Both the position numbers and the translations under genes were made by a program. The notes below the pieces were generated by a model. It had not been told where the DNA came from, made no database searches, and saw nothing but the letters and a program-made list of their open reading frames with translations. A DNA stretch of 64,000 nucleotides from Pseudomonadota bacterium (GTDB lineage: Bacteria > Pseudomonadota > Gammaproteobacteria > Burkholderiales > Thiobacillaceae): assembly GCA_021826065.1 (NCBI GenBank), contig JAKADY010000009.1, forward strand, positions 1 through 64,000. Reading direction: 5' to 3'. Positions 1 through 64,000 of the stretch are shown piece by piece (within the stretch, counting starts at the first letter, position 1; each line of letters begins with the position of its first letter).

Positions 1-85
1 CTTGTACGCCCGTCTGGCTGCGTTGCTCCTCCTTGCAGGGAGCCACCCTGCGGCGTCGTCGCGCCTTGCCAGCCGGGCGTACAAG
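1..85. repeat. Long inverted repeat (REP-like hairpin) at window edge
   Basis: Bases 1-18 and 68-85 form an inverted repeat (17 of 18 positions), with CTTGTACGCCCG at the left and CGGGCGTACAAG at the right, enclosing about 50 bp. It abuts the MITE-end sequence at 87-120. It is non-coding on context, although one reading frame is open through it. It resembles interspersed hairpin repeats rather than a gene. The left boundary may lie outside the window. Confidence 0.6.
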
Positions 86-86
86 C

Positions 87-120
87 CCGCTTTCGGGCGC
101 GTTCAACTGCGGTTTTTAGG
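87..120 (+). repeat. MITE-like terminal sequence upstream of fleS
   Basis: These 34 bases are an exact reverse-complement match to 33421-33454, the left end of the MITE-like element described there. The outer end reads GGTTTTTAGG and stops 13 bp before the fleS start codon. The final AGG plus the next base forms an AGGA that could act as a weak ribosome binding site. The other end of this copy is not visible, either because it lies left of the window or because the internal part differs. Confidence 0.75.
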
Positions 121-133
121 ATCATTGTCCGCC

Positions 134-1072
134 ATGAGCAGACAGCGCACCGACCACGCTGCGTCAACAGAGACCGTCGCCGAGGCACTACCCCCGGCCG
201 CCGCTGCGTCCGAGCCGCAGCCGGTGCAGGAGAGCGATCCGACGCCACGCGCCCTGGAACCGGATCAGCTGCGCCAGGCCTTTGCCGAATTCAGCGCCAC
301 CTCGGCGCGCCTGGCGCAGACCTATCTCGACCTGCAGGCACAGGTGGCGCGCCTTTCCGCCGAGCTGGCGGCGGCCAACGGCGAGCTCGCGCGACGCGAG
401 CGGCTGTCCGCCCTGGGGGAGATGGCGGCCAAGCTGGCCCATCAGCTGCGCACGCCCCTGGCGGCCGCGCTGCTCTATGTCGGGCATCTCGCCCGTCCGA
501 GCCTCGATGAGGGCGATCGGCTACGCTTCGCCACCAAGGCCATGGACCGTCTGCAGTACCTGGAGCGGCTCATCGCCGACATGCTCGCCTTCGTGCGCGG
601 GGCCCAGGGGGTGCGCTGCCGTTTCCCCGTGGGCGGGTTGCTGACTGATCTCCTGCAACTTTTCGAGGCCCAGGCCGCGGCCCTGGGCGTGGCGGTCGAA
701 TTGGTCGACGAGGCCGGCGACCTGCAGATCACGGCCGATCGCCAGGCCATCGCCGGGGCGCTCACCAGTCTGCTGGAAAACGCCCTGCAGGCGAGCCGCC
801 CCGGCGGGTGCGTCCGCCTCGCCGCCCGGGCCGATGCCGGCCCTTTCGTCATGTTCTCGGTCGAGGACGAGGGGGAGGGGATCGCCGAGGCGGAACGCGC
901 GCGGGTGTTCGACCCGTTCTACACCACCCGTGCCGAGGGCAGCGGTCTGGGGCTCGCCATCGTCAAGCAGACCGCCGATGCGCATGGCGGCTGGGTCGAA
1001 TTGGTCTCGAACCCCGGCGAGGGCACACGCTTCTCCTTGTACATCCCCAAGCAGCCCGGGGTGGTCAAGTGA
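134..1072 (+). CDS. fleS: Flagellar sensor histidine kinase FleS/FlrB-like
   Basis: A cytoplasmic two-component kinase of about 312 residues, expected to phosphorylate the adjacent FleR-type regulator and control mid-class flagellar genes. A coiled-coil region (about 60-115) precedes the dimerisation helix with the phospho-accepting His in AHQLRTPL, then an HATPase domain with an N-box (NALQAS), DEGEGI and GSGLGLAI. No PAS domain is obvious, whereas Pseudomonas FleS has one. No membrane segments are seen. The frame is open upstream, but that part is repeat DNA, so the ATG at 134 is preferred. Identity rests on the kinase motifs plus the fleR-fliE neighbourhood. Confidence 0.85.
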   Translation: MSRQRTDHAASTETVAEALPPAAAASEPQPVQESDPTPRALEPDQLRQAFAEFSATSARLAQTYLDLQAQVARLSAELAAANGELARRERLSALGEMAAKLAHQLRTPLAAALLYVGHLARPSLDEGDRLRFATKAMDRLQYLERLIADMLAFVRGAQGVRCRFPVGGLLTDLLQLFEAQAAALGVAVELVDEAGDLQITADRQAIAGALTSLLENALQASRPGGCVRLAARADAGPFVMFSVEDEGEGIAEAERARVFDPFYTTRAEGSGLGLAIVKQTADAHGGWVELVSNPGEGTRFSLYIPKQPGVVK

Positions 1073-1130
1073 GGGTGTGTGCGCCGGCAGGGCCTCACTG
1101 TGTTACGAGGCGTGGGAACGGGTGGGGGCG

Positions 1131-2480
<1,350 letters not shown>

Positions 2481-2511
2481 TGCGAGTAGAGACTCCCCTT
2501 GGGGCACAGCC

Positions 2512-2829
2512 ATGACGACGAGTTCGGGCATAGATCAGATGGTTGCGCAGCTGCGCGCAGTGGCCGCCCAGGCCGCGCAGGCCCCGGCGGGCGATGATGC
2601 CGCCAGCGTCGACTTTGCCGCCCTGCTCAGGAATGCGCTGGCGGAGACGAACGCCGCGCAGATGGGTGCCCGCGAGCTCAGCCGGCAGTTCGCCGCGGGG
2701 GATCCGAACGCGAGCCTGGAGGAGGTGGTGCTGACCCTGCAGAAGGCCAGCGTCTCCTTCCAGACGATGGTCCAGGTCCGCAACAAGCTGGTCTCGGCCT
2801 ATCAGGAAATCATGAACATGCAGGTCTGA
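2512..2829 (+). CDS. fliE: Flagellar hook-basal body complex protein FliE
   Basis: FliE, 105 residues, links the MS ring to the proximal rod. The C-terminal half matches the family, with the VDFAALLRNAL region, an LEEVVLTLQKASVSFQTMVQ helix and an RNKLVSAYQEIMNMQV end. The N-terminus is Gln/Ala rich and variable, as usual. The ATG at 2512 gives the normal family length; a longer open frame starts inside fleR and is not needed. The short 5' gap contains a CCCCTTGGGG palindrome but no convincing -24/-12 promoter. Confidence 0.93.
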   Translation: MTTSSGIDQMVAQLRAVAAQAAQAPAGDDAASVDFAALLRNALAETNAAQMGARELSRQFAAGDPNASLEEVVLTLQKASVSFQTMVQVRNKLVSAYQEIMNMQV

Positions 2830-2837
2830 GCCCCGAG

Positions 2838-2990
2838 GATGAAACGACCCCCGACTCACTGCGTTCGTCGCCCCCCGAGGGGGCGGTCATTCCGCTTGGG
2901 ACGGCCCGGCGCGTCCTGACATGAAAGCCCGCCCAGATACGCTGCGTTCGTCTTCCCCGGAGGGGGTCATCAGTTCCATGGATAGGTTTG
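2838..2990. repeat. Paired GCGTTCGTC/CCCCGAGGGGG hairpin repeats between fliE and fliF
   Basis: Two imperfect direct copies of a unit occupy most of the 190-bp fliE-fliF gap. Each has GCGTTCGTC, then a short GC palindrome (CCCCCCGAGGGGGCG in the first at about 2871, CCCCGGAGGGGG in the second at about 2955), then GTCAT. The units are about 85 bp apart. They could act as transcript-stabilising or attenuating hairpins inside the flagellar operon, or be inert interspersed repeats. No gene is seen here. Confidence 0.65.
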
Positions 2991-3019
2991 TGCGGAACTG
3001 ACCGGTTGCTCACGCGCGG

Positions 3020-4663
3020 ATGGCCCTCCAACCCCAGCAAGCCCTCAGCACCGCCTTCCAAAGATTCTCCCAACTGACGCCCGGCCGCAAGCTGGGCGTG
3101 GCGGTGGGTTTGGCCGCGGCCATCGCGCTCATCGTCGGCCTGGTGCTTTGGTCGCGTGCCCCGGAGTACCGGGTGCTGTTCTCCAATCTGTCCGAGCGTG
3201 ATGGCGGGGCCGTGATCGCGACCCTGCAGCAGATGAACGTGCCCTACCGGACGGAGGCCGGCGGCGCCATCCTGGTGCCCGCCGATCAGGTCTACGACCT
3301 GCGCTTCCGCCTTGCGGGCCAGGGCTTGCCGCGCGGTGGGGCGGTCGGCTTCGAGCTGATGGATGCCGCCAAGCTGGGCATGACCCAGTTCCAGGAGCAG
3401 GTCGCCTATCAGCGCGGCCTCGAGGGTGAGCTGGCACGCACCATCCAATCGCTGGCGCCGGTGGAGTCCGCGCGGGTGCACCTGGCCATCCCCAAGCCCT
3501 CGGTCTTCGTGCGCGATCAGCAAAAACCCACCGCCTCGGTGCTGGTCAACCTGTATGCCGGACGCAGCCTGGACCCGGCGCAGGTAAGCGCCATCGTGCA
3601 CCTGGTCTCCAGCAGCGTGCCCAATCTCACACCCAACGGCGTGACCGTGGTCGACCAGTCCGGCAACCTGCTCACCGGCCGCGCCGAGGCCGCCGGGTTG
3701 CAAGGTCTGAACGCCAGCCAGTTGGACTATCTGCGCCAGGTCGAGGACTATTACGCGCGCCGTATCGAGGCCATCGTCACGCCCATCGTCGGCCAGGGCA
3801 ACGTGCGGGCCGAGGTCCGCGCCGACCTGGACTTCTCGCACAACGAGTTCACCAGCGAGACCTACAAACCCAATCCCACCCCCGAAGCCCAGGCGATCCG
3901 CAGCCAGCAGACCGTCGAGGACAGCAGCACCGGCGGGGGCCAGGCGGCCGGGGTGCCGGGGGCCTTCTCCAACCAGCCGCCGGGGCCGGCCAGCGCGCCG
4001 CTCACTGCGCCGCCCGGCGCCAACGCCGGCGCCGCCGGCGGCGCGGCCGGGGCCGGCCCGGTCAGCAGCCGGCGCGAATCAACGGTCAACTACGAGCTGG
4101 ACAAGACCATACGCCATGTCAAAGAGCCACTGGGGCGTCTCAAGCGCCTCTCGGTGGCGGTGGTGATCAATTACCGCACCCAGGCCGGGGAGGGCGGTCA
4201 GGCCGAGGCAAGGCCCTTGTCGCCACAGGAGCTGAACCAGGTCAACGGACTGGTGCGCGAGGCGATGGGCTACAACCAGGAGCGGGGGGACACGGTCAAC
4301 GTGGTCAACGTCGCCTTCACCGAGGCGAAGGCGGAAGAGGTGGCGCTGCCGCTATGGAAGGACCCTGAGACGGTCAGCATGGCCAAGGAGCTGGTCAAGA
4401 ACCTGCTCATCTTCGGCCTCGCCTTCTACCTGGTGTTCGGCGTGCTGCGGCCCTTGCTGCGCGATCTCATGCGACCGCCCGAGGCAGTGGGGCCCTCGGG
4501 TGCACCGCTGGCCACGGGCGAGGAGGCGGCCGCCGCGGAGACCTATGCGCCCACGCCGCAGCCACAGCCTTTCGAGGAAAAACTGCGGCAGGCGAAGGAA
4601 TTCGCCAAGCAGAACCCCAAGCTCACCGCTGACATCATCAAACAGTGGATGGCACAGCCATGA
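3020..4663 (+). CDS. fliF: Flagellar M-ring protein FliF
   Basis: FliF, 547 residues, forms the membrane MS ring that holds the rotor and export gate. There is a membrane segment at about residues 25-43, YscJ/FliF ring-building domains with YRVLFSNLSERDGG and QVAYQRGLEGELARTI, a Gly/Ala/Pro-rich linker (about 300-350), a second membrane helix at about 455-475, and a C-terminal FliG-binding tail. Length is normal for the family (about 560). The stop overlaps the fliG start as ATGA, implying translational coupling. Confidence 0.96.
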   Translation: MALQPQQALSTAFQRFSQLTPGRKLGVAVGLAAAIALIVGLVLWSRAPEYRVLFSNLSERDGGAVIATLQQMNVPYRTEAGGAILVPADQVYDLRFRLAGQGLPRGGAVGFELMDAAKLGMTQFQEQVAYQRGLEGELARTIQSLAPVESARVHLAIPKPSVFVRDQQKPTASVLVNLYAGRSLDPAQVSAIVHLVSSSVPNLTPNGVTVVDQSGNLLTGRAEAAGLQGLNASQLDYLRQVEDYYARRIEAIVTPIVGQGNVRAEVRADLDFSHNEFTSETYKPNPTPEAQAIRSQQTVEDSSTGGGQAAGVPGAFSNQPPGPASAPLTAPPGANAGAAGGAAGAGPVSSRRESTVNYELDKTIRHVKEPLGRLKRLSVAVVINYRTQAGEGGQAEARPLSPQELNQVNGLVREAMGYNQERGDTVNVVNVAFTEAKAEEVALPLWKDPETVSMAKELVKNLLIFGLAFYLVFGVLRPLLRDLMRPPEAVGPSGAPLATGEEAAAAETYAPTPQPQPFEEKLRQAKEFAKQNPKLTADIIKQWMAQP

Positions 4664-5658
4664 GCGAGGAGGGCATCCGCAAGAGCGCAGCCCTGATGCT
4701 GGCGCTCGGCCAGGAGGAGGCGGCCGAGGTGATGAAATACCTGGGCCCCAAGGACGTGCAGCGCCTCGGCGCGGCCATGGCCACGCTCGGACATCTGAGC
4801 CGGGATCAGGTGGAGAGCGTGTTGCAGGACTTCCAGCAGGAGACCGAGGGTCGCTTAAGCCTGGGTGATTCCGACGAATACCTGCGCACGGTGCTCAAGA
4901 AGGCCCTGGGCGACGACAAGGCGGCACACATCCTGGAGCGCATCCTGCACGGCCAGGACAACAGCGGCATCGAGAGCCTCAAATGGCTCGACGCCGCCAG
5001 CGTCGCCGACATGATCCGCAACGAACACCCGCAGATCATCGCCACGATCATGGTCCACCTGGAGCGCGACCACGCCAGCGAGATCCTGCAGCTGCTGCCG
5101 GAGCGACTGCGCAACGACGTGATGATGCGCATCGCCACCCTCGAGGGGGTGCAGCCGCTCGCCATGCGCGAGCTCAACGAGGTGCTGACCAAATTGCTGG
5201 CGGGCGGTGAGCACACCAAGAAGGGCGCCCTGGGCGGCGTCAAGGCGGCGGCCGACATCCTCAACTACATGGGCGGTGCGGTCGAGGCCTCGGTGCTGGC
5301 CAGCATCCGCGAGCACGACAGCGAGCTGGCGCAAAAGATCCAGGATCAGATGTTCACCTTCGACAACATCCTCGACCTCGATGACCGCTCCATCCAGATG
5401 TTGCTGCGCGAGGTGCAGTCCGAGTCCCTTATCATCGCCTTGAAGGGCACCTCCCAGGAGCTGCGCGAGAAGATCTTCAAGAACATGTCCAGTCGCGCCG
5501 CCGAGGCCCTCAAGGAGGACCTCGAGGCCAAGGGCCCGGTACGCCTGTCGGAGGTCGAGGCGGAGCAGAAGGAGATCCTCAAGATCGTGCGCCGGCTCGC
5601 CGACGAAGGGCAGATCGTCCTGGGCGGCAAAGGCGGCGAGGAGGGCATGGTCGAGTGA
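4660..5658 (+). CDS. fliG: Flagellar motor switch protein FliG
   Basis: FliG, 332 residues, is the C-ring protein that contacts FliF, FliM and the stators. The EHPQ motif of the middle armadillo domain is present (RNEHPQIIATIMVHL), and the torque helix carries the conserved charges in LDDRSIQMLLREV. The N-terminal FliF-binding part starts with KSAALMLALGQ. ATG 4660 overlaps the fliF stop; an ATG five codons upstream would extend further into fliF and is less likely. A repeat-filled 170-bp gap separates it from fliH. Confidence 0.96.
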   Translation: MSEEGIRKSAALMLALGQEEAAEVMKYLGPKDVQRLGAAMATLGHLSRDQVESVLQDFQQETEGRLSLGDSDEYLRTVLKKALGDDKAAHILERILHGQDNSGIESLKWLDAASVADMIRNEHPQIIATIMVHLERDHASEILQLLPERLRNDVMMRIATLEGVQPLAMRELNEVLTKLLAGGEHTKKGALGGVKAAADILNYMGGAVEASVLASIREHDSELAQKIQDQMFTFDNILDLDDRSIQMLLREVQSESLIIALKGTSQELREKIFKNMSSRAAEALKEDLEAKGPVRLSEVEAEQKEILKIVRRLADEGQIVLGGKGGEEGMVE

Positions 5659-5664
5659 CACGGG

Positions 5665-5810
5665 TTAACGTGAAAGTCGCGCGAGCGACGCACGACGCTC
5701 CCCTCGCCCGCTTGCGGGAGAGGGGTTGGGGGTGAGGGAACCGTTCATGGCCGGTACAAGCGTTTTCATGGGCGGGGGCGGCTCAACGGCCATGAACGGT
5801 TAGCCTGAAA
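5665..5810 (+). repeat. Composite hairpin repeat (DUF559-type hairpin plus 60-bp palindrome)
   Basis: The fliG-fliH gap holds a composite repeat related to 33620-33760. The first half has a GC hairpin (CCCCTCGCCCGC, then GCGGGAGAGGGG, near 5699-5725) of the same type that bounds the nuclease cassette in ygiQ. The second half has a perfect 14-bp inverted repeat, ACCGTTCATGGCCG at 5740-5753 and its complement at 5787-5800. It interrupts an otherwise coupled flagellar operon. No open frame of interest is present. Confidence 0.75.
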
Positions 5811-5828
5811 CCGCACTGAAGGTGCCCC

Positions 5829-6503
5829 GTGACCGGCAAGATCATCCACAAGGAGCAGCTCACCGCCTATCAGCGCTGGGAGCTGGGTGGACTGGATACC
5901 CCCCATGACACCCCGGCAGCCCAGGCAGCCGGGCAAACTGCCAGCGAGGAGAGCGGGCCGGTCAGTCTGCCCACGGCCGAGGAGCTGGAGCGCCTGCACC
6001 AGACGGCCTGGCAGGAGGGCTATCGCCTCGGCCTGGAGGAGGGGCGCAAGGAAGGTTTCGCCGCCGGCAGCGCCGAGGGCCAGGCCTATGTCGAGCGCCT
6101 CAAGGCCCTGGCCGAGGCGCTGGACAGCGAACGCCTGCGTCAGGACGAGGCGTTGGCCCGGGAGGTCCTGGCCCTGGCCCTGGCCGTCGCACGTCAGCTC
6201 CTGCGCACCGGGCTGCAAGTCAAGCCCGAGCTGATCCTGCCGGTGTTGCGCGAGGCGCTGGCCAACCTGCCCACGCTCACCGGTCACACCCGCTTGCTGG
6301 TGCATCCCCAGCATGCAGCCTTCGTGCGCGAATTCCTCGCCAGCGAGCATGTCCATCTGTCCTGGAAGGTGGTGGAGGACGCCAGCCTGGAGCCCGGTGG
6401 GTTTCGCATCGAGAACGCCCACGGTGAGCTGGACGCGCGCATAGAGACCCGCTGGCAGGACATCGTCAGCGCCCTGGGCGCCGACACCGCATGGAACGCC
6501 TGA
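5829..6503 (+). CDS. fliH: Flagellar assembly protein FliH
   Basis: FliH, 224 residues, is the peripheral stalk-like partner that regulates the FliI export ATPase. The N-terminus is variable. A Glu/Ala/Gly-rich helix follows with repeated GxxxG-like spacing ([22 protein letters not shown]), then the conserved C-terminal domain, including a [10 protein letters not shown] helix. Start is GTG 5829, preceded by AAGGTG. Its 3' end overlaps fliI by 13 bp. The assignment rests on the pattern and on its position between fliG and fliI. Confidence 0.9.
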
Positions 6504-7918
6504 ATCGCAGCGCGGCCCTGATCGAGTACCTGCGCAACTGCCAGGAGGCGGTCGGCCAGGCCCAGCCCTGGCACGTGACCGGGCGCCTCACCCGCGTGGC
6601 GGGCCTGGTCATGGAGGCGGTCGGGCTCAAGCTCGCCACCGGCGCCTCGTGCAAGGTCACCATGCCGGGTGGGCAACAGGTCGACGCCGAGGTCGTGGGG
6701 TTTTCCGGCGAGCGCCTGTTCCTGATGCCCTCGACCGATGTCTATGGTATGGCGCCAGGGGCGTTGGTCGAGGCCTGTCAGGAATGCCGCTTTGAGCCAC
6801 CGCGGCTGAACAAACCCTTCTTCCGCCGCCGTCGCATCGAGGATCGAATCCGGCAGGTCGCCGTCGGCCCCGAGCTGCTCGGTCGCGTGGTGGATGGCGC
6901 CGGTCGGCCGCTGGACCGGCTGGGGCCGGTCGAGCCCTCGCGCCGGGTGCCGCTCTACAGCCGGCCATTCAACCCCATGGAGCGCGAACCGATCACCCAG
7001 GTGCTCGATGTGGGCGTGCGCGCGATCAACGCCCTGCTCACCGTCGGGCGGGGACAGCGCATGGGGTTGTTCGCCGGCAGCGGGGTGGGCAAGTCCATGC
7101 TGCTGGGGATGATGGCCCGCTACACCGAGGCCGAGGTGGTGGTGGTGGGCCTCATCGGCGAGCGCGGCCGCGAGGTCAAGGACTTCATCGAGAACATCCT
7201 GGGTGAGGAAGGACTCAGGCGGGCGGCAGTGGTCGCCGCGCCGGCCGATGCCCCGCCCTTGCTGCGCCTCCACGGTGCCGCCTACGCCACCGCCATCGCC
7301 GAATATTTCCGCGACCAGGGCCGGCACGTGCTACTGATCATGGACTCGCTCACGCGTTATGCCCAGGCCCAGCGCGAGATCGCCCTGGCGGTGGGCGAGC
7401 CGCCGGCCACCAAGGGCTATCCGCCCTCCGTCTTCGCCAAGCTACCGCAATTGGTGGAGCGCGCGGGCAATGGGCGCGGGGGCGGCGGTTCGATCACCGC
7501 GTTCTACACCGTGCTGATGGAGGGGGATGACCAGCAGGACCCGGTCGCCGATGCCGCCCGTGCCATACTCGACGGGCACATCGTGCTGTCACGCCAGCTC
7601 GCCGACCAGGGTCACTACCCGGCCATCGACATCGAGGCCTCGGTCTCGCGCGTGATCACCGAGCTGCTGCCGCGCGAGGCCATGGACAAGGTACGCCGCT
7701 TCAAGAGCCTCTACGCCCGGTACCAGCGTAGCCGCGACCTCATCACCATCGGCGCCTACGCACGCGGCAATGACGCCCAGCTGGACGAGGCCATAGACCT
7801 CTACCCCCGCATGGAGGCCTTTCTGGTCCAGGACTTCGCGACCAAGGAAGACTACACCGCCAGCCGCGAGCAGCTGGAGGCCCTGTTCAGCCCCAGCCGG
7901 GTCGCGGCTTCGGCCTAG
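6491..7918 (+). CDS. fliI: Flagellar export ATPase FliI
   Basis: FliI, 475 residues, is the hexameric ATPase that energises loading of flagellar type III substrates. Walker A is FAGSGVGKS, Walker B is [11 protein letters not shown], and the F1-beta-like [14 protein letters not shown] and [12 protein letters not shown] segments are present. The N-terminal hexamerisation region is intact. In most proteobacteria fliJ follows; here the next gene is on the opposite strand. The fliI stop and the stop of the opposite gene share one CTAG at 7915-7918. Confidence 0.97.
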
Positions 7919-8061
7919 CGGCTGGTGCCGCGTTCCTCGTCGTGGATGTTCTTCATCACACGGCTAAAGATGAAGATCGCCATGGCGATGATGAAGCCGA
8001 TGGTGAACAGGACGAGAAGTCCCATCTGACTGCCGAACAGCTCGCTCATGATAACGTCCAT
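7915..8061 (-). CDS. DUF3149-like single-helix miniprotein
   Basis: A 48-residue protein with one membrane helix ([19 protein letters not shown]) after a short ELFGSQMG segment and a charged C-terminus. This pattern matches the DUF3149 family as I know it. It lies directly after the fixH-like gene and probably shares the cbb3 assembly operon. A strong ribosome site (AAAGGAGG) precedes ATG 8061, which decides the start over a longer open frame. Function unknown; a role in oxidase assembly is only inferred from position. Confidence 0.7.
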
Positions 8062-8072
8062 GATGCCTCCTT

Positions 8073-8597
8073 TCAGAGTCGGGGTGTGTTGGAAGCGGGT
8101 AATGTGCCCAGACTGATCGGCTGGATGAGTGGGAGGGTTACCCGGCCGACGAGACGCCAATCCTCATCCTCGGGCTGCAGGATCAAACGCCGTTGGCCCG
8201 CCGGCAGCGCGGGCAGGGTGGCGCGGTATTCGCCTTGGTCGGTGGCGATCAAAACGATGTTGAAGTCGCGTTCGTCGCGCGAGGGGTGCACCAGGGTGAG
8301 CAGCAGGCGGTCGGGGTAATGGTCCAGACGCCCCTGCAGGTGCCCGTGCAGCTCGCTGCCTTGAACGCTGAGCCGCATGTTGAGCCCGAGGCTGCTGGCC
8401 CGCGCCTCCTTCTCCAGGGTCTGGGTGATGGCCATACCCTGTTTGTAGTAGTCATCGGCCACCAGCGGGTCGGCCCCCTCCGCGGCGATCCACCAGGTGA
8501 CCATGCTGGCGATGACGGCGGTCGTGGGCAGGCCGATGATGAGCCAGACCATGGGTTCCTTCCACCAGGGCGACTTGGGGGAGACAGCTGTGTTCAT
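8073..8597 (-). CDS. ccoH: FixH-like cbb3 oxidase assembly protein
   Basis: A 174-residue membrane-anchored protein of the FixH family. The N-terminus is PWWKEPMVW followed by one membrane helix (LIIGLPTTAVIASMVTWWI), then the family signature DDYYKQGMAI and a periplasmic domain rich in beta strands. FixH/CcoH proteins assist cbb3 oxidase assembly and stability together with the CcoI copper ATPase. It follows ccoG by 5 bp, so it is very likely co-transcribed with it. Confidence 0.88.
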   Translation of the reverse strand: MNTAVSPKSPWWKEPMVWLIIGLPTTAVIASMVTWWIAAEGADPLVADDYYKQGMAITQTLEKEARASSLGLNMRLSVQGSELHGHLQGRLDHYPDRLLLTLVHPSRDERDFNIVLIATDQGEYRATLPALPAGQRRLILQPEDEDWRLVGRVTLPLIQPISLGTLPASNTPRL

Positions 8598-8602
8598 GGG
8601 TA

Positions 8603-10018
8603 TTACCTCAGAAAACTCGACTTGGCCTCGCGGACGATGGTCGGATCGTCCTCCGACTGGACCCGGAAGACGATGGGGTGACTGGGTCGCTGCAGGGACA
8701 GGCGCGGAGCCTCCACCACGACGCTGATGTCCTCGGTCGTCAGCGGCGCGATCTCCACCCGCTCGCCGCGAGTGACGCGCAGCCCGTCGATGCCCGTGAC
8801 GGTGATAACGTAGCGGTGCGGCTGGTCATCCATGTTGATGATCTGCAGCCGGTAGAGGTTCTCGATGCCCCCCGTTGGCGCTTCGCGCGACAGGGTATGC
8901 CGGTCGCGCAGGACGTCCACGCGCATGGGCACGCGTTGTGCCAGGGTATAGACGAAGGCGGCGATGATGCCCAGCAGCAGGACGGTATAGAACAGCGTGC
9001 GTGGCCGGAAGGTGTGCTTGTAGATGTCCTTGTCCGGGTATTTGCCGTCGATGGCGTTTTGTGTGGAGTAGCGGATCAGGCCCTTGGGATAGCCCATCTT
9101 CTCCATGACCTGGTCGCAGGCGTCGATGCAGGCGGCACAACCGATGCACATGTACTGCAGGCCGTTGCGGATGTCGATGCCGGTGGGGCAGACCTGCACG
9201 CAGATGCCGCAGTCGACGCAGTCGCCCAGCCCCATCGCCTTGTAGTCGGCATTCTTCTTGCGCCCGCCGCGCGGCTCGCCGCGACGGTAGTCGTAGGTGA
9301 TGATCAGCGTGTCGGGGTCGAACATCACGCTCTGGAAGCGGGCATAGGGGCACATGTACTTGCAGACCTGCTCGCGCATGAAGCCGGCGAAGCCCCAGGT
9401 GAACGCGCCGTAGAAGAGGATCCAGAAGGTCTCCCAGGGGCCGAAGCTCAGGGTGAGCAGCTCCTGCCAGAGGACCTGGATGGGGGTGAAATAGCCGACG
9501 AAGGTGAAGCCGGTCCACAGGGCGAGCAGGATCCATGTCAGGTGCTTGCCGCCGGTGCGCAGGATCTTTTCCGTGTTCCAGGGGGCCGCGCGCAGCTTCT
9601 TCTGCTTGATGTGGTCGCCCTCGAACCAGCGCTCGATCCACATGAACAGTTCCGTATACACCGTCTGCGGGCAGGCGTAGCCGCACCACAGCCGGCCAGC
9701 CACGGCGGTGAAGAGGAACAGGGCCAGGGCGGAAATGATCAGCAGGGCGGCGAGCCAGATGAAGTCCTGCGGCCAAAATACGAGATCGAAGAGGTAGAAC
9801 TTGCGTGCGCCGAGATCGAACAGCACGGCCTGGCGTCCCTCCCACTGCACCCAGGGCAGACCGTAGAAGATCAGCTGGGTGAGGATGACCAGGGCCACAC
9901 GCCAGTACTGGAACCAGCCATGCACAGCACGCGGATAGATCTTTTGGTGCACCTCGTAGAGCTGCACCACCATTTCCCCGCTGCTGCCGGGTGTCGATGG
10001 GGTTGGGGACTCAGCCAA
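8603..10018 (-). CDS. ccoG: Cytochrome c oxidase accessory protein CcoG (FixG)
   Basis: CcoG, 471 residues, is an inner-membrane iron-sulfur protein used in cbb3 oxidase maturation, probably in copper reduction. There are about five membrane helices, a RLWCGYACPQTVYTE segment early on, and two ferredoxin-like clusters, CVDCGICVQVCPTGID and CIGCAACIDACDQVM. A C-terminal immunoglobulin-like domain lies outside the membrane. It starts about 140 bp after ccoP, with two stem-loops in between, so its expression may be uncoupled from the structural genes. Confidence 0.95.
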   Translation of the reverse strand: MAESPTPSTPGSSGEMVVQLYEVHQKIYPRAVHGWFQYWRVALVILTQLIFYGLPWVQWEGRQAVLFDLGARKFYLFDLVFWPQDFIWLAALLIISALALFLFTAVAGRLWCGYACPQTVYTELFMWIERWFEGDHIKQKKLRAAPWNTEKILRTGGKHLTWILLALWTGFTFVGYFTPIQVLWQELLTLSFGPWETFWILFYGAFTWGFAGFMREQVCKYMCPYARFQSVMFDPDTLIITYDYRRGEPRGGRKKNADYKAMGLGDCVDCGICVQVCPTGIDIRNGLQYMCIGCAACIDACDQVMEKMGYPKGLIRYSTQNAIDGKYPDKDIYKHTFRPRTLFYTVLLLGIIAAFVYTLAQRVPMRVDVLRDRHTLSREAPTGGIENLYRLQIINMDDQPHRYVITVTGIDGLRVTRGERVEIAPLTTEDISVVVEAPRLSLQRPSHPIVFRVQSEDDPTIVREAKSSFLR

Positions 10019-10093
10019 AGAGAGCTCCTATCGCATCATGCTTGGACGATGAGCGGTGACTGCAACGGCTGACTGCATCGTGCAGGCGCCTGG

Positions 10094-10148
10094 CCCATGG
10101 TCGAGATCCTCCGCCCCTCGACCATGGGGGGCTGGCGGGTCGCCAGCC
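10094..10148 (-). terminator. Two stem-loops between ccoP and ccoG
   Basis: In the ccoP-ccoG gap two hairpins can be read. One has an 8-bp stem (10130-10137 with 10141-10148, 3-nt loop). The other is a perfect 12-bp stem, CCCATGGTCGAG at 10094-10105 with its complement at 10117-10128. Neither is followed by a run of U, so they look more like attenuating or RNA-processing/stabilising structures than a classical terminator. Confidence 0.55.
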
Positions 10149-10160
10149 CGATTCAGATGC

Positions 10161-11078
10161 TCAGCGCTTGGACAGCGACAACACGTAGGCCGCCAGGAGA
10201 TGGATCTTGGTCTCGCCCAGATGGGCCTGCGAGGGCATGCCGCCGACGCGCCCTTTGAGGATGCTCTCGACGATGGCCGCCTCGGTGTTACCGAAGCGCG
10301 ACGCCTCATCCGTCAGGTTGGGGAAGCCGGCATCGGCATTGCCCTTGCCGTCCTCGCCGTGGCAGCCGGCGCAGACCGCGTACTTCTCCTTGCCGGCCGC
10401 GGCCAGGGCGGGGTCGTGCGGGCGCCCACCAAGGGACAGGACATAGTGGGCCACCTCGCGCGCGCCCTGCTCGCCGCCGACGGCGTCGCCCAGGGCCGGC
10501 ATTTCGGCCGTGAAGCCGTTGGTGATGCTGGCCTTGATGCGCTCGGGCTCGCCCCCCCACAGCCATTCGTTGTCGGTCAGGTTGGGGAAGTCGCGCGAGC
10601 CCTCGCCGCCGGAGCCGTGGCACTGCGAGCAATAGGTCAGGAACAGACGCTTGCCGCTCTCCATCGCCTTGGGATCGGCCGCCACCGCCTGCAGATCCAT
10701 CTGCAGATAGGGCTTGAAGCGCTTGTCAAACTCAGCATCCACCCGCGCCTTCTCGTCCTGCCACTGGGTGGCGGAGGACCAGTTCCACACCCCGGAGAAC
10801 TTGCCCAGACCGGGATAAAGGATCAGATACAGCACGCTGAAGGCGATGAGGAAATAGAACAGGTACAGCCACCAGCGTGGCAGCGGGTTGTTGTACTCCT
10901 GCAGGTCGCCGTCGAACGTGTGTTCCAGGATCTCGGCCTGCTCGCCAGGGGCCAGCTTGCGCGTGGTCTGGCTGACCAGGATGTAGAGGGTGAACAGGAT
11001 CCCGCCGATGGTCAGGGCGGCGATGTAGTAGTGCCAAAACTCACTGATGAAATCGGGTACCGCGTAGCCTTCGATCAT
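10161..11078 (-). CDS. ccoP: cbb3-type cytochrome c oxidase subunit CcoP (diheme)
   Basis: CcoP, 305 residues, is the diheme c-type subunit that passes electrons to CcoO and CcoN. Two membrane helices (about residues 15-35 and 65-85) are followed by two cytochrome c domains with CSQCH and CAGCH heme sites, and Met ligands in later segments (EMPALGD, GGMPSQAH). A typical NPLPRWWLYLFY motif precedes the second helix. The start overlaps the ccoQ stop by 4 bp. Confidence 0.96.
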   Translation of the reverse strand: MIEGYAVPDFISEFWHYYIAALTIGGILFTLYILVSQTTRKLAPGEQAEILEHTFDGDLQEYNNPLPRWWLYLFYFLIAFSVLYLILYPGLGKFSGVWNWSSATQWQDEKARVDAEFDKRFKPYLQMDLQAVAADPKAMESGKRLFLTYCSQCHGSGGEGSRDFPNLTDNEWLWGGEPERIKASITNGFTAEMPALGDAVGGEQGAREVAHYVLSLGGRPHDPALAAAGKEKYAVCAGCHGEDGKGNADAGFPNLTDEASRFGNTEAAIVESILKGRVGGMPSQAHLGETKIHLLAAYVLSLSKR

Positions 11079-11260
11079 TGCGCTCTCCTCGGGTGATCTT
11101 CGCTCGGGCGCCGGCCCGCATCGTCATCCTCCTGGAAGGGCAGTTGCGCGGCATCGTCGAAGCGTTTGCGGTTGTCCCGGTGGTAGGCCCACCAGACGAT
11201 GCCGATGAATACCAGGAAGAAGAGGACCGTGATGACGGAACCGATGAGGCCGGCGTCCAT
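11075..11260 (-). CDS. ccoQ: cbb3-type cytochrome oxidase subunit CcoQ
   Basis: CcoQ, 61 residues, is a small single-helix subunit that stabilises the CcoNOP complex. One membrane helix (IGSVITVLFFLVFIGIVWWAY) is followed by a charged tail including DDAAQLPFQEDD. The RPSEDH-type C-terminus is unusually Arg/Asp rich. Position between ccoO and ccoP and the overlap with ccoP confirm it. Confidence 0.92.
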   Translation of the reverse strand: MDAGLIGSVITVLFFLVFIGIVWWAYHRDNRKRFDDAAQLPFQEDDDAGRRPSEDHPRRAQ

Positions 11261-11275
11261 GATGGGTCGCTTCGC

Positions 11276-11899
11276 TTACTGCAGCTTGGGCCCGGCCGTG
11301 CCGAGGACCTGCAGGTAGGCGATGAGGGCATCCATCTCCGTCTTGCCTTCCAGCATGGCCGGCGCCTCGGCGATCTCTTCATCCGTGTAGGGATGGCCGG
11401 CCCAGTTCTTGAGCACGGTCATCTTCTTCACGATGTCCTTGCCGGTGGTCTCGGCGACCAACCGCTCGGCCAGCCAGGGATAGGCCGGCATGTTCGACTC
11501 CGGCAGGACGTCCCGCGGCTGCATCAGGTGCACGTAGTGCCACTGGTCGGAGTAGCGCCCGCCAACCCGGTGCAGGTCCGGGCCGGTGCGCTTGGAACCC
11601 CACTGGAAAGGCCGGTCGTAGACGAACTCACCGGCCACCGAAAAGTGGCCATAGCGCTCCGTCTCCGCTCGGAAGGGCCGGACCATCTGCGAATGGCAGG
11701 TGTGACAGCCCTCGCGGATGTAGATGTCGCGGCCGGCCAGTTGCAGGGCGTTGTAGGGCTTGAGGCCCGGCACCGGCTCCGTGGTGGACTTCTGGAAGAA
11801 CAGCGGCACGATCTGCACCAGGCCGCCGATGCTCACCACGATGAAGGAGAGCACCATCAGCCAGCCGATGTTTTTCTCGAGTGCTTTGTGCGAGAACAT
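11276..11899 (-). CDS. ccoO: cbb3-type cytochrome c oxidase subunit CcoO
   Basis: CcoO, 207 residues, is the monoheme c subunit. An N-terminal membrane anchor (about 12-30) precedes a periplasmic cytochrome domain with [14 protein letters not shown]. The conserved [20 protein letters not shown] and [13 protein letters not shown] segments are present. Length is normal. It sits 18 bp after ccoN and 15 bp before ccoQ. Confidence 0.97.
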
Positions 11900-11917
11900 G
11901 GTGTGCGCTCCTCGTGA

Positions 11918-13339
11918 TCAGGCGTGCACCGCTTCGGGGATGCGCGCATCGTTGACGACACGGCCTGCGGCGACGGTCTTCCAGACGTTGTAGGCCATCA
12001 GCAGCATGCCGGCGAAGAACATGAAGCCTCCGACCAGCCGGATGGTGTAGAAGGGATACATCGCGTTGACCGACTGGGCGAAGCTGTAGGTCAGCGTGCC
12101 GTCGTCATTGGTGGCGCGCCACATCAGGCCCTGGGCCACACCGGCGATCCACATCGAGGCGATGTAGAGCACCACACCGATGGTCGCCCACCAGAAGTGC
12201 ACGTTGATCAGCCGCACGCTCCACATCTCCTCACGCCCGAACAACCTGGGGATCAGGTAGTAAAGCGAGCCGATGGAGATCATCGCCACCCAGCCCAGCG
12301 CACCGGAGTGCACGTGACCGATGGTCCATTCGGTGTAGTGCGACAGGGCATTGACCGTCTTCACCGACATCATGGGCCCTTCGAAGGTGGACATGCCGTA
12401 GAAGGACAGGGCGGTGATCAGGAACTTCAGGATGGGGTCGGTGCGCAGCTTGTGCCAGGCCCCCGACAGGGTCATGATGCCGTTCATCATGCCGCCCCAG
12501 GACGGCGCGATCAGCATGAGCGAGAAGACCATACCGAGCGACTGGGTCCAGTCGGGCAGGGCGGTGTACATCAGGTGATGCGGACCGGCCCACATATAGA
12601 TGAAATTCAGCGACCAGAAGTGGACGATGGACAACCGGTAGGAGTAGATCGGCCGGCCCGCCTGCTTGGGCACGAAGTAGTACATCATGCCGAGGAAGGC
12701 GGTGGTCAGGAAGAAGCCCACGGCGTTGTGCCCATACCACCACTGCACCATGGCGTCATGCACACCGGCGTACATGGAGTAGGACTTGGTGAGCGTGACC
12801 GGGAAGGCCATGCTGTTGACGATGTGCAGCAGCGCGATGGTGATGATGTAGGCGCCGAAGAACCAGTTGGCCACGTAGATGTACTTGGTCTTGCGCTTCA
12901 TGATGGTGCCGAAGAAGAGCACCGCATAGGCCACCCAGACCACGGCGATCAGCACGTCGATGGGCCACTCCAGCTCGGCATACTCCTTGCTGGTGGTGAT
13001 CCCCATGACCAGGGTGACGGCCGCCAGCACGATCACCAATTGCCAGCCCCAGAAGACGAAGGAGGCCAACCCGTCCGAGAGCAGCCGCGTCTGGCAGGTG
13101 CGCTGCACCACGTAGAGCGAGGTGGCGAACAGGGCCGAGCCGCCGAAGGCGAAGATTACGGCGTTGGTGTGCAGGGGTCGCAGGCGTCCGTAGGACAGCC
13201 ACTCGATGCCATAGGTGAGATCGGGCCAGATGAGCTGGGCGGCGATGATCACGCCCACCAGCATGCCGACGATGCCCCAGACCACGGTCATGATGGCAAA
13301 TTGTCGGACGACCTTATAGTTGTATGTAGTCGCTTCCAT
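11918..13339 (-). CDS. ccoN: cbb3-type cytochrome c oxidase catalytic subunit CcoN
   Basis: CcoN, 473 residues, is the catalytic heme b/heme b3-CuB subunit that reduces oxygen at high affinity. Metal-ligand regions are visible: [37 protein letters not shown] and [10 protein letters not shown]. It is predicted to have about twelve membrane helices. A strong ribosome site, GAAGGAG, precedes ATG 13339. A candidate promoter lies about 65 bp upstream, so the structural operon may start here rather than at ccoI. Confidence 0.97.
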
Positions 13340-13403
13340 ACGGGTCTCCTTCGCGCAAGATTACGGGGGTGGTGCTGTGCGAGTCGCAAAATACGATCCG
13401 CGA

Positions 13404-13432
13404 ATCCTAAATAGCGGTTTGGACCGTGTCAA
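13404..13432 (-). promoter_or_regulatory. Candidate sigma-70 promoter for ccoNOQP
   Basis: On the minus strand a TTGACA hexamer (13427-13432) and a TAGGAT hexamer (13404-13409) are spaced by 17 bp, about 65 bp before the ccoN start codon. I looked for an FNR/Anr site (TTGAT-N4-ATCAA) in this gap and saw none. Predicted from pattern only. Confidence 0.5.
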
Positions 13433-13444
13433 CGCGTCTTAGGC

Positions 13445-13633
13445 CTACTTTCGCACTTTTTCTCGCTCCTCTCCTTTCGCCTCCTCCTCGGGCAGGTCAT
13501 CGTCCATCAGGATGCGGTGGGCAGGCCCCTCCATGTCCTCGAACTGACCGGTCTTGACGGCCCACAGGAAGAAGGCGGCGATCACGGCGACGAAGACCAG
13601 GCTCAGCGGGATGAGCAGATAGAGGATGTCCAT
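13445..13633 (-). CDS. ccoS: cbb3-type oxidase assembly protein CcoS
   Basis: CcoS, 62 residues, is a small membrane protein needed for cofactor insertion into cbb3 oxidases. One N-terminal helix (LLIPLSLVFVAVIAAFFLWAV) is followed by the family signature KTGQFEDMEGPAHRILMDDD and a highly charged tail. It lies between ccoI and ccoN on the same strand, 52 bp after ccoI. Confidence 0.94.
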   Translation of the reverse strand: MDILYLLIPLSLVFVAVIAAFFLWAVKTGQFEDMEGPAHRILMDDDLPEEEAKGEEREKVRK

Positions 13634-13685
13634 GGTCCTGGTAAATATTGACCATTTCTAAGGGCATTGCAAGCGTGCATGACCG

Positions 13686-16112
13686 TCATCCCCTGGCGGT
13701 CTTGGCCAGACGCAGGGCGTTCAACACGACCAGCAGCGAGGACAGCGACATCCCCAGGCCGGCGAGCCAGGGCGTGACATGGCCCAGGGCGGCGGCGGGC
13801 AGGGCGAGGACGTTGTACACGACCGACCAGGTCAGGTTCTGGCGGATGACCACGCGCGTCTTGCGCGCCATCTGCACCCCGTCGGCTAGGCGCAGGAGTT
13901 CGCTCGAAAGCAGGACCATGTCGGCCGCCGCCTGGGCCGCCTCGGCACCCTGATCGATGGCCACGGAGACCTGGGCCTGGGCCAGTACGGGGGCGTCGTT
14001 GACCCCGTCGCCGGTCATCACCACCACCCGTCCCTCGGCCTGCAGGGCCTTGACCGCGGCGAGTTTGTCCTCCGGCAACATGCCGCCGCGCGCATCCTCG
14101 ATCCCCAGTTGTGCCGCCAGGGCCGCGACGTTCTCCGGGCGGTCGCCGGAGTAGAGGTGCAGCCGCATCCCCAAGCGCTTGAGTCGTTCGACCAGCGCCT
14201 GTGCTTGCGGGCGCAGCTCGTCCCCGAGCCCGAACCAGGCGATCACCCCTTGCGCGTCGGCCAGACCGACCGCAGTGAGGCCAGTGGTGAGCCCGGGGTC
14301 CTGGCCGGGGGCGACGAACTCGGGTGCCCCGAGCCGATAGGACACGCCATCGACTCTCCCCTCAACGCCCTGGCCCGGTACGTAGTGCAGGTCCGTGGCA
14401 TGCAGCGAGAGCGACCCGGCCGCCTCGCGCAGGGCCTGGGCGACGGGGTGGGTGGCGCCCTGCTCCAGGGCGGCGGCGAGCCGCAGGGCCTCATCGCGAC
14501 TGCCGCGCAGGACACGAGCCTCGACCAGCCTGAACTCGCCGGTGGTGAGCGTGCCGGTCTTGTCGAAGACGAAATCGGTGGCGCGCGCCAGCGTCTCCAG
14601 GGCATGGCCGCGGGTGGACAGCAGCCCCATGCGGGTGAGCCGACCCAGGGCGGCGGTCAGCGCCGCCGGGGTGGCGAGCGAGAGGGCACAGGGACAGGAG
14701 ACCACCAGGACGGAGACCGTGATCCAGAAGGCGCGGTCCGGGTCGATCTCCAGCCAGACGAGCGCCGTGGCCGCTGCGGCCAGCAGCAGCCCCAGCACGA
14801 ACCAGGCGGCGAAGCGGTCGGCCAGCACCGCCAGGCGCGGCTTCTCGGCCAGCGCCCGGTCGAGCAGGCGCACGATGCCCGAGAGCACGGTGTCGGCGCC
14901 GATCTTCTCGACCCGCACCACCAGGGGGCTGGCCAGGTTGAGGGTGCCGCCGATGACCGGGCTGCCCACGCGCTTGTCCACCGGCTTGGATTCGCCGGTG
15001 AGCAGCGACTCGTCGACGCTGGAGGCGCCCTCGACCACCCGCCCGTCGGCAGGGAAGGCCTCGCCGGGGCCAACCAGGACATAGTCGCCCGGTGCGAGCT
15101 TGACCGCCCCCAGGGTCTCCTCGCTGCGATCGGCGGGGTAGCCCGGCAGGCGCACCGCCGCCGCGGGAATGAGTTTGATAAGGCTCTCAGCCGCCTCGGC
15201 CGACTTCTTGCGGGCGTTCATCTCCAGGAAGCGGCCGGTGAGCAGGAAGAAGACGAACATGGTGACCGAATCGAAATAGACCTCGCCCTGCTGGATCCAG
15301 GTGGCCCAGACACTGGCGGCATAGGCGAGCCCCACGCCCAGGGCCACGGGCACGTCCATGCCCACCCGTCCCATCTTGAAGTCGCGCCAGGCGCCGAGGA
15401 AGAAGGGGGCGGAGGAATAGAACACCACCGGCGTGGTGAGGATCAGGCTGGCCCAGCGCATGAGCATCTCGATGTCATGCGTCATGGTGCCCTCCTCGGC
15501 GAGGTAGACCGGCACCGCGTACATCATCACCTGCATCATCCCCAGGCCGGCGATGGCCAGTCGGCGGATGGCGGCGTTGCGTTCCTTGCGGAATAGCTCC
15601 TCCTGCCGGCTGGTGTCGAAGGGATAGGCGCGATAGCCGATCTCCTGCACCGCCTTGAGGATGTCGGAGAGCTTGATCCGGGTGTTGTCCCAGCGCACCC
15701 GCGCGCGGTGGGTGGAGAAGTTGATGTCGGCGGCGATCACGCCGGGCAGCTGCTGAAGGTGGCGTTCGTTCAACCAGATGCAGGCGGCGCAGACAATCCC
15801 CTCCAGGATGAGACTCGCCTCACGGATGTCGCCCTCGGCCTTGACGAAGCTCTGTTGCACCTCGGGCAGGTCGTAGAGCTGTAGCTTCTTCAGCTCCTCC
15901 AGGGCCGCCTCGGGGGTCTTGGGCAACTCGGTGCGTAGCCGATAGTAGTCGGCGTTGCCCGAATCGATGATGGTCTGGGCCACGGCCTGACAGCCCCGGC
16001 AGCAGGCCGGGTGCACCTGGCCGTCGATGCGGATCGGGTAATCGGCACCGCGGGGGACGGGCTCGCCGCAATGGAAGCAGTGGTGGGGGTCGGGGTGGGG
16101 TGGGGCGGTCAT
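13686..16112 (-). CDS. ccoI: Copper-transporting P-type ATPase CcoI (FixI/CtpA)
   Basis: An 808-residue P1B-type ATPase that supplies copper for the cbb3 CuB site. The N-terminus has a Cys-rich metal-binding part ([15 protein letters not shown]) and a heavy-metal domain with GIVCAACIW. Core motifs are the intramembrane [11 protein letters not shown], phosphorylation site [11 protein letters not shown] loop and [12 protein letters not shown]. Start is ATG 16112; an open frame continues far upstream antisense to aat and bpt but is a GC-driven artefact. It precedes ccoS and is divergent from aat. Confidence 0.95.
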
Positions 16113-16146
16113 GTGGTCGGGGATTGTAACGGCTAACTGGATGTGG

Positions 16147-16174
16147 TGAGGGGTGAGGGGTGAGGGGTGAGGGG
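16147..16174. repeat. Heptanucleotide tandem repeat (TGAGGGG x4)
   Basis: Four perfect TGAGGGG units lie in the 96-bp ccoI-aat divergent gap. They are related in period and purine bias to other heptad tracts in this window (20768-20830, 35291-35325, 43106-43218). They sit between two start codons, so they could influence promoter spacing. Confidence 0.8.
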
Positions 16175-16208
16175 CGTCGGCTGCCCGACAATTACGTAAA
16201 ATGCGTGC

Positions 16209-16964
16209 ATGATCCCCTGGCTGCGCGCATCCGACCCATTCCCGCCGGTCGAGCAGGCCCTGGCCGAGCCCAATGGGCTGCTGGCGGCGGGGGCCGACCT
16301 CTCGCCCGAGCGGCTGCTCGATGCCTATCGGCGCGGCATCTTTCCCTGGTTCAACGCCGGCGAGCCCATCCTCTGGTGGTCGCCCGACCCGCGCATGGTG
16401 CTCTTCCCCAACGAGTTCGCACCCAGCCGTTCCCTGCGCAGGCGGTTGCGCCGCGGCGACTACGAGATCCGCGTCGACAGCGCCTTCACCGAGGTCATGC
16501 TGGCCTGTGCCGCGCCGCGTCCGGGTCAGCGCGGCACCTGGATCACACCGCCCATGCTGGCCGCCTATACGCGCCTGCACCGACTCGGATATGCCCACTC
16601 GGTCGAGACCTGGATCGCTGGGCGGCTGGTGGGCGGCCTCTATGGCGTGGCGATCGGCCGGGTCTTCTTCGGCGAGTCCATGTTCACCCGCGTGCCGGAT
16701 GCCTCCAAGATCGCGCTTGCCCACCTGGTGGCGCAACTTCGTGCCTGGGGCTATGGTCTGATCGACTGCCAGATGAGCACGCGCCACCTCGCCTCGCTCG
16801 GCGCCCGCGAGATCCCGCGCCAGGCATTCACCCGCCGGCTCGCCGAACTGACGTCCTTGCCCGGGCAGCCCTCGCCCTGGCGCTTCGCGCCGGCCGACTG
16901 GAATGTACCGGCACGCAATCCAGGGGGGGCCTCGCGAGCGGCTGCGGGCGTCCCGCACCTGTGA
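16209..16964 (+). CDS. aat: Leucyl/phenylalanyl-tRNA-protein transferase Aat
   Basis: Aat, 251 residues, transfers Leu or Phe from tRNA to N-terminal Lys/Arg of substrates, creating N-degrons for ClpS/ClpAP. Family segments include [53 protein letters not shown] and [17 protein letters not shown]. Length is normal (about 230-250), with a slightly extended C-terminus. A TAAAAT hexamer ends only 7 bp before the start codon, so the leader could be very short. It is followed 21 bp later by bpt. Confidence 0.95.
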
Positions 16965-16985
16965 CCACCCACGAGCGTTCCGGTC

Positions 16986-17729
16986 ATGACCTTCCTGCGT
17001 GACCTGCCCCTCTACCGCCTGCAGTTCTATCTGACCGCGGCCTACCCGTGCAGCTACCTGCCCGACCGGCTGGCACGCTCGCAGGTCGCCACCCCCACCC
17101 ACCTGGTCGACAGCGTCGTCTTTTCGGAATTGGTGCGGCAGGGCTTCCGCCGCAGCGGCCTGCATGTCTACCGTCCGCGCTGCGACAACTGCCATGCCTG
17201 CGTGCCGGTGCGTCTGCCGGTGGCGGACTTCGCGCCCAATCGGAGCCAACGCCGCTGCCGGGCGCGTAACCAGGACCTCAGCCAGACCCTCAAGCCGCTG
17301 GTGTTCGACGAGACGCACTACCGCCTTTACCAGCGTTATCAGAGCGCGCGTCACGCCGGCGGCGGCATGGATCAGGACGATCGCGAGCAGTACCGCAATT
17401 TCCTGCTCATGAGCCGGGTGGACAGCGCGCTGGTCGAGTACACCCTGGCGGGGCGGGTGGTGATGGTGAGCCTGGTCGACCGCCTGCTCGATGGGCTCTC
17501 GGCGGTCTATGCCTTCTATGAGCCAGAACTGGCTCGGCGCGGGTTGGGGGTCTACAACGTGCTGGCCCTGGTCGAGCTGGCCCGCCGCATGGGGCTGCCC
17601 TATGTCTATCTGGGCTATTGGATCGGCGACAGCCCGAAGATGGCCTACAAACGCCAGTACCGACCGATCGAGGGTCTGATCGATGGCCGCTGGCAGCGTA
17701 TGGAGATCGAACATGGCCCAACTGCCTGA
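16986..17729 (+). CDS. bpt: Aspartate/glutamate leucyltransferase Bpt
   Basis: Bpt, 247 residues, is the ATE1-related aminoacyltransferase that adds Leu to proteins with N-terminal Asp or Glu, feeding the bacterial N-end rule pathway with Aat. The Cys-containing substrate pocket is visible in PCSYLPDR and [17 protein letters not shown]. The C-terminal [28 protein letters not shown] block is typical. It overlaps the next gene by 17 bp. Confidence 0.95.
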
Positions 17730-18267
17730 TGCCGCCGAACAGATCCTGCGCGCGCATGCGCCCTTCATCCACGGGGTCGTGCAGGCCTGCCGTGACCCGG
17801 CCCTGCGGCCCCAGCTCATGGCGATGCTGCAGGCCGCCGAGGATCAGGGCTGGCGCCGGCTCGTCGGCGCCATCCGCGCCATCGTCGAGGGCCGGCGCGA
17901 CCGGTCCGTGCTGTTGGGGCTGGACGACGAGGACCGGGTGATCGCCGAGGCCATCCTGGCCGGCCTGGAAGACCCGGCCAATCTGCCCCCACTGGCGCCG
18001 GCGGGAGACCCCACCACGGCGGCACCGGGGCTCGCCGCCATGATCCATGCCGCCGCCCGGGGCGATGTGCAGGCCTTCACGGCCCTGGCCAACATGGCCG
18101 AGCAGATGCTGCGGGTCGGCGGCGACATGGCCCGGCTGGGCGGCATCATGCGCCGTCTGGTCGATGGCGAACGCGATGCGGACCTCTTGTGCCGGGGCAT
18201 GGGGCCCCTCGGCCGCAGTCTGGTGCTCGACATCCTCAACGAGCTCGCCCGCCTGCGGACGCATTGA
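17713..18267 (+). CDS. Conserved hypothetical protein downstream of bpt
   Basis: A 184-residue protein that I do not recognise. It is soluble, alpha-helical and rich in Ala, Leu and Arg, with no signal peptide, no cofactor motif and no clear repeat. ATG 17713 ([10 protein letters not shown]) is inside bpt. The stop overlaps the following lipoprotein start as TGATG, so it is probably translated as part of the aat-bpt operon. No function is assigned. Confidence 0.7.
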
Positions 18268-19121
18268 TGCGCGCCTTGCTCGCGCTGGGCCTGTGCAGTC
18301 TCATGCTCTTGGGTTGCGCGGCACCGGGCGGCCCCGCCCCGCAAACCCAGGCGGTGGGTTTTCTGCCTTATCCGCCCGACCCCCGTATCCGACTGGAGGC
18401 GGGGGCCGAGGACCATGCCGCGCGTGTCCATGCCCTGCTCGATGCCGCGGTGGCGCGGGTGGAACGTGTTCACGGCCTGCCCTTCCGTGCGCCGCCGAGC
18501 GTTTATGTCTGTGCGACGGCGGCCTGCTTTGCGCGCCTGGTGAAGACCCCGGGCCTCACGGCGGCCGTGGTGGCGGACAACCGGCTGGTCCTCTCGCCGC
18601 GGCTGTTCAGCGTCGAGGCCGACCGCCTGCCCGGCATCCTCGCGCATGAGCTCTCGCACGTGCATTTAGGACAGCGCCTGGGGCACTACACCCCCTGGAT
18701 CCCGGTATGGTTTCACGAGGGTCTGGCTACCCTGGTGGCGGAGGGCGGCGGCGCCGAGTTCGCCAGCGACGCGGACGCTTGCACCGCGTGGCGGGATGGC
18801 CGGCGGGTCGATTTCGGCCGGCGCGACGTCCCCGGGCAGCGCCACCGCGCCGAGGCCTTCGGACTCAGCATCCACGAGTTCTATCGCCAATCCTGGCGGG
18901 CGGTCGAGCTGCTGCGCGCGCACGACCCGGTGGCGTTCCGGCGCTGGCTCAGCGACCTGCAGGAGGGGACGGATTTCCACATCGCCTTTGCCGATGCCTA
19001 CAATACGGATCTGGCCACCCTCTTGAACTCCCTGCTCGACAGCATCGCCCTCGCCGCAGACCCCGTCACCCATGAAGGATGCGCTCATCCCGGTCCGCAA
19101 GGCGGACATCGCCATCGGTAA
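18267..19121 (+). CDS. Lipoprotein with HExxH metalloprotease-like motif
   Basis: A predicted lipoprotein of 284 residues. The signal peptide ends in a lipobox, LMLLGC, with Cys17. A central AHELSHVHLG segment carries HExxH, followed about 20 residues later by WFHEGLATLVAEGG, a Glu-containing helix as in gluzincin-type (peptidase MA-like) enzymes. This arrangement suggests a zinc peptidase or an inactive relative facing the periplasm. It overlaps the upstream gene by 1 bp and the downstream PilZ gene by 50 bp. Substrate unknown. Confidence 0.75.
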   Translation: MRALLALGLCSLMLLGCAAPGGPAPQTQAVGFLPYPPDPRIRLEAGAEDHAARVHALLDAAVARVERVHGLPFRAPPSVYVCATAACFARLVKTPGLTAAVVADNRLVLSPRLFSVEADRLPGILAHELSHVHLGQRLGHYTPWIPVWFHEGLATLVAEGGGAEFASDADACTAWRDGRRVDFGRRDVPGQRHRAEAFGLSIHEFYRQSWRAVELLRAHDPVAFRRWLSDLQEGTDFHIAFADAYNTDLATLLNSLLDSIALAADPVTHEGCAHPGPQGGHRHR

Positions 19122-19971
19122 GCCCTTGCCCTGGGCGGTCTACGACGCGCAGCACGTCCTGTTGCTCAACAAGGGCGTAGTGGTGACCAGTGAACACCAG
19201 CTCGAGATCCTCATCGAAAAGGGTTTGTACCGTGAGGGAGGCCCCCGTATGCCAGGCGCCCCGCGCCCGCAGCAGGGGGAGGCGGTGCAGGATCAGCCGC
19301 TCGAAGGCGGCGTGGACATTCCCTTCGACCGAGTCAGCCTCGCGCCGGGCGACCTGGTGCAGCTGCAGCCGCTGCAGGAGGGAGTGGACGAGCGCTACAA
19401 CGTGCGCGTCATCGGCATGCTGAAGGGCAAGAGCGTCTTGGTGAGCCACCCCGTGGTCGATGAGAAGTTGATTTTCGTGCGCGAGGGGCAGAATTTCCTG
19501 GTGCGCGCCTTCTCAGGGGTGAATGCCTGTGGCTTCCAGACTCGCGTGCTCAAGGTGAATCTCACCCCTTATCCCTATTTGCACTTGACCTATCCGAACG
19601 TGGTCCACGCCGTGCGCGTGCGGCGGGCCCTGCGTGCCCCGGTGGACATCATCATCGCCATCTATGAGCGTGAGGGTGGGCCGCTGATCGCCTCCGGTCG
19701 CATCGTCGACCTGAGCGTCGGTGGCGCCCGGGTGCACTCACCGGTGCAGTTCGGCGAGAAGGGGGGCCGCGTCTACATCACCTTCAAGGTGAAGCTGGAC
19801 GACATCGAGGAGATCGTCACCACGCCAGCCATTATCCGGTCGCACGGCGAGGAGACCGATGAGAAGGGCAGGCGCATGCAGACGGTGGGGCTGCAGTTCG
19901 GCGAGATCAACCCAGCGCAGCGCCTGATCATCATGAACCTGGTCTATCAGCACCTGTTCAAGGAATATTGA
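19072..19971 (+). CDS. PilZ domain protein (YcgR-like), probable c-di-GMP effector
   Basis: A 299-residue cytoplasmic protein. The C-terminal third is a PilZ domain with the c-di-GMP-binding RxxxR (RRALR) and DLSVGGARV (D/NxSxxG) motifs. The middle resembles the YcgR N-terminal beta domain ([26 protein letters not shown]). The first 80 residues contain a separate module ([18 protein letters not shown]) not found in YcgR. Such proteins can brake flagellar motors when c-di-GMP is high. It overlaps the upstream lipoprotein gene by 50 bp and ends just before thyA. Confidence 0.85.
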
Positions 19972-19976
19972 GCGCC

Positions 19977-20771
19977 ATGCAACAGTATCACCAACTCCTG
20001 CGCCATGTCCTGGAGCACGGCGTGCGCAAAGAGGACCGCACCGGCACGGGGACGCTCTCGGTGTTCGGCTATCAGATGCGCTTCGACCTGGCGGCGGGCT
20101 TCCCCCTGGTCACCACCAAGAAGGTCCACCTCAAGTCCATCATCCACGAGCTGCTGTGGTTCCTGCGCGGCGACACCAATGTCGCCTATCTGCGCGAGAA
20201 CGGGGTGACCATCTGGGACGAGTGGGCCGACGACAACGGCGAACTTGGTCCGATCTACGGCTACCAGTGGCGCTCCTGGCCCACGGCGGACGGCCGTCAC
20301 ATCGACCAGATCGCCCAGGTGCTCGAGCAGATCCGCAGCAACCCGGACTCCCGCCGCATCATCGTCTCCGCCTGGAACGTGGGCGAGCTCGACAAGATGC
20401 GCCTGCCGCCCTGCCACGCCTTCTTCCAGTTCTATGTGGCGCAGGGGCGGCTGTCCTGCCAGCTCTACCAGCGCAGCGCCGACCTCTTCCTCGGGGTGCC
20501 CTTCAACATCGCCTCCTATGCCCTGCTGACCATGATGATCGCCCAGGTCACGGGGCTGAAGCCCGGCGAGTTCGTCCACACCCTGGGGGATGCCCACATC
20601 TATCTCAACCACCTCGAGCAGGTCAGGCTACAGCTCTCGCGCGAGCCGAGAGCGCTGCCGACGATGCACCTGAACCCCGAGGTGCGCGACCTGTTCGCCT
20701 TCCGCTACGAGGACTTCCGCCTGGAGGGCTATGACCCGCACCCGGCCATCAAGGCGCCGGTTGCTGTCTGA
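19977..20771 (+). CDS. thyA: Thymidylate synthase ThyA
   Basis: ThyA, 264 residues, methylates dUMP to dTMP using methylenetetrahydrofolate, leaving dihydrofolate for the adjacent folA product. Active-site Cys is in [12 protein letters not shown]. Folate/dUMP-binding segments include [30 protein letters not shown] and [10 protein letters not shown]. Length equals the classic E. coli enzyme. ATG 19977 is chosen; a TTG nine bases upstream overlaps the pilZ stop. Its last codon is already part of a heptad repeat tract. Confidence 0.97.
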
Positions 20772-20830
20772 GGACGGAGGACAGAAGACAGAGGACGGAG
20801 TGCTGAGGACTGAGGGCAGAGGACAGAGGA
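20768..20830. repeat. Nine-unit heptanucleotide tract (CNGAGGA) at thyA-folA junction
   Basis: Nine degenerate but perfectly phased 7-bp units such as CTGAGGA, CGGAGGA and CAGAGGA run from the thyA stop codon toward folA. The total is 63 bp, a multiple of three, so the downstream reading frame relation is not altered. The same consensus recurs at 43106-43218 between ald and pyrD. Confidence 0.85.
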
Positions 20831-20862
20831 CTGACGCGCGCGCGGGTGCGCAGGGGCGGCGG

Positions 20863-21342
20863 TTGTCGATCATTGCGGCGGTGGCGCGCAACGGGGTGAT
20901 CGGCATCGAAAACCGCTTGCCCTGGCGGCTGCCCGAGGACCTGAGGCACTTCAAACGGCTGACCCTGGGGCATCACCTGATCATGGGGCGCAAGACCTTT
21001 GAATCGATCGGCCGGCCCTTGCCCGGGCGGGTGACCATCGTCCTCACGCGGGACCCCTGCTATCGGGCGGAGGGCTGCCTCACCGCCGGGTCCCTAGACG
21101 ATGCGTTGAGGCTGTGCGGGGACGATCCCGAGGTGTTCGTGGTTGGCGGGGCGGATCTTTATGCCCAGCTCCTGCCGCGGGCCGATCGGCTGTACCTGAC
21201 CGAGATCGATGCGGACTTCGCCGGGGATGCCTTCTTCCCCGCGTTCGACCGGTCGCGGTGGGCCGAGGAGGGCCGCCAGCCCCATGTCAGCGACACGGGG
21301 CTCGCCTATGCCTTCGTCACCTATCAGCGGCGACGGGTTTGA
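20863..21342 (+). CDS. folA: Dihydrofolate reductase FolA
   Basis: Dihydrofolate reductase, about 159 residues, regenerates tetrahydrofolate after ThyA. Core motifs are IIAAVARNGVIGIENRLPW, MGRKTFESIGRPLPGR and VFVVGGADLYAQLLP. The domain begins exactly at TTG 20863, since no ATG or in-frame GTG lies between the heptad tract and the core. The only upstream ATG in frame (20731) is inside thyA and would add 44 residues translated from repeat DNA. The start is therefore uncertain, with TTG preferred. Confidence 0.9.
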   Translation: MSIIAAVARNGVIGIENRLPWRLPEDLRHFKRLTLGHHLIMGRKTFESIGRPLPGRVTIVLTRDPCYRAEGCLTAGSLDDALRLCGDDPEVFVVGGADLYAQLLPRADRLYLTEIDADFAGDAFFPAFDRSRWAEEGRQPHVSDTGLAYAFVTYQRRRV

Positions 21343-21345
21343 CCG

Positions 21346-21370
21346 GTCCGGCGCCTGAGGCGCACCGGAC
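21346..21370. terminator. Hairpin between convergent folA and cytochrome c genes
   Basis: GTCCGG at 21346-21351 pairs with CCGGAC at 21365-21370, and the inner CGCC/GGCG extends the stem with a small bulge. It lies between two converging genes and could act on both strands. There is no T-run on either side, so strength is doubtful. Confidence 0.5.
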
Positions 21371-21381
21371 ACGGCTCCATG

Positions 21382-21669
21382 TCACTTCAGGGCCTTGATG
21401 GCCTTGACGATGGCGTCGGCATCGGCCACCGCCTTCGGCTGCGCCGGCATGGCGGCCTTGCCGTATTTGCCCTTCACCCCCTTCTGCAGTGCGGCGCGGA
21501 TGTCGGCGTCGCTGGCACGCGCAGCGATCTCCTTCCAGGTCGGGCCCATCTTCTTCTTGGCCACGTCGTGACAGGTGGTGCACTTGTGCTTAGCGAGAAC
21601 GTCGTCGGCCCAGGCGGGAGCGGCGGCGAGCACAGCGGCGGCGGCTAGACAGGTTAGGGCAGTCTTCAT
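21382..21669 (-). CDS. Small periplasmic class I cytochrome c
   Basis: A 95-residue precursor with a Sec signal peptide (cleavage likely after AAPAWA) and a single heme site, KCTTCH, near the mature N-terminus. The Met ligand is in KAAMPAQP. Size and motif order fit the c551/c5-type electron carriers that donate to terminal oxidases such as cbb3. A GGAG ribosome site precedes ATG 21669. It is convergent with folA and monocistronic by context. Confidence 0.88.
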   Translation of the reverse strand: MKTALTCLAAAAVLAAAPAWADDVLAKHKCTTCHDVAKKKMGPTWKEIAARASDADIRAALQKGVKGKYGKAAMPAQPKAVADADAIVKAIKALK

Positions 21670-21703
21670 GGGGTTGATCTCCAGTGTAGGATAAGGGGAT
21701 CCA

Positions 21704-21712
21704 ATTATACCA
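21704..21712 (-). promoter_or_regulatory. Extended -10 promoter for the cytochrome c gene
   Basis: Read on the minus strand the sequence is TGGTATAAT, a perfect -10 hexamer with a TGn extension, about 35 bp before the start codon. The -35 region at the usual spacing is poor, consistent with an extended -10 promoter. Confidence 0.55.
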
Positions 21713-21763
21713 TGGTCGCCGCGTCCTTATGTAGCCGCCCACTGCGCGGGCAGCGCGCCTGCC

Positions 21764-22948
21764 TCAAACCAGTTTGAACGACTTGACCGAGAGATCCAGG
21801 TCGTTGGCCAGCCGGGTGAGTTCCGCCGTCATCTCGACCCCCCGCTCGGAGTCCTCCAGTGTCTGCGCGTTGAGCTGCTCAATCACGCCGATGTTTTCGC
21901 GCACCGCTTGCACGGCGGCCTTCTGTGAGGCGGTGGCCTGGGCGATCTCGTCGACCACCGCCACCACCCGGTCGATCGATTGGATGATCCGTTCCAGGGC
22001 ATCGCCCACACGCCGCACGTGGCCCTTGCCGGATTCAGCCTCGGTCATGCCCTGGCCGATCGCCTCGATGGCCTGAGTGGTCTCCGACTGGATGGCGGTG
22101 ATCATCTGGCTGATTTGGGTGGTGGCCTGGCCGGTCTTTTCGGCCAGCTTGCGCACCTCGTCGGCGACCACGGCGAAGCCGCGGCCCTGCTCGCCGGCGC
22201 GCGCGGCCTCAATGGCCGCGTTCAAGGCGAGCAGATTGGTCTGGTCGGCGATCTCCTTGATCACCGAGACGATGGCGCCCACCTCCTGGGAGCTGCGACC
22301 GAGTCGGTCGACCCGCTCGGTGGCACTGCTGACGCGGGCATGGATGCGTTCCATGCCCTCGATGCTCGCGCGCGCCGTGCTGACACCCTCGCGCGCGCTG
22401 GCTCCGGCCGCGGCCGCCTGTTCGGCCGCGTCCTGGCTGCGCGCCGAGATCTCGGCAATCGCCCCATCCAGGGCCTGGATGGCCGTGCTGATGTGGCGGG
22501 AGCGCTCGGTCAAGTCATCCACACGGCTGTGCATCTGGTCGGCCTGACTGCGCAGGGTGTGGCTGTCGGCGCGCACCTGGCTGCTCAGATTCGAGGTCTG
22601 GGCGATGAGCTCGCGCAGGGTGGTGGTCATGTTGTTGAAGCCGTCAATGATCTCGCCGATGGTGTCATGGCTTTGCACCCCGCAACGGTGGGTCAGGTCC
22701 TTGTTGGCGATGGCCCCAGCGACGTCGGCGATGCGGCGCAGTTTGGAGACGAGGAGCCAGTTCAACACCCAATAGTTGGCCACGCCGATCAGCAGCCCGG
22801 CGATGAAACAGCCGAGCACGAACCAGGGCAGCATACCCGGCTTCCACTCGACGAAGAAATGGGCGTAGAACGGGAACAGGCATGCGACGAGCGCGCCAAA
22901 GCCGAGATAGGCCAGAAAGACCTGGCGCAGGATGCTGGGGTTTTGCAT
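21764..22948 (-). CDS. Methyl-accepting chemotaxis protein without periplasmic sensor domain
   Basis: A 394-residue chemoreceptor. Two N-terminal membrane helices (about 10-30 and 40-62) are separated by only about a dozen residues, so there is almost no periplasmic loop. A HAMP-like segment follows ([20 protein letters not shown]). The signalling hairpin tip is canonical ([29 protein letters not shown]). No C-terminal CheR-binding pentapeptide is present. It probably senses a membrane or internal signal such as redox state. Ligand unknown. Confidence 0.9.
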
Positions 22949-23135
22949 GGTTCTCTGATCGGTGCGAATGAGGTCAGGACATTAACGGCGGCCCGGGCGG
23001 CCGGCTTGAGCCCGGATAGGAGGGTGGGATCAACGAGGGGGTGGGAGCGTTCCACACGGCTGCGCGGGTCGGCGCTCCCAGGCCGCCGGCGGGGGCGGAT
23101 GCGGGCTCGCAGCCAATGCGGTCAGATGCGGAGGG

Positions 23136-23948
23136 CTACCACTTCACCACGTGCACGTTGCTGAGGCTACGTCCCAGGAAGCGTTCGCCGATGGACTGGA
23201 AGCGCAGGGGCACGTCGGTAACAAAGAAGTGGTACTCGGGGGCCTCGCGCCCTGGATTGTGGAGATTGAGATCGGTCAGCAGGGCAGCCGCGCGTTCGGC
23301 CATCGCCTCGGCCGAATCGACCAGGGTGACCTCGGGGCCGCAGACCTCCTGCAGCAGGGGTTTGATCAGCGGATAGTGGGTGCAGCCCAGCACCAGGGTG
23401 TCGATGCGCTCGGCCAGTACGGGTTTGAGGTATTCCTGCGCCGTGAGCCGGGTGACGGGATGGTCCAGCCAGCCCTCCTCCACCAAAGGAACGAACAGGG
23501 CGCAGGCCTGGGAGACGATACGGGTCTGCGGTTCGATCTCGTGGATGGCACGGCTGTAGGCATTGCTGTTGATGGTGGTCGGGGTGCCGATGACGCCGAT
23601 GCGGCGCGTACGTGTGGCGGCCAGGGCGGCGAGCGCGCCGGCCTCGATGACATCGAGCACCGGGGCGGGCGACAGGTCGCGCACCACCTGTGCGGCCACG
23701 GCGGCCATAGTGTTGCAGGCGATGATCAGCAGCTTGACCCGCCGCTCGAGCAGGAATTCGGTGATCTGGGTGGTGTAATGGGCGATGGTCTCCACCGACT
23801 TGACCCCGTAGGGCACGCGGGCGGTGTCGCCGAAATACAGGATGTTTTCGAACGGCAGCCGCTCCATGAGCGCGCGCACCACGGTGAGGCCGCCGACGCC
23901 GGAGTCGAATACACCGATGGGGCTCGCGGGATCAAGCGGGTGGTTCAT
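23136..23948 (-). CDS. murI: Glutamate racemase MurI
   Basis: MurI, 270 residues, makes D-glutamate for peptidoglycan. The N-terminal GVFDSGVGGLTVVRAL and the two catalytic cysteines, in IACNTMAA and LGCTHYPLI, are present. Start is taken at ATG 23948, inside the end of queG (17-bp overlap); a longer frame upstream is antisense-free but unlikely. The product length matches the family. Confidence 0.96.
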   Translation of the reverse strand: MNHPLDPASPIGVFDSGVGGLTVVRALMERLPFENILYFGDTARVPYGVKSVETIAHYTTQITEFLLERRVKLLIIACNTMAAVAAQVVRDLSPAPVLDVIEAGALAALAATRTRRIGVIGTPTTINSNAYSRAIHEIEPQTRIVSQACALFVPLVEEGWLDHPVTRLTAQEYLKPVLAERIDTLVLGCTHYPLIKPLLQEVCGPEVTLVDSAEAMAERAAALLTDLNLHNPGREAPEYHFFVTDVPLRFQSIGERFLGRSLSNVHVVKW

Positions 23949-25017
23949 CTTTCTGGGACCGGGTCTGACGGGCGATGGCCCATTGTACATGCTCGCGCAC
24001 CAGGGCCGAGGGGTGCGTGAGGCGCCGCCGCAGGGCGGCGAGGATGCGCGCATCGGGCGGCGCATTGCCCAGCGCCACGGCGATGTTGCGCAGCCAGCGC
24101 TCGTGGCCGATCCGGCGGATGGGGCTGCCGGCCAGGCGGTCGAGGAATTCCCGTTCCTCCCAGGCGAAGAGCTCCAGCAGGGTCGCGGTGTCCAACCCCT
24201 GGCGTGGCTGGAAATCCGCCTCGCGGCCGGGCAGGGCATGCCGGTTCCAGGGGCAGAAGAGCTGGCAGTCGTCACAGCCGTAGATGCGGTTGCCGATCAG
24301 CGGGCGCAACTCCACCGGCATGCTGCCTGGGTGTTCGATGGTGAGGTAGGAGATGCAGCGGCGGGCATCCAGGCGGTGGGGGGCGACGATGGCACCGGTG
24401 GGGCAGGCCTCGATACAGGCGTTGCAGCGGCCGCAATGCTCGGTGGTGGGGGCATCCGGCGGCAGCGGCAGATCGGTCAGCAGCTCGCCCAGGAAGAACC
24501 AGGAACCCGTGCGGGTGAGCAGCAGGGTGTGCTTGCCGCGCCAGCCCAGCCCGGCCAGGCGGGCGAGTTCGACTTCCAGGATGGGGGCGCTGTCGCTGAA
24601 AGGGCGCCAGCGGAAGGGGCCGATCGCCGCCTCGATGCGCAGGGCCAGTCGGCGCAGGCGATCGCGCATGACCTTGTGATAGTCACGGCCCAGGGCATAG
24701 CGGGAGACGTAGGCGCGCTGCGGGTCGGCAAGATTTTCCAGGGGATCGGCGGCGGCGGGCAGGTAGGTGAGCCGCGCCGAGATCACGGACAGCGTGCCTG
24801 GCAGGATTTCCTGCGGGCGCGCGCGCTTCGTTCCATGCCGCGCCATATAATGCATCTCACCGTGATAGCCCGCAGCGAGCCATGCCATCAGACCGGCCGC
24901 GGCCTCCCCCAGCGCCACCGGCGCCACCGCCACCTGGTCGAAGCCGAGTTGATGGCCCCAGAGCCGAATCTGTGCCTTCAATGCCGCAGCACGTTTAGGA
25001 GTCCAGTCATGCGCCAT
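23932..25017 (-). CDS. queG: Epoxyqueuosine reductase QueG
   Basis: QueG, 361 residues, is a cobalamin-dependent iron-sulfur enzyme that reduces epoxyqueuosine to queuosine in tRNA. Two [4Fe-4S] motifs, CGRCNACIEACPTGAI and CDDCQLFCPWNRH, and the YGRDYHK-type segment (ALGRDYHKVMRDRL) are present. Its start codon overlaps the start of divergent tsaE by 9 bp. The cobalamin need fits with the PduO-type adenosyltransferase nearby only loosely, since QueG does not use the adenosyl form as radical donor. Confidence 0.95.
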   Translation of the reverse strand: MAHDWTPKRAAALKAQIRLWGHQLGFDQVAVAPVALGEAAAGLMAWLAAGYHGEMHYMARHGTKRARPQEILPGTLSVISARLTYLPAAADPLENLADPQRAYVSRYALGRDYHKVMRDRLRRLALRIEAAIGPFRWRPFSDSAPILEVELARLAGLGWRGKHTLLLTRTGSWFFLGELLTDLPLPPDAPTTEHCGRCNACIEACPTGAIVAPHRLDARRCISYLTIEHPGSMPVELRPLIGNRIYGCDDCQLFCPWNRHALPGREADFQPRQGLDTATLLELFAWEEREFLDRLAGSPIRRIGHERWLRNIAVALGNAPPDARILAALRRRLTHPSALVREHVQWAIARQTRSQKDEPPA

Positions 25018-25494
25018 GAGGCCGATGATAGCCCGAGCCGACTGCGGCTCGATCTTCCCGACGAGGCCGCAACGCTGGCCCTGGGCGCCCGCCTGGCGGC
25101 GGCCTTGCGACCGGGGATGTCGGTCTGGCTCTCAGGTGACCTGGGCGCCGGCAAGACCACGCTGGTGCGCGGCCTGTTGCGCGCCCTCCACTACCACGGG
25201 CGAGTGAAGAGTCCGACCTTTTCATTGGTTGAAGTTTATTCGTTTTCGAGCTTTAATCTTTATCACTTTGATTTGTATCGCTTCGCAGATCCACTAGAAT
25301 GGGAGGAGGCGGGTTTCCGGGAGTACTTCAACCCGCAGTCCCTGTGTCTGGTGGAGTGGCCGGAGCGGGCGGCGGGGTGCCTGCCGGAACCGGATGTCGA
25401 GATACGGCTGGCATTCTCGGGGGAAGGGCGCGTGGCGGAGCTCACGGGCAGGACGGAGGCGGGCAGAGTATGTTTGCGGCAGCTGGCTATATGA
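25009..25494 (+). CDS. tsaE: tRNA threonylcarbamoyladenosine ATPase TsaE
   Basis: TsaE, 161 residues, is the ATPase of the t6A synthesis complex with TsaB and TsaD. Walker A is SGDLGAGKTTLVRG, followed by the family motifs SPTFSLVEVY and HFDLYRF. AGGAG lies 8 bp before ATG 25009. The gene is divergent from queG with the 5' ends overlapping, so each start region is coding for the other gene. amiC follows, a common gammaproteobacterial and betaproteobacterial order. Confidence 0.95.
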   Translation: MRHEADDSPSRLRLDLPDEAATLALGARLAAALRPGMSVWLSGDLGAGKTTLVRGLLRALHYHGRVKSPTFSLVEVYSFSSFNLYHFDLYRFADPLEWEEAGFREYFNPQSLCLVEWPERAAGCLPEPDVEIRLAFSGEGRVAELTGRTEAGRVCLRQLAI

Positions 25495-26711
25495 GGTTCT
25501 GGCGGGCGATCCTGGGGTTGGCACTGCTGCTGGGCTGGTCGTTCGCCGCGGCCTCGACCCTGGTGGTCAAGGCGAGCCGTGTGTGGCCTTCGCCCGAGTA
25601 CAGCCGCATCACCCTGGAATTGAGCGATGTGCCCAGTTTCCGGCATTTTCAGCTCAAGAACCCCGAGCGCTTCGTGCTCGACATCGAACGGGTCGAGCCC
25701 GAGGCCCTGGCCGATCTCGCCGGCAAGATCACGGCGCAGGACGCCTATGTCGCGGGGGTAAGGGTTGCGCGCAACCGCCCGGGCGTCACCCGTATCGTCA
25801 TCGATCTCAAGACCGAGGTGCGACCGCAGGTCTTCACGCTGCGCCCCATGGGGGACTATGCCCACCGGCTGGTGATCGACCTCTATCCCACGCAGACGCA
25901 GAGTATCGAACAGCAGGTCGAGGCGGCCATCGCCCGCGCCGAGGGGCCCAAGCCGGAGGGGCGCAAACCGGCGGAGGCGCGCGGCAGCATGATGCGCCTG
26001 ATCACGGTGGCCATCGATGCGGGACACGGCGGTGAGGACCCGGGGGCGATCGGCGCGCGCGGCACGCGCGAGAAGGATGTTACCCTGGCCATCGCCCGCC
26101 GCCTCAAGGCGCAGATCGACCGCATGGACAACATGCGCGCCGTGCTCATCCGCGACGGCGACTATTTCATCCCCTTGCACGAGCGCGTGAACAAGGCCAG
26201 GCGTCTGCAGGCCGACCTCTTCGTCTCCATCCATGCCGATGCCTTCCTGAAACCCACGGCCCGGGGCTCCTCCGTCTTCGCCCTGTCCGAGCACGGCGCC
26301 ACATCGGCGGCGGCGCGCTGGCTGGCCAAGCGGGAGAACGAGGCAGACCTGATCGGGGGCGTCAACCTCAACGTCAAGGACGCCTATCTGAAGCAGACCC
26401 TGCTCGACCTGGCGCAGACGGCGACCATCGCCGACAGCCTCAAGGTCGGCCGCGCCGTGCTGGAGGAGCTGGGTGGCATCAACACCCTGCACAAGCCACA
26501 GGTGGAGCAGGCGGGCTTCGCCGTGTTGAAGGCGCCCGACATCCCCTCCATCCTGGTCGAGACGGCCTTCATCTCCAACCCCGAGGAGGAGGCCAAGCTC
26601 AAGGACGAGGCCTACCAGGACAAGATGGCGGCCGCGCTCGCCAACGGGATCAAACGCTATTTCGACCGCAACCCGCCGCTGGCACGCAACCGTGTGGCGC
26701 AGAATTTCTGA
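25470..26711 (+). CDS. amiC: N-acetylmuramoyl-L-alanine amidase AmiC
   Basis: A 413-residue exported zinc amidase that splits daughter-cell peptidoglycan. Signal peptide (FWRAILGLALLLGWSFAAAS), AMIN targeting domain (about 35-135), Pro/Glu linker, and Amidase_3 domain with zinc ligands in IDAGHGGEDPG, TREKDVTLAI, SIHADAF and the catalytic Glu in LVETAFISN. ATG 25470 has a GGAGG site at good spacing. ATG 25491, which overlaps the tsaE stop, is an alternative. mutL, often next, is absent here. Confidence 0.94.
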   Translation: MFAAAGYMRFWRAILGLALLLGWSFAAASTLVVKASRVWPSPEYSRITLELSDVPSFRHFQLKNPERFVLDIERVEPEALADLAGKITAQDAYVAGVRVARNRPGVTRIVIDLKTEVRPQVFTLRPMGDYAHRLVIDLYPTQTQSIEQQVEAAIARAEGPKPEGRKPAEARGSMMRLITVAIDAGHGGEDPGAIGARGTREKDVTLAIARRLKAQIDRMDNMRAVLIRDGDYFIPLHERVNKARRLQADLFVSIHADAFLKPTARGSSVFALSEHGATSAAARWLAKRENEADLIGGVNLNVKDAYLKQTLLDLAQTATIADSLKVGRAVLEELGGINTLHKPQVEQAGFAVLKAPDIPSILVETAFISNPEEEAKLKDEAYQDKMAAALANGIKRYFDRNPPLARNRVAQNF

Positions 26712-26860
26712 CCGGGATCGGGGTCTAACCGCACGATTTGCCTGGCCCGGTGGCCTCCGATACCATTCGCTGAGATGAGCGTGGGCGCCGGCGCATCCCT
26801 GGCGTCCCCACCCCGACGCGGTGGCAGGCCGGCAGCGAGACCGGACCGGCTCTAGACCGC

Positions 26861-28093
26861 ATGGCAGCCGTGCACGAACAAGTCATATCCATCGACAGCA
26901 TCGCCCGTAGTCAGCCCGGCGCGAATCAGGCGAACGCCGGCGGCGAGCCCATCCCGACCGTAAAACTCCTGGCAGAGATCGCCAGCGGACTGTCCGCCAG
27001 CGACAACGTCGAGCACATGCTCCTGCGCTTCCTGGAGATCATGGTGCGGTTGTCCGGGGCGAAGGCGGGCGCGGTGCGCATGCTCACCGCCGACGGCGGG
27101 CACCTGCGCCTGGTCGGCGCCATCGGCCTGTCGCCCCAACTGGTGGAGAAGGAGCGCTTCGTCCCCCTGGAGTGCGGCATCTGCGGCCGCGCGACGCTGA
27201 ACCAGGGCACCGAGCTCGACCACGTGCTCAACGTCTGCCAGAAGCAGGTGCGGCACAGCTATCTCGCCCAGGGCTGCAAGACCATCTACGCCATCCCCCT
27301 GCGGCACAAGGGCCGTGTGCTGGGGGTGTACAACCTGTTCATGGAGACGGATACCGCCCTGCCGGACGACATCCGCTTCCTGTTCAACTCCATCAGCGAC
27401 CACATGGGCATGGCCCTCGAGAACTCCCGGCTCACGCGGGAGAACATGCGCATCTCGCTGATGAACGAGCGCACCATGCTGGCCAACCAGATCCACGACT
27501 CGCTGGCCCAGACCCTGGCCTATGCCAAGATGCGGCTCACCGTCCTGGGCGAGGCGATCGCCGAGGGCGACCAGGCGAGCGCGAACCGCTACCTCTCGGA
27601 CGTCGAGGAGGCGGTGGACATGGCCTACTCGGAGCTCAGGAACCTCATCACCCAGTTCCGCGACCGCATCGACCCGCGCGGGCTGGTGCCGGCCTTGCAG
27701 GAGATGGTGGCCAGCTTCCGCAAGAAGGCCAATGCCGACGTCGACTTCCTCAAAGTCGCCCAGGACGTGGTCCTCACCCCGGAGGAGGAGATCCAGGTCT
27801 TCCACATCATCCAGGAGTCGCTCTACAACATCTGCAAGCACGCCCGTGCGCGCCATGTGGTCGTCACCCTGGACCTGCACGAGGGGCAGTACATCGTCAA
27901 CGTGGCGGACGACGGTGTGGGGTTGCAGACCGGCGCGGCCACCAACGTGGGCAAGAGCTTTGGGCTGACCATCATGCGCGAGCGCGCCGCCAAGCTGGGC
28001 GGCACGCTCACCATCGAGAGCCGCCCGGCCGGCGGCACCATCGTGCGCCTGAGCTTCCCGGCCCACCTGGGCGTGCAGGAGCAGCCGGCATGA
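26861..28093 (+). CDS. GAF-domain NarX-type sensor histidine kinase
   Basis: A 410-residue soluble kinase. A GAF domain (about 40-185) contains a Cys cluster, ECGICGRATLNQG and NVCQKQVRHS, that could bind a metal, heme or iron-sulfur group. It is followed by an HisKA_3 dimerisation helix with His in NQIHDSLAQTLAYAKMRL and a NarX/LiaS-type ATPase domain (DDGVGL). No membrane segments are present, unlike NarX itself. It overlaps the response regulator gene by 4 bp. Signal unknown; redox or nitrogen oxides are plausible. Confidence 0.88.
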   Translation: MAAVHEQVISIDSIARSQPGANQANAGGEPIPTVKLLAEIASGLSASDNVEHMLLRFLEIMVRLSGAKAGAVRMLTADGGHLRLVGAIGLSPQLVEKERFVPLECGICGRATLNQGTELDHVLNVCQKQVRHSYLAQGCKTIYAIPLRHKGRVLGVYNLFMETDTALPDDIRFLFNSISDHMGMALENSRLTRENMRISLMNERTMLANQIHDSLAQTLAYAKMRLTVLGEAIAEGDQASANRYLSDVEEAVDMAYSELRNLITQFRDRIDPRGLVPALQEMVASFRKKANADVDFLKVAQDVVLTPEEEIQVFHIIQESLYNICKHARARHVVVTLDLHEGQYIVNVADDGVGLQTGAATNVGKSFGLTIMRERAAKLGGTLTIESRPAGGTIVRLSFPAHLGVQEQPA

Positions 28094-28755
28094 GCGCGCC
28101 GCGCATCGTCCTGGTGGACGACCACACCCTGTTCCGCAAGGGGCTCGCCGAACTGCTGGAACGTGAGGGCGCCATCCAGGTGGTGGCCATGACCGGCAAC
28201 CCGCAGGAGGTGCAGGGTCTGCTGCGCGAGCATCAGCCGGATGTGTTGTTGCTGGACCTCAACATGCCCGGCATCGACGGCATCAGCCTGATGCAACAGC
28301 TCAAGGCCGAGGGCTTCACCCTGCCCATCCTGATCCTCACGGTGAGCGAGGCGGAGGAGGACCTCGCGCGGGCGCTGCGCGCAGGGGCCAACGGCTATCT
28401 GCTCAAGAGCATGGAGCCGGACGAGGTGATCGACGCCGTGCAGCGGGCCGTCAAGGGGGAGACCGCGGTCGCCCCGGCCATGACGGCCAAGCTCGTGAAC
28501 CTGCTCGACGCCAAGCACAGCGCCCACTCGCTGCTCGACACCCTGACCCAGCGCGAGCGGGAGATCCTCGCCCACCTGGCCAAGGGCGAGAGCAACAAGG
28601 CCATCGCCCGCCAGCTCGACATCAGTTACGACACCGTCAAGCTGCACGTCCGCCACATCCTGGCCAAGCTCAACCTCTCCTCGCGCGTCGAGGCGGCCGT
28701 CTTCGCCGTCGAACACAAGCTCGCACCGGGGCTGGAGGCGGGTAAGAAGGGCTAG
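28090..28755 (+). CDS. NarL/FixJ-family response regulator
   Basis: A 221-residue partner of the preceding kinase. The receiver domain has VDDHTLFRKG, phospho-Asp in LLLDLNMPGIDG, the Thr/Ser switch and Lys in YLLKSMEPDE. The LuxR-type helix-turn-helix reads LTQREREILAHLAKGESNKAIA. The architecture is that of NarL. No nitrate or denitrification genes are in the window, so its regulon cannot be inferred locally. Confidence 0.93.
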   Translation: MSAPRIVLVDDHTLFRKGLAELLEREGAIQVVAMTGNPQEVQGLLREHQPDVLLLDLNMPGIDGISLMQQLKAEGFTLPILILTVSEAEEDLARALRAGANGYLLKSMEPDEVIDAVQRAVKGETAVAPAMTAKLVNLLDAKHSAHSLLDTLTQREREILAHLAKGESNKAIARQLDISYDTVKLHVRHILAKLNLSSRVEAAVFAVEHKLAPGLEAGKKG

Positions 28756-28759
28756 CGGC

Positions 28760-29119
28760 ATGGCTCGGCATCGACGAACTGGCCTGATGTATGGCGTGCT
28801 GGTGCTTGCGCTTGGCGGCTGCGCCGGCAAGTCACCGCCGGCGCCCCAGGGCGATGAGCGGGAAGCCACCCCGGCCCGTCTGGAACAGCGCCTACAGATG
28901 CTGGCCGAGAAATACACCATCGAGGAGCGGCCGACGCGGGACCCCGAGCAGATCAGGGCGCAGATCGCCGCTCTGGAGGAGCGGCGGCAGTCGCTGCTGC
29001 TGCGCTATACCGCCGAACATCCGGCCGTGGTGCAGGTCAACCGGCAGATCCGCGTCCTGCAGGAGCGGCTGGCGACGATCGAGTCGGCTCCCCCCGCTAC
29101 AAACCCGCCAGCGCCTTGA
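28760..29119 (+). CDS. Small lipoprotein with Wzz/GumC-like coiled-coil motif
   Basis: A 119-residue predicted lipoprotein (lipobox LALGGC near residue 21). After a short linker it is a helical coiled coil. The stretch LLLRYTAEHPAVVQVNRQIR resembles the periplasmic hairpin motif of polysaccharide co-polymerases (Wzz/GumC), but no membrane helices of that family are present. It follows the regulator by 4 bp and overlaps the convergent deacetylase gene by 23 bp. Function unknown. Confidence 0.65.
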   Translation: MARHRRTGLMYGVLVLALGGCAGKSPPAPQGDEREATPARLEQRLQMLAEKYTIEERPTRDPEQIRAQIAALEERRQSLLLRYTAEHPAVVQVNRQIRVLQERLATIESAPPATNPPAP

Positions 29120-30023
29120 TGTGGGCAGCGGCGCTGCGGCCCAGGGCGCTCAGGTTGTAGCCGCCCTCCAACACGGAGACGATGCGGTCTTGCGCATGGC
29201 GGCTGGCGATGTCCATGACCTGTTCAGTGATCCAGACGTAGTCGGCCTCGACCAGGTTGAAGTGCGCCATGTCGTCTTCGCGGTGTCCGTCGAAGCCGGC
29301 CGAGAGCAGGATCAGTTCCGGCCTGAAGGCGTCGAGGGCCGGCAGCGCCCGCGCCTCGAAGGCGGCGCGGTAGTCCCTGCCGCTCGTTCCTGCCGGCAGG
29401 GGGAGGTTGACGACGTTTTCGTGTACGGTATCCGCACCGCAGTGCGGGTAATAGGGGTGCTGGAAGGTGGAGACGAAGAGCACCCGCCCATCCTCCCGAA
29501 AGATCTCCTCGGTGCCGTTGCCGTGATGCACGTCGAAGTCGACGATTGCCAGCCGCTGCACCCCATGTGTGGCCAGGGCGTGGGCGGCGGCGCAGGCGAC
29601 GTTGTTGAAGATGCAAAAACCGCCCGCGCTGCGGCGTCCGGCGTGGTGTCCCGGTGGGCGCACGGCGCAGAAGGCGTTTTGCACCGTGCCCACCATCACC
29701 TTGTCCACCGCCTTGATGGCCGCCCCGGCGGCATGCAGCGCGGCCTCCAGGCTGTGCGGACCCATGGCGGTGTCGGGGTCGAGCTGTACCCGGCCAGTCG
29801 CCGGCGCGACGCTCAAGACCCAATCGATGTAATCGGTGTCGTGCACGCGGGCGAGCTGCTCGCGTGTGGCCGCCGGCGGATGATGGAAGTGGGTGAGGTA
29901 GTCGTGCAGGTGGGCGGCGTGCAGCCGGTCGTCGATGGCGCTCAGGCGCTCGGGCGACTCCGGGTGTCCGGGACCGGCGTCATGCCGCTGGCAGATCGGA
30001 TGGGTGAGGTAGGCGGTGTGCAT
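29097..30023 (-). CDS. Histone deacetylase family protein (acetoin utilization-type)
   Basis: A 308-residue zinc deacetylase of the arginase/HDAC fold. Motifs are RPPGHHAG, DFDVHHGNGTEEIF, SAGFDGHREDDM and LEGGYNLSAL, giving the His-His charge relay and zinc ligands. Bacterial members act on acetylpolyamines or acetylated proteins. It is divergent from an acyl-CoA synthetase/acetyltransferase, so the two may form an acetylation/deacetylation pair. ATG 30023 is favoured over a 12-codon longer start. Confidence 0.92.
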   Translation of the reverse strand: MHTAYLTHPICQRHDAGPGHPESPERLSAIDDRLHAAHLHDYLTHFHHPPAATREQLARVHDTDYIDWVLSVAPATGRVQLDPDTAMGPHSLEAALHAAGAAIKAVDKVMVGTVQNAFCAVRPPGHHAGRRSAGGFCIFNNVACAAAHALATHGVQRLAIVDFDVHHGNGTEEIFREDGRVLFVSTFQHPYYPHCGADTVHENVVNLPLPAGTSGRDYRAAFEARALPALDAFRPELILLSAGFDGHREDDMAHFNLVEADYVWITEQVMDIASRHAQDRIVSVLEGGYNLSALGRSAAAHIKALAGL

Positions 30024-30141
30024 GGTGTACGCACCGGCAGCCTGACGGCGGGCCGGCATGCGAGAATATAAGCCTGCATCACGCGGCTGTCATTGCCGAA
30101 AAGTAGCATCGAGATCCGCATCGTCCAGAACCGAGAACGCC

Positions 30142-32819
30142 ATGAGCCAGCACTATCTGCACCCGCTGTTCAACCCTGCCTCCGTGGCCGTCTTCGGCGC
30201 CAGCGAGCGCGAAGACTCGGTCGCCGGGGTGATCTACCGCAACCTCAGGAAGGCGGGTTATGGCGGGCGCATCTTCCCCGTCAACCCCAAGCACGAGACC
30301 CTCTACGGCGAGAAGTGCTACGCCGGGGCGGGCGAGCTGCCGGAGACGCCGGACCTGGCCATCATCGCCACGCCCGCGCCGACCGTGCCGGGGATCATGG
30401 AGTCGTGCGGCAAGCGCGGCGTGCGCTACGCCGTGGTGCTCAGCGCCGGGTTCCGCGAGGTGGGGCCGCAGGGGGCTGCGTTGGAGGAGAATCTCCTCGC
30501 CATCGCCCATCGCTACGGCATTCGCTTCATCGGCCCCAACTGCCTGGGCATCCAACGCCCCTCCCTGGGGCTGAACGCCACCTTTGCCCTGGACAACGGG
30601 CTGCCGGGCAACCTGGCCCTGGTCTCGCAGTCGGGCGCGCTGTGCACCGCCATGCTGGACTGGGCGGCGTCCAACGGCATCGGTTTTTCCTCGGTCGTCT
30701 CCACCGGGGCCTCGGCGGACCTGGATTTCGGCGAGATCCTCGATTACCTGGCCTACGATCCGGCCACCCGCGGCATCCTCATGTACATCGAGGGGATCCG
30801 CGATGCCCGCCGCTTTATGAGCGCCCTGCGCGCGGTGGCCCGGCTCAAGCCGGTGGTGCTGATCAAGGTCGGCCGACATGCGGCCGGACTCAAGGCGGTG
30901 CAGTCGCACACCGGCGCCCTGGTCGGTTCGGATGCGGTCTTCGACGCCCTGGTCCGCCGCGCCGGCGTGGTGCGGGTGGATACCATCCTGCAACTCTTCG
31001 CCTCGGCCAAGGCCCTGGCCTCGCGTCTGCAGCCGGCCGGCAACCGGCTCGCCATCGTCACCAACGGTGGCGGTCCCGGCGTGATGGCGACCGACCGCGC
31101 GGTCGACCTGGGCGTGCGCATCGCCGAGCTCTCGCCCCAGACCCTGGAGCGGCTCAATGCGGCCTTGCCGCCCAACTGGTCGCATGGCAACCCGGTGGAC
31201 ATCATCGGTGATGCCGGCGCCGACCGCTACAAGGCCGCCGTCGAGACCTGCCTGGCCGACCGCGGGGTGGATGGGGTGCTGGTGATGCTGACCCCGCAGG
31301 CGATGACCAAGCCCACCGAGGCGGCACAGGCGGTGGTGGAGGCGGCCAGGACCTCGGACAAGCCGGTGCTCGCCTGTTGGATCGGCGAGGACCAGGTCGC
31401 CGGGGGCGCGCCGTGTTCAAGGAGAACAACATCCCCTTCTTCAAGCAGCCGGAGTCGGCGGTGGAGATCTTCTCCTTCATCTCCACCTTCTACGAGAACC
31501 AGCGCCAGCTCATGCAGACGCCAAGTCCGCTCTCGCAGCAGAAGGAACCCGATGTGGAGGGGGCGCGCCTGATCGTGGAGAGCGCCCTGGCGCAGGGTCG
31601 ACACACCTTGACCGAGGTGGAGGCCAAGTCGCTTCTGTCGGCCTTCCACATCCCGGTGGCGCAGACGCTGATCGCCCGCAGCCCCACCGAGGCCATGCTC
31701 ATGGCCCAGCAGCTGGGCTTTCCGGTGGTGATGAAGATCAACTCGCCCGACATCACCCACAAGTCCGACGTGGGCGGGGTGCGTCTGGGGCTGTCCAGCG
31801 GCCAGGCGGTGCGCGCCGCCTACCTGGAGATGCAGGCCGAGGTGCACAAGCGCCGGCCGGATGCGGTGCTCGACGGTGTGGTGATCGAACCCATGGTCAG
31901 CCGGCCCAATGCGCGCGAGGTCCTGGTCGGCGTGGTGAGCGATCCCGTCCTGGGTCCGGTCATCGCCTTCGGTGCCGGCGGGGTCGACGTCGAGGCCTTC
32001 GAGGATCGCGCCGTGGCGCTGCCGCCGCTCAACCGCTATCTGGCGCGCGACCAGATCCAGCGCACGCGCATCGCCCGGCTGCTGGGGCCGTTCCGCAATC
32101 GGCCGGCCGCCAACATGGAGGCCCTGGAGACCGTCCTGCTGCGGGTCTCGGAGATGGTCTGCGAGCTGCCCTGGATCGCCGAGATGGACATCAACCCCCT
32201 GCTGGTGGACGAGCACGGCGCCATGGCGGCCGATGCCCGCATCACCATCGCCCCGCGCCCACCCAGCGCCGACCGCTACGGGCACATGGCCATCCACCCC
32301 TATCCCTCCCATCTGGTCACCCACTGGCAGTTGCCCAACGGCGCCAACGTGGTGATCCGCCCGATCCGGCCGGAGGATGCCGAGATGACGCAGAACTTCG
32401 TGCGCGGCCTGTCCGAGGAGACCAAGTATTTCCGCTTCATGGACGCGGTGCGCGAGCTGCCGCCGCAGATGCTGGTGCGGCTCACCCAGATCGACTATGA
32501 CCGCGAGATGGCGCTGCTGGCGGTGACCGAGCAGGACGGCCGGGAGGTGGAGCTGGGGGTGGCGCGCTACGCCACCAACCCCGACCGCACCTCCTGCGAA
32601 TTCGCCGTGGTGGTGGACGACCGCTGGCAGCACCAGGGACTCGGCCACAAGCTGATGGACGTGTTGATGGACGTGGCGCGCGCCAAGGGCATCCGCACCA
32701 TGGAGGGCGAGGTGCTGAAGAGCAACCGCAACATGCTGAAGCTCTGCACCAGTCTGGGCTTCCGCATCGAGCCGCATCCGGAGGACGACGCGATCAAGCG
32801 CGTGGTGCGCGAGCTCTGA
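30142..32819 (+). pseudogene. Acyl-CoA synthetase (NDP-forming)/GNAT acetyltransferase (Pat-like), frameshifted
   Basis: Two adjoining frames together encode a normal-length (about 890-residue) protein of the PatZ/YfiQ family. The first part has a CoA-binding Rossmann domain (VAVFGASEREDSVAG), a succinyl-CoA synthetase-like domain with SHTGAL, and NGGGPGVMATD. The second has an ATP-grasp domain (KINSPDITHKSDVGGV) and a C-terminal GNAT domain (RPIRPEDAEM, QHQGLGHKLMD). The frame shifts by one at the G5 run 31402-31406; one extra G restores VAGGRAVFKEN. Such enzymes acetylate lysines, for example of acetyl-CoA synthetase. Real lesion or sequence error cannot be told apart. Confidence 0.88.
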
Positions 32820-32852
32820 GGCCAGCGGTCAGCCTCTACGGCTGGAGGCGGT

Positions 32853-33404
32853 TCAACCGCGCTTCGGTCCGCGCCAGGTCGGCTCCGGCTGGCCTGCGGC
32901 ACGGTTGATGGCGCGGGCCAGGACGAAGAGCAGGTCGGAGAGGCGGTTGAGATACTGGCGCAGGTAAGGGGAGAGGGGCGCCTCTTCTCCTAGGCGGACC
33001 AAGCGGCGCTCGGCGCGCCGGCACATGCTGCGGCAGACATGGGTCAGGGCGGCGGCGCGGGTGCCGCCGGGCAGGACGAACTCCTTGAGGGGTGGCAGGC
33101 TCGCGTTCAAACGGGCGATGGCCTCGTCGAGCCTCAACACGTGCGCCTCGCCCAGCTGCAGGTGGTCGGGCAGGGCGAGCTCTCCGCCCAGGTCGAAGAG
33201 GTCGTTCTGGATCTCTGTGAGGAGGGTGCGCACTTCTTCGGCGAGGTCTTCCGTCAGCAGCAGCCCCAGCAGGCTGTTGAGTTCATCGACCTCGCCCAGG
33301 GCCTCGATGCGTGCGTCGTATTTCGGCACCCGCCGTCCGTCGGCCAGGCCCGTGTTGCCGTCGTCGCCGGTGCGGGTAACGATGCGGCTCAGTCGGTGAC
33401 CCAT
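32853..33404 (-). CDS. PduO-type cob(I)alamin adenosyltransferase
   Basis: A 183-residue enzyme that adenosylates corrinoids to adenosylcobalamin. The N-terminal TRTGDDGNTGLADGRRVPK (ATP-binding), GEVDELNSLLGLLL and C-terminal RRAERRLVRL and YLNRLSDLLFVLAR segments match the family. A MITE-like element begins 16 bp upstream of its start codon, so the native promoter is separated or replaced. Confidence 0.94.
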   Translation of the reverse strand: MGHRLSRIVTRTGDDGNTGLADGRRVPKYDARIEALGEVDELNSLLGLLLTEDLAEEVRTLLTEIQNDLFDLGGELALPDHLQLGEAHVLRLDEAIARLNASLPPLKEFVLPGGTRAAALTHVCRSMCRRAERRLVRLGEEAPLSPYLRQYLNRLSDLLFVLARAINRAAGQPEPTWRGPKRG

Positions 33405-33420
33405 GTTGTCCTCATTTCAA

Positions 33421-33555
33421 CCTAAAAACCGCAGTTGAACGCGCCCGAAAGCGGCGGAGCGTGATCACCCTCTGGGAGAGTATGACTGGAGGCAAAATCT
33501 CTTGCATCATCGAGCTGTTACGAAGCCATAAGAGCGGTCAACTGCGGTTTTTAGG
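33421..33555. mobile_element. MITE-like element with 18-bp TIRs and TTCAA target duplication
   Basis: A 135-bp element has perfect 18-bp terminal inverted repeats, CCTAAAAACCGCAGTTGA at 33421-33438 and its complement at 33538-33555. It is flanked by identical pentamers TTCAA at 33416-33420 and 33556-33560, a likely target-site duplication. It encodes nothing and would need a transposase in trans. Its left 34 bp recur exactly, inverted, at 87-120. The right half differs inside the TIR, which suggests a deleted derivative of a larger element. Confidence 0.82.
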
Positions 33556-33560
33556 TTCAA

Positions 33561-33762
33561 CACTCATGGCCGGCACAAACGCTATCATTGCTCGGGGGCG
33601 GACTTTGGGCCGTGAATGGTACCGTGAAAATCGGCGCGGCTAATCATGAAGCGCCCCTCCCCCGCAGGCGGGGGAGGGGGTGGGGGAGAGGGAATTGTTC
33701 ATCGCCGGCACAAGCCTTTTCATGGGCTCAAGCGGCTTATCGGCCATGAACGGTCAGCGTCG
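33561..33762. repeat. Composite palindromic/hairpin repeats next to the MITE
   Basis: The rest of the 350-bp gap holds two copies (33561-33620, 33696-33754) of a 60-bp palindromic unit of the form TTCATGGCCGGCACAAGC through GGCCATGAACGGT. Between them is a GC hairpin, CCCCTCCCCCGC with GCGGGGGAGGGG (about 33654-33679). The arrangement from 33620 parallels 5665-5810. The end of the second unit overlaps the stop codon of the DUF1841 gene. No open frame is convincing here. Confidence 0.75.
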
Positions 33763-34185
33763 ACTTGCACGGTCAATACAACGCAGATATTCGGCGATAT
33801 CGAAAGGGTGCGAGTGGCGTTGCATGTGCCAGAGGGCCTCGACCAGACAATGCATGAGCCTGTGTTGCGTCTGGTGATCATCGCCCAGACGCATCAAAAG
33901 GCTGCGGTAACGCTCCCGCATGCCCGCGGGTTGATCGATGGAGACCTGCTCGGTGATGGCCAGATGCAGGGCCAGGTGCAGGAAGGGGTTTGTCTCGCCC
34001 AAGACCTCCGACCATTCGCGCGTCAAACTGCCCTCCTGGTCTTCCAAAACGGCATGATATTCCGGGTGTTGCAAGATGATCTCCGTGACGATCTCCTCCT
34101 GCGGCTGCAGCGGCAGTCTCTCGCGATGCTTGCGCCAAGCGTCGAGGAAGAAACGGCGGGCATCTTCACGGCTGGGGTTGAACAT
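33754..34185 (-). CDS. DUF1841 family protein
   Basis: A 143-residue soluble protein. The start MFNPSREDARRFF, the middle HPEYHAVLED and GETNPFLHLALHLAITEQ, and DDHQTQHRLMHCLVEALWHMQR match the DUF1841 family found in beta- and gammaproteobacteria. It is rich in His and acidic residues in the second half. ATG 34185 is preferred over TTG 34191. Function unknown; in many genomes it lies near nth, as here with one gene between. Confidence 0.82.
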   Translation of the reverse strand: MFNPSREDARRFFLDAWRKHRERLPLQPQEEIVTEIILQHPEYHAVLEDQEGSLTREWSEVLGETNPFLHLALHLAITEQVSIDQPAGMRERYRSLLMRLGDDHQTQHRLMHCLVEALWHMQRHSHPFDIAEYLRCIDRASRR

Positions 34186-34187
34186 GG

Positions 34188-35285
34188 TCAAACCGCGGGT
34201 GACTGAGGTGTCTCATAGAACAGGGCGAGCACCGTGCTGTATTGCAACAGACGATTGGCGCCGTCGAGGTGGGCGATCTCGCCGTTGCCATAGAAGCCGA
34301 TGAGCGGCGTGTCGGGAAAGCGACGGGTGAATTGCACGATGTCCCTGTCCTCACCGTTGTAGAAGGCGGGGCCGCGCCCCATGCACGGAAACATGAGGGC
34401 GAACTGCGGTTCGTCAAGCCGGTCGCTGCTCAGCCGGTCGATGAGGCTGCGCATCTCGTATTCGGCCGCCTGCGGCTGGCGCAAGGCCCAGAACACATGG
34501 CTGCCGCGCGCGACCTCACCAGCGACGGTCACCGCGCCGGTGTTGGGGTTGGACGCGAGCACGGGCAGCAGGTGATAGCGTCCCTCCTCGAGGGCCTGAT
34601 CCAGGCGCCCGTAGGTCACGCCGAGCATGAGCAGATGCAGGGGGATGCGATCGGGACTACGGGTGCCCAGCGGCAGCGCGCGCACCAGGTCGGACAGGGC
34701 GGGTTGACCGGCGATGGCGAGGAGATCGTGCGCCCGCGCCGCAGTGAGCAGGGCGGGCAGCGACAGCGGCCGCACCCCGTGCGCCACGCCGATGCGCGCA
34801 TGGCCGCCGGTGAGCGCCAGCTCGCAGCGCCCCTGGGGCTGGATGCGCCCCATATGCCAGACGCTATAGGGGCCCTGGCCGGTGGCGTCCCCGGAGACGC
34901 CGCCATAGCGTTCGCCACCGCCGGCGAGCCAGTTCCAGTCCAGCGCATTGGGCGCGGCCAGGGTCAGCACCGGGGCGTCCGGACACGCCGCCTGCAGGCG
35001 AAAGGGATCACCCAGGACCAGGGCCGCCGCGGCGGGGGTGTCGAGCACCCATTCGTCCTCGGTGAACAGGCCGGAGGCGGTGCAGCCGGCGATCTGCAGG
35101 CAATTTGCCGCGCGCGCCGCCGCCCTGAGTGCGGGTACGGGATCGTGGGCGAAGTCCGCGCTGAGATAGAGCAGCACGGCGTGCGGATGGGCGATGCCCG
35201 CCTTGTCCAGGGCGATGCGCACCGCGTCCGCGGCCAGCTCGGGCGTGGCGACCGGGGCCTTGGTGAGGGCGGTGGCGGCGCTCAT
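34188..35285 (-). CDS. FIST signal-sensing protein
   Basis: A 365-residue protein with an N-terminal FIST domain (LLYLSADFAHDP, IAGCTASGLFTEDEWV) and a FIST_C region (GFYGNGEIAHLDGANRLLQYSTVLALF). FIST domains are thought to bind small ligands such as amino acids and usually pair with signalling modules; here none is fused. It has no signal peptide. The start overlaps the nth stop as ATGA, so nth, FIST and DUF1841 likely form one transcript. Confidence 0.85.
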   Translation of the reverse strand: MSAATALTKAPVATPELAADAVRIALDKAGIAHPHAVLLYLSADFAHDPVPALRAAARAANCLQIAGCTASGLFTEDEWVLDTPAAAALVLGDPFRLQAACPDAPVLTLAAPNALDWNWLAGGGERYGGVSGDATGQGPYSVWHMGRIQPQGRCELALTGGHARIGVAHGVRPLSLPALLTAARAHDLLAIAGQPALSDLVRALPLGTRSPDRIPLHLLMLGVTYGRLDQALEEGRYHLLPVLASNPNTGAVTVAGEVARGSHVFWALRQPQAAEYEMRSLIDRLSSDRLDEPQFALMFPCMGRGPAFYNGEDRDIVQFTRRFPDTPLIGFYGNGEIAHLDGANRLLQYSTVLALFYETPQSPAV

Positions 35286-35965
35286 TCGGGGTGAGGGCTG
35301 AGGGGTGAGGCAGGAGCGGTGAGGGGCGCACCCATGCGGGGTTTCTCCTTCCACTCGCACAGGTCGTGGATCACGCAGCGGGCACAGTCCGGCTTGCGCG
35401 CCTTGCATACGTAGCGACCATGTAGGATCAGCCAGTGGTGTGCGTCCTGGCGGAATTCGGCGGGGGTGTGACGGGTCAGCGCCCGCTCCACCGCCAACAC
35501 CGTCTTGCCGCGTGCCAGACCCGTGCGGTTGGCCACCCGGAAGATGTGCGTGTCCACGGCGATGGTTGGGTGACCGAAGGCGGTGTTGAGGACGACGTTG
35601 GCGGTCTTGCGGCCCACACCGGGCAGGGCCTCCAGCGCCGCCCGGTCGTCCGGTACCTGGCCCCCGTACTTGTCCAGCAGCTCGCGCGTCAGGGCGATGA
35701 TGTGGCGCGCCTTGGTCTGATACAGGCCGATCCTGCGGATGTGCGCCTTCAAGCCCTCCTCGCCCAGGGCCAGCATCGCCTCGGGCGTGCCCGCCACACG
35801 GAAGAGCGTCTCGGTGGCCTGATTGACGCTCTTGTCCGTGGCCTGGGCGGAGAGCACCACCGCCACCAGTAGCTGGTAGGGCGTGGCGTATTTCAGTTCG
35901 GTGGTGGGGCGGGGATTGGCCGAGCGCAGACGCTCGAAGATGGCGCGGCGCTTGGCGGCATTCAT
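35282..35965 (-). CDS. nth: Endonuclease III Nth
   Basis: Nth, 227 residues, is a DNA glycosylase/AP lyase for oxidised pyrimidines. The helix-hairpin-helix with catalytic Lys is LPGVGRKTANVV, and the catalytic Asp is in IAVDTHIFRVANRTGLA. The iron-sulfur loop is C-x6-C-x2-C-x5-C (CKARKPDCARCVIHDLC). About 15 extra C-terminal residues come from a heptad repeat. It follows rsxE, the usual rsxABCDGE-nth order. Confidence 0.96.
   Translation of the reverse strand: MNAAKRRAIFERLRSANPRPTTELKYATPYQLLVAVVLSAQATDKSVNQATETLFRVAGTPEAMLALGEEGLKAHIRRIGLYQTKARHIIALTRELLDKYGGQVPDDRAALEALPGVGRKTANVVLNTAFGHPTIAVDTHIFRVANRTGLARGKTVLAVERALTRHTPAEFRQDAHHWLILHGRYVCKARKPDCARCVIHDLCEWKEKPRMGAPLTAPASPLSPHPE
35291..35325. 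repeat. Heptad tract (NTGAGGG, 5 units) in the nth 3' end
   Basis: Five 7-bp units, mostly GTGAGGG, with one diverged, lie inside the last codons of nth and just before the FIST start codon. They encode the Pro/Ser-rich C-terminal extension of Nth (APASPLSPHPE), beyond the iron-sulfur cluster. The tract may have been inserted into the junction between the two genes. Confidence 0.7.
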
Positions 35966-36005
35966 GCGGGCTGGGTAGGGCTTCGTGCGATTGCGCGGCT
36001 GTCGT

Positions 36006-36683
36006 TCACGTCTGCAGGGCCGGCACGGGCCGTGCCCGGCGCGCCTGTCGCATGGCCTCGATGCCGTTCTTGAGCGCGATGAGCAGCCCCAGGCCGATGA
36101 AGGCGCCGGGCGGCAGGATGGCGAGCAGGAAGCCCTGATAGTCGGGCAGCACCGTCACCACCCAGTCGCGCGCGGCCGGCCCCAGGGCCAGATCGAGACC
36201 GGAGAACAAGGTCCCCTTGCCGCCCACCTCGCGCAGCGCCCCCAGCACGACGAGCACCAGGGTGAGCCCCAGACCCATCATCACTGCGTCGAGCACGGAA
36301 TTGAAGGTGGAGCGTTTCGAGGCGAAGGTCTCCACGCGGGCCAGGACGATGCAGTTGGTGGTGATCAAAGGGATGAACACGCCCAGGACCAGGTAGAGGG
36401 GGTGCACATAGGCGTTCATCAACAGGTCCACCACCGTGACCGCGGCGGCGATGATCAGCACGAAGGTGGGGATGCGGATCTCGTGGGGGATGAAGTTGCG
36501 CACCAATGAAACCGACGCACTCGCCACCGCCATCACCAGGGTGGTGGCCAGCCCCAGCGAGAGGCTGTTGACCACGCTGTTGCTGATGGCCAGCAGAGGG
36601 CAGAGCCCCAGCAACTGCACCAGGCTGGGGTTCTGCTTCCACAGGCCATTGACGATGATGTCGCGTGTTTCGCGGGAGATCAT
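36006..36683 (-). CDS. rsxE: Electron transport complex subunit RsxE/RnfE
   Basis: RnfE, 225 residues, is an integral membrane subunit with about six helices, homologous to Rnf[20 protein letters not shown] and the [12 protein letters not shown] motif, with the Cys that ligates the intramembrane iron-sulfur cluster between RnfA and RnfE, are present. The start overlaps the rsxG stop as ATGA. Confidence 0.96.
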
Positions 36684-37330
36684 GTGCGGGACCTCTCTTC
36701 AGGAGGCGGTGAGACGGTCAGGAGTTCCGCGCGATGCTGCTCGAAGAACTTTAGCGCCTGATGCACGGCCTTGACCACCGCGCGCGGAGTGATGGTGGCC
36801 CCGGCCATGTAGTCGAACGCCCCGCCGTCTTTGCGCACCTTCCAGAGCGCGTCGGGCGGGTCGCCCAGGGCGCGGCCCTCGAAGGTGTGGATCCAGCGGC
36901 TCTTGCCGGCCTCGATGTAGTCGCCCAGGCCCGGCGTCTCCTTGTGCGCGGTGACCCGAACCCCGGTGATGCGGCCGTCGGCACGGATGCCCACCAGCAG
37001 GCGGATCTCGCCGCTATAGCCATCGGGGGCGGCGGCCTCCAACACCACGGCCACCGGCGCGCCGGCCTTTAACGCCAAATAGTATTGTCCAGGCTGGCGT
37101 AGGCCGAGCAAAGGGTCGGCGGGCAGCGGTCGGGCGGCGCGCACAAGGTCGTTGTCGAAACTCCCCGGCGGCAAGGTCTCGGCGATGCGGGCGCGTTTCT
37201 GCGCCTCCTCGCTGGCGATGATCTGGGGACGGGTCAGGCTGAAGGTGCCCGACAGCAGGGCCGAGCCGACGATGGCGAAGACGAGCAGGGTGACCGCGGC
37301 GGTCAGCGTCTCCCGGACGGCGGGGTTCAT
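36680..37330 (-). CDS. rsxG: Electron transport complex subunit RsxG/RnfG
   Basis: RnfG, 216 residues, is a periplasmic flavoprotein anchored by one N-terminal helix ([20 protein letters not shown]). The covalent FMN site lies in [17 protein letters not shown] (Thr in the GAT motif). The FMN-binding domain includes [20 protein letters not shown] and [11 protein letters not shown]. It overlaps rsxD and rsxE by 4 bp each. Confidence 0.95.
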
Positions 37331-38349
37331 GAGCCCCCCCGGCGGCCGCGAGCCTCACCGAACACCCTGGGCTGGGTGTGCGCGTCGATGAAGGGTACCG
37401 CCATGTTCATCAGCAGGACCGAGAAGGCCACCCCATCGGGATAATTGCCATAGGTGCGGATGAGCACGGTGATGAAGCCGGCCAGCCCGGCATAGATGAG
37501 CTTGCCGCGCGGCGTCCCGCTGGCGGAGACCGGATCGGTGAGGATGAAGAAGGCGCCCAGCATGGTGCTGCCCGTCACCAGGTGGAAGAGCGGGTCGGCA
37601 TAGCGGGCGGGGTCGAGCCCGTAGAGCACGCCCGCCGTGACCGTCACGCCGGCGAGGAAGGCGACCGGTATGTGCCAGGTGATGACCCGTGTGGCGAGCA
37701 GCAGCACGCCGCCCAGCAGATAGGTGAGGACCAGGGTCTCCTTACCAATGAGCTTGAAACTCTCCCGGGCGATCTCCTCGGCTCTACCGCCCGCCCTGAC
37801 GTGTGCGCGCACCGCATCCATCGGCGTGGCGGCGGTGTAGGCGTCCGGGCTCACCGCCCCCTGGCCGGCGAAAACCAGATCGAAGGCCTCCATCAGGTTC
37901 GGGGTGTGGCTCGCCACGCTCACCGGGGCGGGCCAGAGGTTCATGTACATGGGGAAGCTGACGATCAGCGCGGCATAGCCGACCATGGCCGGGTTGAACA
38001 GGTTCTGGCCCAGGCCGCCGTAGAGGTGCTTGGCCACCAGCACGGCGATCAGCATCCCGACCGCATAGATCCACCAGGGCAGCAGGGTCGGCATCGAGAG
38101 CGCCAGCAGCCAGGCGGTGACCAGCACCGACCCATCGGTGAGGAAGGGCTTGAGCGGCAGGTTGCGCATGGCCAGCGCCAGGGCCTCGAAGAGATAGGCG
38201 AAGGCAGTACAGACCAGCAGGCTCACCCAGATGCCGGGCCCGAACACCCAGGCATGCACGATCACCCCCGGTACCAGGGCCGCCAGCACCTTGAGCATGA
38301 CCGCGCGTACGCTGTTGCGCTGCAGGGAGATGTGCGGCGAGCCGGGCAT
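37327..38349 (-). CDS. rsxD: Electron transport complex subunit RsxD/RnfD
   Basis: RnfD, 340 residues, is a membrane subunit with about nine helices, carrying covalently bound FMN at Thr in the TAATPMDA segment. NLFNPAMVGYAALIVSFP and TGSTMLGAFFILTDPVSA are typical NqrB/RnfD blocks. ATG 38349 is chosen; the frame continues upstream within rsxC as an artefact. A short heptad-like tract (GTGAGGG, GGTTAGG, GGTTGGG) lies between it and the rsxC stop. Confidence 0.95.
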   Translation of the reverse strand: MPGSPHISLQRNSVRAVMLKVLAALVPGVIVHAWVFGPGIWVSLLVCTAFAYLFEALALAMRNLPLKPFLTDGSVLVTAWLLALSMPTLLPWWIYAVGMLIAVLVAKHLYGGLGQNLFNPAMVGYAALIVSFPMYMNLWPAPVSVASHTPNLMEAFDLVFAGQGAVSPDAYTAATPMDAVRAHVRAGGRAEEIARESFKLIGKETLVLTYLLGGVLLLATRVITWHIPVAFLAGVTVTAGVLYGLDPARYADPLFHLVTGSTMLGAFFILTDPVSASGTPRGKLIYAGLAGFITVLIRTYGNYPDGVAFSVLLMNMAVPFIDAHTQPRVFGEARGRRGGS

Positions 38350-38365
38350 GGTTTGGGTGAGGGGG

Positions 38366-40036
38366 TTAGGGGTTGGGCGTGGTCCGTGCCGTGGCGGCGG
38401 CCTCGGGTTCGTCGGCCCCACCCCTGCGGCGTGCCTCGATCGCGGCGATCTCGCGCTGGACCTCGGCCGGCAGATTGTCCACGTTTTTCGGTTGCACCGC
38501 CTCCTTGGCCTTTTTGGCCTTCTCGATGGCGGCCGCCAGGATGGCCTTCTTGCGCGCTGCCTCCGGGTCCTCGGCGGCGACTGCCCCCGACTCCAGCCGT
38601 TCGGCCGCCTTCTTGGCCAGCTTCTCCGCCTTCTCCTGCTTCTCACGCTCGAGGCGGAAGGTGCGGAACTCGTGCCGTGCGCGTGCCTGGTCGGCGGCCT
38701 GTTTTTCCCGCTCGCGCGCCCAGATCTCGCTCTTGGCGAAACGATAGAAATCGACCAGGGGGATGTGGCTGGGGCAGACATAGCTGCAGCAGCCGCATTC
38801 GATGCAGTCGAAGAGATGATAGGCCTGCGTCTTGCCGAAATCGCGGTGGTGCGCGTACCAGTAGAGCTCGAAGGGTTGCAGCTCGACCGGGCAGGCACGC
38901 GCGCATTCCCCGCAGCGGATGCAGGGCATGGGCGGCGGCGGTTCCGGAAAGAGCTGGGCGTTCTTGACCAGGATGCAGTTGACCGCCTTGGTCACCGGCG
39001 CGGCCGTGTCGTGCAGCTCGAAACCCATCATCGGCCCGCCGACCACCCGTCCGGTGGCCTGGGGCCGCTCCCCGCCGGCGGCTGCCAGCAGGTCTGCCAC
39101 CGGCGTGCCCAGCCGGACCTCGAAGTTGCCGGGCGAGGCGACATGCCCGGTGACGGTGACGATGCGGCTCAAAAGCGGCTCGCCGAAGGTCACCGCGCGA
39201 TACAGGCTGTAGGCGGTGCCCACGTTGAACATCTGCACCCCCACGTCGGTGGACAGCCCGCGCGAGGGGGTCACCCGCCCGGTCAGGGTGTAGGTGAGCT
39301 GCTTGCCGCCGCCGGCCGGGTAGACCGTCGGCACCGGCACCACCTCGACGTCGCTGCCGACGGCCGCCGCCGTCATGCAGGCGATGGCCTCGGGCTTGTT
39401 GTCCTCGATGCCGACGAGCACCTGCTCCGCCCCCAGCATGTGGCGCATGATGGCCGCACCGATCAGGATCTCGCTGGCGCGCTCACGCATGAGCCGGTCG
39501 TCGCAGGTGATCCAGGGCTCGCACTCGGCCCCGTTGAGGATCAGGATGGGAATCTGCCGCCGCGCCCCGGGGTTGAGCTTGATGAAGCTCGGGAAGACCG
39601 CCCCGCCCAGGCCCGCCAGCCCCATCTCGCGCAGCCGGTTGCGCAGGGCGCTCGGGTCCATGCGGTGCCAGTCCAGCGGCGTCATGTCGATGGCGCGGTC
39701 CTCGCCGTCCGCCTCGATCACCACACACAGGTCCTTGAGCCCCGAGGGGTGCGGCACCGGCCTGGGCTCCACGGCGACGACCCGGCCCGAGGTCGGGGCA
39801 TGCACGCCAACCGAGACATAGCCCTGGGGTGCGCCGATCATCTGCCCGCGCAGCACCTGCTGGCCGACCTGCACCACGGGGCGGGCCGGCTCGCCGATGT
39901 GTTGGCGCAGCGGCACGACATAGAGGGGGAGCAGGGGCATGGCCGCGATCGGCCGGCCGGCGGACTCCGCCTTGTGTTCCTCGGGGTGCACCCCGCCGGG
40001 AAAGGTGTACAGCTTCCTGCCGCGCGCCGCGCTCAT
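38366..40036 (-). CDS. rsxC: Electron transport complex subunit RsxC/RnfC
   Basis: RnfC, 556 residues, is the NADH- and FMN-binding peripheral subunit. [16 protein letters not shown] and [17 protein letters not shown] mark the nucleotide/flavin domain, followed by two [4Fe-4S] sites, [15 protein letters not shown] and [15 protein letters not shown]. The C-terminal 100 residues are a charged Ala/Lys/Glu helical extension, as in gammaproteobacterial RsxC though shorter than in E. coli. Start overlaps rsxB by 4 bp. Confidence 0.96.
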
Positions 40037-40581
40037 GCCGCCCTCTTCAGCGAGATGATCGGATAACGCCACTTCCAGCTGCTCACGTCTTCCTTGATGA
40101 CTTCCATGTGGATGCAGTCGACCGGGCAGGGTGCGACGCACAGCTCGCAACCCGTGCACAGCTCGGGGATCACGGTGTGCATCTGCTTGGCGGCGCCGAC
40201 AATGGCGTCCACGGGGCAGGCCTGGATACAGAGCGTACAACCGATGCACAGGTTCTCGTCGATCACCGCCACGCTCTTGGGCTTGTGCGTGAGCCCCTCG
40301 TCCAGGGGTTTGGGCTCCACCCCCAGCAGCTCGGCCAGCCGCTTCACCCCGTCCTCGCCGCCGGGCGGGCAGCGGTTGATGTCGGCCTCGCCCTTGGCGA
40401 TCGCCTCGGCATAGGGCTTGCAGCCCGGATAGCCGCACTGGCCGCACTGGGTCTGCGGCAGGATGGCGTCGATCTTCTCGACCAGGGGGTCCTCCTCGAC
40501 GCGAAAGCGGATCGCCGCCCAACCGAGGATACCCCCCAGCACCAGGGCGATGCCGGACATGACGAGGATGGCCGCTAGCAT
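40033..40581 (-). CDS. rsxB: Electron transport complex ferredoxin subunit RsxB/RnfB
   Basis: RnfB, 182 residues, is a membrane-anchored polyferredoxin. An N-terminal helix is followed by the [16 protein letters not shown] cluster domain and two ferredoxin motifs, [16 protein letters not shown] and [16 protein letters not shown]. It receives or delivers electrons to soluble ferredoxin. It is 25 bp after rsxA and overlaps rsxC. Confidence 0.96.
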
Positions 40582-40606
40582 GCGCTGACCCCGTGACCCG
40601 TACCGT

Positions 40607-41182
40607 TCATTTGATCAGGCCTGCGAAACCCATGAAGGCCAGGCTCATGAGCCCCGCTGTGACCAGCGCGATGCTGGTGCCGCGGAAGGGCAGGGGCACG
40701 TCGGCCGCCTCCAACCGCTCGCGGATGGCGGCGAACAGCACCAGCACTAGGGTGAAGCCCAGTGCCCCGCCCATGCCGAAGAACAGCGACTCGACGAAAT
40801 TGTGCTGCGCCTGCACGTTGAGCAGAGGGATGCCCAATACGGCGCAGTTGGTGGTGATCAGCGGCAGATAGATGCCCAGCACGCGGAACAGCACCGGCGA
40901 GGTCTTCCTGATGAACATCTCGGTGAAGCCGACGATGCCGGCGATCACCACAATGAAGGACAGGGTGCGCAGGTAGGCGAGCTCCGTGCCCAACAGATAG
41001 GTGTTGATCAGATAGCTCAACCCCGAGGCCAGCGTCAGCACGAAGGTGGTGGCCGCCCCCATGCCCAGCGAGGTCTCGAGCTTGCGCGACACCCCCATGA
41101 ACGGGCACAGCCCCAGCATCTTGGCCATGACGATGTTGTTGACGAACACCGTGCCGAGGAGGATGAGCAGATAGTCTTGCAT
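40607..41182 (-). CDS. rsxA: Electron transport complex subunit RsxA/RnfA
   Basis: RnfA, 191 residues, begins the rsxABCDGE operon. About six membrane helices; [21 protein letters not shown] and the [15 protein letters not shown] motif with a cluster-ligating Cys are diagnostic. The Rnf complex couples ferredoxin/NADH electron transfer to ion transport, and in some bacteria keeps SoxR reduced. The 98-bp upstream gap shows no obvious promoter motif. Confidence 0.96.
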
Positions 41183-41280
41183 GGCGCGCGCAAATTCTTC
41201 CGATTATGTGGGAGCGTGCGCCGCCCTTACAACCCTTAGAGTAGCGAGACTATGCGTTCGAGCGGACGATGAATCGGACG

Positions 41281-41652
41281 TTAGCGCGTCCTTGATTGGG
41301 TTCTGTACAGAAGCAGGCCGTAGATCGCCAGATTGATCACTGCCAGTCCCAGGCCAAGCACGATTTGTACACTGCGGGTCAAGCCTTCGGGATAGATGGC
41401 GGCCAGCAGGTAATGTTGGATGAAATCCCCTTCATAGCCCGCCTGACCGGCAAGCCGACGGAAATGGTTTTCCCATGGGGTCAGCGGGCAGATCCAGCCC
41501 ATCAGCTCGACCATCACCCCCCAGGCCACGCAAGGCAGGTGCAACCAGGCCAGGCGCGGCCGGCGCAGGACCGCCAGCCCGCCCAGGGCGACGAAGAGGA
41601 TGAAGGCGAGGTGGGTGAGGAGGATCAGGTTGGCGAGCCAGCCGTAGAGCAT
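41281..41652 (-). CDS. DUF2784 family membrane protein
   Basis: A 123-residue membrane protein with three to four helices. The N-terminal LANLILLTHLAFILFVALGGL, the central WGVMVELMGWICPLTPWENHFR and GYEGDFIQHYLLAAIYP match the DUF2784 family. Function unknown. It lies 17 bp after the CDGSH gene on the same strand and probably shares its transcript. Confidence 0.82.
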   Translation of the reverse strand: MLYGWLANLILLTHLAFILFVALGGLAVLRRPRLAWLHLPCVAWGVMVELMGWICPLTPWENHFRRLAGQAGYEGDFIQHYLLAAIYPEGLTRSVQIVLGLGLAVINLAIYGLLLYRTQSRTR

Positions 41653-41669
41653 GGCCGGCTACGCGGGCG

Positions 41670-41909
41670 TCAGTCCAGGAGCTCGTGGGCGCCGTCGCAG
41701 AAAGGCGGGTTGGCGGTGTGCTTGCAGGCGCAGAGCCAATAGCTGCCTTTCTCCTCGACCTTGAAGGCGATGGGCTCAATGCCCGTGCCGGCGTGCGAGC
41801 CGTCGCAGAAGGGTTGGGTCTTGGAGCGGCCGCAGGCGCACCACCAATATTCGCCGGGTTCCAGTTGGGCCTCGAGGGGGGTCTTGCCGGCGACGACGGG
41901 TTCGCTCAT
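41670..41909 (-). CDS. Double CDGSH iron-sulfur domain protein
   Basis: A 79-residue protein with two CDGSH-type motifs, [16 protein letters not shown] and [16 protein letters not shown]. Each has the C-x-C, C and H ligand set of a mitoNEET-like [2Fe-2S] cluster, although the second motif reads CDGAH. Such small bacterial proteins may store or transfer electrons or clusters. No membrane segment is present. Confidence 0.9.
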
Positions 41910-41993
41910 GTCGATTTGCTCCTCTGTTGGGGTTGAAGGGTCGCGCCGTCGGCCGACGGCTCAGCGATTATACCTGATTGTTCTTGTCGGGTA

Positions 41994-43103
41994 TTAGGGC
42001 AGGCACTGATGCCAGTCTGCTGCAGGCAGGCCGAGGTCCTGGGCGAGACCAGGGTGAGTGACCTGGCCGCCGGCCAGGTTGAGGCCCAGGGCGAAGCCGC
42101 GGTCGTTCTCGAATGCCGTGCGTGGCCCCGCCGCCAGGCGCAGCAGATAGGGCAGGGTGGCCTCGGCCAGGGCCAGGGTGCTGGTGCGGGCCACCGCCCC
42201 GGGCATGTTGGCGACGCAGTAGTGCACCACGCCCTCCTCGACATAGAACGGGTCGGCATGGGTGGTGGGGCGTGAGGTCTCGGCGATGCCGCCCTGGTCG
42301 ATCGACACGTCCACCAGGGCGGCGCCGTCCGGCATGCGCTGGAGCAGCGTGCGGCTGATCAGTTTGGGCGGCCGCCGGCCGTGCACGTAGACCGCACCGA
42401 TCACGAGATCGGCCTCGGCCAGGCATTCCTCGACGTTGGTGAGGTTGGAAAAGCGGGTCTTCAACCGCCCGCCGTAGAGGTCGTCATAGTGCTGGAGCTT
42501 GTCCAGGTTGCGTTCGAGGAGGGTGACGTCCGCACCCAGGCCGATGGCGATGCGGGCGGCGTTGGCACCCACCTGGCCGCCGCCGATCACCACCACGCGG
42601 CCGGGCGGCACACCGGGGACCCCCGCGAGCAACACGCCGCGACCGCCATTTTTCATCTCCAAGGCTTGCATGCCGGCCTGGATGGCCATGCGGCCGGCGA
42701 TCTGCGACATCGGCGCGAGCAGCGGCGTGCGCCCGCGGGCGTCCTCCACGGTCTCGAAGGCGATGGCGGTCACGCCCCGCTCGAGCAGCGCTCGGGCCAG
42801 ATCCGGCGCCGCGGCCAGGTGCAGGTAGCAGAAGAGGAACTGTCCCGCCCGCAACAAGGGGAGCTCCTCGCTTTGCGGCTCCTTGACCTTGAAGACGAGG
42901 TCGGCGGCATAGACGGCCGCGGCGTCCGGCACCAGTCGCGCACCGGCGGCCTGGTAGGCGGCGTCGGGAAAGCCGATGGCGGCGCCGGCACCGCTTTGCA
43001 CCAGGACCTGGTGTCCGGAGCGGGTGAGCTCGGCCACCCCGGCCGGCGTGAGCGCGACACGGTGTTCCTGGGGTTTGATCTCCTTGGGGATCCCGATCAG
43101 CAT
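41994..43103 (-). CDS. ald: Alanine dehydrogenase Ald
   Basis: Ald, 369 residues, reversibly deaminates L-alanine to pyruvate with NAD. The N-terminal [21 protein letters not shown], catalytic Lys and His segments ([17 protein letters not shown]), the Rossmann motif [17 protein letters not shown] and [18 protein letters not shown] are all family features. The start lies just downstream of a heptad repeat tract that separates it from pyrD on the same strand. Confidence 0.96.
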
Positions 43104-43105
43104 TT

Positions 43106-43218
43106 CAGAGGACTGAAGACGGAGGACAGAGGCCGGTCATTTTCCGCCGGCGCCGGGGCTGGCGCAAATCCGAGGACAGAGGACCGAGAGCAGATGACAG
43201 ATGACTGAGGACAGAGGA
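43106..43218. repeat. Two heptad tracts (CNGAGGA) between ald and pyrD
   Basis: Block one, 43106-43133, has four 7-bp units, and block two, about 43171-43218, has six to seven, all of the CAGAGGA/CTGAGGA type. A 37-bp GC-rich spacer with TTTTCCGCCGGCGCC lies between. The consensus equals that at 20768-20830. The C-terminal codons of pyrD (43258-43286) continue the purine-rich pattern on the complementary strand. Confidence 0.8.
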
Positions 43219-43256
43219 AAGTATCAGCTGGGCAGTGACTGGCACAGGCGTATCCA

Positions 43257-44297
43257 TTAAGTACCCCGTCCCCCGTCCTTAGTCCTCAGGGCCTCCACGA
43301 CCTCGCGTATCAGGGCGGGTCCACGGTAGATGAGCCCGGTGTAGAGTTGCACCAGGCTCGCTCCGGCGGCGACCTTGGCGCGGGCGTCCGCCCCGCTCAG
43401 GATGCCGCCCACGCCGATCAGGGGGATCTCGCCCTGCAGCGCGGCGTTGAAGGCCGCAAGCACCCGCGTCGAGACCTCGCGTAGGGGGGCGCCGGAGAGG
43501 CCGCCGGTCTCCTGGGCATGGGGCAGGTGCTCCACACCGGTGCGCGAGACGGTGGTGTTGGTGGCGATCACGGCGTCGATGCGGTGGCGGCGGAAGAGAT
43601 CGGCCATGGTGCGGACCTGCTCGGCATCCAGATCGGGGGCGACCTTGACCGCCACCGGCGTGTACTTGCCATGCCGGTCGGCGAGCCGCTGCTGGGCAGC
43701 CTTGATGCGGCCGAGCAGGGTGTCGAGCTCGCCGCTGCCCTGCAGGCTGCGCAGGTCGCGGGTGTTGGGCGAGGAGATGTTCAGGGTGAGAAAGGCGACA
43801 CGCGCGTAGAGCTTTTCCAGACAGAACAGGTAATCGTCCGCGGCCCGGTCGATGGGGGTGTCGAAGTTCTTACCCAGGTTCACCCCCAGGATACCGCGCC
43901 AGGTGCTGCGTTCCAGGTTGGCCAGCAAATGGTCCACACCCAGGTTGTTGAAGCCCATGCGGTTGATGATGGCCTGCGCCTGCGGCAGCCGGAAGACGCG
44001 CGGCTTGGGGTTGCCGGGCTGCGGTCGCGGCGTGACCGCCCCCACCTCGATGAAGCCGAAGCCCAGCGCCGCCCAGGCGTCGATGGCCTCACCGTTCTTG
44101 TCCAGCCCGGCGGCCAGCCCCACCGGGTTGGGAAAGTCCAGTCCCATCACCCGCACCGGTAGCGGCGGTACCTTCGGCGCAATCCGCTCGAGCAGACCCA
44201 GCCGCTCGAGCCTCGCCAATGCGGACAGGGTCAGGTTGTGCGCGGTCTCGGGATCGAGCTGGAAGAGCAGGGGGCGCAGCAGGGGGTAGAGGTCCAT
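43257..44297 (-). CDS. pyrD: Dihydroorotate dehydrogenase (quinone) PyrD
   Basis: PyrD class 2, 346 residues, oxidises dihydroorotate using the quinone pool. The N-terminal membrane-associated extension ([18 protein letters not shown]), FMN-binding [18 protein letters not shown] and [15 protein letters not shown], catalytic Ser in [11 protein letters not shown], and [15 protein letters not shown] are present. The last residues (RTKDGGRGT) derive from repeat-like DNA. Confidence 0.96.
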
Positions 44298-44313
44298 GGG
44301 GAGAGGGAGAGAA

Positions 44314-44422
44314 AAGATTTGAGCGATGAGAGAAAAGAGAATGTTGCAGCGGGGTCAGGGGGTGCCGTTATCTAGCGCCTCAAATGCCCAGCTTTTCTCT
44401 CGAAACTTTTCTCTCAAATCTT
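44314..44422. repeat. Nested inverted repeats of a GAGAGAA heptad type
   Basis: AAGATTTGAG at 44314-44323 pairs with 44413-44422, and GAGAGAAAAG at 44328-44337 pairs with 44392-44401. Both arms read as heptads (GAGAGAA, AAGATTT) in opposite orientation. They fill the 116-bp gap between pyrD and the GGDEF gene, and the right arm includes the GGDEF stop codon. Confidence 0.75.
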
Positions 44423-45310
44423 ACCCTCCCCCCAGATCTCGATGCGATTGCGCCCGTTTTCCTTGGCGCGGATGAGGGCGAGGTCGGCATTGGCGATGCT
44501 CTCCTCCACCGGCCTCTTGGGGTGCATCTCGGCCAGGCCGAAGGAGGCAGTGACCTGGATGACACGGCCGCCCGGCAGGCGGATGGGCAGGTGCTCGAGA
44601 CCGTGGCGTATGCGTTCGACGACCTGGGCCGCGTCCTTGAGCGGGGTGCCGGGCAGGCAGATGAGGAATTCTTCGCCGCCGTAGCGGTAGATGGCGTCAT
44701 ACTTGCGCAACACCCCGGCGGCGAAGTGCATGCCCTGGCGCAGCACCGCATCCCCGGCCGGGTGCCCCAGCTCGTCGTTGATGCGCTTGAAGCGGTCGAA
44801 ATCCATCAGGCAGATGCAGCAGGGGCGCTGGATGCGCTGGGCGCGCTCCTGTTCCTCGCGCAACCGGGCCAGCATGCCACGCCGGGTCGAGCAACCGGTG
44901 AGCGGATCGGTGGTGAGCAGCTCACCGATGATGTCGAGCTGCAGGTTGCGCAGCCGTGTGTTGAGCCGCAGCGACAGGTCTATGCACTGGTCATAGAGGT
45001 CGGGCGCAGGACGCCGTCCCTCGGCCACCTCCAACAGGGCCAGGCGCGCCGCCGCGTGCATCGCCTGTTGGATCGCGCCGAGTTCCTGGAAGATGGCATA
45101 CTCGGCCAGCGGGTGCGGCTCGCGGGTGTAGTACCACAGGCCGAAGGGCGAGCGCAGGTGGGCCTCGGGGTGGATGTCGGCCGTGGGCAGATCGGAGCCA
45201 CACACCAGGGCGCGATTCAACTGCTTGAACCACGCCAGGTGTGCAGCGATGATCACCTCCAGCTCCTCGGTCAACTGCTGGATCTGATCGCGTTCGAGGG
45301 GGAGGGGCAT
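44414..45310 (-). CDS. CZB-GGDEF diguanylate cyclase (DgcZ-like)
   Basis: A 298-residue soluble protein. The N-terminal region has the pattern of a chemoreceptor zinc-binding (CZB) domain (AHLAWFKQLNRALVCG, then FGLWYY with His nearby). The C-terminal GGDEF domain has an active YGGEEF and an inhibitory RxxD site (RKYD) five residues before it. This is the architecture of zinc-controlled DgcZ cyclases making c-di-GMP. It could feed the PilZ protein at 19072. Zinc ligands are inferred by eye. Confidence 0.85.
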   Translation of the reverse strand: MPLPLERDQIQQLTEELEVIIAAHLAWFKQLNRALVCGSDLPTADIHPEAHLRSPFGLWYYTREPHPLAEYAIFQELGAIQQAMHAAARLALLEVAEGRRPAPDLYDQCIDLSLRLNTRLRNLQLDIIGELLTTDPLTGCSTRRGMLARLREEQERAQRIQRPCCICLMDFDRFKRINDELGHPAGDAVLRQGMHFAAGVLRKYDAIYRYGGEEFLICLPGTPLKDAAQVVERIRHGLEHLPIRLPGGRVIQVTASFGLAEMHPKRPVEESIANADLALIRAKENGRNRIEIWGEGKI

Positions 45311-45371
45311 GTTGGGATGCTACGCTGCGCTTGGCCTGGCGGCAATATCGGTGTAGGCGGCGCCGCCCTTG

Positions 45372-45402
45372 AGGCCGCGAGTCGGGGTGCGGCGGCCTTT
45401 TT
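45372..45402 (+). terminator. Rho-independent-type hairpin upstream of the miniprotein pair
   Basis: AGGCCGC at 45372-45378 pairs with GCGGCCT at 45392-45398 and is followed by a run of five T. It is on the plus strand, before 45457 and with no plus-strand gene ending nearby. It may be an attenuator in the leader of the two small genes or a barrier to stray transcription. A TAGAAT hexamer (45421-45426) lies after it. Confidence 0.5.
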
Positions 45403-45456
45403 CCCGGCCGCTCGGCCGGTTAGAATGCGCCCCGTTCATCGCTTTGACACATCGAT

Positions 45457-45693
45457 ATGTCGGCCCCAACGGTTTCCAAGGGCGCCGCCGGCCAGACCGA
45501 GCGGCGCGTGCATCACAAGGTGCGCGAGGTGTTCGCCGAGGCCTGTGCCCTGATCGCCCCAGCGCTGGCCCAGGGCGGGGCGCCCGAGGCCAGCGCTGCC
45601 AGCATCCTGCGCCAGCGCTATCCGGAGCTCTCCGCCCTAGAGATCCACGTCCTGCTGACGGCGGCTGCCCGCGCGCGGGCCCAGCAGTCCTGA
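45457..45693 (+). CDS. Small conserved protein, first of a tandem paralogous pair
   Basis: A 78-residue soluble protein I do not recognise. Core: ERRVHHKVREVFAEACALIAP, then LRQRYPELSALEIHVLL. The same pattern repeats in the next gene, so the pair arose by duplication. It is helical and acidic with clustered His near the start, with no signal peptide and no helix-turn-helix. A TAGAAT -10-like hexamer lies 31 bp upstream. Function unknown. Confidence 0.72.
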   Translation: MSAPTVSKGAAGQTERRVHHKVREVFAEACALIAPALAQGGAPEASAASILRQRYPELSALEIHVLLTAAARARAQQS

Positions 45694-45702
45694 CGGGGGG
45701 CC

Positions 45703-45945
45703 GTGAGCGAGCCCGGCGAGGCGGCACCACCCTCACACACACCGGAGCGGCGCGTGCATCACCGGGTGCGTGCCGTCTTCAGCGAGGCCTGCAGCCTGGT
45801 CGCCCCGTATCTCGTCGATGGGGGGACGACCGTCTCGGGCTTCGGCCTCGCCCACATGCTGCGCAACCGCTATCCGGAACTGACCGATGAGGAGATCCAC
45901 GTCCTCATCATCGCAGCGACCCGCTACCTGCAAGGTCGCGGCTAG
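45703..45945 (+). CDS. Small conserved protein, second of a tandem paralogous pair
   Basis: An 80-residue paralogue of the preceding gene. Aligned segments are ERRVHHRVRAVFSEACSLVAP and LRNRYPELTDEEIHVLIIAA. Start is GTG 45703, 9 bp after the first gene, so the two are translated from one mRNA. Conservation of the HHxVRxVFxEAC and RYPELxxxEIHVL blocks suggests a shared fold and possible heterodimer. No known family is recognised. Confidence 0.72.
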   Translation: MSEPGEAAPPSHTPERRVHHRVRAVFSEACSLVAPYLVDGGTTVSGFGLAHMLRNRYPELTDEEIHVLIIAATRYLQGRG

Positions 45946-46005
45946 CCCTGCGGCACCTTCGCCGACCGGCGCTGTCTGAGTCAGCTCAATCAGGGACGAC
46001 AGCGC

Positions 46006-48591
<2,586 letters not shown>

Positions 48592-48665
48592 GCACAATAT
48601 CCGACGCATGGCTGCAGCGTCATTCACTTAAGATTGGGACCACCCAGTCACGTCGGAGAATCCCC

Positions 48666-50303
48666 ATGCCCCACCCCCTTGCCGGACAGCCTGCCCCCCG
48701 CGACAGCCTGATCGACGTCGCCGCCCTGCTGGCGGCCTATCATGACGCACCCGACCCGAATGAGCCGGCTCAGCGCGTGGCCTTCGGCACCAGCGGCCAT
48801 CGCGGCAGTGCCTTCCGGCGCAGTTTCAACGAGGCCCACATCCTCGCCATCACCCAGGCGGTGTGCGAATACCGCGCCGGCCAGGGCGTCCGCGGCCCGC
48901 TGTTCCTCGGCATGGACACCCACGCCCTGTCGGCGCCCGCGCAGCGCACCGCCTTGGAGGTCTTGGCCGCCAACGGCGTCGAGACCCATCTGCAACGCGA
49001 CGAGGGCTTCACGCCCACCCCGGTCATCTCGCACGCCATCCTCGCCTGGAACCAGGCACACCCCGACCGCCAGGCCGACGGCATCGTCATCACGCCCTCG
49101 CACAACCCGCCGGCCGACGGTGGCATCAAGTACAACCCGCCGCACGGCGGGCCGGCGGATGTCGACGCCACCGGCTGGATCGAGGCCCGAGCCAACGCCC
49201 TCCTGCAAGAGGGCAATCATGCGGTCAAGCGGATGACCCATGAACAGGCCATGGCCGCCCCGACCACCCATGCGGTCGATCTGATGACGCCCTACATCGC
49301 CGATCTCGCCAGCGTCATCGACCTGGAGGCGATCCGCCGCGCCGGCGTGCGCATCGGTGTCGACCCCCTGGGCGGGGCGGCGGCCGGCTACTGGCGGCCG
49401 ATCGCCGAGCGCTATGGCCTCGACATCGAGGTCGTCAACGACCGCATCGACCCTGCCTTTGGCTTCATGACCCTCGACCACGACGGCAAGATCCGCATGG
49501 ACTGCTCCAGCCCCTATGCCATGGCCGGCCTGGTGGCGCTCAAGGACCGCTTCGACATCGCCTGGGGCAACGACGCGGACGTGGACCGACACGGCATCGT
49601 CACCCCCTCGCTGGGGCTCATGAACCCCAACCATTATTTGGCCGTGGCCATCCACTACCTGCTCACCCACCGGCCGCAGTGGTCGGAGACCGCGGGCGTG
49701 GGCAAGACCCTGGTGAGCTCCGCCCTGATCGACCGGGTGGTGGCCGGCCTGGGCCGGCGGCTCATCGAGGTGCCGGTGGGCTTCAAGTGGTTCGCGCCGG
49801 GCCTGCTGGAGGGCCGCATCTGCTTCGGCGGCGAGGAGAGCGCCGGGGCGAGCTTCCTCAAGCGCGACGGCACGGTCTGGACCACCGACAAGGACGGCAT
49901 CATCCTCGGGCTGCTGGCCGCCGAGATCACGGCGGTCACCGGGCAGGACCCCGGCCGCTACTACCAGCAGCTTGCCGCCCAGTACGGCGCGCCGCACTAT
50001 CTGCGCATCGACACGCCGATCACTGCGCAGGAGAAGGCCGCCTTCAAACACCTCACACCGGAGCGGGTCACCGCCGTGACGCTGGCGGGCGACCCCATCA
50101 CCGCGCGGCTCACTCGCGCGCCCGGTAACGACGCGCCGATCGGCGGCCTCAAGGTGGTGACCGAGCGGGGCTGGTTCGCCGCCCGTCCCTCGGGGACCGA
50201 GGATGTCTACAAGCTCTACGCCGAGAGCTTCGTGAGCGCCGACCACCTGCAGGCCATCGTCCGCGAGGCGCAGGCGATGGTCAGCGCGGCACTGGCCGCC
50301 TGA
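48666..50303 (+). CDS. pgm: Phosphoglucomutase (alpha-D-glucose-specific) Pgm
   Basis: Pgm, 545 residues, interconverts glucose 1- and 6-phosphate for glycogen and envelope sugar synthesis. The catalytic Ser is in [16 protein letters not shown], the metal loop is NDADVDRHG, the substrate loop is [12 protein letters not shown] and the phosphate-binding loop is [10 protein letters not shown]. It has normal length and family N-terminus ([14 protein letters not shown]). ATG 48666 is chosen over an open frame running back into ygiQ. Confidence 0.96.
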
Positions 50304-50310
50304 GGCCGCC

Positions 50311-50643
50311 TCAGCGTAGCGGCACGGTGAAGCTGAAGCTCACCGAAGGCTCGCGGTAGTAAGGGGTGTAATAGGTCGGCCCATAATAGACCCGGCGCTC
50401 GTACACCACCGGCGGCTCATAGACCACGACCGGCGGCCGGTGGATCACCACGGGCGGGTTGTAGACCACGACGGGGGGCCCATAGGCGTGGCGGTGATGC
50501 CGGTGCTCCTTCCAATGCGGGCGGTGATCCCGATACTCATGGCGATCCCAGCCGCGTCCGTGATCGGCCAGGCTGGGCAGCGCGGTGCCCAGGGCCCATG
50601 CCCCGGCCAGCGCCAAGAGCAGCGTGCGTGTCAGTGCTTTCAT
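50311..50643 (-). CDS. Secreted His/Pro/Tyr-rich repeat protein
   Basis: A 110-residue exported protein (signal peptide ending ALPSLA). The mature N-terminus is a run of His, Arg and Asp (HGRGWDRHEYRDHRPHWKEH). It is followed by degenerate PPVVVY-type repeats (PPVVVYNPPVVIHRPPVVVY), and Tyr-rich end segments. The His cluster could bind metal. No family is assigned; similar low-complexity surface proteins are common in proteobacteria. It is convergent with pgm, ending 7 bp from it. Confidence 0.7.
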   Translation of the reverse strand: MKALTRTLLLALAGAWALGTALPSLADHGRGWDRHEYRDHRPHWKEHRHHRHAYGPPVVVYNPPVVIHRPPVVVYEPPVVYERRVYYGPTYYTPYYREPSVSFSFTVPLR

Positions 50644-50788
50644 GTCCGTCTCCTGGGTTGCGAGGCCCGGCGCGGGAGGCTCAGGGCGAGTCCCTGCGCC
50701 TTGGGTCTCATGTTGTCAGCCTAGGGCAAGACAGTTTCCGACGCGGTTTCGATGCGTTACCAATTGTTTCAGGCAGGGGCCCTTGTCC

Positions 50789-51238
50789 CTAACGGGGCAG
50801 GGGGCCGCAGGCGCGGATATAGGCCTTGCGCTCCTGCAGGGCGAGCCGTTGTCCCTGCCTCTTGGCCGTCTGCGTCTCGCCGGGGGTGGCCGCTTCCAGC
50901 ATGCGGATCACCTCCAGCCGACGCGCACAGGCGATCGCCTGCCGTTCGGCCGCGGCCGCATGGGCCCGGCGCTGCGCCTCCTCTTGCGCCTCTTGCCGGC
51001 GTAACGCCGCGGCTGCGGCGAGATCCGCCTTGGCCTCGGCGCGGGCCTGGGCGAAGGCTGCCGGGTCCGGTTCGGGAGCTGGGGGCAGGCGCGATTGGCT
51101 CTGGGCCTCGGGTGGACAGGGGTCGGCCTGATAGACGATACGCTCGCCCTGGCGGCACTTGTACACCTCCGCCGCGTCGAGCGACGGGACCGTTGCGAAC
51201 AGCAAGATTGCCAGGAGAAGGTGGGACGGGGGCGACAT
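50789..51238 (-). CDS. DUF4124-like exported protein with Ala/Arg/Glu coiled coil
   Basis: A 149-residue exported protein. After the signal peptide a short DUF4124-like module (AEVYKCRQGERIVYQADPCPP) is followed by a long helix rich in Ala, Arg, Glu and Gln. Two further Cys (IACARR, IRACGP) near the end may form a disulfide. ATG 51238 is preferred over GTG 51256. Function unknown; DUF4124 proteins are periplasmic. Confidence 0.72.
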   Translation of the reverse strand: MSPPSHLLLAILLFATVPSLDAAEVYKCRQGERIVYQADPCPPEAQSQSRLPPAPEPDPAAFAQARAEAKADLAAAAALRRQEAQEEAQRRAHAAAAERQAIACARRLEVIRMLEAATPGETQTAKRQGQRLALQERKAYIRACGPLPR

Positions 51239-51310
51239 GGCGGTATTTTGTTTCACACCAGGCCGGCGATGATAGCCCGTTGAGCCCCAAGCCGTGCTCG
51301 CGTGCCTTGT

Positions 51311-51604
51311 TCAGCGTTCGGGCAGATGGACCGGGGGTTTGGCCTCGAGCTCGCAACGACAGGCCTGTTCGCGCTCATGCAGGATCATCCGGTAGTCGGC
51401 CAGGATCGCCTCGCGTTCGGCCGGTGGGGCCTGCTGTAGGCGGCTGCGCAAGTGATGGCACTCGTGCGGCAGGAGGAAACGCGGGCAGGCGCCCTCCAGC
51501 ATTTGGGTCTGCAGTTCTCCCGCCAGGCCCCGAGGCGCGCCGGCGGCATGGGCCAGGTCCACCGCGACCAACAGCAGCAGGTGCAGAAGCCGGTTTCGAC
51601 GCAT
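51311..51604 (-). CDS. Small exported Cys-containing protein
   Basis: A 97-residue protein with an N-terminal hydrophobic signal (LLHLLLLVAVDLAHAAGA) and four Cys (ACPRF, HECHH, ACRCE). A His/Cys motif HECHHLRSR could bind metal. I do not recognise a family. The gap upstream of it to 51838 (234 bp) shows a CGTCCGC/GCGGACG hairpin at 51623-51639 and no gene. Confidence 0.55.
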   Translation of the reverse strand: MRRNRLLHLLLLVAVDLAHAAGAPRGLAGELQTQMLEGACPRFLLPHECHHLRSRLQQAPPAEREAILADYRMILHEREQACRCELEAKPPVHLPER

Positions 51605-51838
51605 GACAACCCCCTCGTCTCGCGTCCGCCCTGCGGACGTATGGCGGCAAAGTGTGGCATCGCTTTGTTACCGCAAGTATCGTGCCAGGGTGGCAAACGC
51701 CGCTTGGGATGAACATGAAGGCCGTGGATAGGGGGCTATGCAGGGGGGCCGCGACCGCTGGGTCCTGGCGCAGGGGCGGGCGATGCGCGCCCTGCGAACG
51801 GGCGTTGTGCACCGCCGCGGTGCGGCGCAGCGGGATTC

Positions 51839-52627
51839 TCAGGGGCGGCTCACCTGGTAGCCGGCCGGGATCTCGAACAGCTCGTCCTTGAGGTCGTCGG
51901 TGACGATGGTCTCGTAGACCAGGCTCACCCGCGTGGACATGCGGCGCGCCAGGTTGGCCATGGGGCCGCCGCCCTCGTAGTCGACCTGGATCTCGAACGC
52001 GCATAGCATCCCCTTGGGCAGCACCCGGCGCAGCACCTCGTTGACCCCCTGCACCTGGGTGGGGGCGGCGCGTCCCTGGCTGGGCACGCCGATGAACAGG
52101 TCCTGCGCCGGCAATGTCTTGACGAAGGGCTCCAAGGTGCGGATCTCGCGCGCATTGGGGGCCAGCCAGACCTGACCGTCGAGGTGCACAGTCACGCTCT
52201 CCTGGCCCACCTGTCCGGGCAGGCTGGCCTTGAGCTGGTGTTCCTGGCATTCCCAGGGCGTGAGTTCGTGCTTGCGCCCGGTCGGCGAGAGTTCCAGCTT
52301 GAGCGGCTTCACTGCCTCGGCCCCCTTCGGATTCGGGGACTCGATCTTGCGCACCTCGGCCTGGCGGAAGAGGTGGTCGATGAACACCACCTCGCGCTGT
52401 TTGAGATTGTAGAGATAGGTGTAGCTGCGGCCGCGTTCGGTCAGGTCGCGGCGCAGACGGTCTTTTTTGAGATAAAGGGCCTCCTGGCTGCGGTTGGGCC
52501 GGCTCAGGGCCGAGACCTGGCTGAAGCCATTGAGCGTCAGGTCCGCCTGCACCGGCAGTGCGGTGAGCAACAGGCTGACGGCGGTCAGGACGTGGCTTAA
52601 GCCAAGGAATCGGGGATTTGCGGTCAT
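51839..52627 (-). CDS. Exported protein, LolA-like candidate partner of MMPL transporter
   Basis: A 262-residue protein with a signal peptide (cleavage near LPVQA). The mature part looks like a beta-rich fold with DRLRRDLTERGRSYTYLYNLKQREVVFID, a pattern reminiscent of LolA/LppX or DUF4412 proteins that carry lipids. The gene starts inside the MMPL stop (4-bp overlap), and MMPL pumps often have such LolA-like partners. Family membership is inferred, not proven. Confidence 0.6.
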   Translation of the reverse strand: MTANPRFLGLSHVLTAVSLLLTALPVQADLTLNGFSQVSALSRPNRSQEALYLKKDRLRRDLTERGRSYTYLYNLKQREVVFIDHLFRQAEVRKIESPNPKGAEAVKPLKLELSPTGRKHELTPWECQEHQLKASLPGQVGQESVTVHLDGQVWLAPNAREIRTLEPFVKTLPAQDLFIGVPSQGRAAPTQVQGVNEVLRRVLPKGMLCAFEIQVDYEGGGPMANLARRMSTRVSLVYETIVTDDLKDELFEIPAGYQVSRP

Positions 52628-54872
52628 GGCTGCGGGCTGCGGCGTTCGTCACGGTTCAGGGCCCGGTAAATTACCATGAGTGGCCGCGGCGCCCACCAGT
52701 TCCAGCGGCCCAGCAGGCGCAGCGTGGCGGGCACGAGCAGCATGCGCACCACGGTGGCGTCCACCACCACGGAGATCAACAGGCCAACGGCCGTGGCCTT
52801 CATGAACACCGCATCCGCCGTGGCGAAGGAGGCGAGCACCAGACCGATGAGCAGGGCCGCGCTGGTGATGATGGGGCCGCTACGCTGGATGCCCAGGGCG
52901 ACCGCCTCGGTGTTGTCGCGGGTGCTGCGGCAGGCCTCCTTCACCCGCGAGAGCAGGAAGACCTCGTAGTCGATGGCGAGGCTGAAGGCCGTGGCGAAGA
53001 TGAGCACCATCACCGTGCCGTCCATCTGCCCCTGTGGCGTGAACCCCAGCAGATCGGCGAGATGGCCGTCCTGGAAGATCCATACGAGGGCCCCGAAGGT
53101 CGCGGAGAGGGACAGGAGATTGGCCACCACCGCCTTGAAGGGCAGCACCACGCTGCCCAGCATCAGAAAGAGGAGGGCGAAGACGACGGCGACGATGGCA
53201 GCGATGACCCAGGGTACCCCGCGCTTCAGGGCCTGCATGTAATCCACCTGGTCGGCGGGAAAGCCGGCCACATGCAGACGCTCGATGCCCTCCGGCAGGG
53301 GCAGGGCGCGGATGCGCTGGGCCAGGGCCCGGGCGGCGTCGGAATTGGGTGGCGGCAGATAATGCACGAACATCAGGCTCACGCCGTCGCGCACGAACAG
53401 ATCCAGCGTGGCCGCGGCCAGGGGGAAGTCGGCCGGGTAGCGGTACATCAGGCGGTAGTCCTCCAGCGAGAGGGCAGGGTCCACGCGGGTCAGCCCCACC
53501 ACGCGGTCCACCTCCGGCATGGCCTCGATCTCATGCGCGAGGGCGTACAGGCCGCTCAGGGCGGGGTCCTGCTGGGCCCCGCCGCGGGTGTGGATGGCCA
53601 CCACCAGCGGCACCAACCGGGCCTGGGGAATTCCCGCTCCATGAGCTCCATCACCTGACGGCTTTCGGTACCGACCGGCAGCGACTTGTGGTCGGCCGGC
53701 CCCAGGGCCAGATGCTTGAGTGGGGTCCCCAGCAGCAGCAGTGTCGCCGCGGTCACCAGCAATACGACGACGGCATGACGCATAACGAAATGGCTGAAGG
53801 CATACCAGCGGCGTCTGGCCTCGCGCTCCGCCTGGCGACGCAGGATCAGCGGCACGGCGAGGCGGTTGATCCGCTCGCCGAGGACGGCGAGCAGGGCCGG
53901 CAGCACCAGGGTGGCGGTGAGCATGGCCACGCCCACGGCGACGCTGCCGGCCAGGGCCATGTTGTGGAAGAAGCGCTGCGGCAGCAGAAACAGGGTGAGC
54001 ACGCTGGCGGCGACGGTGAGACCGCCGAAGGCCACGGTGCGTCCCGCCGTGCGCAGGGTGGTGGCGACCGGCTCCGGATTGCCGCGGGCAAGCTCCTCGC
54101 GGTAGCGCGCCAGGATGAACAGGCCGTAGTCGATCGCCAGGCCCAGCCCCAGCATGGAGACCACATGGGTGGTGTAGATGCTCACCTCGGTCACCTGACC
54201 GAAGGCCTTGAGCAGGGCCGTGCCGATCAGCACGGTGAAGATGCCGATGATGAGCGGCAACAGGGCCGCCACGATGGAGCCGAACACCCAGATCAGCACC
54301 GGGATAAGCAGTAGCGCACTCAGCCGCTCGACACGCGGCACATCGCGCTCGAGCACCGTACGCATGTCGACATAGGTCGCCAGCTCGCCACCGACGCGGA
54401 TGTCGAGCTGGTCGCTGGCGAGCTGCTCGCGCAGGCGCTGGTAGGCCCCCACCCCCTCGTCCCGCCCGCGCGCGAGCCAGACCAGGGCATAGGTCATGTC
54501 GCCGGCGGCGTTGCGCATGCGCGCGTCGGCGCTGTCGTAATAGGTCTCGACCGCACGTACCTCGGGCAGCTGCGTCAACCGGACGACCAGGGCGTCGACC
54601 GCCTGGCGAAAGGCCGGGGCCTCTAAGTCGGGCGTGAGCCCCGCGCGCGCCCGGATCAGCAGGACGACCGGTGTCTCGTCACGGCCGAAGCGCTCGCGCA
54701 GGATCTGACGCGCCCGATCCGAGTCGCTGCCGCGGATCTCCCAGCCGGGCGCCGGGTGGAGACGCTGCATCGCGTCAGCCCCGTAGTAGGCGCTGGCCAG
54801 CACGAGCGCCAAGGCCACCAGGAGGAAGGGCCAGGGATGTCGGCTGATCAGGCGTCCCAAAGAAGGCAACAT
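52624..54872 (-). pseudogene. MMPL/RND-family transporter, frameshifted
   Basis: Two adjoining frames encode a roughly 750-residue MMPL transporter with about twelve membrane helices and duplicated halves. Conserved segments are LGLGLAIDYGLFILARYREEL in the first half and FATAFSLAIDYEVFLLSRVKE in the second. The frame breaks at 53625-53628, where one more C on the coding strand would join MEREFP to QARLVPLVVAIHT. As written, the protein stops in the second periplasmic loop. Such pumps export lipids, hopanoids or drugs. Real mutation and sequence error are both possible. Confidence 0.88.
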
Positions 54873-54996
54873 GCGGGCAGGGAAGTGGGCGGGGGTGGAG
54901 GGGCTATCATACCCGTGCCGGCCATGGCCTGTTGCGGTGCCGGCGCGGTGACAAGAATCGATGGCCAGCCGAGGCAAGACAGACTAGACTGCGAGC

Positions 54997-55515
54997 ATGA
55001 ATCGTCCGCTGCGCTTACCCGGATTCATGGCACGGTACCGCCAGGGGCTGGTGTGCGCCCTGTTCGGCCTATGCCTGGGCGCAGGGGCATGGGCGGACCA
55101 GCCGCCCGGCGATCCCGCCGCCGGCGCACCATTGCCTGCCGACACGCCTGCGGGCCCAGAGACCGCGCCCAGCGAAGCCACCCCCGGCACGCAGCCACCC
55201 CGCCGGGTAGACCCCCTCGCCTCTTTGCAGGCCCTCAGCCGCTATCTGACCCCGGCCGACATGGCCGACCTGTCGCGCTTCATATTCGAGGTGGTCATGG
55301 ACTTCTTCAAAGGCACGCAGGAGGCCAGCCTGCCGCCCGATCTGGTCTTCAAGTTGGCCGTGTTGGAGCAGCGTTTCAAGCGCGAGGGCGACGTCTACAT
55401 GCAGCAGGTGCTGCGCGACCTGGATCGCGACATCCGCCGCTTCCTGAGCGAAAACCTGCCCTTCCTGCCGCCGCTGCCGGTCTTGCCGGAGCTTCGGGCC
55501 AAGAACGGCCCGTGA
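54997..55515 (+). CDS. Exported hypothetical protein with Pro-rich linker
   Basis: A 172-residue exported protein. The signal peptide ends near GAWA, then comes a Pro/Ala/Thr-rich linker (about 36-72), and then a helical domain with YLTPADMADLSRFIFEVVMDF and a charged YMQQVLRDLDRDIRRFL helix. No known family is recognised. It is divergent from the MMPL gene and convergent with ettA, so it stands alone. Confidence 0.65.
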   Translation: MNRPLRLPGFMARYRQGLVCALFGLCLGAGAWADQPPGDPAAGAPLPADTPAGPETAPSEATPGTQPPRRVDPLASLQALSRYLTPADMADLSRFIFEVVMDFFKGTQEASLPPDLVFKLAVLEQRFKREGDVYMQQVLRDLDRDIRRFLSENLPFLPPLPVLPELRAKNGP

Positions 55516-55527
55516 GGCCCGGTATGC

Positions 55528-57192
<1,665 letters not shown>

Positions 57193-57220
57193 AGTGTCTG
57201 TATCGATAGGGAAAACGGTC

Positions 57221-57613
57221 TCAGCTCTGGAAGGGATTGAGTAACCGAATGCCACAGCCTTCAAAATCGGCGTAGTTGCGGGTGACCAGGGTCAGATCGT
57301 GAACGGCAGCGGTTGCGGCGATCAACATGTCGGCCTGGGTGCGCGCTCGACCCTCAGCCGCCAGGCGGCCGCGTATGCGGCCTGCATGTTCGGCGATCTC
57401 ACACGTCACCGATAGGATCGGGTGGCGCATGAAAAACCCTTCCATCCACTCAAGGATGCGTGGGTTGGGCCGCCAGGCCAGACCATAGGTGATCTCCTCG
57501 ACGCTGATGACGGAGAGCCGGAAGTCGGACACAGCGGTTGCCCATTGGACCACCTTCGCGTCCGGCTGTCTGCGGCAGAGCTCACTGATGACATTGGTGT
57601 CGATCAACCACAT
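57221..57613 (-). CDS. vapC: VapC-type PIN-domain toxin
   Basis: A 130-residue PIN-domain ribonuclease. Acidic active-site residues lie in WLIDTNVISEL, VEEITYGLA, TQADMLIAATA and the final TRNYADFEG segment. VapC toxins cut tRNA or rRNA. It begins 22 bp after the antitoxin stop on the same strand. Confidence 0.92.
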   Translation of the reverse strand: MWLIDTNVISELCRRQPDAKVVQWATAVSDFRLSVISVEEITYGLAWRPNPRILEWMEGFFMRHPILSVTCEIAEHAGRIRGRLAAEGRARTQADMLIAATAAVHDLTLVTRNYADFEGCGIRLLNPFQS

Positions 57614-57635
57614 GATTGCTTGAGCCAGAGGGTGA

Positions 57636-57887
57636 TTACCCCTCAGCAAAGGGGTTGGGTCGGTCTGTGCGTGTCGGCAGCGGCAGCTCGTCGAGTCCCT
57701 CGACCTGCAAGAGGCGTCGCAGTTCGGAGAGCTCCTGTGCCAGACTTGGAGGCGCCTTGAGCGGTGTGATTGGCTGCAGGCGCACGGCCGGAACACCGTT
57801 TTGCGCAATGATGACCTCCTCGCCCGCTTGCGCGGCCTTGACGAGCCTGGAGAGCTGGGTTTTGGCCTCGTGCATGTTCACCTGCAT
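57636..57887 (-). CDS. Phd/YefM-type antitoxin of the vapC pair
   Basis: An 83-residue antitoxin. The N-terminal DNA-binding Phd/YefM fold is clear in MHEAKTQLSRLVKAAQAGEEVIIAQNGVPAVRL, followed by a toxin-neutralising tail. ATG 57887 is preferred; ATG 57902 would add five residues. A perfect palindrome, GCTAAGTTAGC, 50 bp upstream could be its autoregulatory operator. Confidence 0.9.
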   Translation of the reverse strand: MQVNMHEAKTQLSRLVKAAQAGEEVIIAQNGVPAVRLQPITPLKAPPSLAQELSELRRLLQVEGLDELPLPTRTDRPNPFAEG

Positions 57888-57936
57888 GAGTGCGTTCCAC
57901 ATATTTTGCACGACGGGCATACAATACCGCATTCTG

Positions 57937-57947
57937 GCTAAGTTAGC
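57937..57947. promoter_or_regulatory. Palindromic operator candidate for the first toxin-antitoxin pair
   Basis: GCTAAGTTAGC is a perfect 5-1-5 palindrome. On the minus strand it overlaps a possible -35 (TAGCTA) with TATTGT 17 bp further, so an autorepressor bound here would block transcription. Confidence 0.5.
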
Positions 57948-58045
57948 TAGAAGGCAGGCGGATCGCCTGTCGGTAGAATGCGACCCTGCTGCGGCAGCCC
58001 AATGCCGCGGGGTAGGCACAGCCCCATCCTAAACCCGCACACACC

Positions 58046-58678
58046 ATGACCACCCGCATCTGCATCGTCCGCCACGGTGAGACCGACTGGAACGTGGAAA
58101 AGCGCATCCAGGGCCACATCGACATCCCGCTCAACGCCACCGGCCGTGCCCAGGCCCTGGCCATGGCCTACAACGCCGCGCACCACCGCTTTTCTATCAT
58201 TTACAGCAGCGATCTCACCCGCGCCCTGGACACCGCGCGCGCCATCGCCGAGCGCGAGGGCCTGGAGGTCCGGCTGCTGCCGCAGATCCGCGAGCGCAAC
58301 TATGGCATCTTCCAGGGGCTCACGGCGGCCGAGGCAGCGGTGAAGTATCCCGAGGCCTATGCCCGCTATGTGGCGCGCGACCCGCATTACGACTTCGAGA
58401 CCGGCGAGAGCCTGCTCGCCTTCGCCGACCGCGTGGCCGAGGGTATCGCCTGGATGGCCCGCCACCACGTGGGACAGACTATCTGCGCCGTGTGTCACGG
58501 CGGCGTGCTCGACATCCTCTACCGCAAGGCGACCGGCCGCCCACTTTCCACGCCGCGCGACTTCGTCATCCCCAACTGTGCGCTGAACTGGTTCCACATC
58601 GACGAGCACGGCTGGCACCTGGAGAAGTGGGCCGACCGGCACCACCTGGAACACGTCCTGGTGGACACCCCCGAGTAA
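58046..58678 (+). CDS. Histidine phosphatase family protein (phosphoglycerate mutase-like)
   Basis: A 210-residue member of the histidine phosphatase superfamily. The catalytic His motif is IVRHGETDWN, followed by the acid/base region RERNYGIFQGLT and the second His in AVCHGGVLDIL. Members include cofactor-dependent and broad-range phosphatases, and the sequence does not discriminate. It is divergent from the toxin-antitoxin pair. Confidence 0.9.
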   Translation: MTTRICIVRHGETDWNVEKRIQGHIDIPLNATGRAQALAMAYNAAHHRFSIIYSSDLTRALDTARAIAEREGLEVRLLPQIRERNYGIFQGLTAAEAAVKYPEAYARYVARDPHYDFETGESLLAFADRVAEGIAWMARHHVGQTICAVCHGGVLDILYRKATGRPLSTPRDFVIPNCALNWFHIDEHGWHLEKWADRHHLEHVLVDTPE

Positions 58679-58724
58679 GCGTGCGACGCTGGCGCCCGAC
58701 ACGTCCCAGATCGATCCTGCCCCC

Positions 58725-60449
58725 ATGCGCCGCTCCATACGACTCAAGATCTTCGGCATCACCCTGGTGCTGCTGATCCTGATGGTGATCGTCAGCTGGC
58801 TGTCGGTGTTGAACCTGCGGAGCCTCAACAACCAGGTGCGGGCCCTGGCCGACTACTATCTGCCGCTCAACGAGCAGGTGGCCAGCGTCGAGATCCTCAT
58901 CCGCCAGCAGATGGTGCACATGGAGCGCATCCTCGCCGGTCTGGCCGCCGAACGCCCGGATGCCGAATTCCTCGCCAAGGAGGGACGCGACTTCGACCTG
59001 CGCGGCATCAACGCCGATCAGATCATCGACTCCTCGCTGCGCCTGCTGGGTCAGGCCCGCGCCGACCGCAGCATCCGGCTCGACGAGGTGCAGCTCGCGG
59101 TGCTTGCCCAGCAACTGCCCGCCATCCAGAGCGCGCGCCAGCGCTTCCATGCCGCCTTCCGCGAATACCAGATCGAGGTGGAGGAGGGCACCGCGCGCAG
59201 CCAGAGGCTCGTGCGCGCCGCCCTGCTGCGGGAGAAGGACAACGTCGACGCCGAGATCGGCCGGGCGCTCGAGACCCTGAACCAGCTCACCCGCGACACC
59301 GCGGCGCGCGCCAAGGCGGAGGAGGCCCGCGCGAGCCGGCTCAACTGGATCATCACCGCCATTGCCACGGCCCTGGGGCTCATCTTCGCCTGGGTGGTGA
59401 GCCGGGCGCTGGTCGAGCCCATTCGCCGGCTGCTGGGTGGCACGCAGAAGGTGGAGCAGGGCGAGCTGGACGTGCAGATCCTGGTCAAGACCCGCGACGA
59501 GCTGGCCGAGCTGGCGGAATCCTTCAACCACATGGTGGCGGGGCTGCGCGAAAAGGAACGCATCCGCGAGACCTTCGGCCGCTACGTCGACCCGCGCATC
59601 GTCCAGGGCCTGCTGGAGAATCGTCTGCCGGCCGAGGGCGGCGAGCGGCATGTCATGACCGTCTTTTTCTCCGACCTGGCCGGCTTCACCCGTATGTGTG
59701 AGGGCCTGACCCCTGACACGGCGGTGCGCTTCCTCAACCGCCATTTCGCCCTCATGGCCGAGGTGATCCGCGCCCGGCAGGGCATCATCGACAAATACAT
59801 CGGCGACGCGGTGATGGCCTTCTGGGGCCCACCCTTCACCGAGGCCGACGCCCACGCCCGCCTGTGCTGCCAGGCCGCCCTCGAGCAACTCGACCGCCTG
59901 GATGAACTGCGGCGCGAACTGCCCGATCTGCTGGGCATACGCCACGGCCTGCCCAGTGTCGACATGCGTATGGGCATCGCCAGCGGTGAGGTCACCGTTG
60001 GCAACATCGGCTCGCAGACCGCACGCGGCTACACCGTGATCGGCGACACCGTGAATCTCGCCTCGCGTCTGGAGCAGGCCAACAAGCTCTATGGTACGCA
60101 CATCCTGGTGGCCGAAGCGACGCGGCAGCAGGCGGGGGAGGCCTTTCTCTTCCGCGAGATCGACAGCCTGCGTGTGGCCGGTCGGAGTGAGCCCGTACGG
60201 GTGTTCGAGCTGCTCGGATTGCGGGAGCGGCTCCCGGCAGAGGCCGCACAGCGGGTCGCCACCTTCGAGCAGGGCCTCGCCCACTATCGCCGGCGCGAAT
60301 GGGACGCCGCCGCGGCGGCCTTCCAGCAGTGCCTGGAGATGGACGCGAGCGACCGCCCGAGCGCGCTCTTCCTGGAGCGCATCCGCCAGTTCAGGTTACA
60401 GCCGCCCGCCGACGACTGGGATGGCGTCTGGGACGCGGGCGGTAAGTGA
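58725..60449 (+). CDS. Class III adenylate/guanylate cyclase with HAMP domain
   Basis: A 574-residue membrane-anchored nucleotide cyclase. Helix one (IFGITLVLLILMVIVSWLSVL) and helix two (about 205-225) bracket a helical periplasmic domain, followed by HAMP (LVEPIRRLLGGTQKVEQGELD). The cyclase domain has metal-binding Asp residues in VFFSDLAGFT and KYIGDAVMAFWG, and transition-state Asn and Arg in VIGDTVNLASRLE. A TPR-like tail (GLAHYRRREWDAAAAAFQQCL) follows. Likely makes cAMP in response to an envelope signal. Confidence 0.9.
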   Translation: MRRSIRLKIFGITLVLLILMVIVSWLSVLNLRSLNNQVRALADYYLPLNEQVASVEILIRQQMVHMERILAGLAAERPDAEFLAKEGRDFDLRGINADQIIDSSLRLLGQARADRSIRLDEVQLAVLAQQLPAIQSARQRFHAAFREYQIEVEEGTARSQRLVRAALLREKDNVDAEIGRALETLNQLTRDTAARAKAEEARASRLNWIITAIATALGLIFAWVVSRALVEPIRRLLGGTQKVEQGELDVQILVKTRDELAELAESFNHMVAGLREKERIRETFGRYVDPRIVQGLLENRLPAEGGERHVMTVFFSDLAGFTRMCEGLTPDTAVRFLNRHFALMAEVIRARQGIIDKYIGDAVMAFWGPPFTEADAHARLCCQAALEQLDRLDELRRELPDLLGIRHGLPSVDMRMGIASGEVTVGNIGSQTARGYTVIGDTVNLASRLEQANKLYGTHILVAEATRQQAGEAFLFREIDSLRVAGRSEPVRVFELLGLRERLPAEAAQRVATFEQGLAHYRRREWDAAAAAFQQCLEMDASDRPSALFLERIRQFRLQPPADDWDGVWDAGGK

Positions 60450-60457
60450 AAACCCGA

Positions 60458-60754
60458 TCAGAGGTCTAGGCCCGAGTCGGCGTGACAGGTGCAGTTCGGG
60501 TCCTTGCTCACCGTGCCATCGCAACAGACGATCTTGCCGGCACGGCAGCCGCACACACCCTTGTGCCCCTTGCAGCAGTCGAGCGGCAGTCCCTGGGCAA
60601 GACTCAGCGAACGGTCAACGCCATCCGGACAGACTGATGCAGCGGCTGTTACCGGTTCCGGCGTCTTTGCGCGGGGATCGGCCGCTCGTGCGAGCGGCAG
60701 CAGCATCAGACTGAAGGCCAGCAGGATGAAGGGCAGCGCACGATAGAGGTTCAT
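60458..60754 (-). CDS. Small exported Cys-rich protein
   Basis: A 98-residue exported protein (signal peptide ending LARA). The mature part has ten Cys in CPDG, CCKGHKGVCGCRAGKIVCCDG and PNCTCH, a dense pattern that suggests disulfides or metal binding. It is not a recognised family to me. The start overlaps the upstream Uma2-type gene by 4 bp, so it is likely co-translated. Confidence 0.68.
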   Translation of the reverse strand: MNLYRALPFILLAFSLMLLPLARAADPRAKTPEPVTAAASVCPDGVDRSLSLAQGLPLDCCKGHKGVCGCRAGKIVCCDGTVSKDPNCTCHADSGLDL

Positions 60755-61323
60755 GGGGTAAGAAGCGGGAGTTCCAGGGAGATCTGGGGCAGCAACAGGG
60801 GGCTCAGGACGCAAGGCCCTGTCTGGATCTGCACCTCACGGTAAGTCCCTTCGCCGGGACTGCGGCAGATGTGCACGCTGCCGGATTCGGCGTCCAGCAC
60901 CCACACCTCGGGGATGGCATGGCGGGCGTAGAGCGGCACCTTCACCTGGAGGTCGTAGGCCAGGCTGGATTGGGCCACCTCGACGATGAGCAGGACATCT
61001 TCAGGGCCCGGATGGCCGCGGGTGTAATAGTCCTCGCGCGGACGCAGCAGGGCGATGTCGGGTTGGGGTTCGGAGTAGCGATCCAGACGTACAGGATTTT
61101 GTACGGAGACAATGGCGTTCTCACCCGCCGACTGTACGAATCGTTGCACTAATCGCGAGATCGTCCCCGCGTGCCAACTGCCGATCGGTGGCATATCGAT
61201 GATCTCCCCTTCGATGAGCTCCACCCGGTCGTCCGCGTGCAGGATGCCGGCCTCGGCCATGCGGTAGTAGTCCTCGACGCTGAGGCGATGACGGGTGATC
61301 AGGGGGTCGGCCAGGGCGTGCAT
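60751..61323 (-). CDS. Uma2 (DUF820) family putative endonuclease
   Basis: A 190-residue protein of the Uma2 family, a PD-(D/E)xK-like fold common in cyanobacteria and mobile-gene-rich bacteria. RVELIEGEIIDMPPIGSWH, EPQPDIALLRPR, DVLLIVEVAQSSLAYD and PEVWVLDA are typical, with acidic residues and Glu of the catalytic site. ATG 61323 is chosen. Function unknown. Confidence 0.88.
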   Translation of the reverse strand: MHALADPLITRHRLSVEDYYRMAEAGILHADDRVELIEGEIIDMPPIGSWHAGTISRLVQRFVQSAGENAIVSVQNPVRLDRYSEPQPDIALLRPREDYYTRGHPGPEDVLLIVEVAQSSLAYDLQVKVPLYARHAIPEVWVLDAESGSVHICRSPGEGTYREVQIQTGPCVLSPLLLPQISLELPLLTP

Positions 61324-61397
61324 GGTCAGGCTCCGTGGTACAAGCACAGACTAGAACCGGCGGCCGGCCGCGTCAACTGCGGCCGTGGGCGCGTTGG

Positions 61398-63137
61398 CTA
61401 TTTGCGCTTGGGCGGCAGCAGGTCGGTGATGCTGCCCTCGGCCATCTCGGCGGCGAAACAGAGTGTCTCCGACAGGGTGGGGTGTGGGTGGATGGTGAGC
61501 CCCAGGTCCTCGGTCGTGGCCCCCATCTCGATGGCGAGCGCCGCCTCGGCGATCAACTCGCCGGCGTTCACCCCGACGATGCCGGCGCCGATCACCCGCC
61601 GGGTCTCGGGGTCCAGGATGAGCTTGGTCAGGCCCTCGGTGCGCGCGACCGATAGCGCCCGGCCGCTGGCGGCCCAAGGGAAGGCAGCCTTTTCGATCGG
61701 GATGCCCTTGGCCTGGGCCTCGGCCTCGGTCACCCCCACCCAGGCCACCTCGGGGTCGGTGTAGGCCACCGCGGGGATCACCAGGGCCTGGAACTCGACC
61801 TTGTGGCCGGCGATGACCTCGGCCGCCACCTTGCCCTCATGCACCGCCTTGTGCGCCAGCATGGGCTGGCCGACGATGTCACCGATGGCGAAGATGTGCG
61901 GGACGTTGGTGCGCATCTGCCGGTTGACCGGGATGAAGCCGCGCTCATCGACCGCGACGCCAGCGGCCTCGGCACCGATCGCCTTGCCGTTGGGGCGGCG
62001 GCCGATGGCCACCAGCACGCGGTCATAGACCTCGGTCAGGGTTTTGCCGTCGGCCTCGATGCCGACGTGAATGCCGTCCGGCTGCGCCGCAATGGCGGTG
62101 ACACCGGCGTTGAGCCGGATCGCCTCGAAGCGTTTTTCCATGCGCCTGGTCAGCGGCCGCACGAGGTCCGCATCGCAACCGGGGATGAGCTGAGGCCCGC
62201 GTTCCACCACGGTCACCCGGCTGCCCAGGGCGTCATAGACGGTGCCCATCTCCAGGCCGATGATGCCGCCACCGATCACCAGCAGCCGGCGTGGGATGTC
62301 AGCGAGCGCGAGTGCGCCGGTGGAGTCCATCACGCGCGGGTCCTCGGGCTGGAAGGGCAGCCGGATCGGCTGCGAGCCGGCGGCAATGATGGCATGGTCG
62401 AAGGCGATGGTTTTGTGCCCCTCGGGACCGTCGACCGCCAGGCTGTGGGGGCCGGTGAAACGTCCCACGCCCTGCACGACCGTGACTTTGCGCTGTCTGG
62501 CCAGCTGCGCGAGACCGCCGGTGAGCCGGGCCACCACCTCTTTCTCCTTCCAGTGGCGTAGCCTCTCCAGGTCCACCTGGGCCTGGCCCAGGTGGATGCC
62601 GTGCGCGGCCATCTCCTGCGCCTCGCTGATGACCCGCGCGGCGTGCAATAGCGCCTTGGAGGGGATGCAGCCGACGTTGAGGCAGACCCCGCCCAGGGTC
62701 GGATAGCGTTCCACCAGCACCACGCTGAGCCCCAGGTCGGCGGCGCGAAAGACGGCCGTGTAGCCGCCGGGGCCGGCGCCCAGGACCAGGACCTGGGCGT
62801 GCAGGTCTGCCGGGTGGGCGGTGAGGGGGGGAGGGGAGGAGGCTGGGGGCGGGCTGACTTCCGCATGCCTCACCCCTTTTTCCTCACCCGTCGATCCGGC
62901 GGGATTCAACAGCAGGATCGGCGACCCCTCCGAGACCTTGTCACCCACTTTGACCAGCAGGCGTTCGACCACCCCGGCCTGCGGGCAGGGGATGTCCATG
63001 GCCGCCTTGTCGGACTCCAGGGTGATGAGCGGGGTGTCCTTGGCGACCGTATCGCCCGGCTGCACCAGGACCTCGATGATGGGGACATCCTTGAAGTTAC
63101 CGATGTCCGGGACCTTGATCTCAATGGGTTGGGTCAT
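61398..63137 (-). CDS. lpdA: Dihydrolipoyl dehydrogenase with N-terminal lipoyl domain (E3)
   Basis: E3 of the pyruvate dehydrogenase complex, 579 residues. A lipoyl domain (lysine in LESDKAAMDIP) is joined by a Pro-rich linker (about 85-110) to the flavin disulfide reductase domain. FAD site is LGAGPGGYTAVFRA, redox disulfide GGVCLNVGCIPSK, NAD site IGGGIIGLEMG, and the His/Glu pair is in HPHPTLSE. The linker is coded by repeat-like GC DNA (62818-62853). Two toxin-antitoxin genes separate it from aceF. Confidence 0.95.
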   Translation of the reverse strand: MTQPIEIKVPDIGNFKDVPIIEVLVQPGDTVAKDTPLITLESDKAAMDIPCPQAGVVERLLVKVGDKVSEGSPILLLNPAGSTGEEKGVRHAEVSPPPASSPPPLTAHPADLHAQVLVLGAGPGGYTAVFRAADLGLSVVLVERYPTLGGVCLNVGCIPSKALLHAARVISEAQEMAAHGIHLGQAQVDLERLRHWKEKEVVARLTGGLAQLARQRKVTVVQGVGRFTGPHSLAVDGPEGHKTIAFDHAIIAAGSQPIRLPFQPEDPRVMDSTGALALADIPRRLLVIGGGIIGLEMGTVYDALGSRVTVVERGPQLIPGCDADLVRPLTRRMEKRFEAIRLNAGVTAIAAQPDGIHVGIEADGKTLTEVYDRVLVAIGRRPNGKAIGAEAAGVAVDERGFIPVNRQMRTNVPHIFAIGDIVGQPMLAHKAVHEGKVAAEVIAGHKVEFQALVIPAVAYTDPEVAWVGVTEAEAQAKGIPIEKAAFPWAASGRALSVARTEGLTKLILDPETRRVIGAGIVGVNAGELIAEAALAIEMGATTEDLGLTIHPHPTLSETLCFAAEMAEGSITDLLPPKRK

Positions 63138-63166
63138 TTCGCGATTTTCCGGGAAAAGGACGGTGG

Positions 63167-63553
63167 TCAGATCCGGATGACGGGGGCAGGGTATTGCACC
63201 AGCCGGGCGTCGCTCGTCACCAGGGCGATGCCTTCGACCATCGCCTGCGCGACCAGGAGTCGGTCGAAGGGGTCACGGTGGAGCGCCGGCAGGCTGCCCA
63301 CGGCCTGGACATGCGCCGCTGAGATGGGTAGCTCCAGATAGCCTTGGTCCAGTAGGCCGCGGCGCAACAGACGCGCATCGGCCTGGAAGTCGGGACGACC
63401 CAGGCCGTTCTTGATGCTGATCTCCCACAGGCTGGCGACGCTGTAACAGAGCTCATGTTCGATGTTGTTGAGCATCTGCTGCGCCGCGGCCGACAGGCGG
63501 TCAGGTCTGCCCGCCGCCCACAGCAACACCTGGGTGTCAAGCAGCAGTTTCAT
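63167..63553 (-). CDS. vapC: PIN-domain toxin (VapC-like) in the pdh operon
   Basis: A 128-residue PIN ribonuclease with MKLLLDTQVLLWAAG, the conserved ELCYSVASLWEISIK and LHRDPFDRLLVAQAMVEG segments carrying acidic active-site residues. ATG 63553 follows within the last codons of the antitoxin (17-bp overlap). It is placed between aceF and lpdA on the same strand. Confidence 0.92.
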   Translation of the reverse strand: MKLLLDTQVLLWAAGRPDRLSAAAQQMLNNIEHELCYSVASLWEISIKNGLGRPDFQADARLLRRGLLDQGYLELPISAAHVQAVGSLPALHRDPFDRLLVAQAMVEGIALVTSDARLVQYPAPVIRI

Positions 63554-63794
63554 GGGCACCCAGGAACAACCGCTCGATCTCCGCTTGACCAAGGGTGTCG
63601 AAGTCATCCGGCACCGTGATTTGGCCGGCCAAAAAACCCAGACGGCGTGTCGGGCGGTCCTCGCCCTGCGAGATGGGCACGACCTTGACCATGGGACGAC
63701 CGGCCCGGGCGATGATGAAGGCTTCGCCCTGGGCAGCTTGTTCGACCAGCCTGGATAAATGGGTCTTGGCCTCGTGGATGTTGACGGTGCGCAT
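63537..63794 (-). CDS. Phd/YefM-type antitoxin in the pdh operon
   Basis: An 85-residue antitoxin with VNIHEAKTHLSRLVEQAAQGEAFIIARAGRPMVKV, the Phd/YefM DNA-binding fold, and an acidic C-terminal tail for toxin binding. An inverted repeat, ACTAAGT-CA-ACTTAGT, lies 14 bp upstream of its start. The pair may have its own promoter inside the pdh operon. Confidence 0.92.
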   Translation of the reverse strand: MRTVNIHEAKTHLSRLVEQAAQGEAFIIARAGRPMVKVVPISQGEDRPTRRLGFLAGQITVPDDFDTLGQAEIERLFLGAHETAA

Positions 63795-63807
63795 TTCGCT
63801 CGATCGG

Positions 63808-63823
63808 ACTAAGTCAACTTAGT
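63808..63823. promoter_or_regulatory. Palindromic operator candidate for the second toxin-antitoxin pair
   Basis: ACTAAGT at 63808-63814 and ACTTAGT at 63817-63823 form a 7-bp inverted repeat with a 2-bp spacer. It shares the CTAAGT half-site with the GCTAAGTTAGC at 57937, suggesting related autoregulation by the two Phd/YefM antitoxins. Confidence 0.5.
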
Positions 63824-63886
63824 TTAGTCGGTGCTGTCGTAGATCTGCAAACTCGGACTTTGCCACTGCGTGGGCTTGGTTTGGGG

Positions 63887-64000
63887 TCACAGAAGCAGCC
63901 GCCGCACGTCGGAGAGCATCAGGCGCAGGTGGCTGGTGAAGCGGGCCCCGTCCGCCCCGTCGATGACGCGGTGGTCGTAGGACAGCGACAGCGGCAGCAT
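63887..64000 (-). CDS. aceF: AceF C-terminus (E2 of pyruvate dehydrogenase), partial
   Basis: The last 37 residues of dihydrolipoyllysine acetyltransferase, with the start cut off by the window edge. The catalytic motif [18 protein letters not shown] (His and Asp of the acyltransferase) is present, followed by the C-terminal helix. On the same strand as the toxin-antitoxin pair and lpdA, it is the upstream part of the pdh operon. Confidence 0.9.

Follow-up and report, generated by a model that had tools for sequence, protein, structure and literature searches.

The Correia elements (CREE) of Neisseria are, like the element described here, short, non-autonomous and gene-adjacent, and their ends differ from those of the present family. 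Their target duplication is similar to the -10 promoter box (PMC9330008), as are the duplications ATAAT and ATCAT reported below, but CREE differ in that the duplication is most commonly the 2-bp TA and in that promoters have been demonstrated for them (PMC10969869). The Chunjie MITE of Geobacter uraniireducens, in the summary given by a review (PMC10969869), is 235 bp at full length, has shorter forms from 178 bp, and occurs in ~38 copies that have direct repeats and conserved ends; all are intergenic except one, which lies within an operon. As far as that description goes, which is the only basis of the comparison, Chunjie is similar to our family in size and behaviour (PMC10969869). Among autonomous elements, IS1247 of the IS1380 family is listed as 1672 bp with a 5-bp duplication (PMC3281130), similar to the 1634-1642 bp and 5 bp of the autonomous relatives found here. 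ISPme1 and ISEcp1 of the same family have an outward promoter (PMC9330008), whereas none was seen in our family. Text searches of the literature on the end sequence and on fragments of the hairpin tip returned no relevant paper; the kind of MITE is already known, and within the literature searched its sequence is new.

The window, that is, the whole 64,000-nucleotide stretch of DNA that was analysed, contains a 135-bp element between the genes for a cobalamin adenosyltransferase and a DUF1841 protein. It is a genuine, formerly mobile MITE. We are highly confident that it is non-autonomous and derives from an IS1380-like insertion sequence; its insertion would have been in trans, and the internal deletion probably came later. 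The features of the window that bear on this are as follows.

1-120, minus strand: end of a long-form copy from this family, truncated where the contig begins, with the inner hairpin intact
32853-33404, minus strand: cobalamin adenosyltransferase gene (PF01923, TIGR00636), start codon 16 bp from the element
33416-33420, no strand: left copy of the target-site duplication, TTCAA, which is also the duplication of other copies
33421-33438, plus strand: perfect 18-bp terminal inverted repeat CCTAAAAACCGCAGTTGA, gene-proximal end, corresponding to the 3' end of the insertion sequence
33421-33555, minus strand: non-autonomous element, 135 bp, short (internally deleted) form, with the transposase-start side at 33555
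33440-33459, minus strand: scar of the lost ~100-bp palindrome, where the remnant of the direct repeat CCCGCYTTCGG is now a short hairpin (from an alignment of 40 copies)
33465-33479, minus strand: subterminal palindrome TCTCCCAGAGGGTGA at position 77 from the distal end, family consensus TCACC-N5-GGTGA
33538-33555, minus strand: perfect 18-bp terminal inverted repeat, gene-distal end
33556-33560, no strand: right copy of the target-site duplication, TTCAA
33754-34191, minus strand: DUF1841 gene (PF08897), the upstream neighbour, which is likewise upstream of the adenosyltransferase gene in the related genomes examined

Positions 33416-33560 consist of TTCAA, CCTAAAAACCGCAGTTGA, 99 bp, TCAACTGCGGTTTTTAGG and TTCAA, which places 135 bp between the outer ends (33421-33555) and 99 bp between the inner ones. 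The inverted repeat extends 2 bp into the target duplication. A perfect 18-bp inverted pair spanning less than 500 bp appeared in 0 of 100 simulated 64-kb windows of the same dinucleotide content. The first-pass annotation had described perfect 18-bp repeats 135 bp apart with TTCAA on both sides, an element without coding capacity and a distance of 16 bp to the adenosyltransferase start codon. These observations were reproduced: the repeats lie at 33421-33438 and 33538-33555, no open reading frame of at least 80 aa was found inside the element, and the A of the ATG is at 33404. The element had also been called intact, which is correct for its ends but not for its interior, where ~100 bp present in most family members is missing. 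The second exact end sequence in the window, at 103-120, is part of the copy at the contig start. In Rfam the window had no match, and the long forms and the window copy gave only a chance-level match to mir-155.

The genome from which the window comes (G000) is a 2.74-Mb draft assembly of 74 contigs and contains about 50 copies of the family. The end sequence was matched 93 times at no more than two mismatches, and its reversed control 0 times. Perfect 5-bp duplications flank 30 of the 40 complete copies, where the chance expectation is 0.0018 per pair. The targets fit WTNAW in 31 of the 32 tabulated duplications (e.g., ATAAT, ATCAT, TTGAA and TTCAA): position 2 is T and position 4 is A in all 32, and A or T occupies positions 1 and 5 with one exception. 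The identification as a MITE with a 5-bp duplication also held when the genome was searched for copies that do not end at the terminal repeats or lack such duplications: many genomic copies are bounded by the repeats, with 5-bp repeats outside, and sister species have empty sites. Thus, the 40 complete copies, the 30 perfect duplications, the WTNAW targets and the four empty sites described below identify a formerly mobile MITE. Viral contigs and phages contained 0 copies. The plasmids gave one weak match to the 236-bp form in Polaromonas and a weak match to the hairpin tip alone in Caballeronia.

Related genomes were searched for empty sites with the flanks of copies joined through a single duplication. 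Four other copies (L193, L202, L210 and L225) have empty sites in sister species. The genome G003 gave gap-free, continuous matches across the junction for L202 (86% identity), L210 (83%) and L193 (78%). The site of the short-form copy L225 is empty in G002 (76%, aligned), and G003 has a continuous match over the same stretch. The uninterrupted L202 site in G003 reads GTATAATCCTTGCATG; therefore, the L202 insertion used the ATAAT of a conserved TATAAT located just upstream of a gene. The gap-free empty sites in G003 show that insertion followed the divergence of the species. The hits in G002 and G003 share their coordinates with hits in Burkholderiales assemblies (CALHRD01 and CALAMX01), which makes the organism most likely a betaproteobacterium of that order. 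At the window locus itself, G001, G002, G003 and G016 have no element before the adenosyltransferase gene, and those relatives with enough upstream sequence retain the DUF1841 gene there. Divergence of the leader prevented an exact alignment of the empty site for the window copy; the relatives are simply without the element.

A 57-bp hairpin repeat (CGTTCATGGCCGG...CGGCCATGAACG) is present in the window at 5742-5798 and 33696-33752 and elsewhere at L201:629-684 and L227:201-257. In L201 and L227, a MITE copy lies directly at the TTCAT with which this repeat starts, so the uninterrupted copies of the repeat serve as further empty sites.

The end sequence of the family is present in at least 112 stretches across many genomes. 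Two autonomous elements with the same ends around a single gene were found, one of 1634 bp with an ATGAT duplication (L063) and one of 1642 bp with a GTGAG duplication in Paraburkholderia elongata (L125). The gene product is a DDE transposase of 513-514 aa that scores above the cut-offs for DDE_Tnp_1 and DDE_Tnp_1_4 (PF01609/PF13701). The best-matching family by far is IS1380 (NF033539), at 131-160 bits and below the curated cut-off of 180; therefore, these proteins represent a divergent subgroup, filed as IS1380-like and not as IS1380 proper. The relatives also differ from the IS1380 family (IS1247, ISPme1, ISEcp1) in that their ends carry the GCAGTTGA-type inner half, and in that the target is WTNAW. 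The transposases contain Y-x2-R-x3-E-x6-K around YRDRADAENNFDELK, which fits the signature of IS4-type transposases. Related ends (CCTATTTCCGGCAGTTGA / CCTAAATCCGGCAGTTAC) occur at seven loci of G184, where the 5-bp flanks are equal or nearly so, and in L283 the exact left end adjoins a transposase fragment. The derivation of the MITE from IS1380-like elements is supported by the existence of autonomous elements, L063 and L125, with the same ends and the same duplication length.

A transposase encoded elsewhere, on which the first-pass annotation had supposed the element to depend, is thus supported by autonomous relatives in other proteobacteria, but the search of the own genome with the terminal repeat returned no parental insertion sequence. 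A matching transposase was found neither in G000 nor in three genomes of the same genus. The copies at contig ends run on into MITE sequence in nearly all cases, and the idea that they hide an autonomous element was rejected for nearly all of them. At two single ends inside contigs (L179 and L199), other DNA follows a partial or degraded copy. The 74-contig draft could lack a collapsed insertion sequence. Since no matching transposase was seen, mobility in this lineage is deduced from the copies and the empty sites. For the same reason the copies are probably immobile now, the transposase having presumably been lost. In the sequence of events that we propose, a DDE transposase supplied in trans would have recognised the CCTAAAAACCGCAGTTGA ends and moved the element by cut-and-paste. 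The element, probably in its 236-bp form, would have entered the 5' leader of the adenosyltransferase gene at a TTCAA, producing the 5-bp duplication. Its inner palindrome of ~100 bp would then have been lost between the short direct repeats flanking it, an order of events that is presumed for this copy; such a deletion would have occurred several times within the family.

The autonomous and the non-autonomous elements share a feature besides their ends. In the autonomous elements, TCACC-N5-GGTGA starts 77 bp from the 5' end (L125, L283, the L274 group, L277 and L288) or, in L063, at 88, so that five of the six distinct autonomous lineages having the palindrome have it at the same offset. It covers the transposase start codon in these elements, e.g., TCACCCAATGGGTGA. 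In the MITEs of ~234 bp, which come from many genera, the palindrome starts at 75-77 in 29 of 32 rows when one mismatch is allowed; the five loop bases are variable and the ATG is usually gone. Beyond the ends and this palindrome, no convincing similarity was found between the interior of the MITE and the autonomous elements. The shared palindrome at position 77 indicates that the MITE most likely arose from its parent by deletion, with the first ~91 bp retained, the transposase start region included. Its survival in non-coding copies suggests a putative binding site for the transposase or a regulator. On its own the element is ordinary; the family allows autonomous and non-autonomous forms to be compared. 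The parts kept after loss of the transposase gene, namely the ends, the position-77 palindrome and the inner hairpin, are candidates for what IS1380-like movement or regulation needs in cis. The family also offers sites that are empty in sister species, palindromes that were deleted repeatedly, and a WTNAW preference that includes a conserved TATAAT upstream of a gene.

Most copies in G000 are 233-237 bp long; seven, the window copy among them, measure 135-139 bp. The long form contains an inner palindrome of ~97 bp between the direct repeats CCCGCCTTCGG and CCCGCTTTCGG. In the short forms a single merged repeat is left, which in the window copy (33440-33459) is missing 3 further bases. The second subfamily (long L187 and L205, short L200 and L226) underwent the same kind of loss at repeats of its own. 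One deletion might have founded a lineage of 135-139-bp elements whose transposition reached all seven sites, and indeed the seven copies are of near-equal length, each has its own target duplication, and L200 and L226 cluster in the tree and could be one transposed short lineage. The tree, which was built on 114 shared columns and has few well-supported branches, requires six changes for the short forms, and a single short-form clade was rejected both for all seven copies (p-AU 3e-51) and for the five of the main subfamily (p-AU 0.023). The nearest long copy is different for each short copy except L200 and L226, and the junction of the window copy differs by 3 bp from those of the other short forms. 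We therefore consider a single mobile short lineage rather unlikely. The simplest reading is that an unstable palindrome was deleted recurrently: the short copies probably lost it independently and repeatedly, and the deletions presumably took place in situ, after insertion.

The origin of the mobilising activity and the role of the element beside the gene admit other readings as well. The only IS1380 gene of G000 (C8:19499-20809; L228:1979-3370) is intact, encodes a transposase of 463-468 aa, and has ends (ACCTGAATCCGTGG) that likewise start with CCT, so it might mobilise the MITEs in trans. Its inverted repeat ACCTGAATCCGTGGTCG lacks the GCAGTTGA half that, in some form, is common to all the autonomous relatives of the MITE, and no target duplication was recognisable by eye in its sequence. 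From the different ends, we judged this transposase a very unlikely partner; an IS1380-like transposase of the kind found in the autonomous relatives is preferred. As for the gene, the element might have been co-opted as a terminator, attenuator or promoter of the adenosyltransferase. It lies only 16 bp from the start codon, and its 135-nt transcript is predicted to form a very stable fold (-53.7 kcal/mol, z = -5.0) whose stem ends in the U run GGUUUUUAGG, leaving the ribosome-binding region ATGAGGACAAC before the ATG outside the fold. Neither a sigma-70-like outward promoter nor a standard terminator consensus was found in the window copy, so the outward promoter considered in the first-pass annotation was not borne out. 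Copies stand at many unrelated sites, and the element at this site is kept in 0 relatives. A control function is accordingly improbable, and the effect of the element on the adenosyltransferase gene is most likely small or nil.

The inner parts of the family are unexpectedly well conserved across many bacteria. The inner region forms a single long hairpin in 32 elements of 233-237 bp from beta- and gammaproteobacteria (Thiobacillus, Hydrogenophaga, Candidatus Thiodiazotropha and others). When the complete structure with its ends is counted, 30 pairs were changed on both sides as against 20.0 ± 1.9 in shuffles, and 195 cells were changed on both sides as against 59 ± 6 in shuffles and 40-55 in slid controls; 26 of the 30 doubly changed pairs are in the inner hairpin. 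Selection is a candidate cause of this covariation, which could also be explained by the repair of imperfect palindromes. As judged from these alignments, we offer only tentatively the possibility that the ~234-bp family carries two selected cis modules, the position-77 palindrome as a putative transposase or regulator site and the covarying hairpin. No Rfam family was found for the MITE form of the hairpin.

The hairpin model was compared with 398 Pseudomonadota genomes and matched seven besides G000, with rough E-values. The hairpin lies between the ends of this family in G067, G075 and G080, in a repeat with other ends (AGAACCTATCTCAGTAG...CTACTGAGATAGGTTCT) in G171, and as solo hairpins sharing the tip only in G085, G279 and G325. 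The tip, GCGTTGC...CTTGC...GCGCCTTGC, thus turns up again in a MITE-like repeat whose ends differ and in solo hairpins from other proteobacteria, and the hairpin may be a module taken up by unrelated small elements or one on which they converge.

Several minor observations were made on elements related by their ends or hairpins. The resident IS1380 gene of G000 lies 1 kb from a long MITE copy. In G003 / CALAMX01, four loci (L104, L107, L126 and L132) contain elements of 356-625 bp with the same ends as the MITE; transposase fragments were looked for in these G003 elements and none was found. A Treponema metagenome assembly (L088, 2508-2609) has three tandem copies of the end sequence, in the same direction and 42 bp apart. 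The model matched at least nine places in G171, and the five that were read (L327, L334, L341, L347 and L351) are a different small element with AGAACCTATCTCAGTAG ends and the same tip (GCGTTGCTCGTCCTTGC...GCGTCCTCGCGCCTTGCC). Solo long hairpins with unrelated stems and the same tip motif occur in other proteobacteria (L330, L335, L336, L343, L299 and L092), and the solo hairpins with this tip are possibly a widespread unnamed structured repeat.
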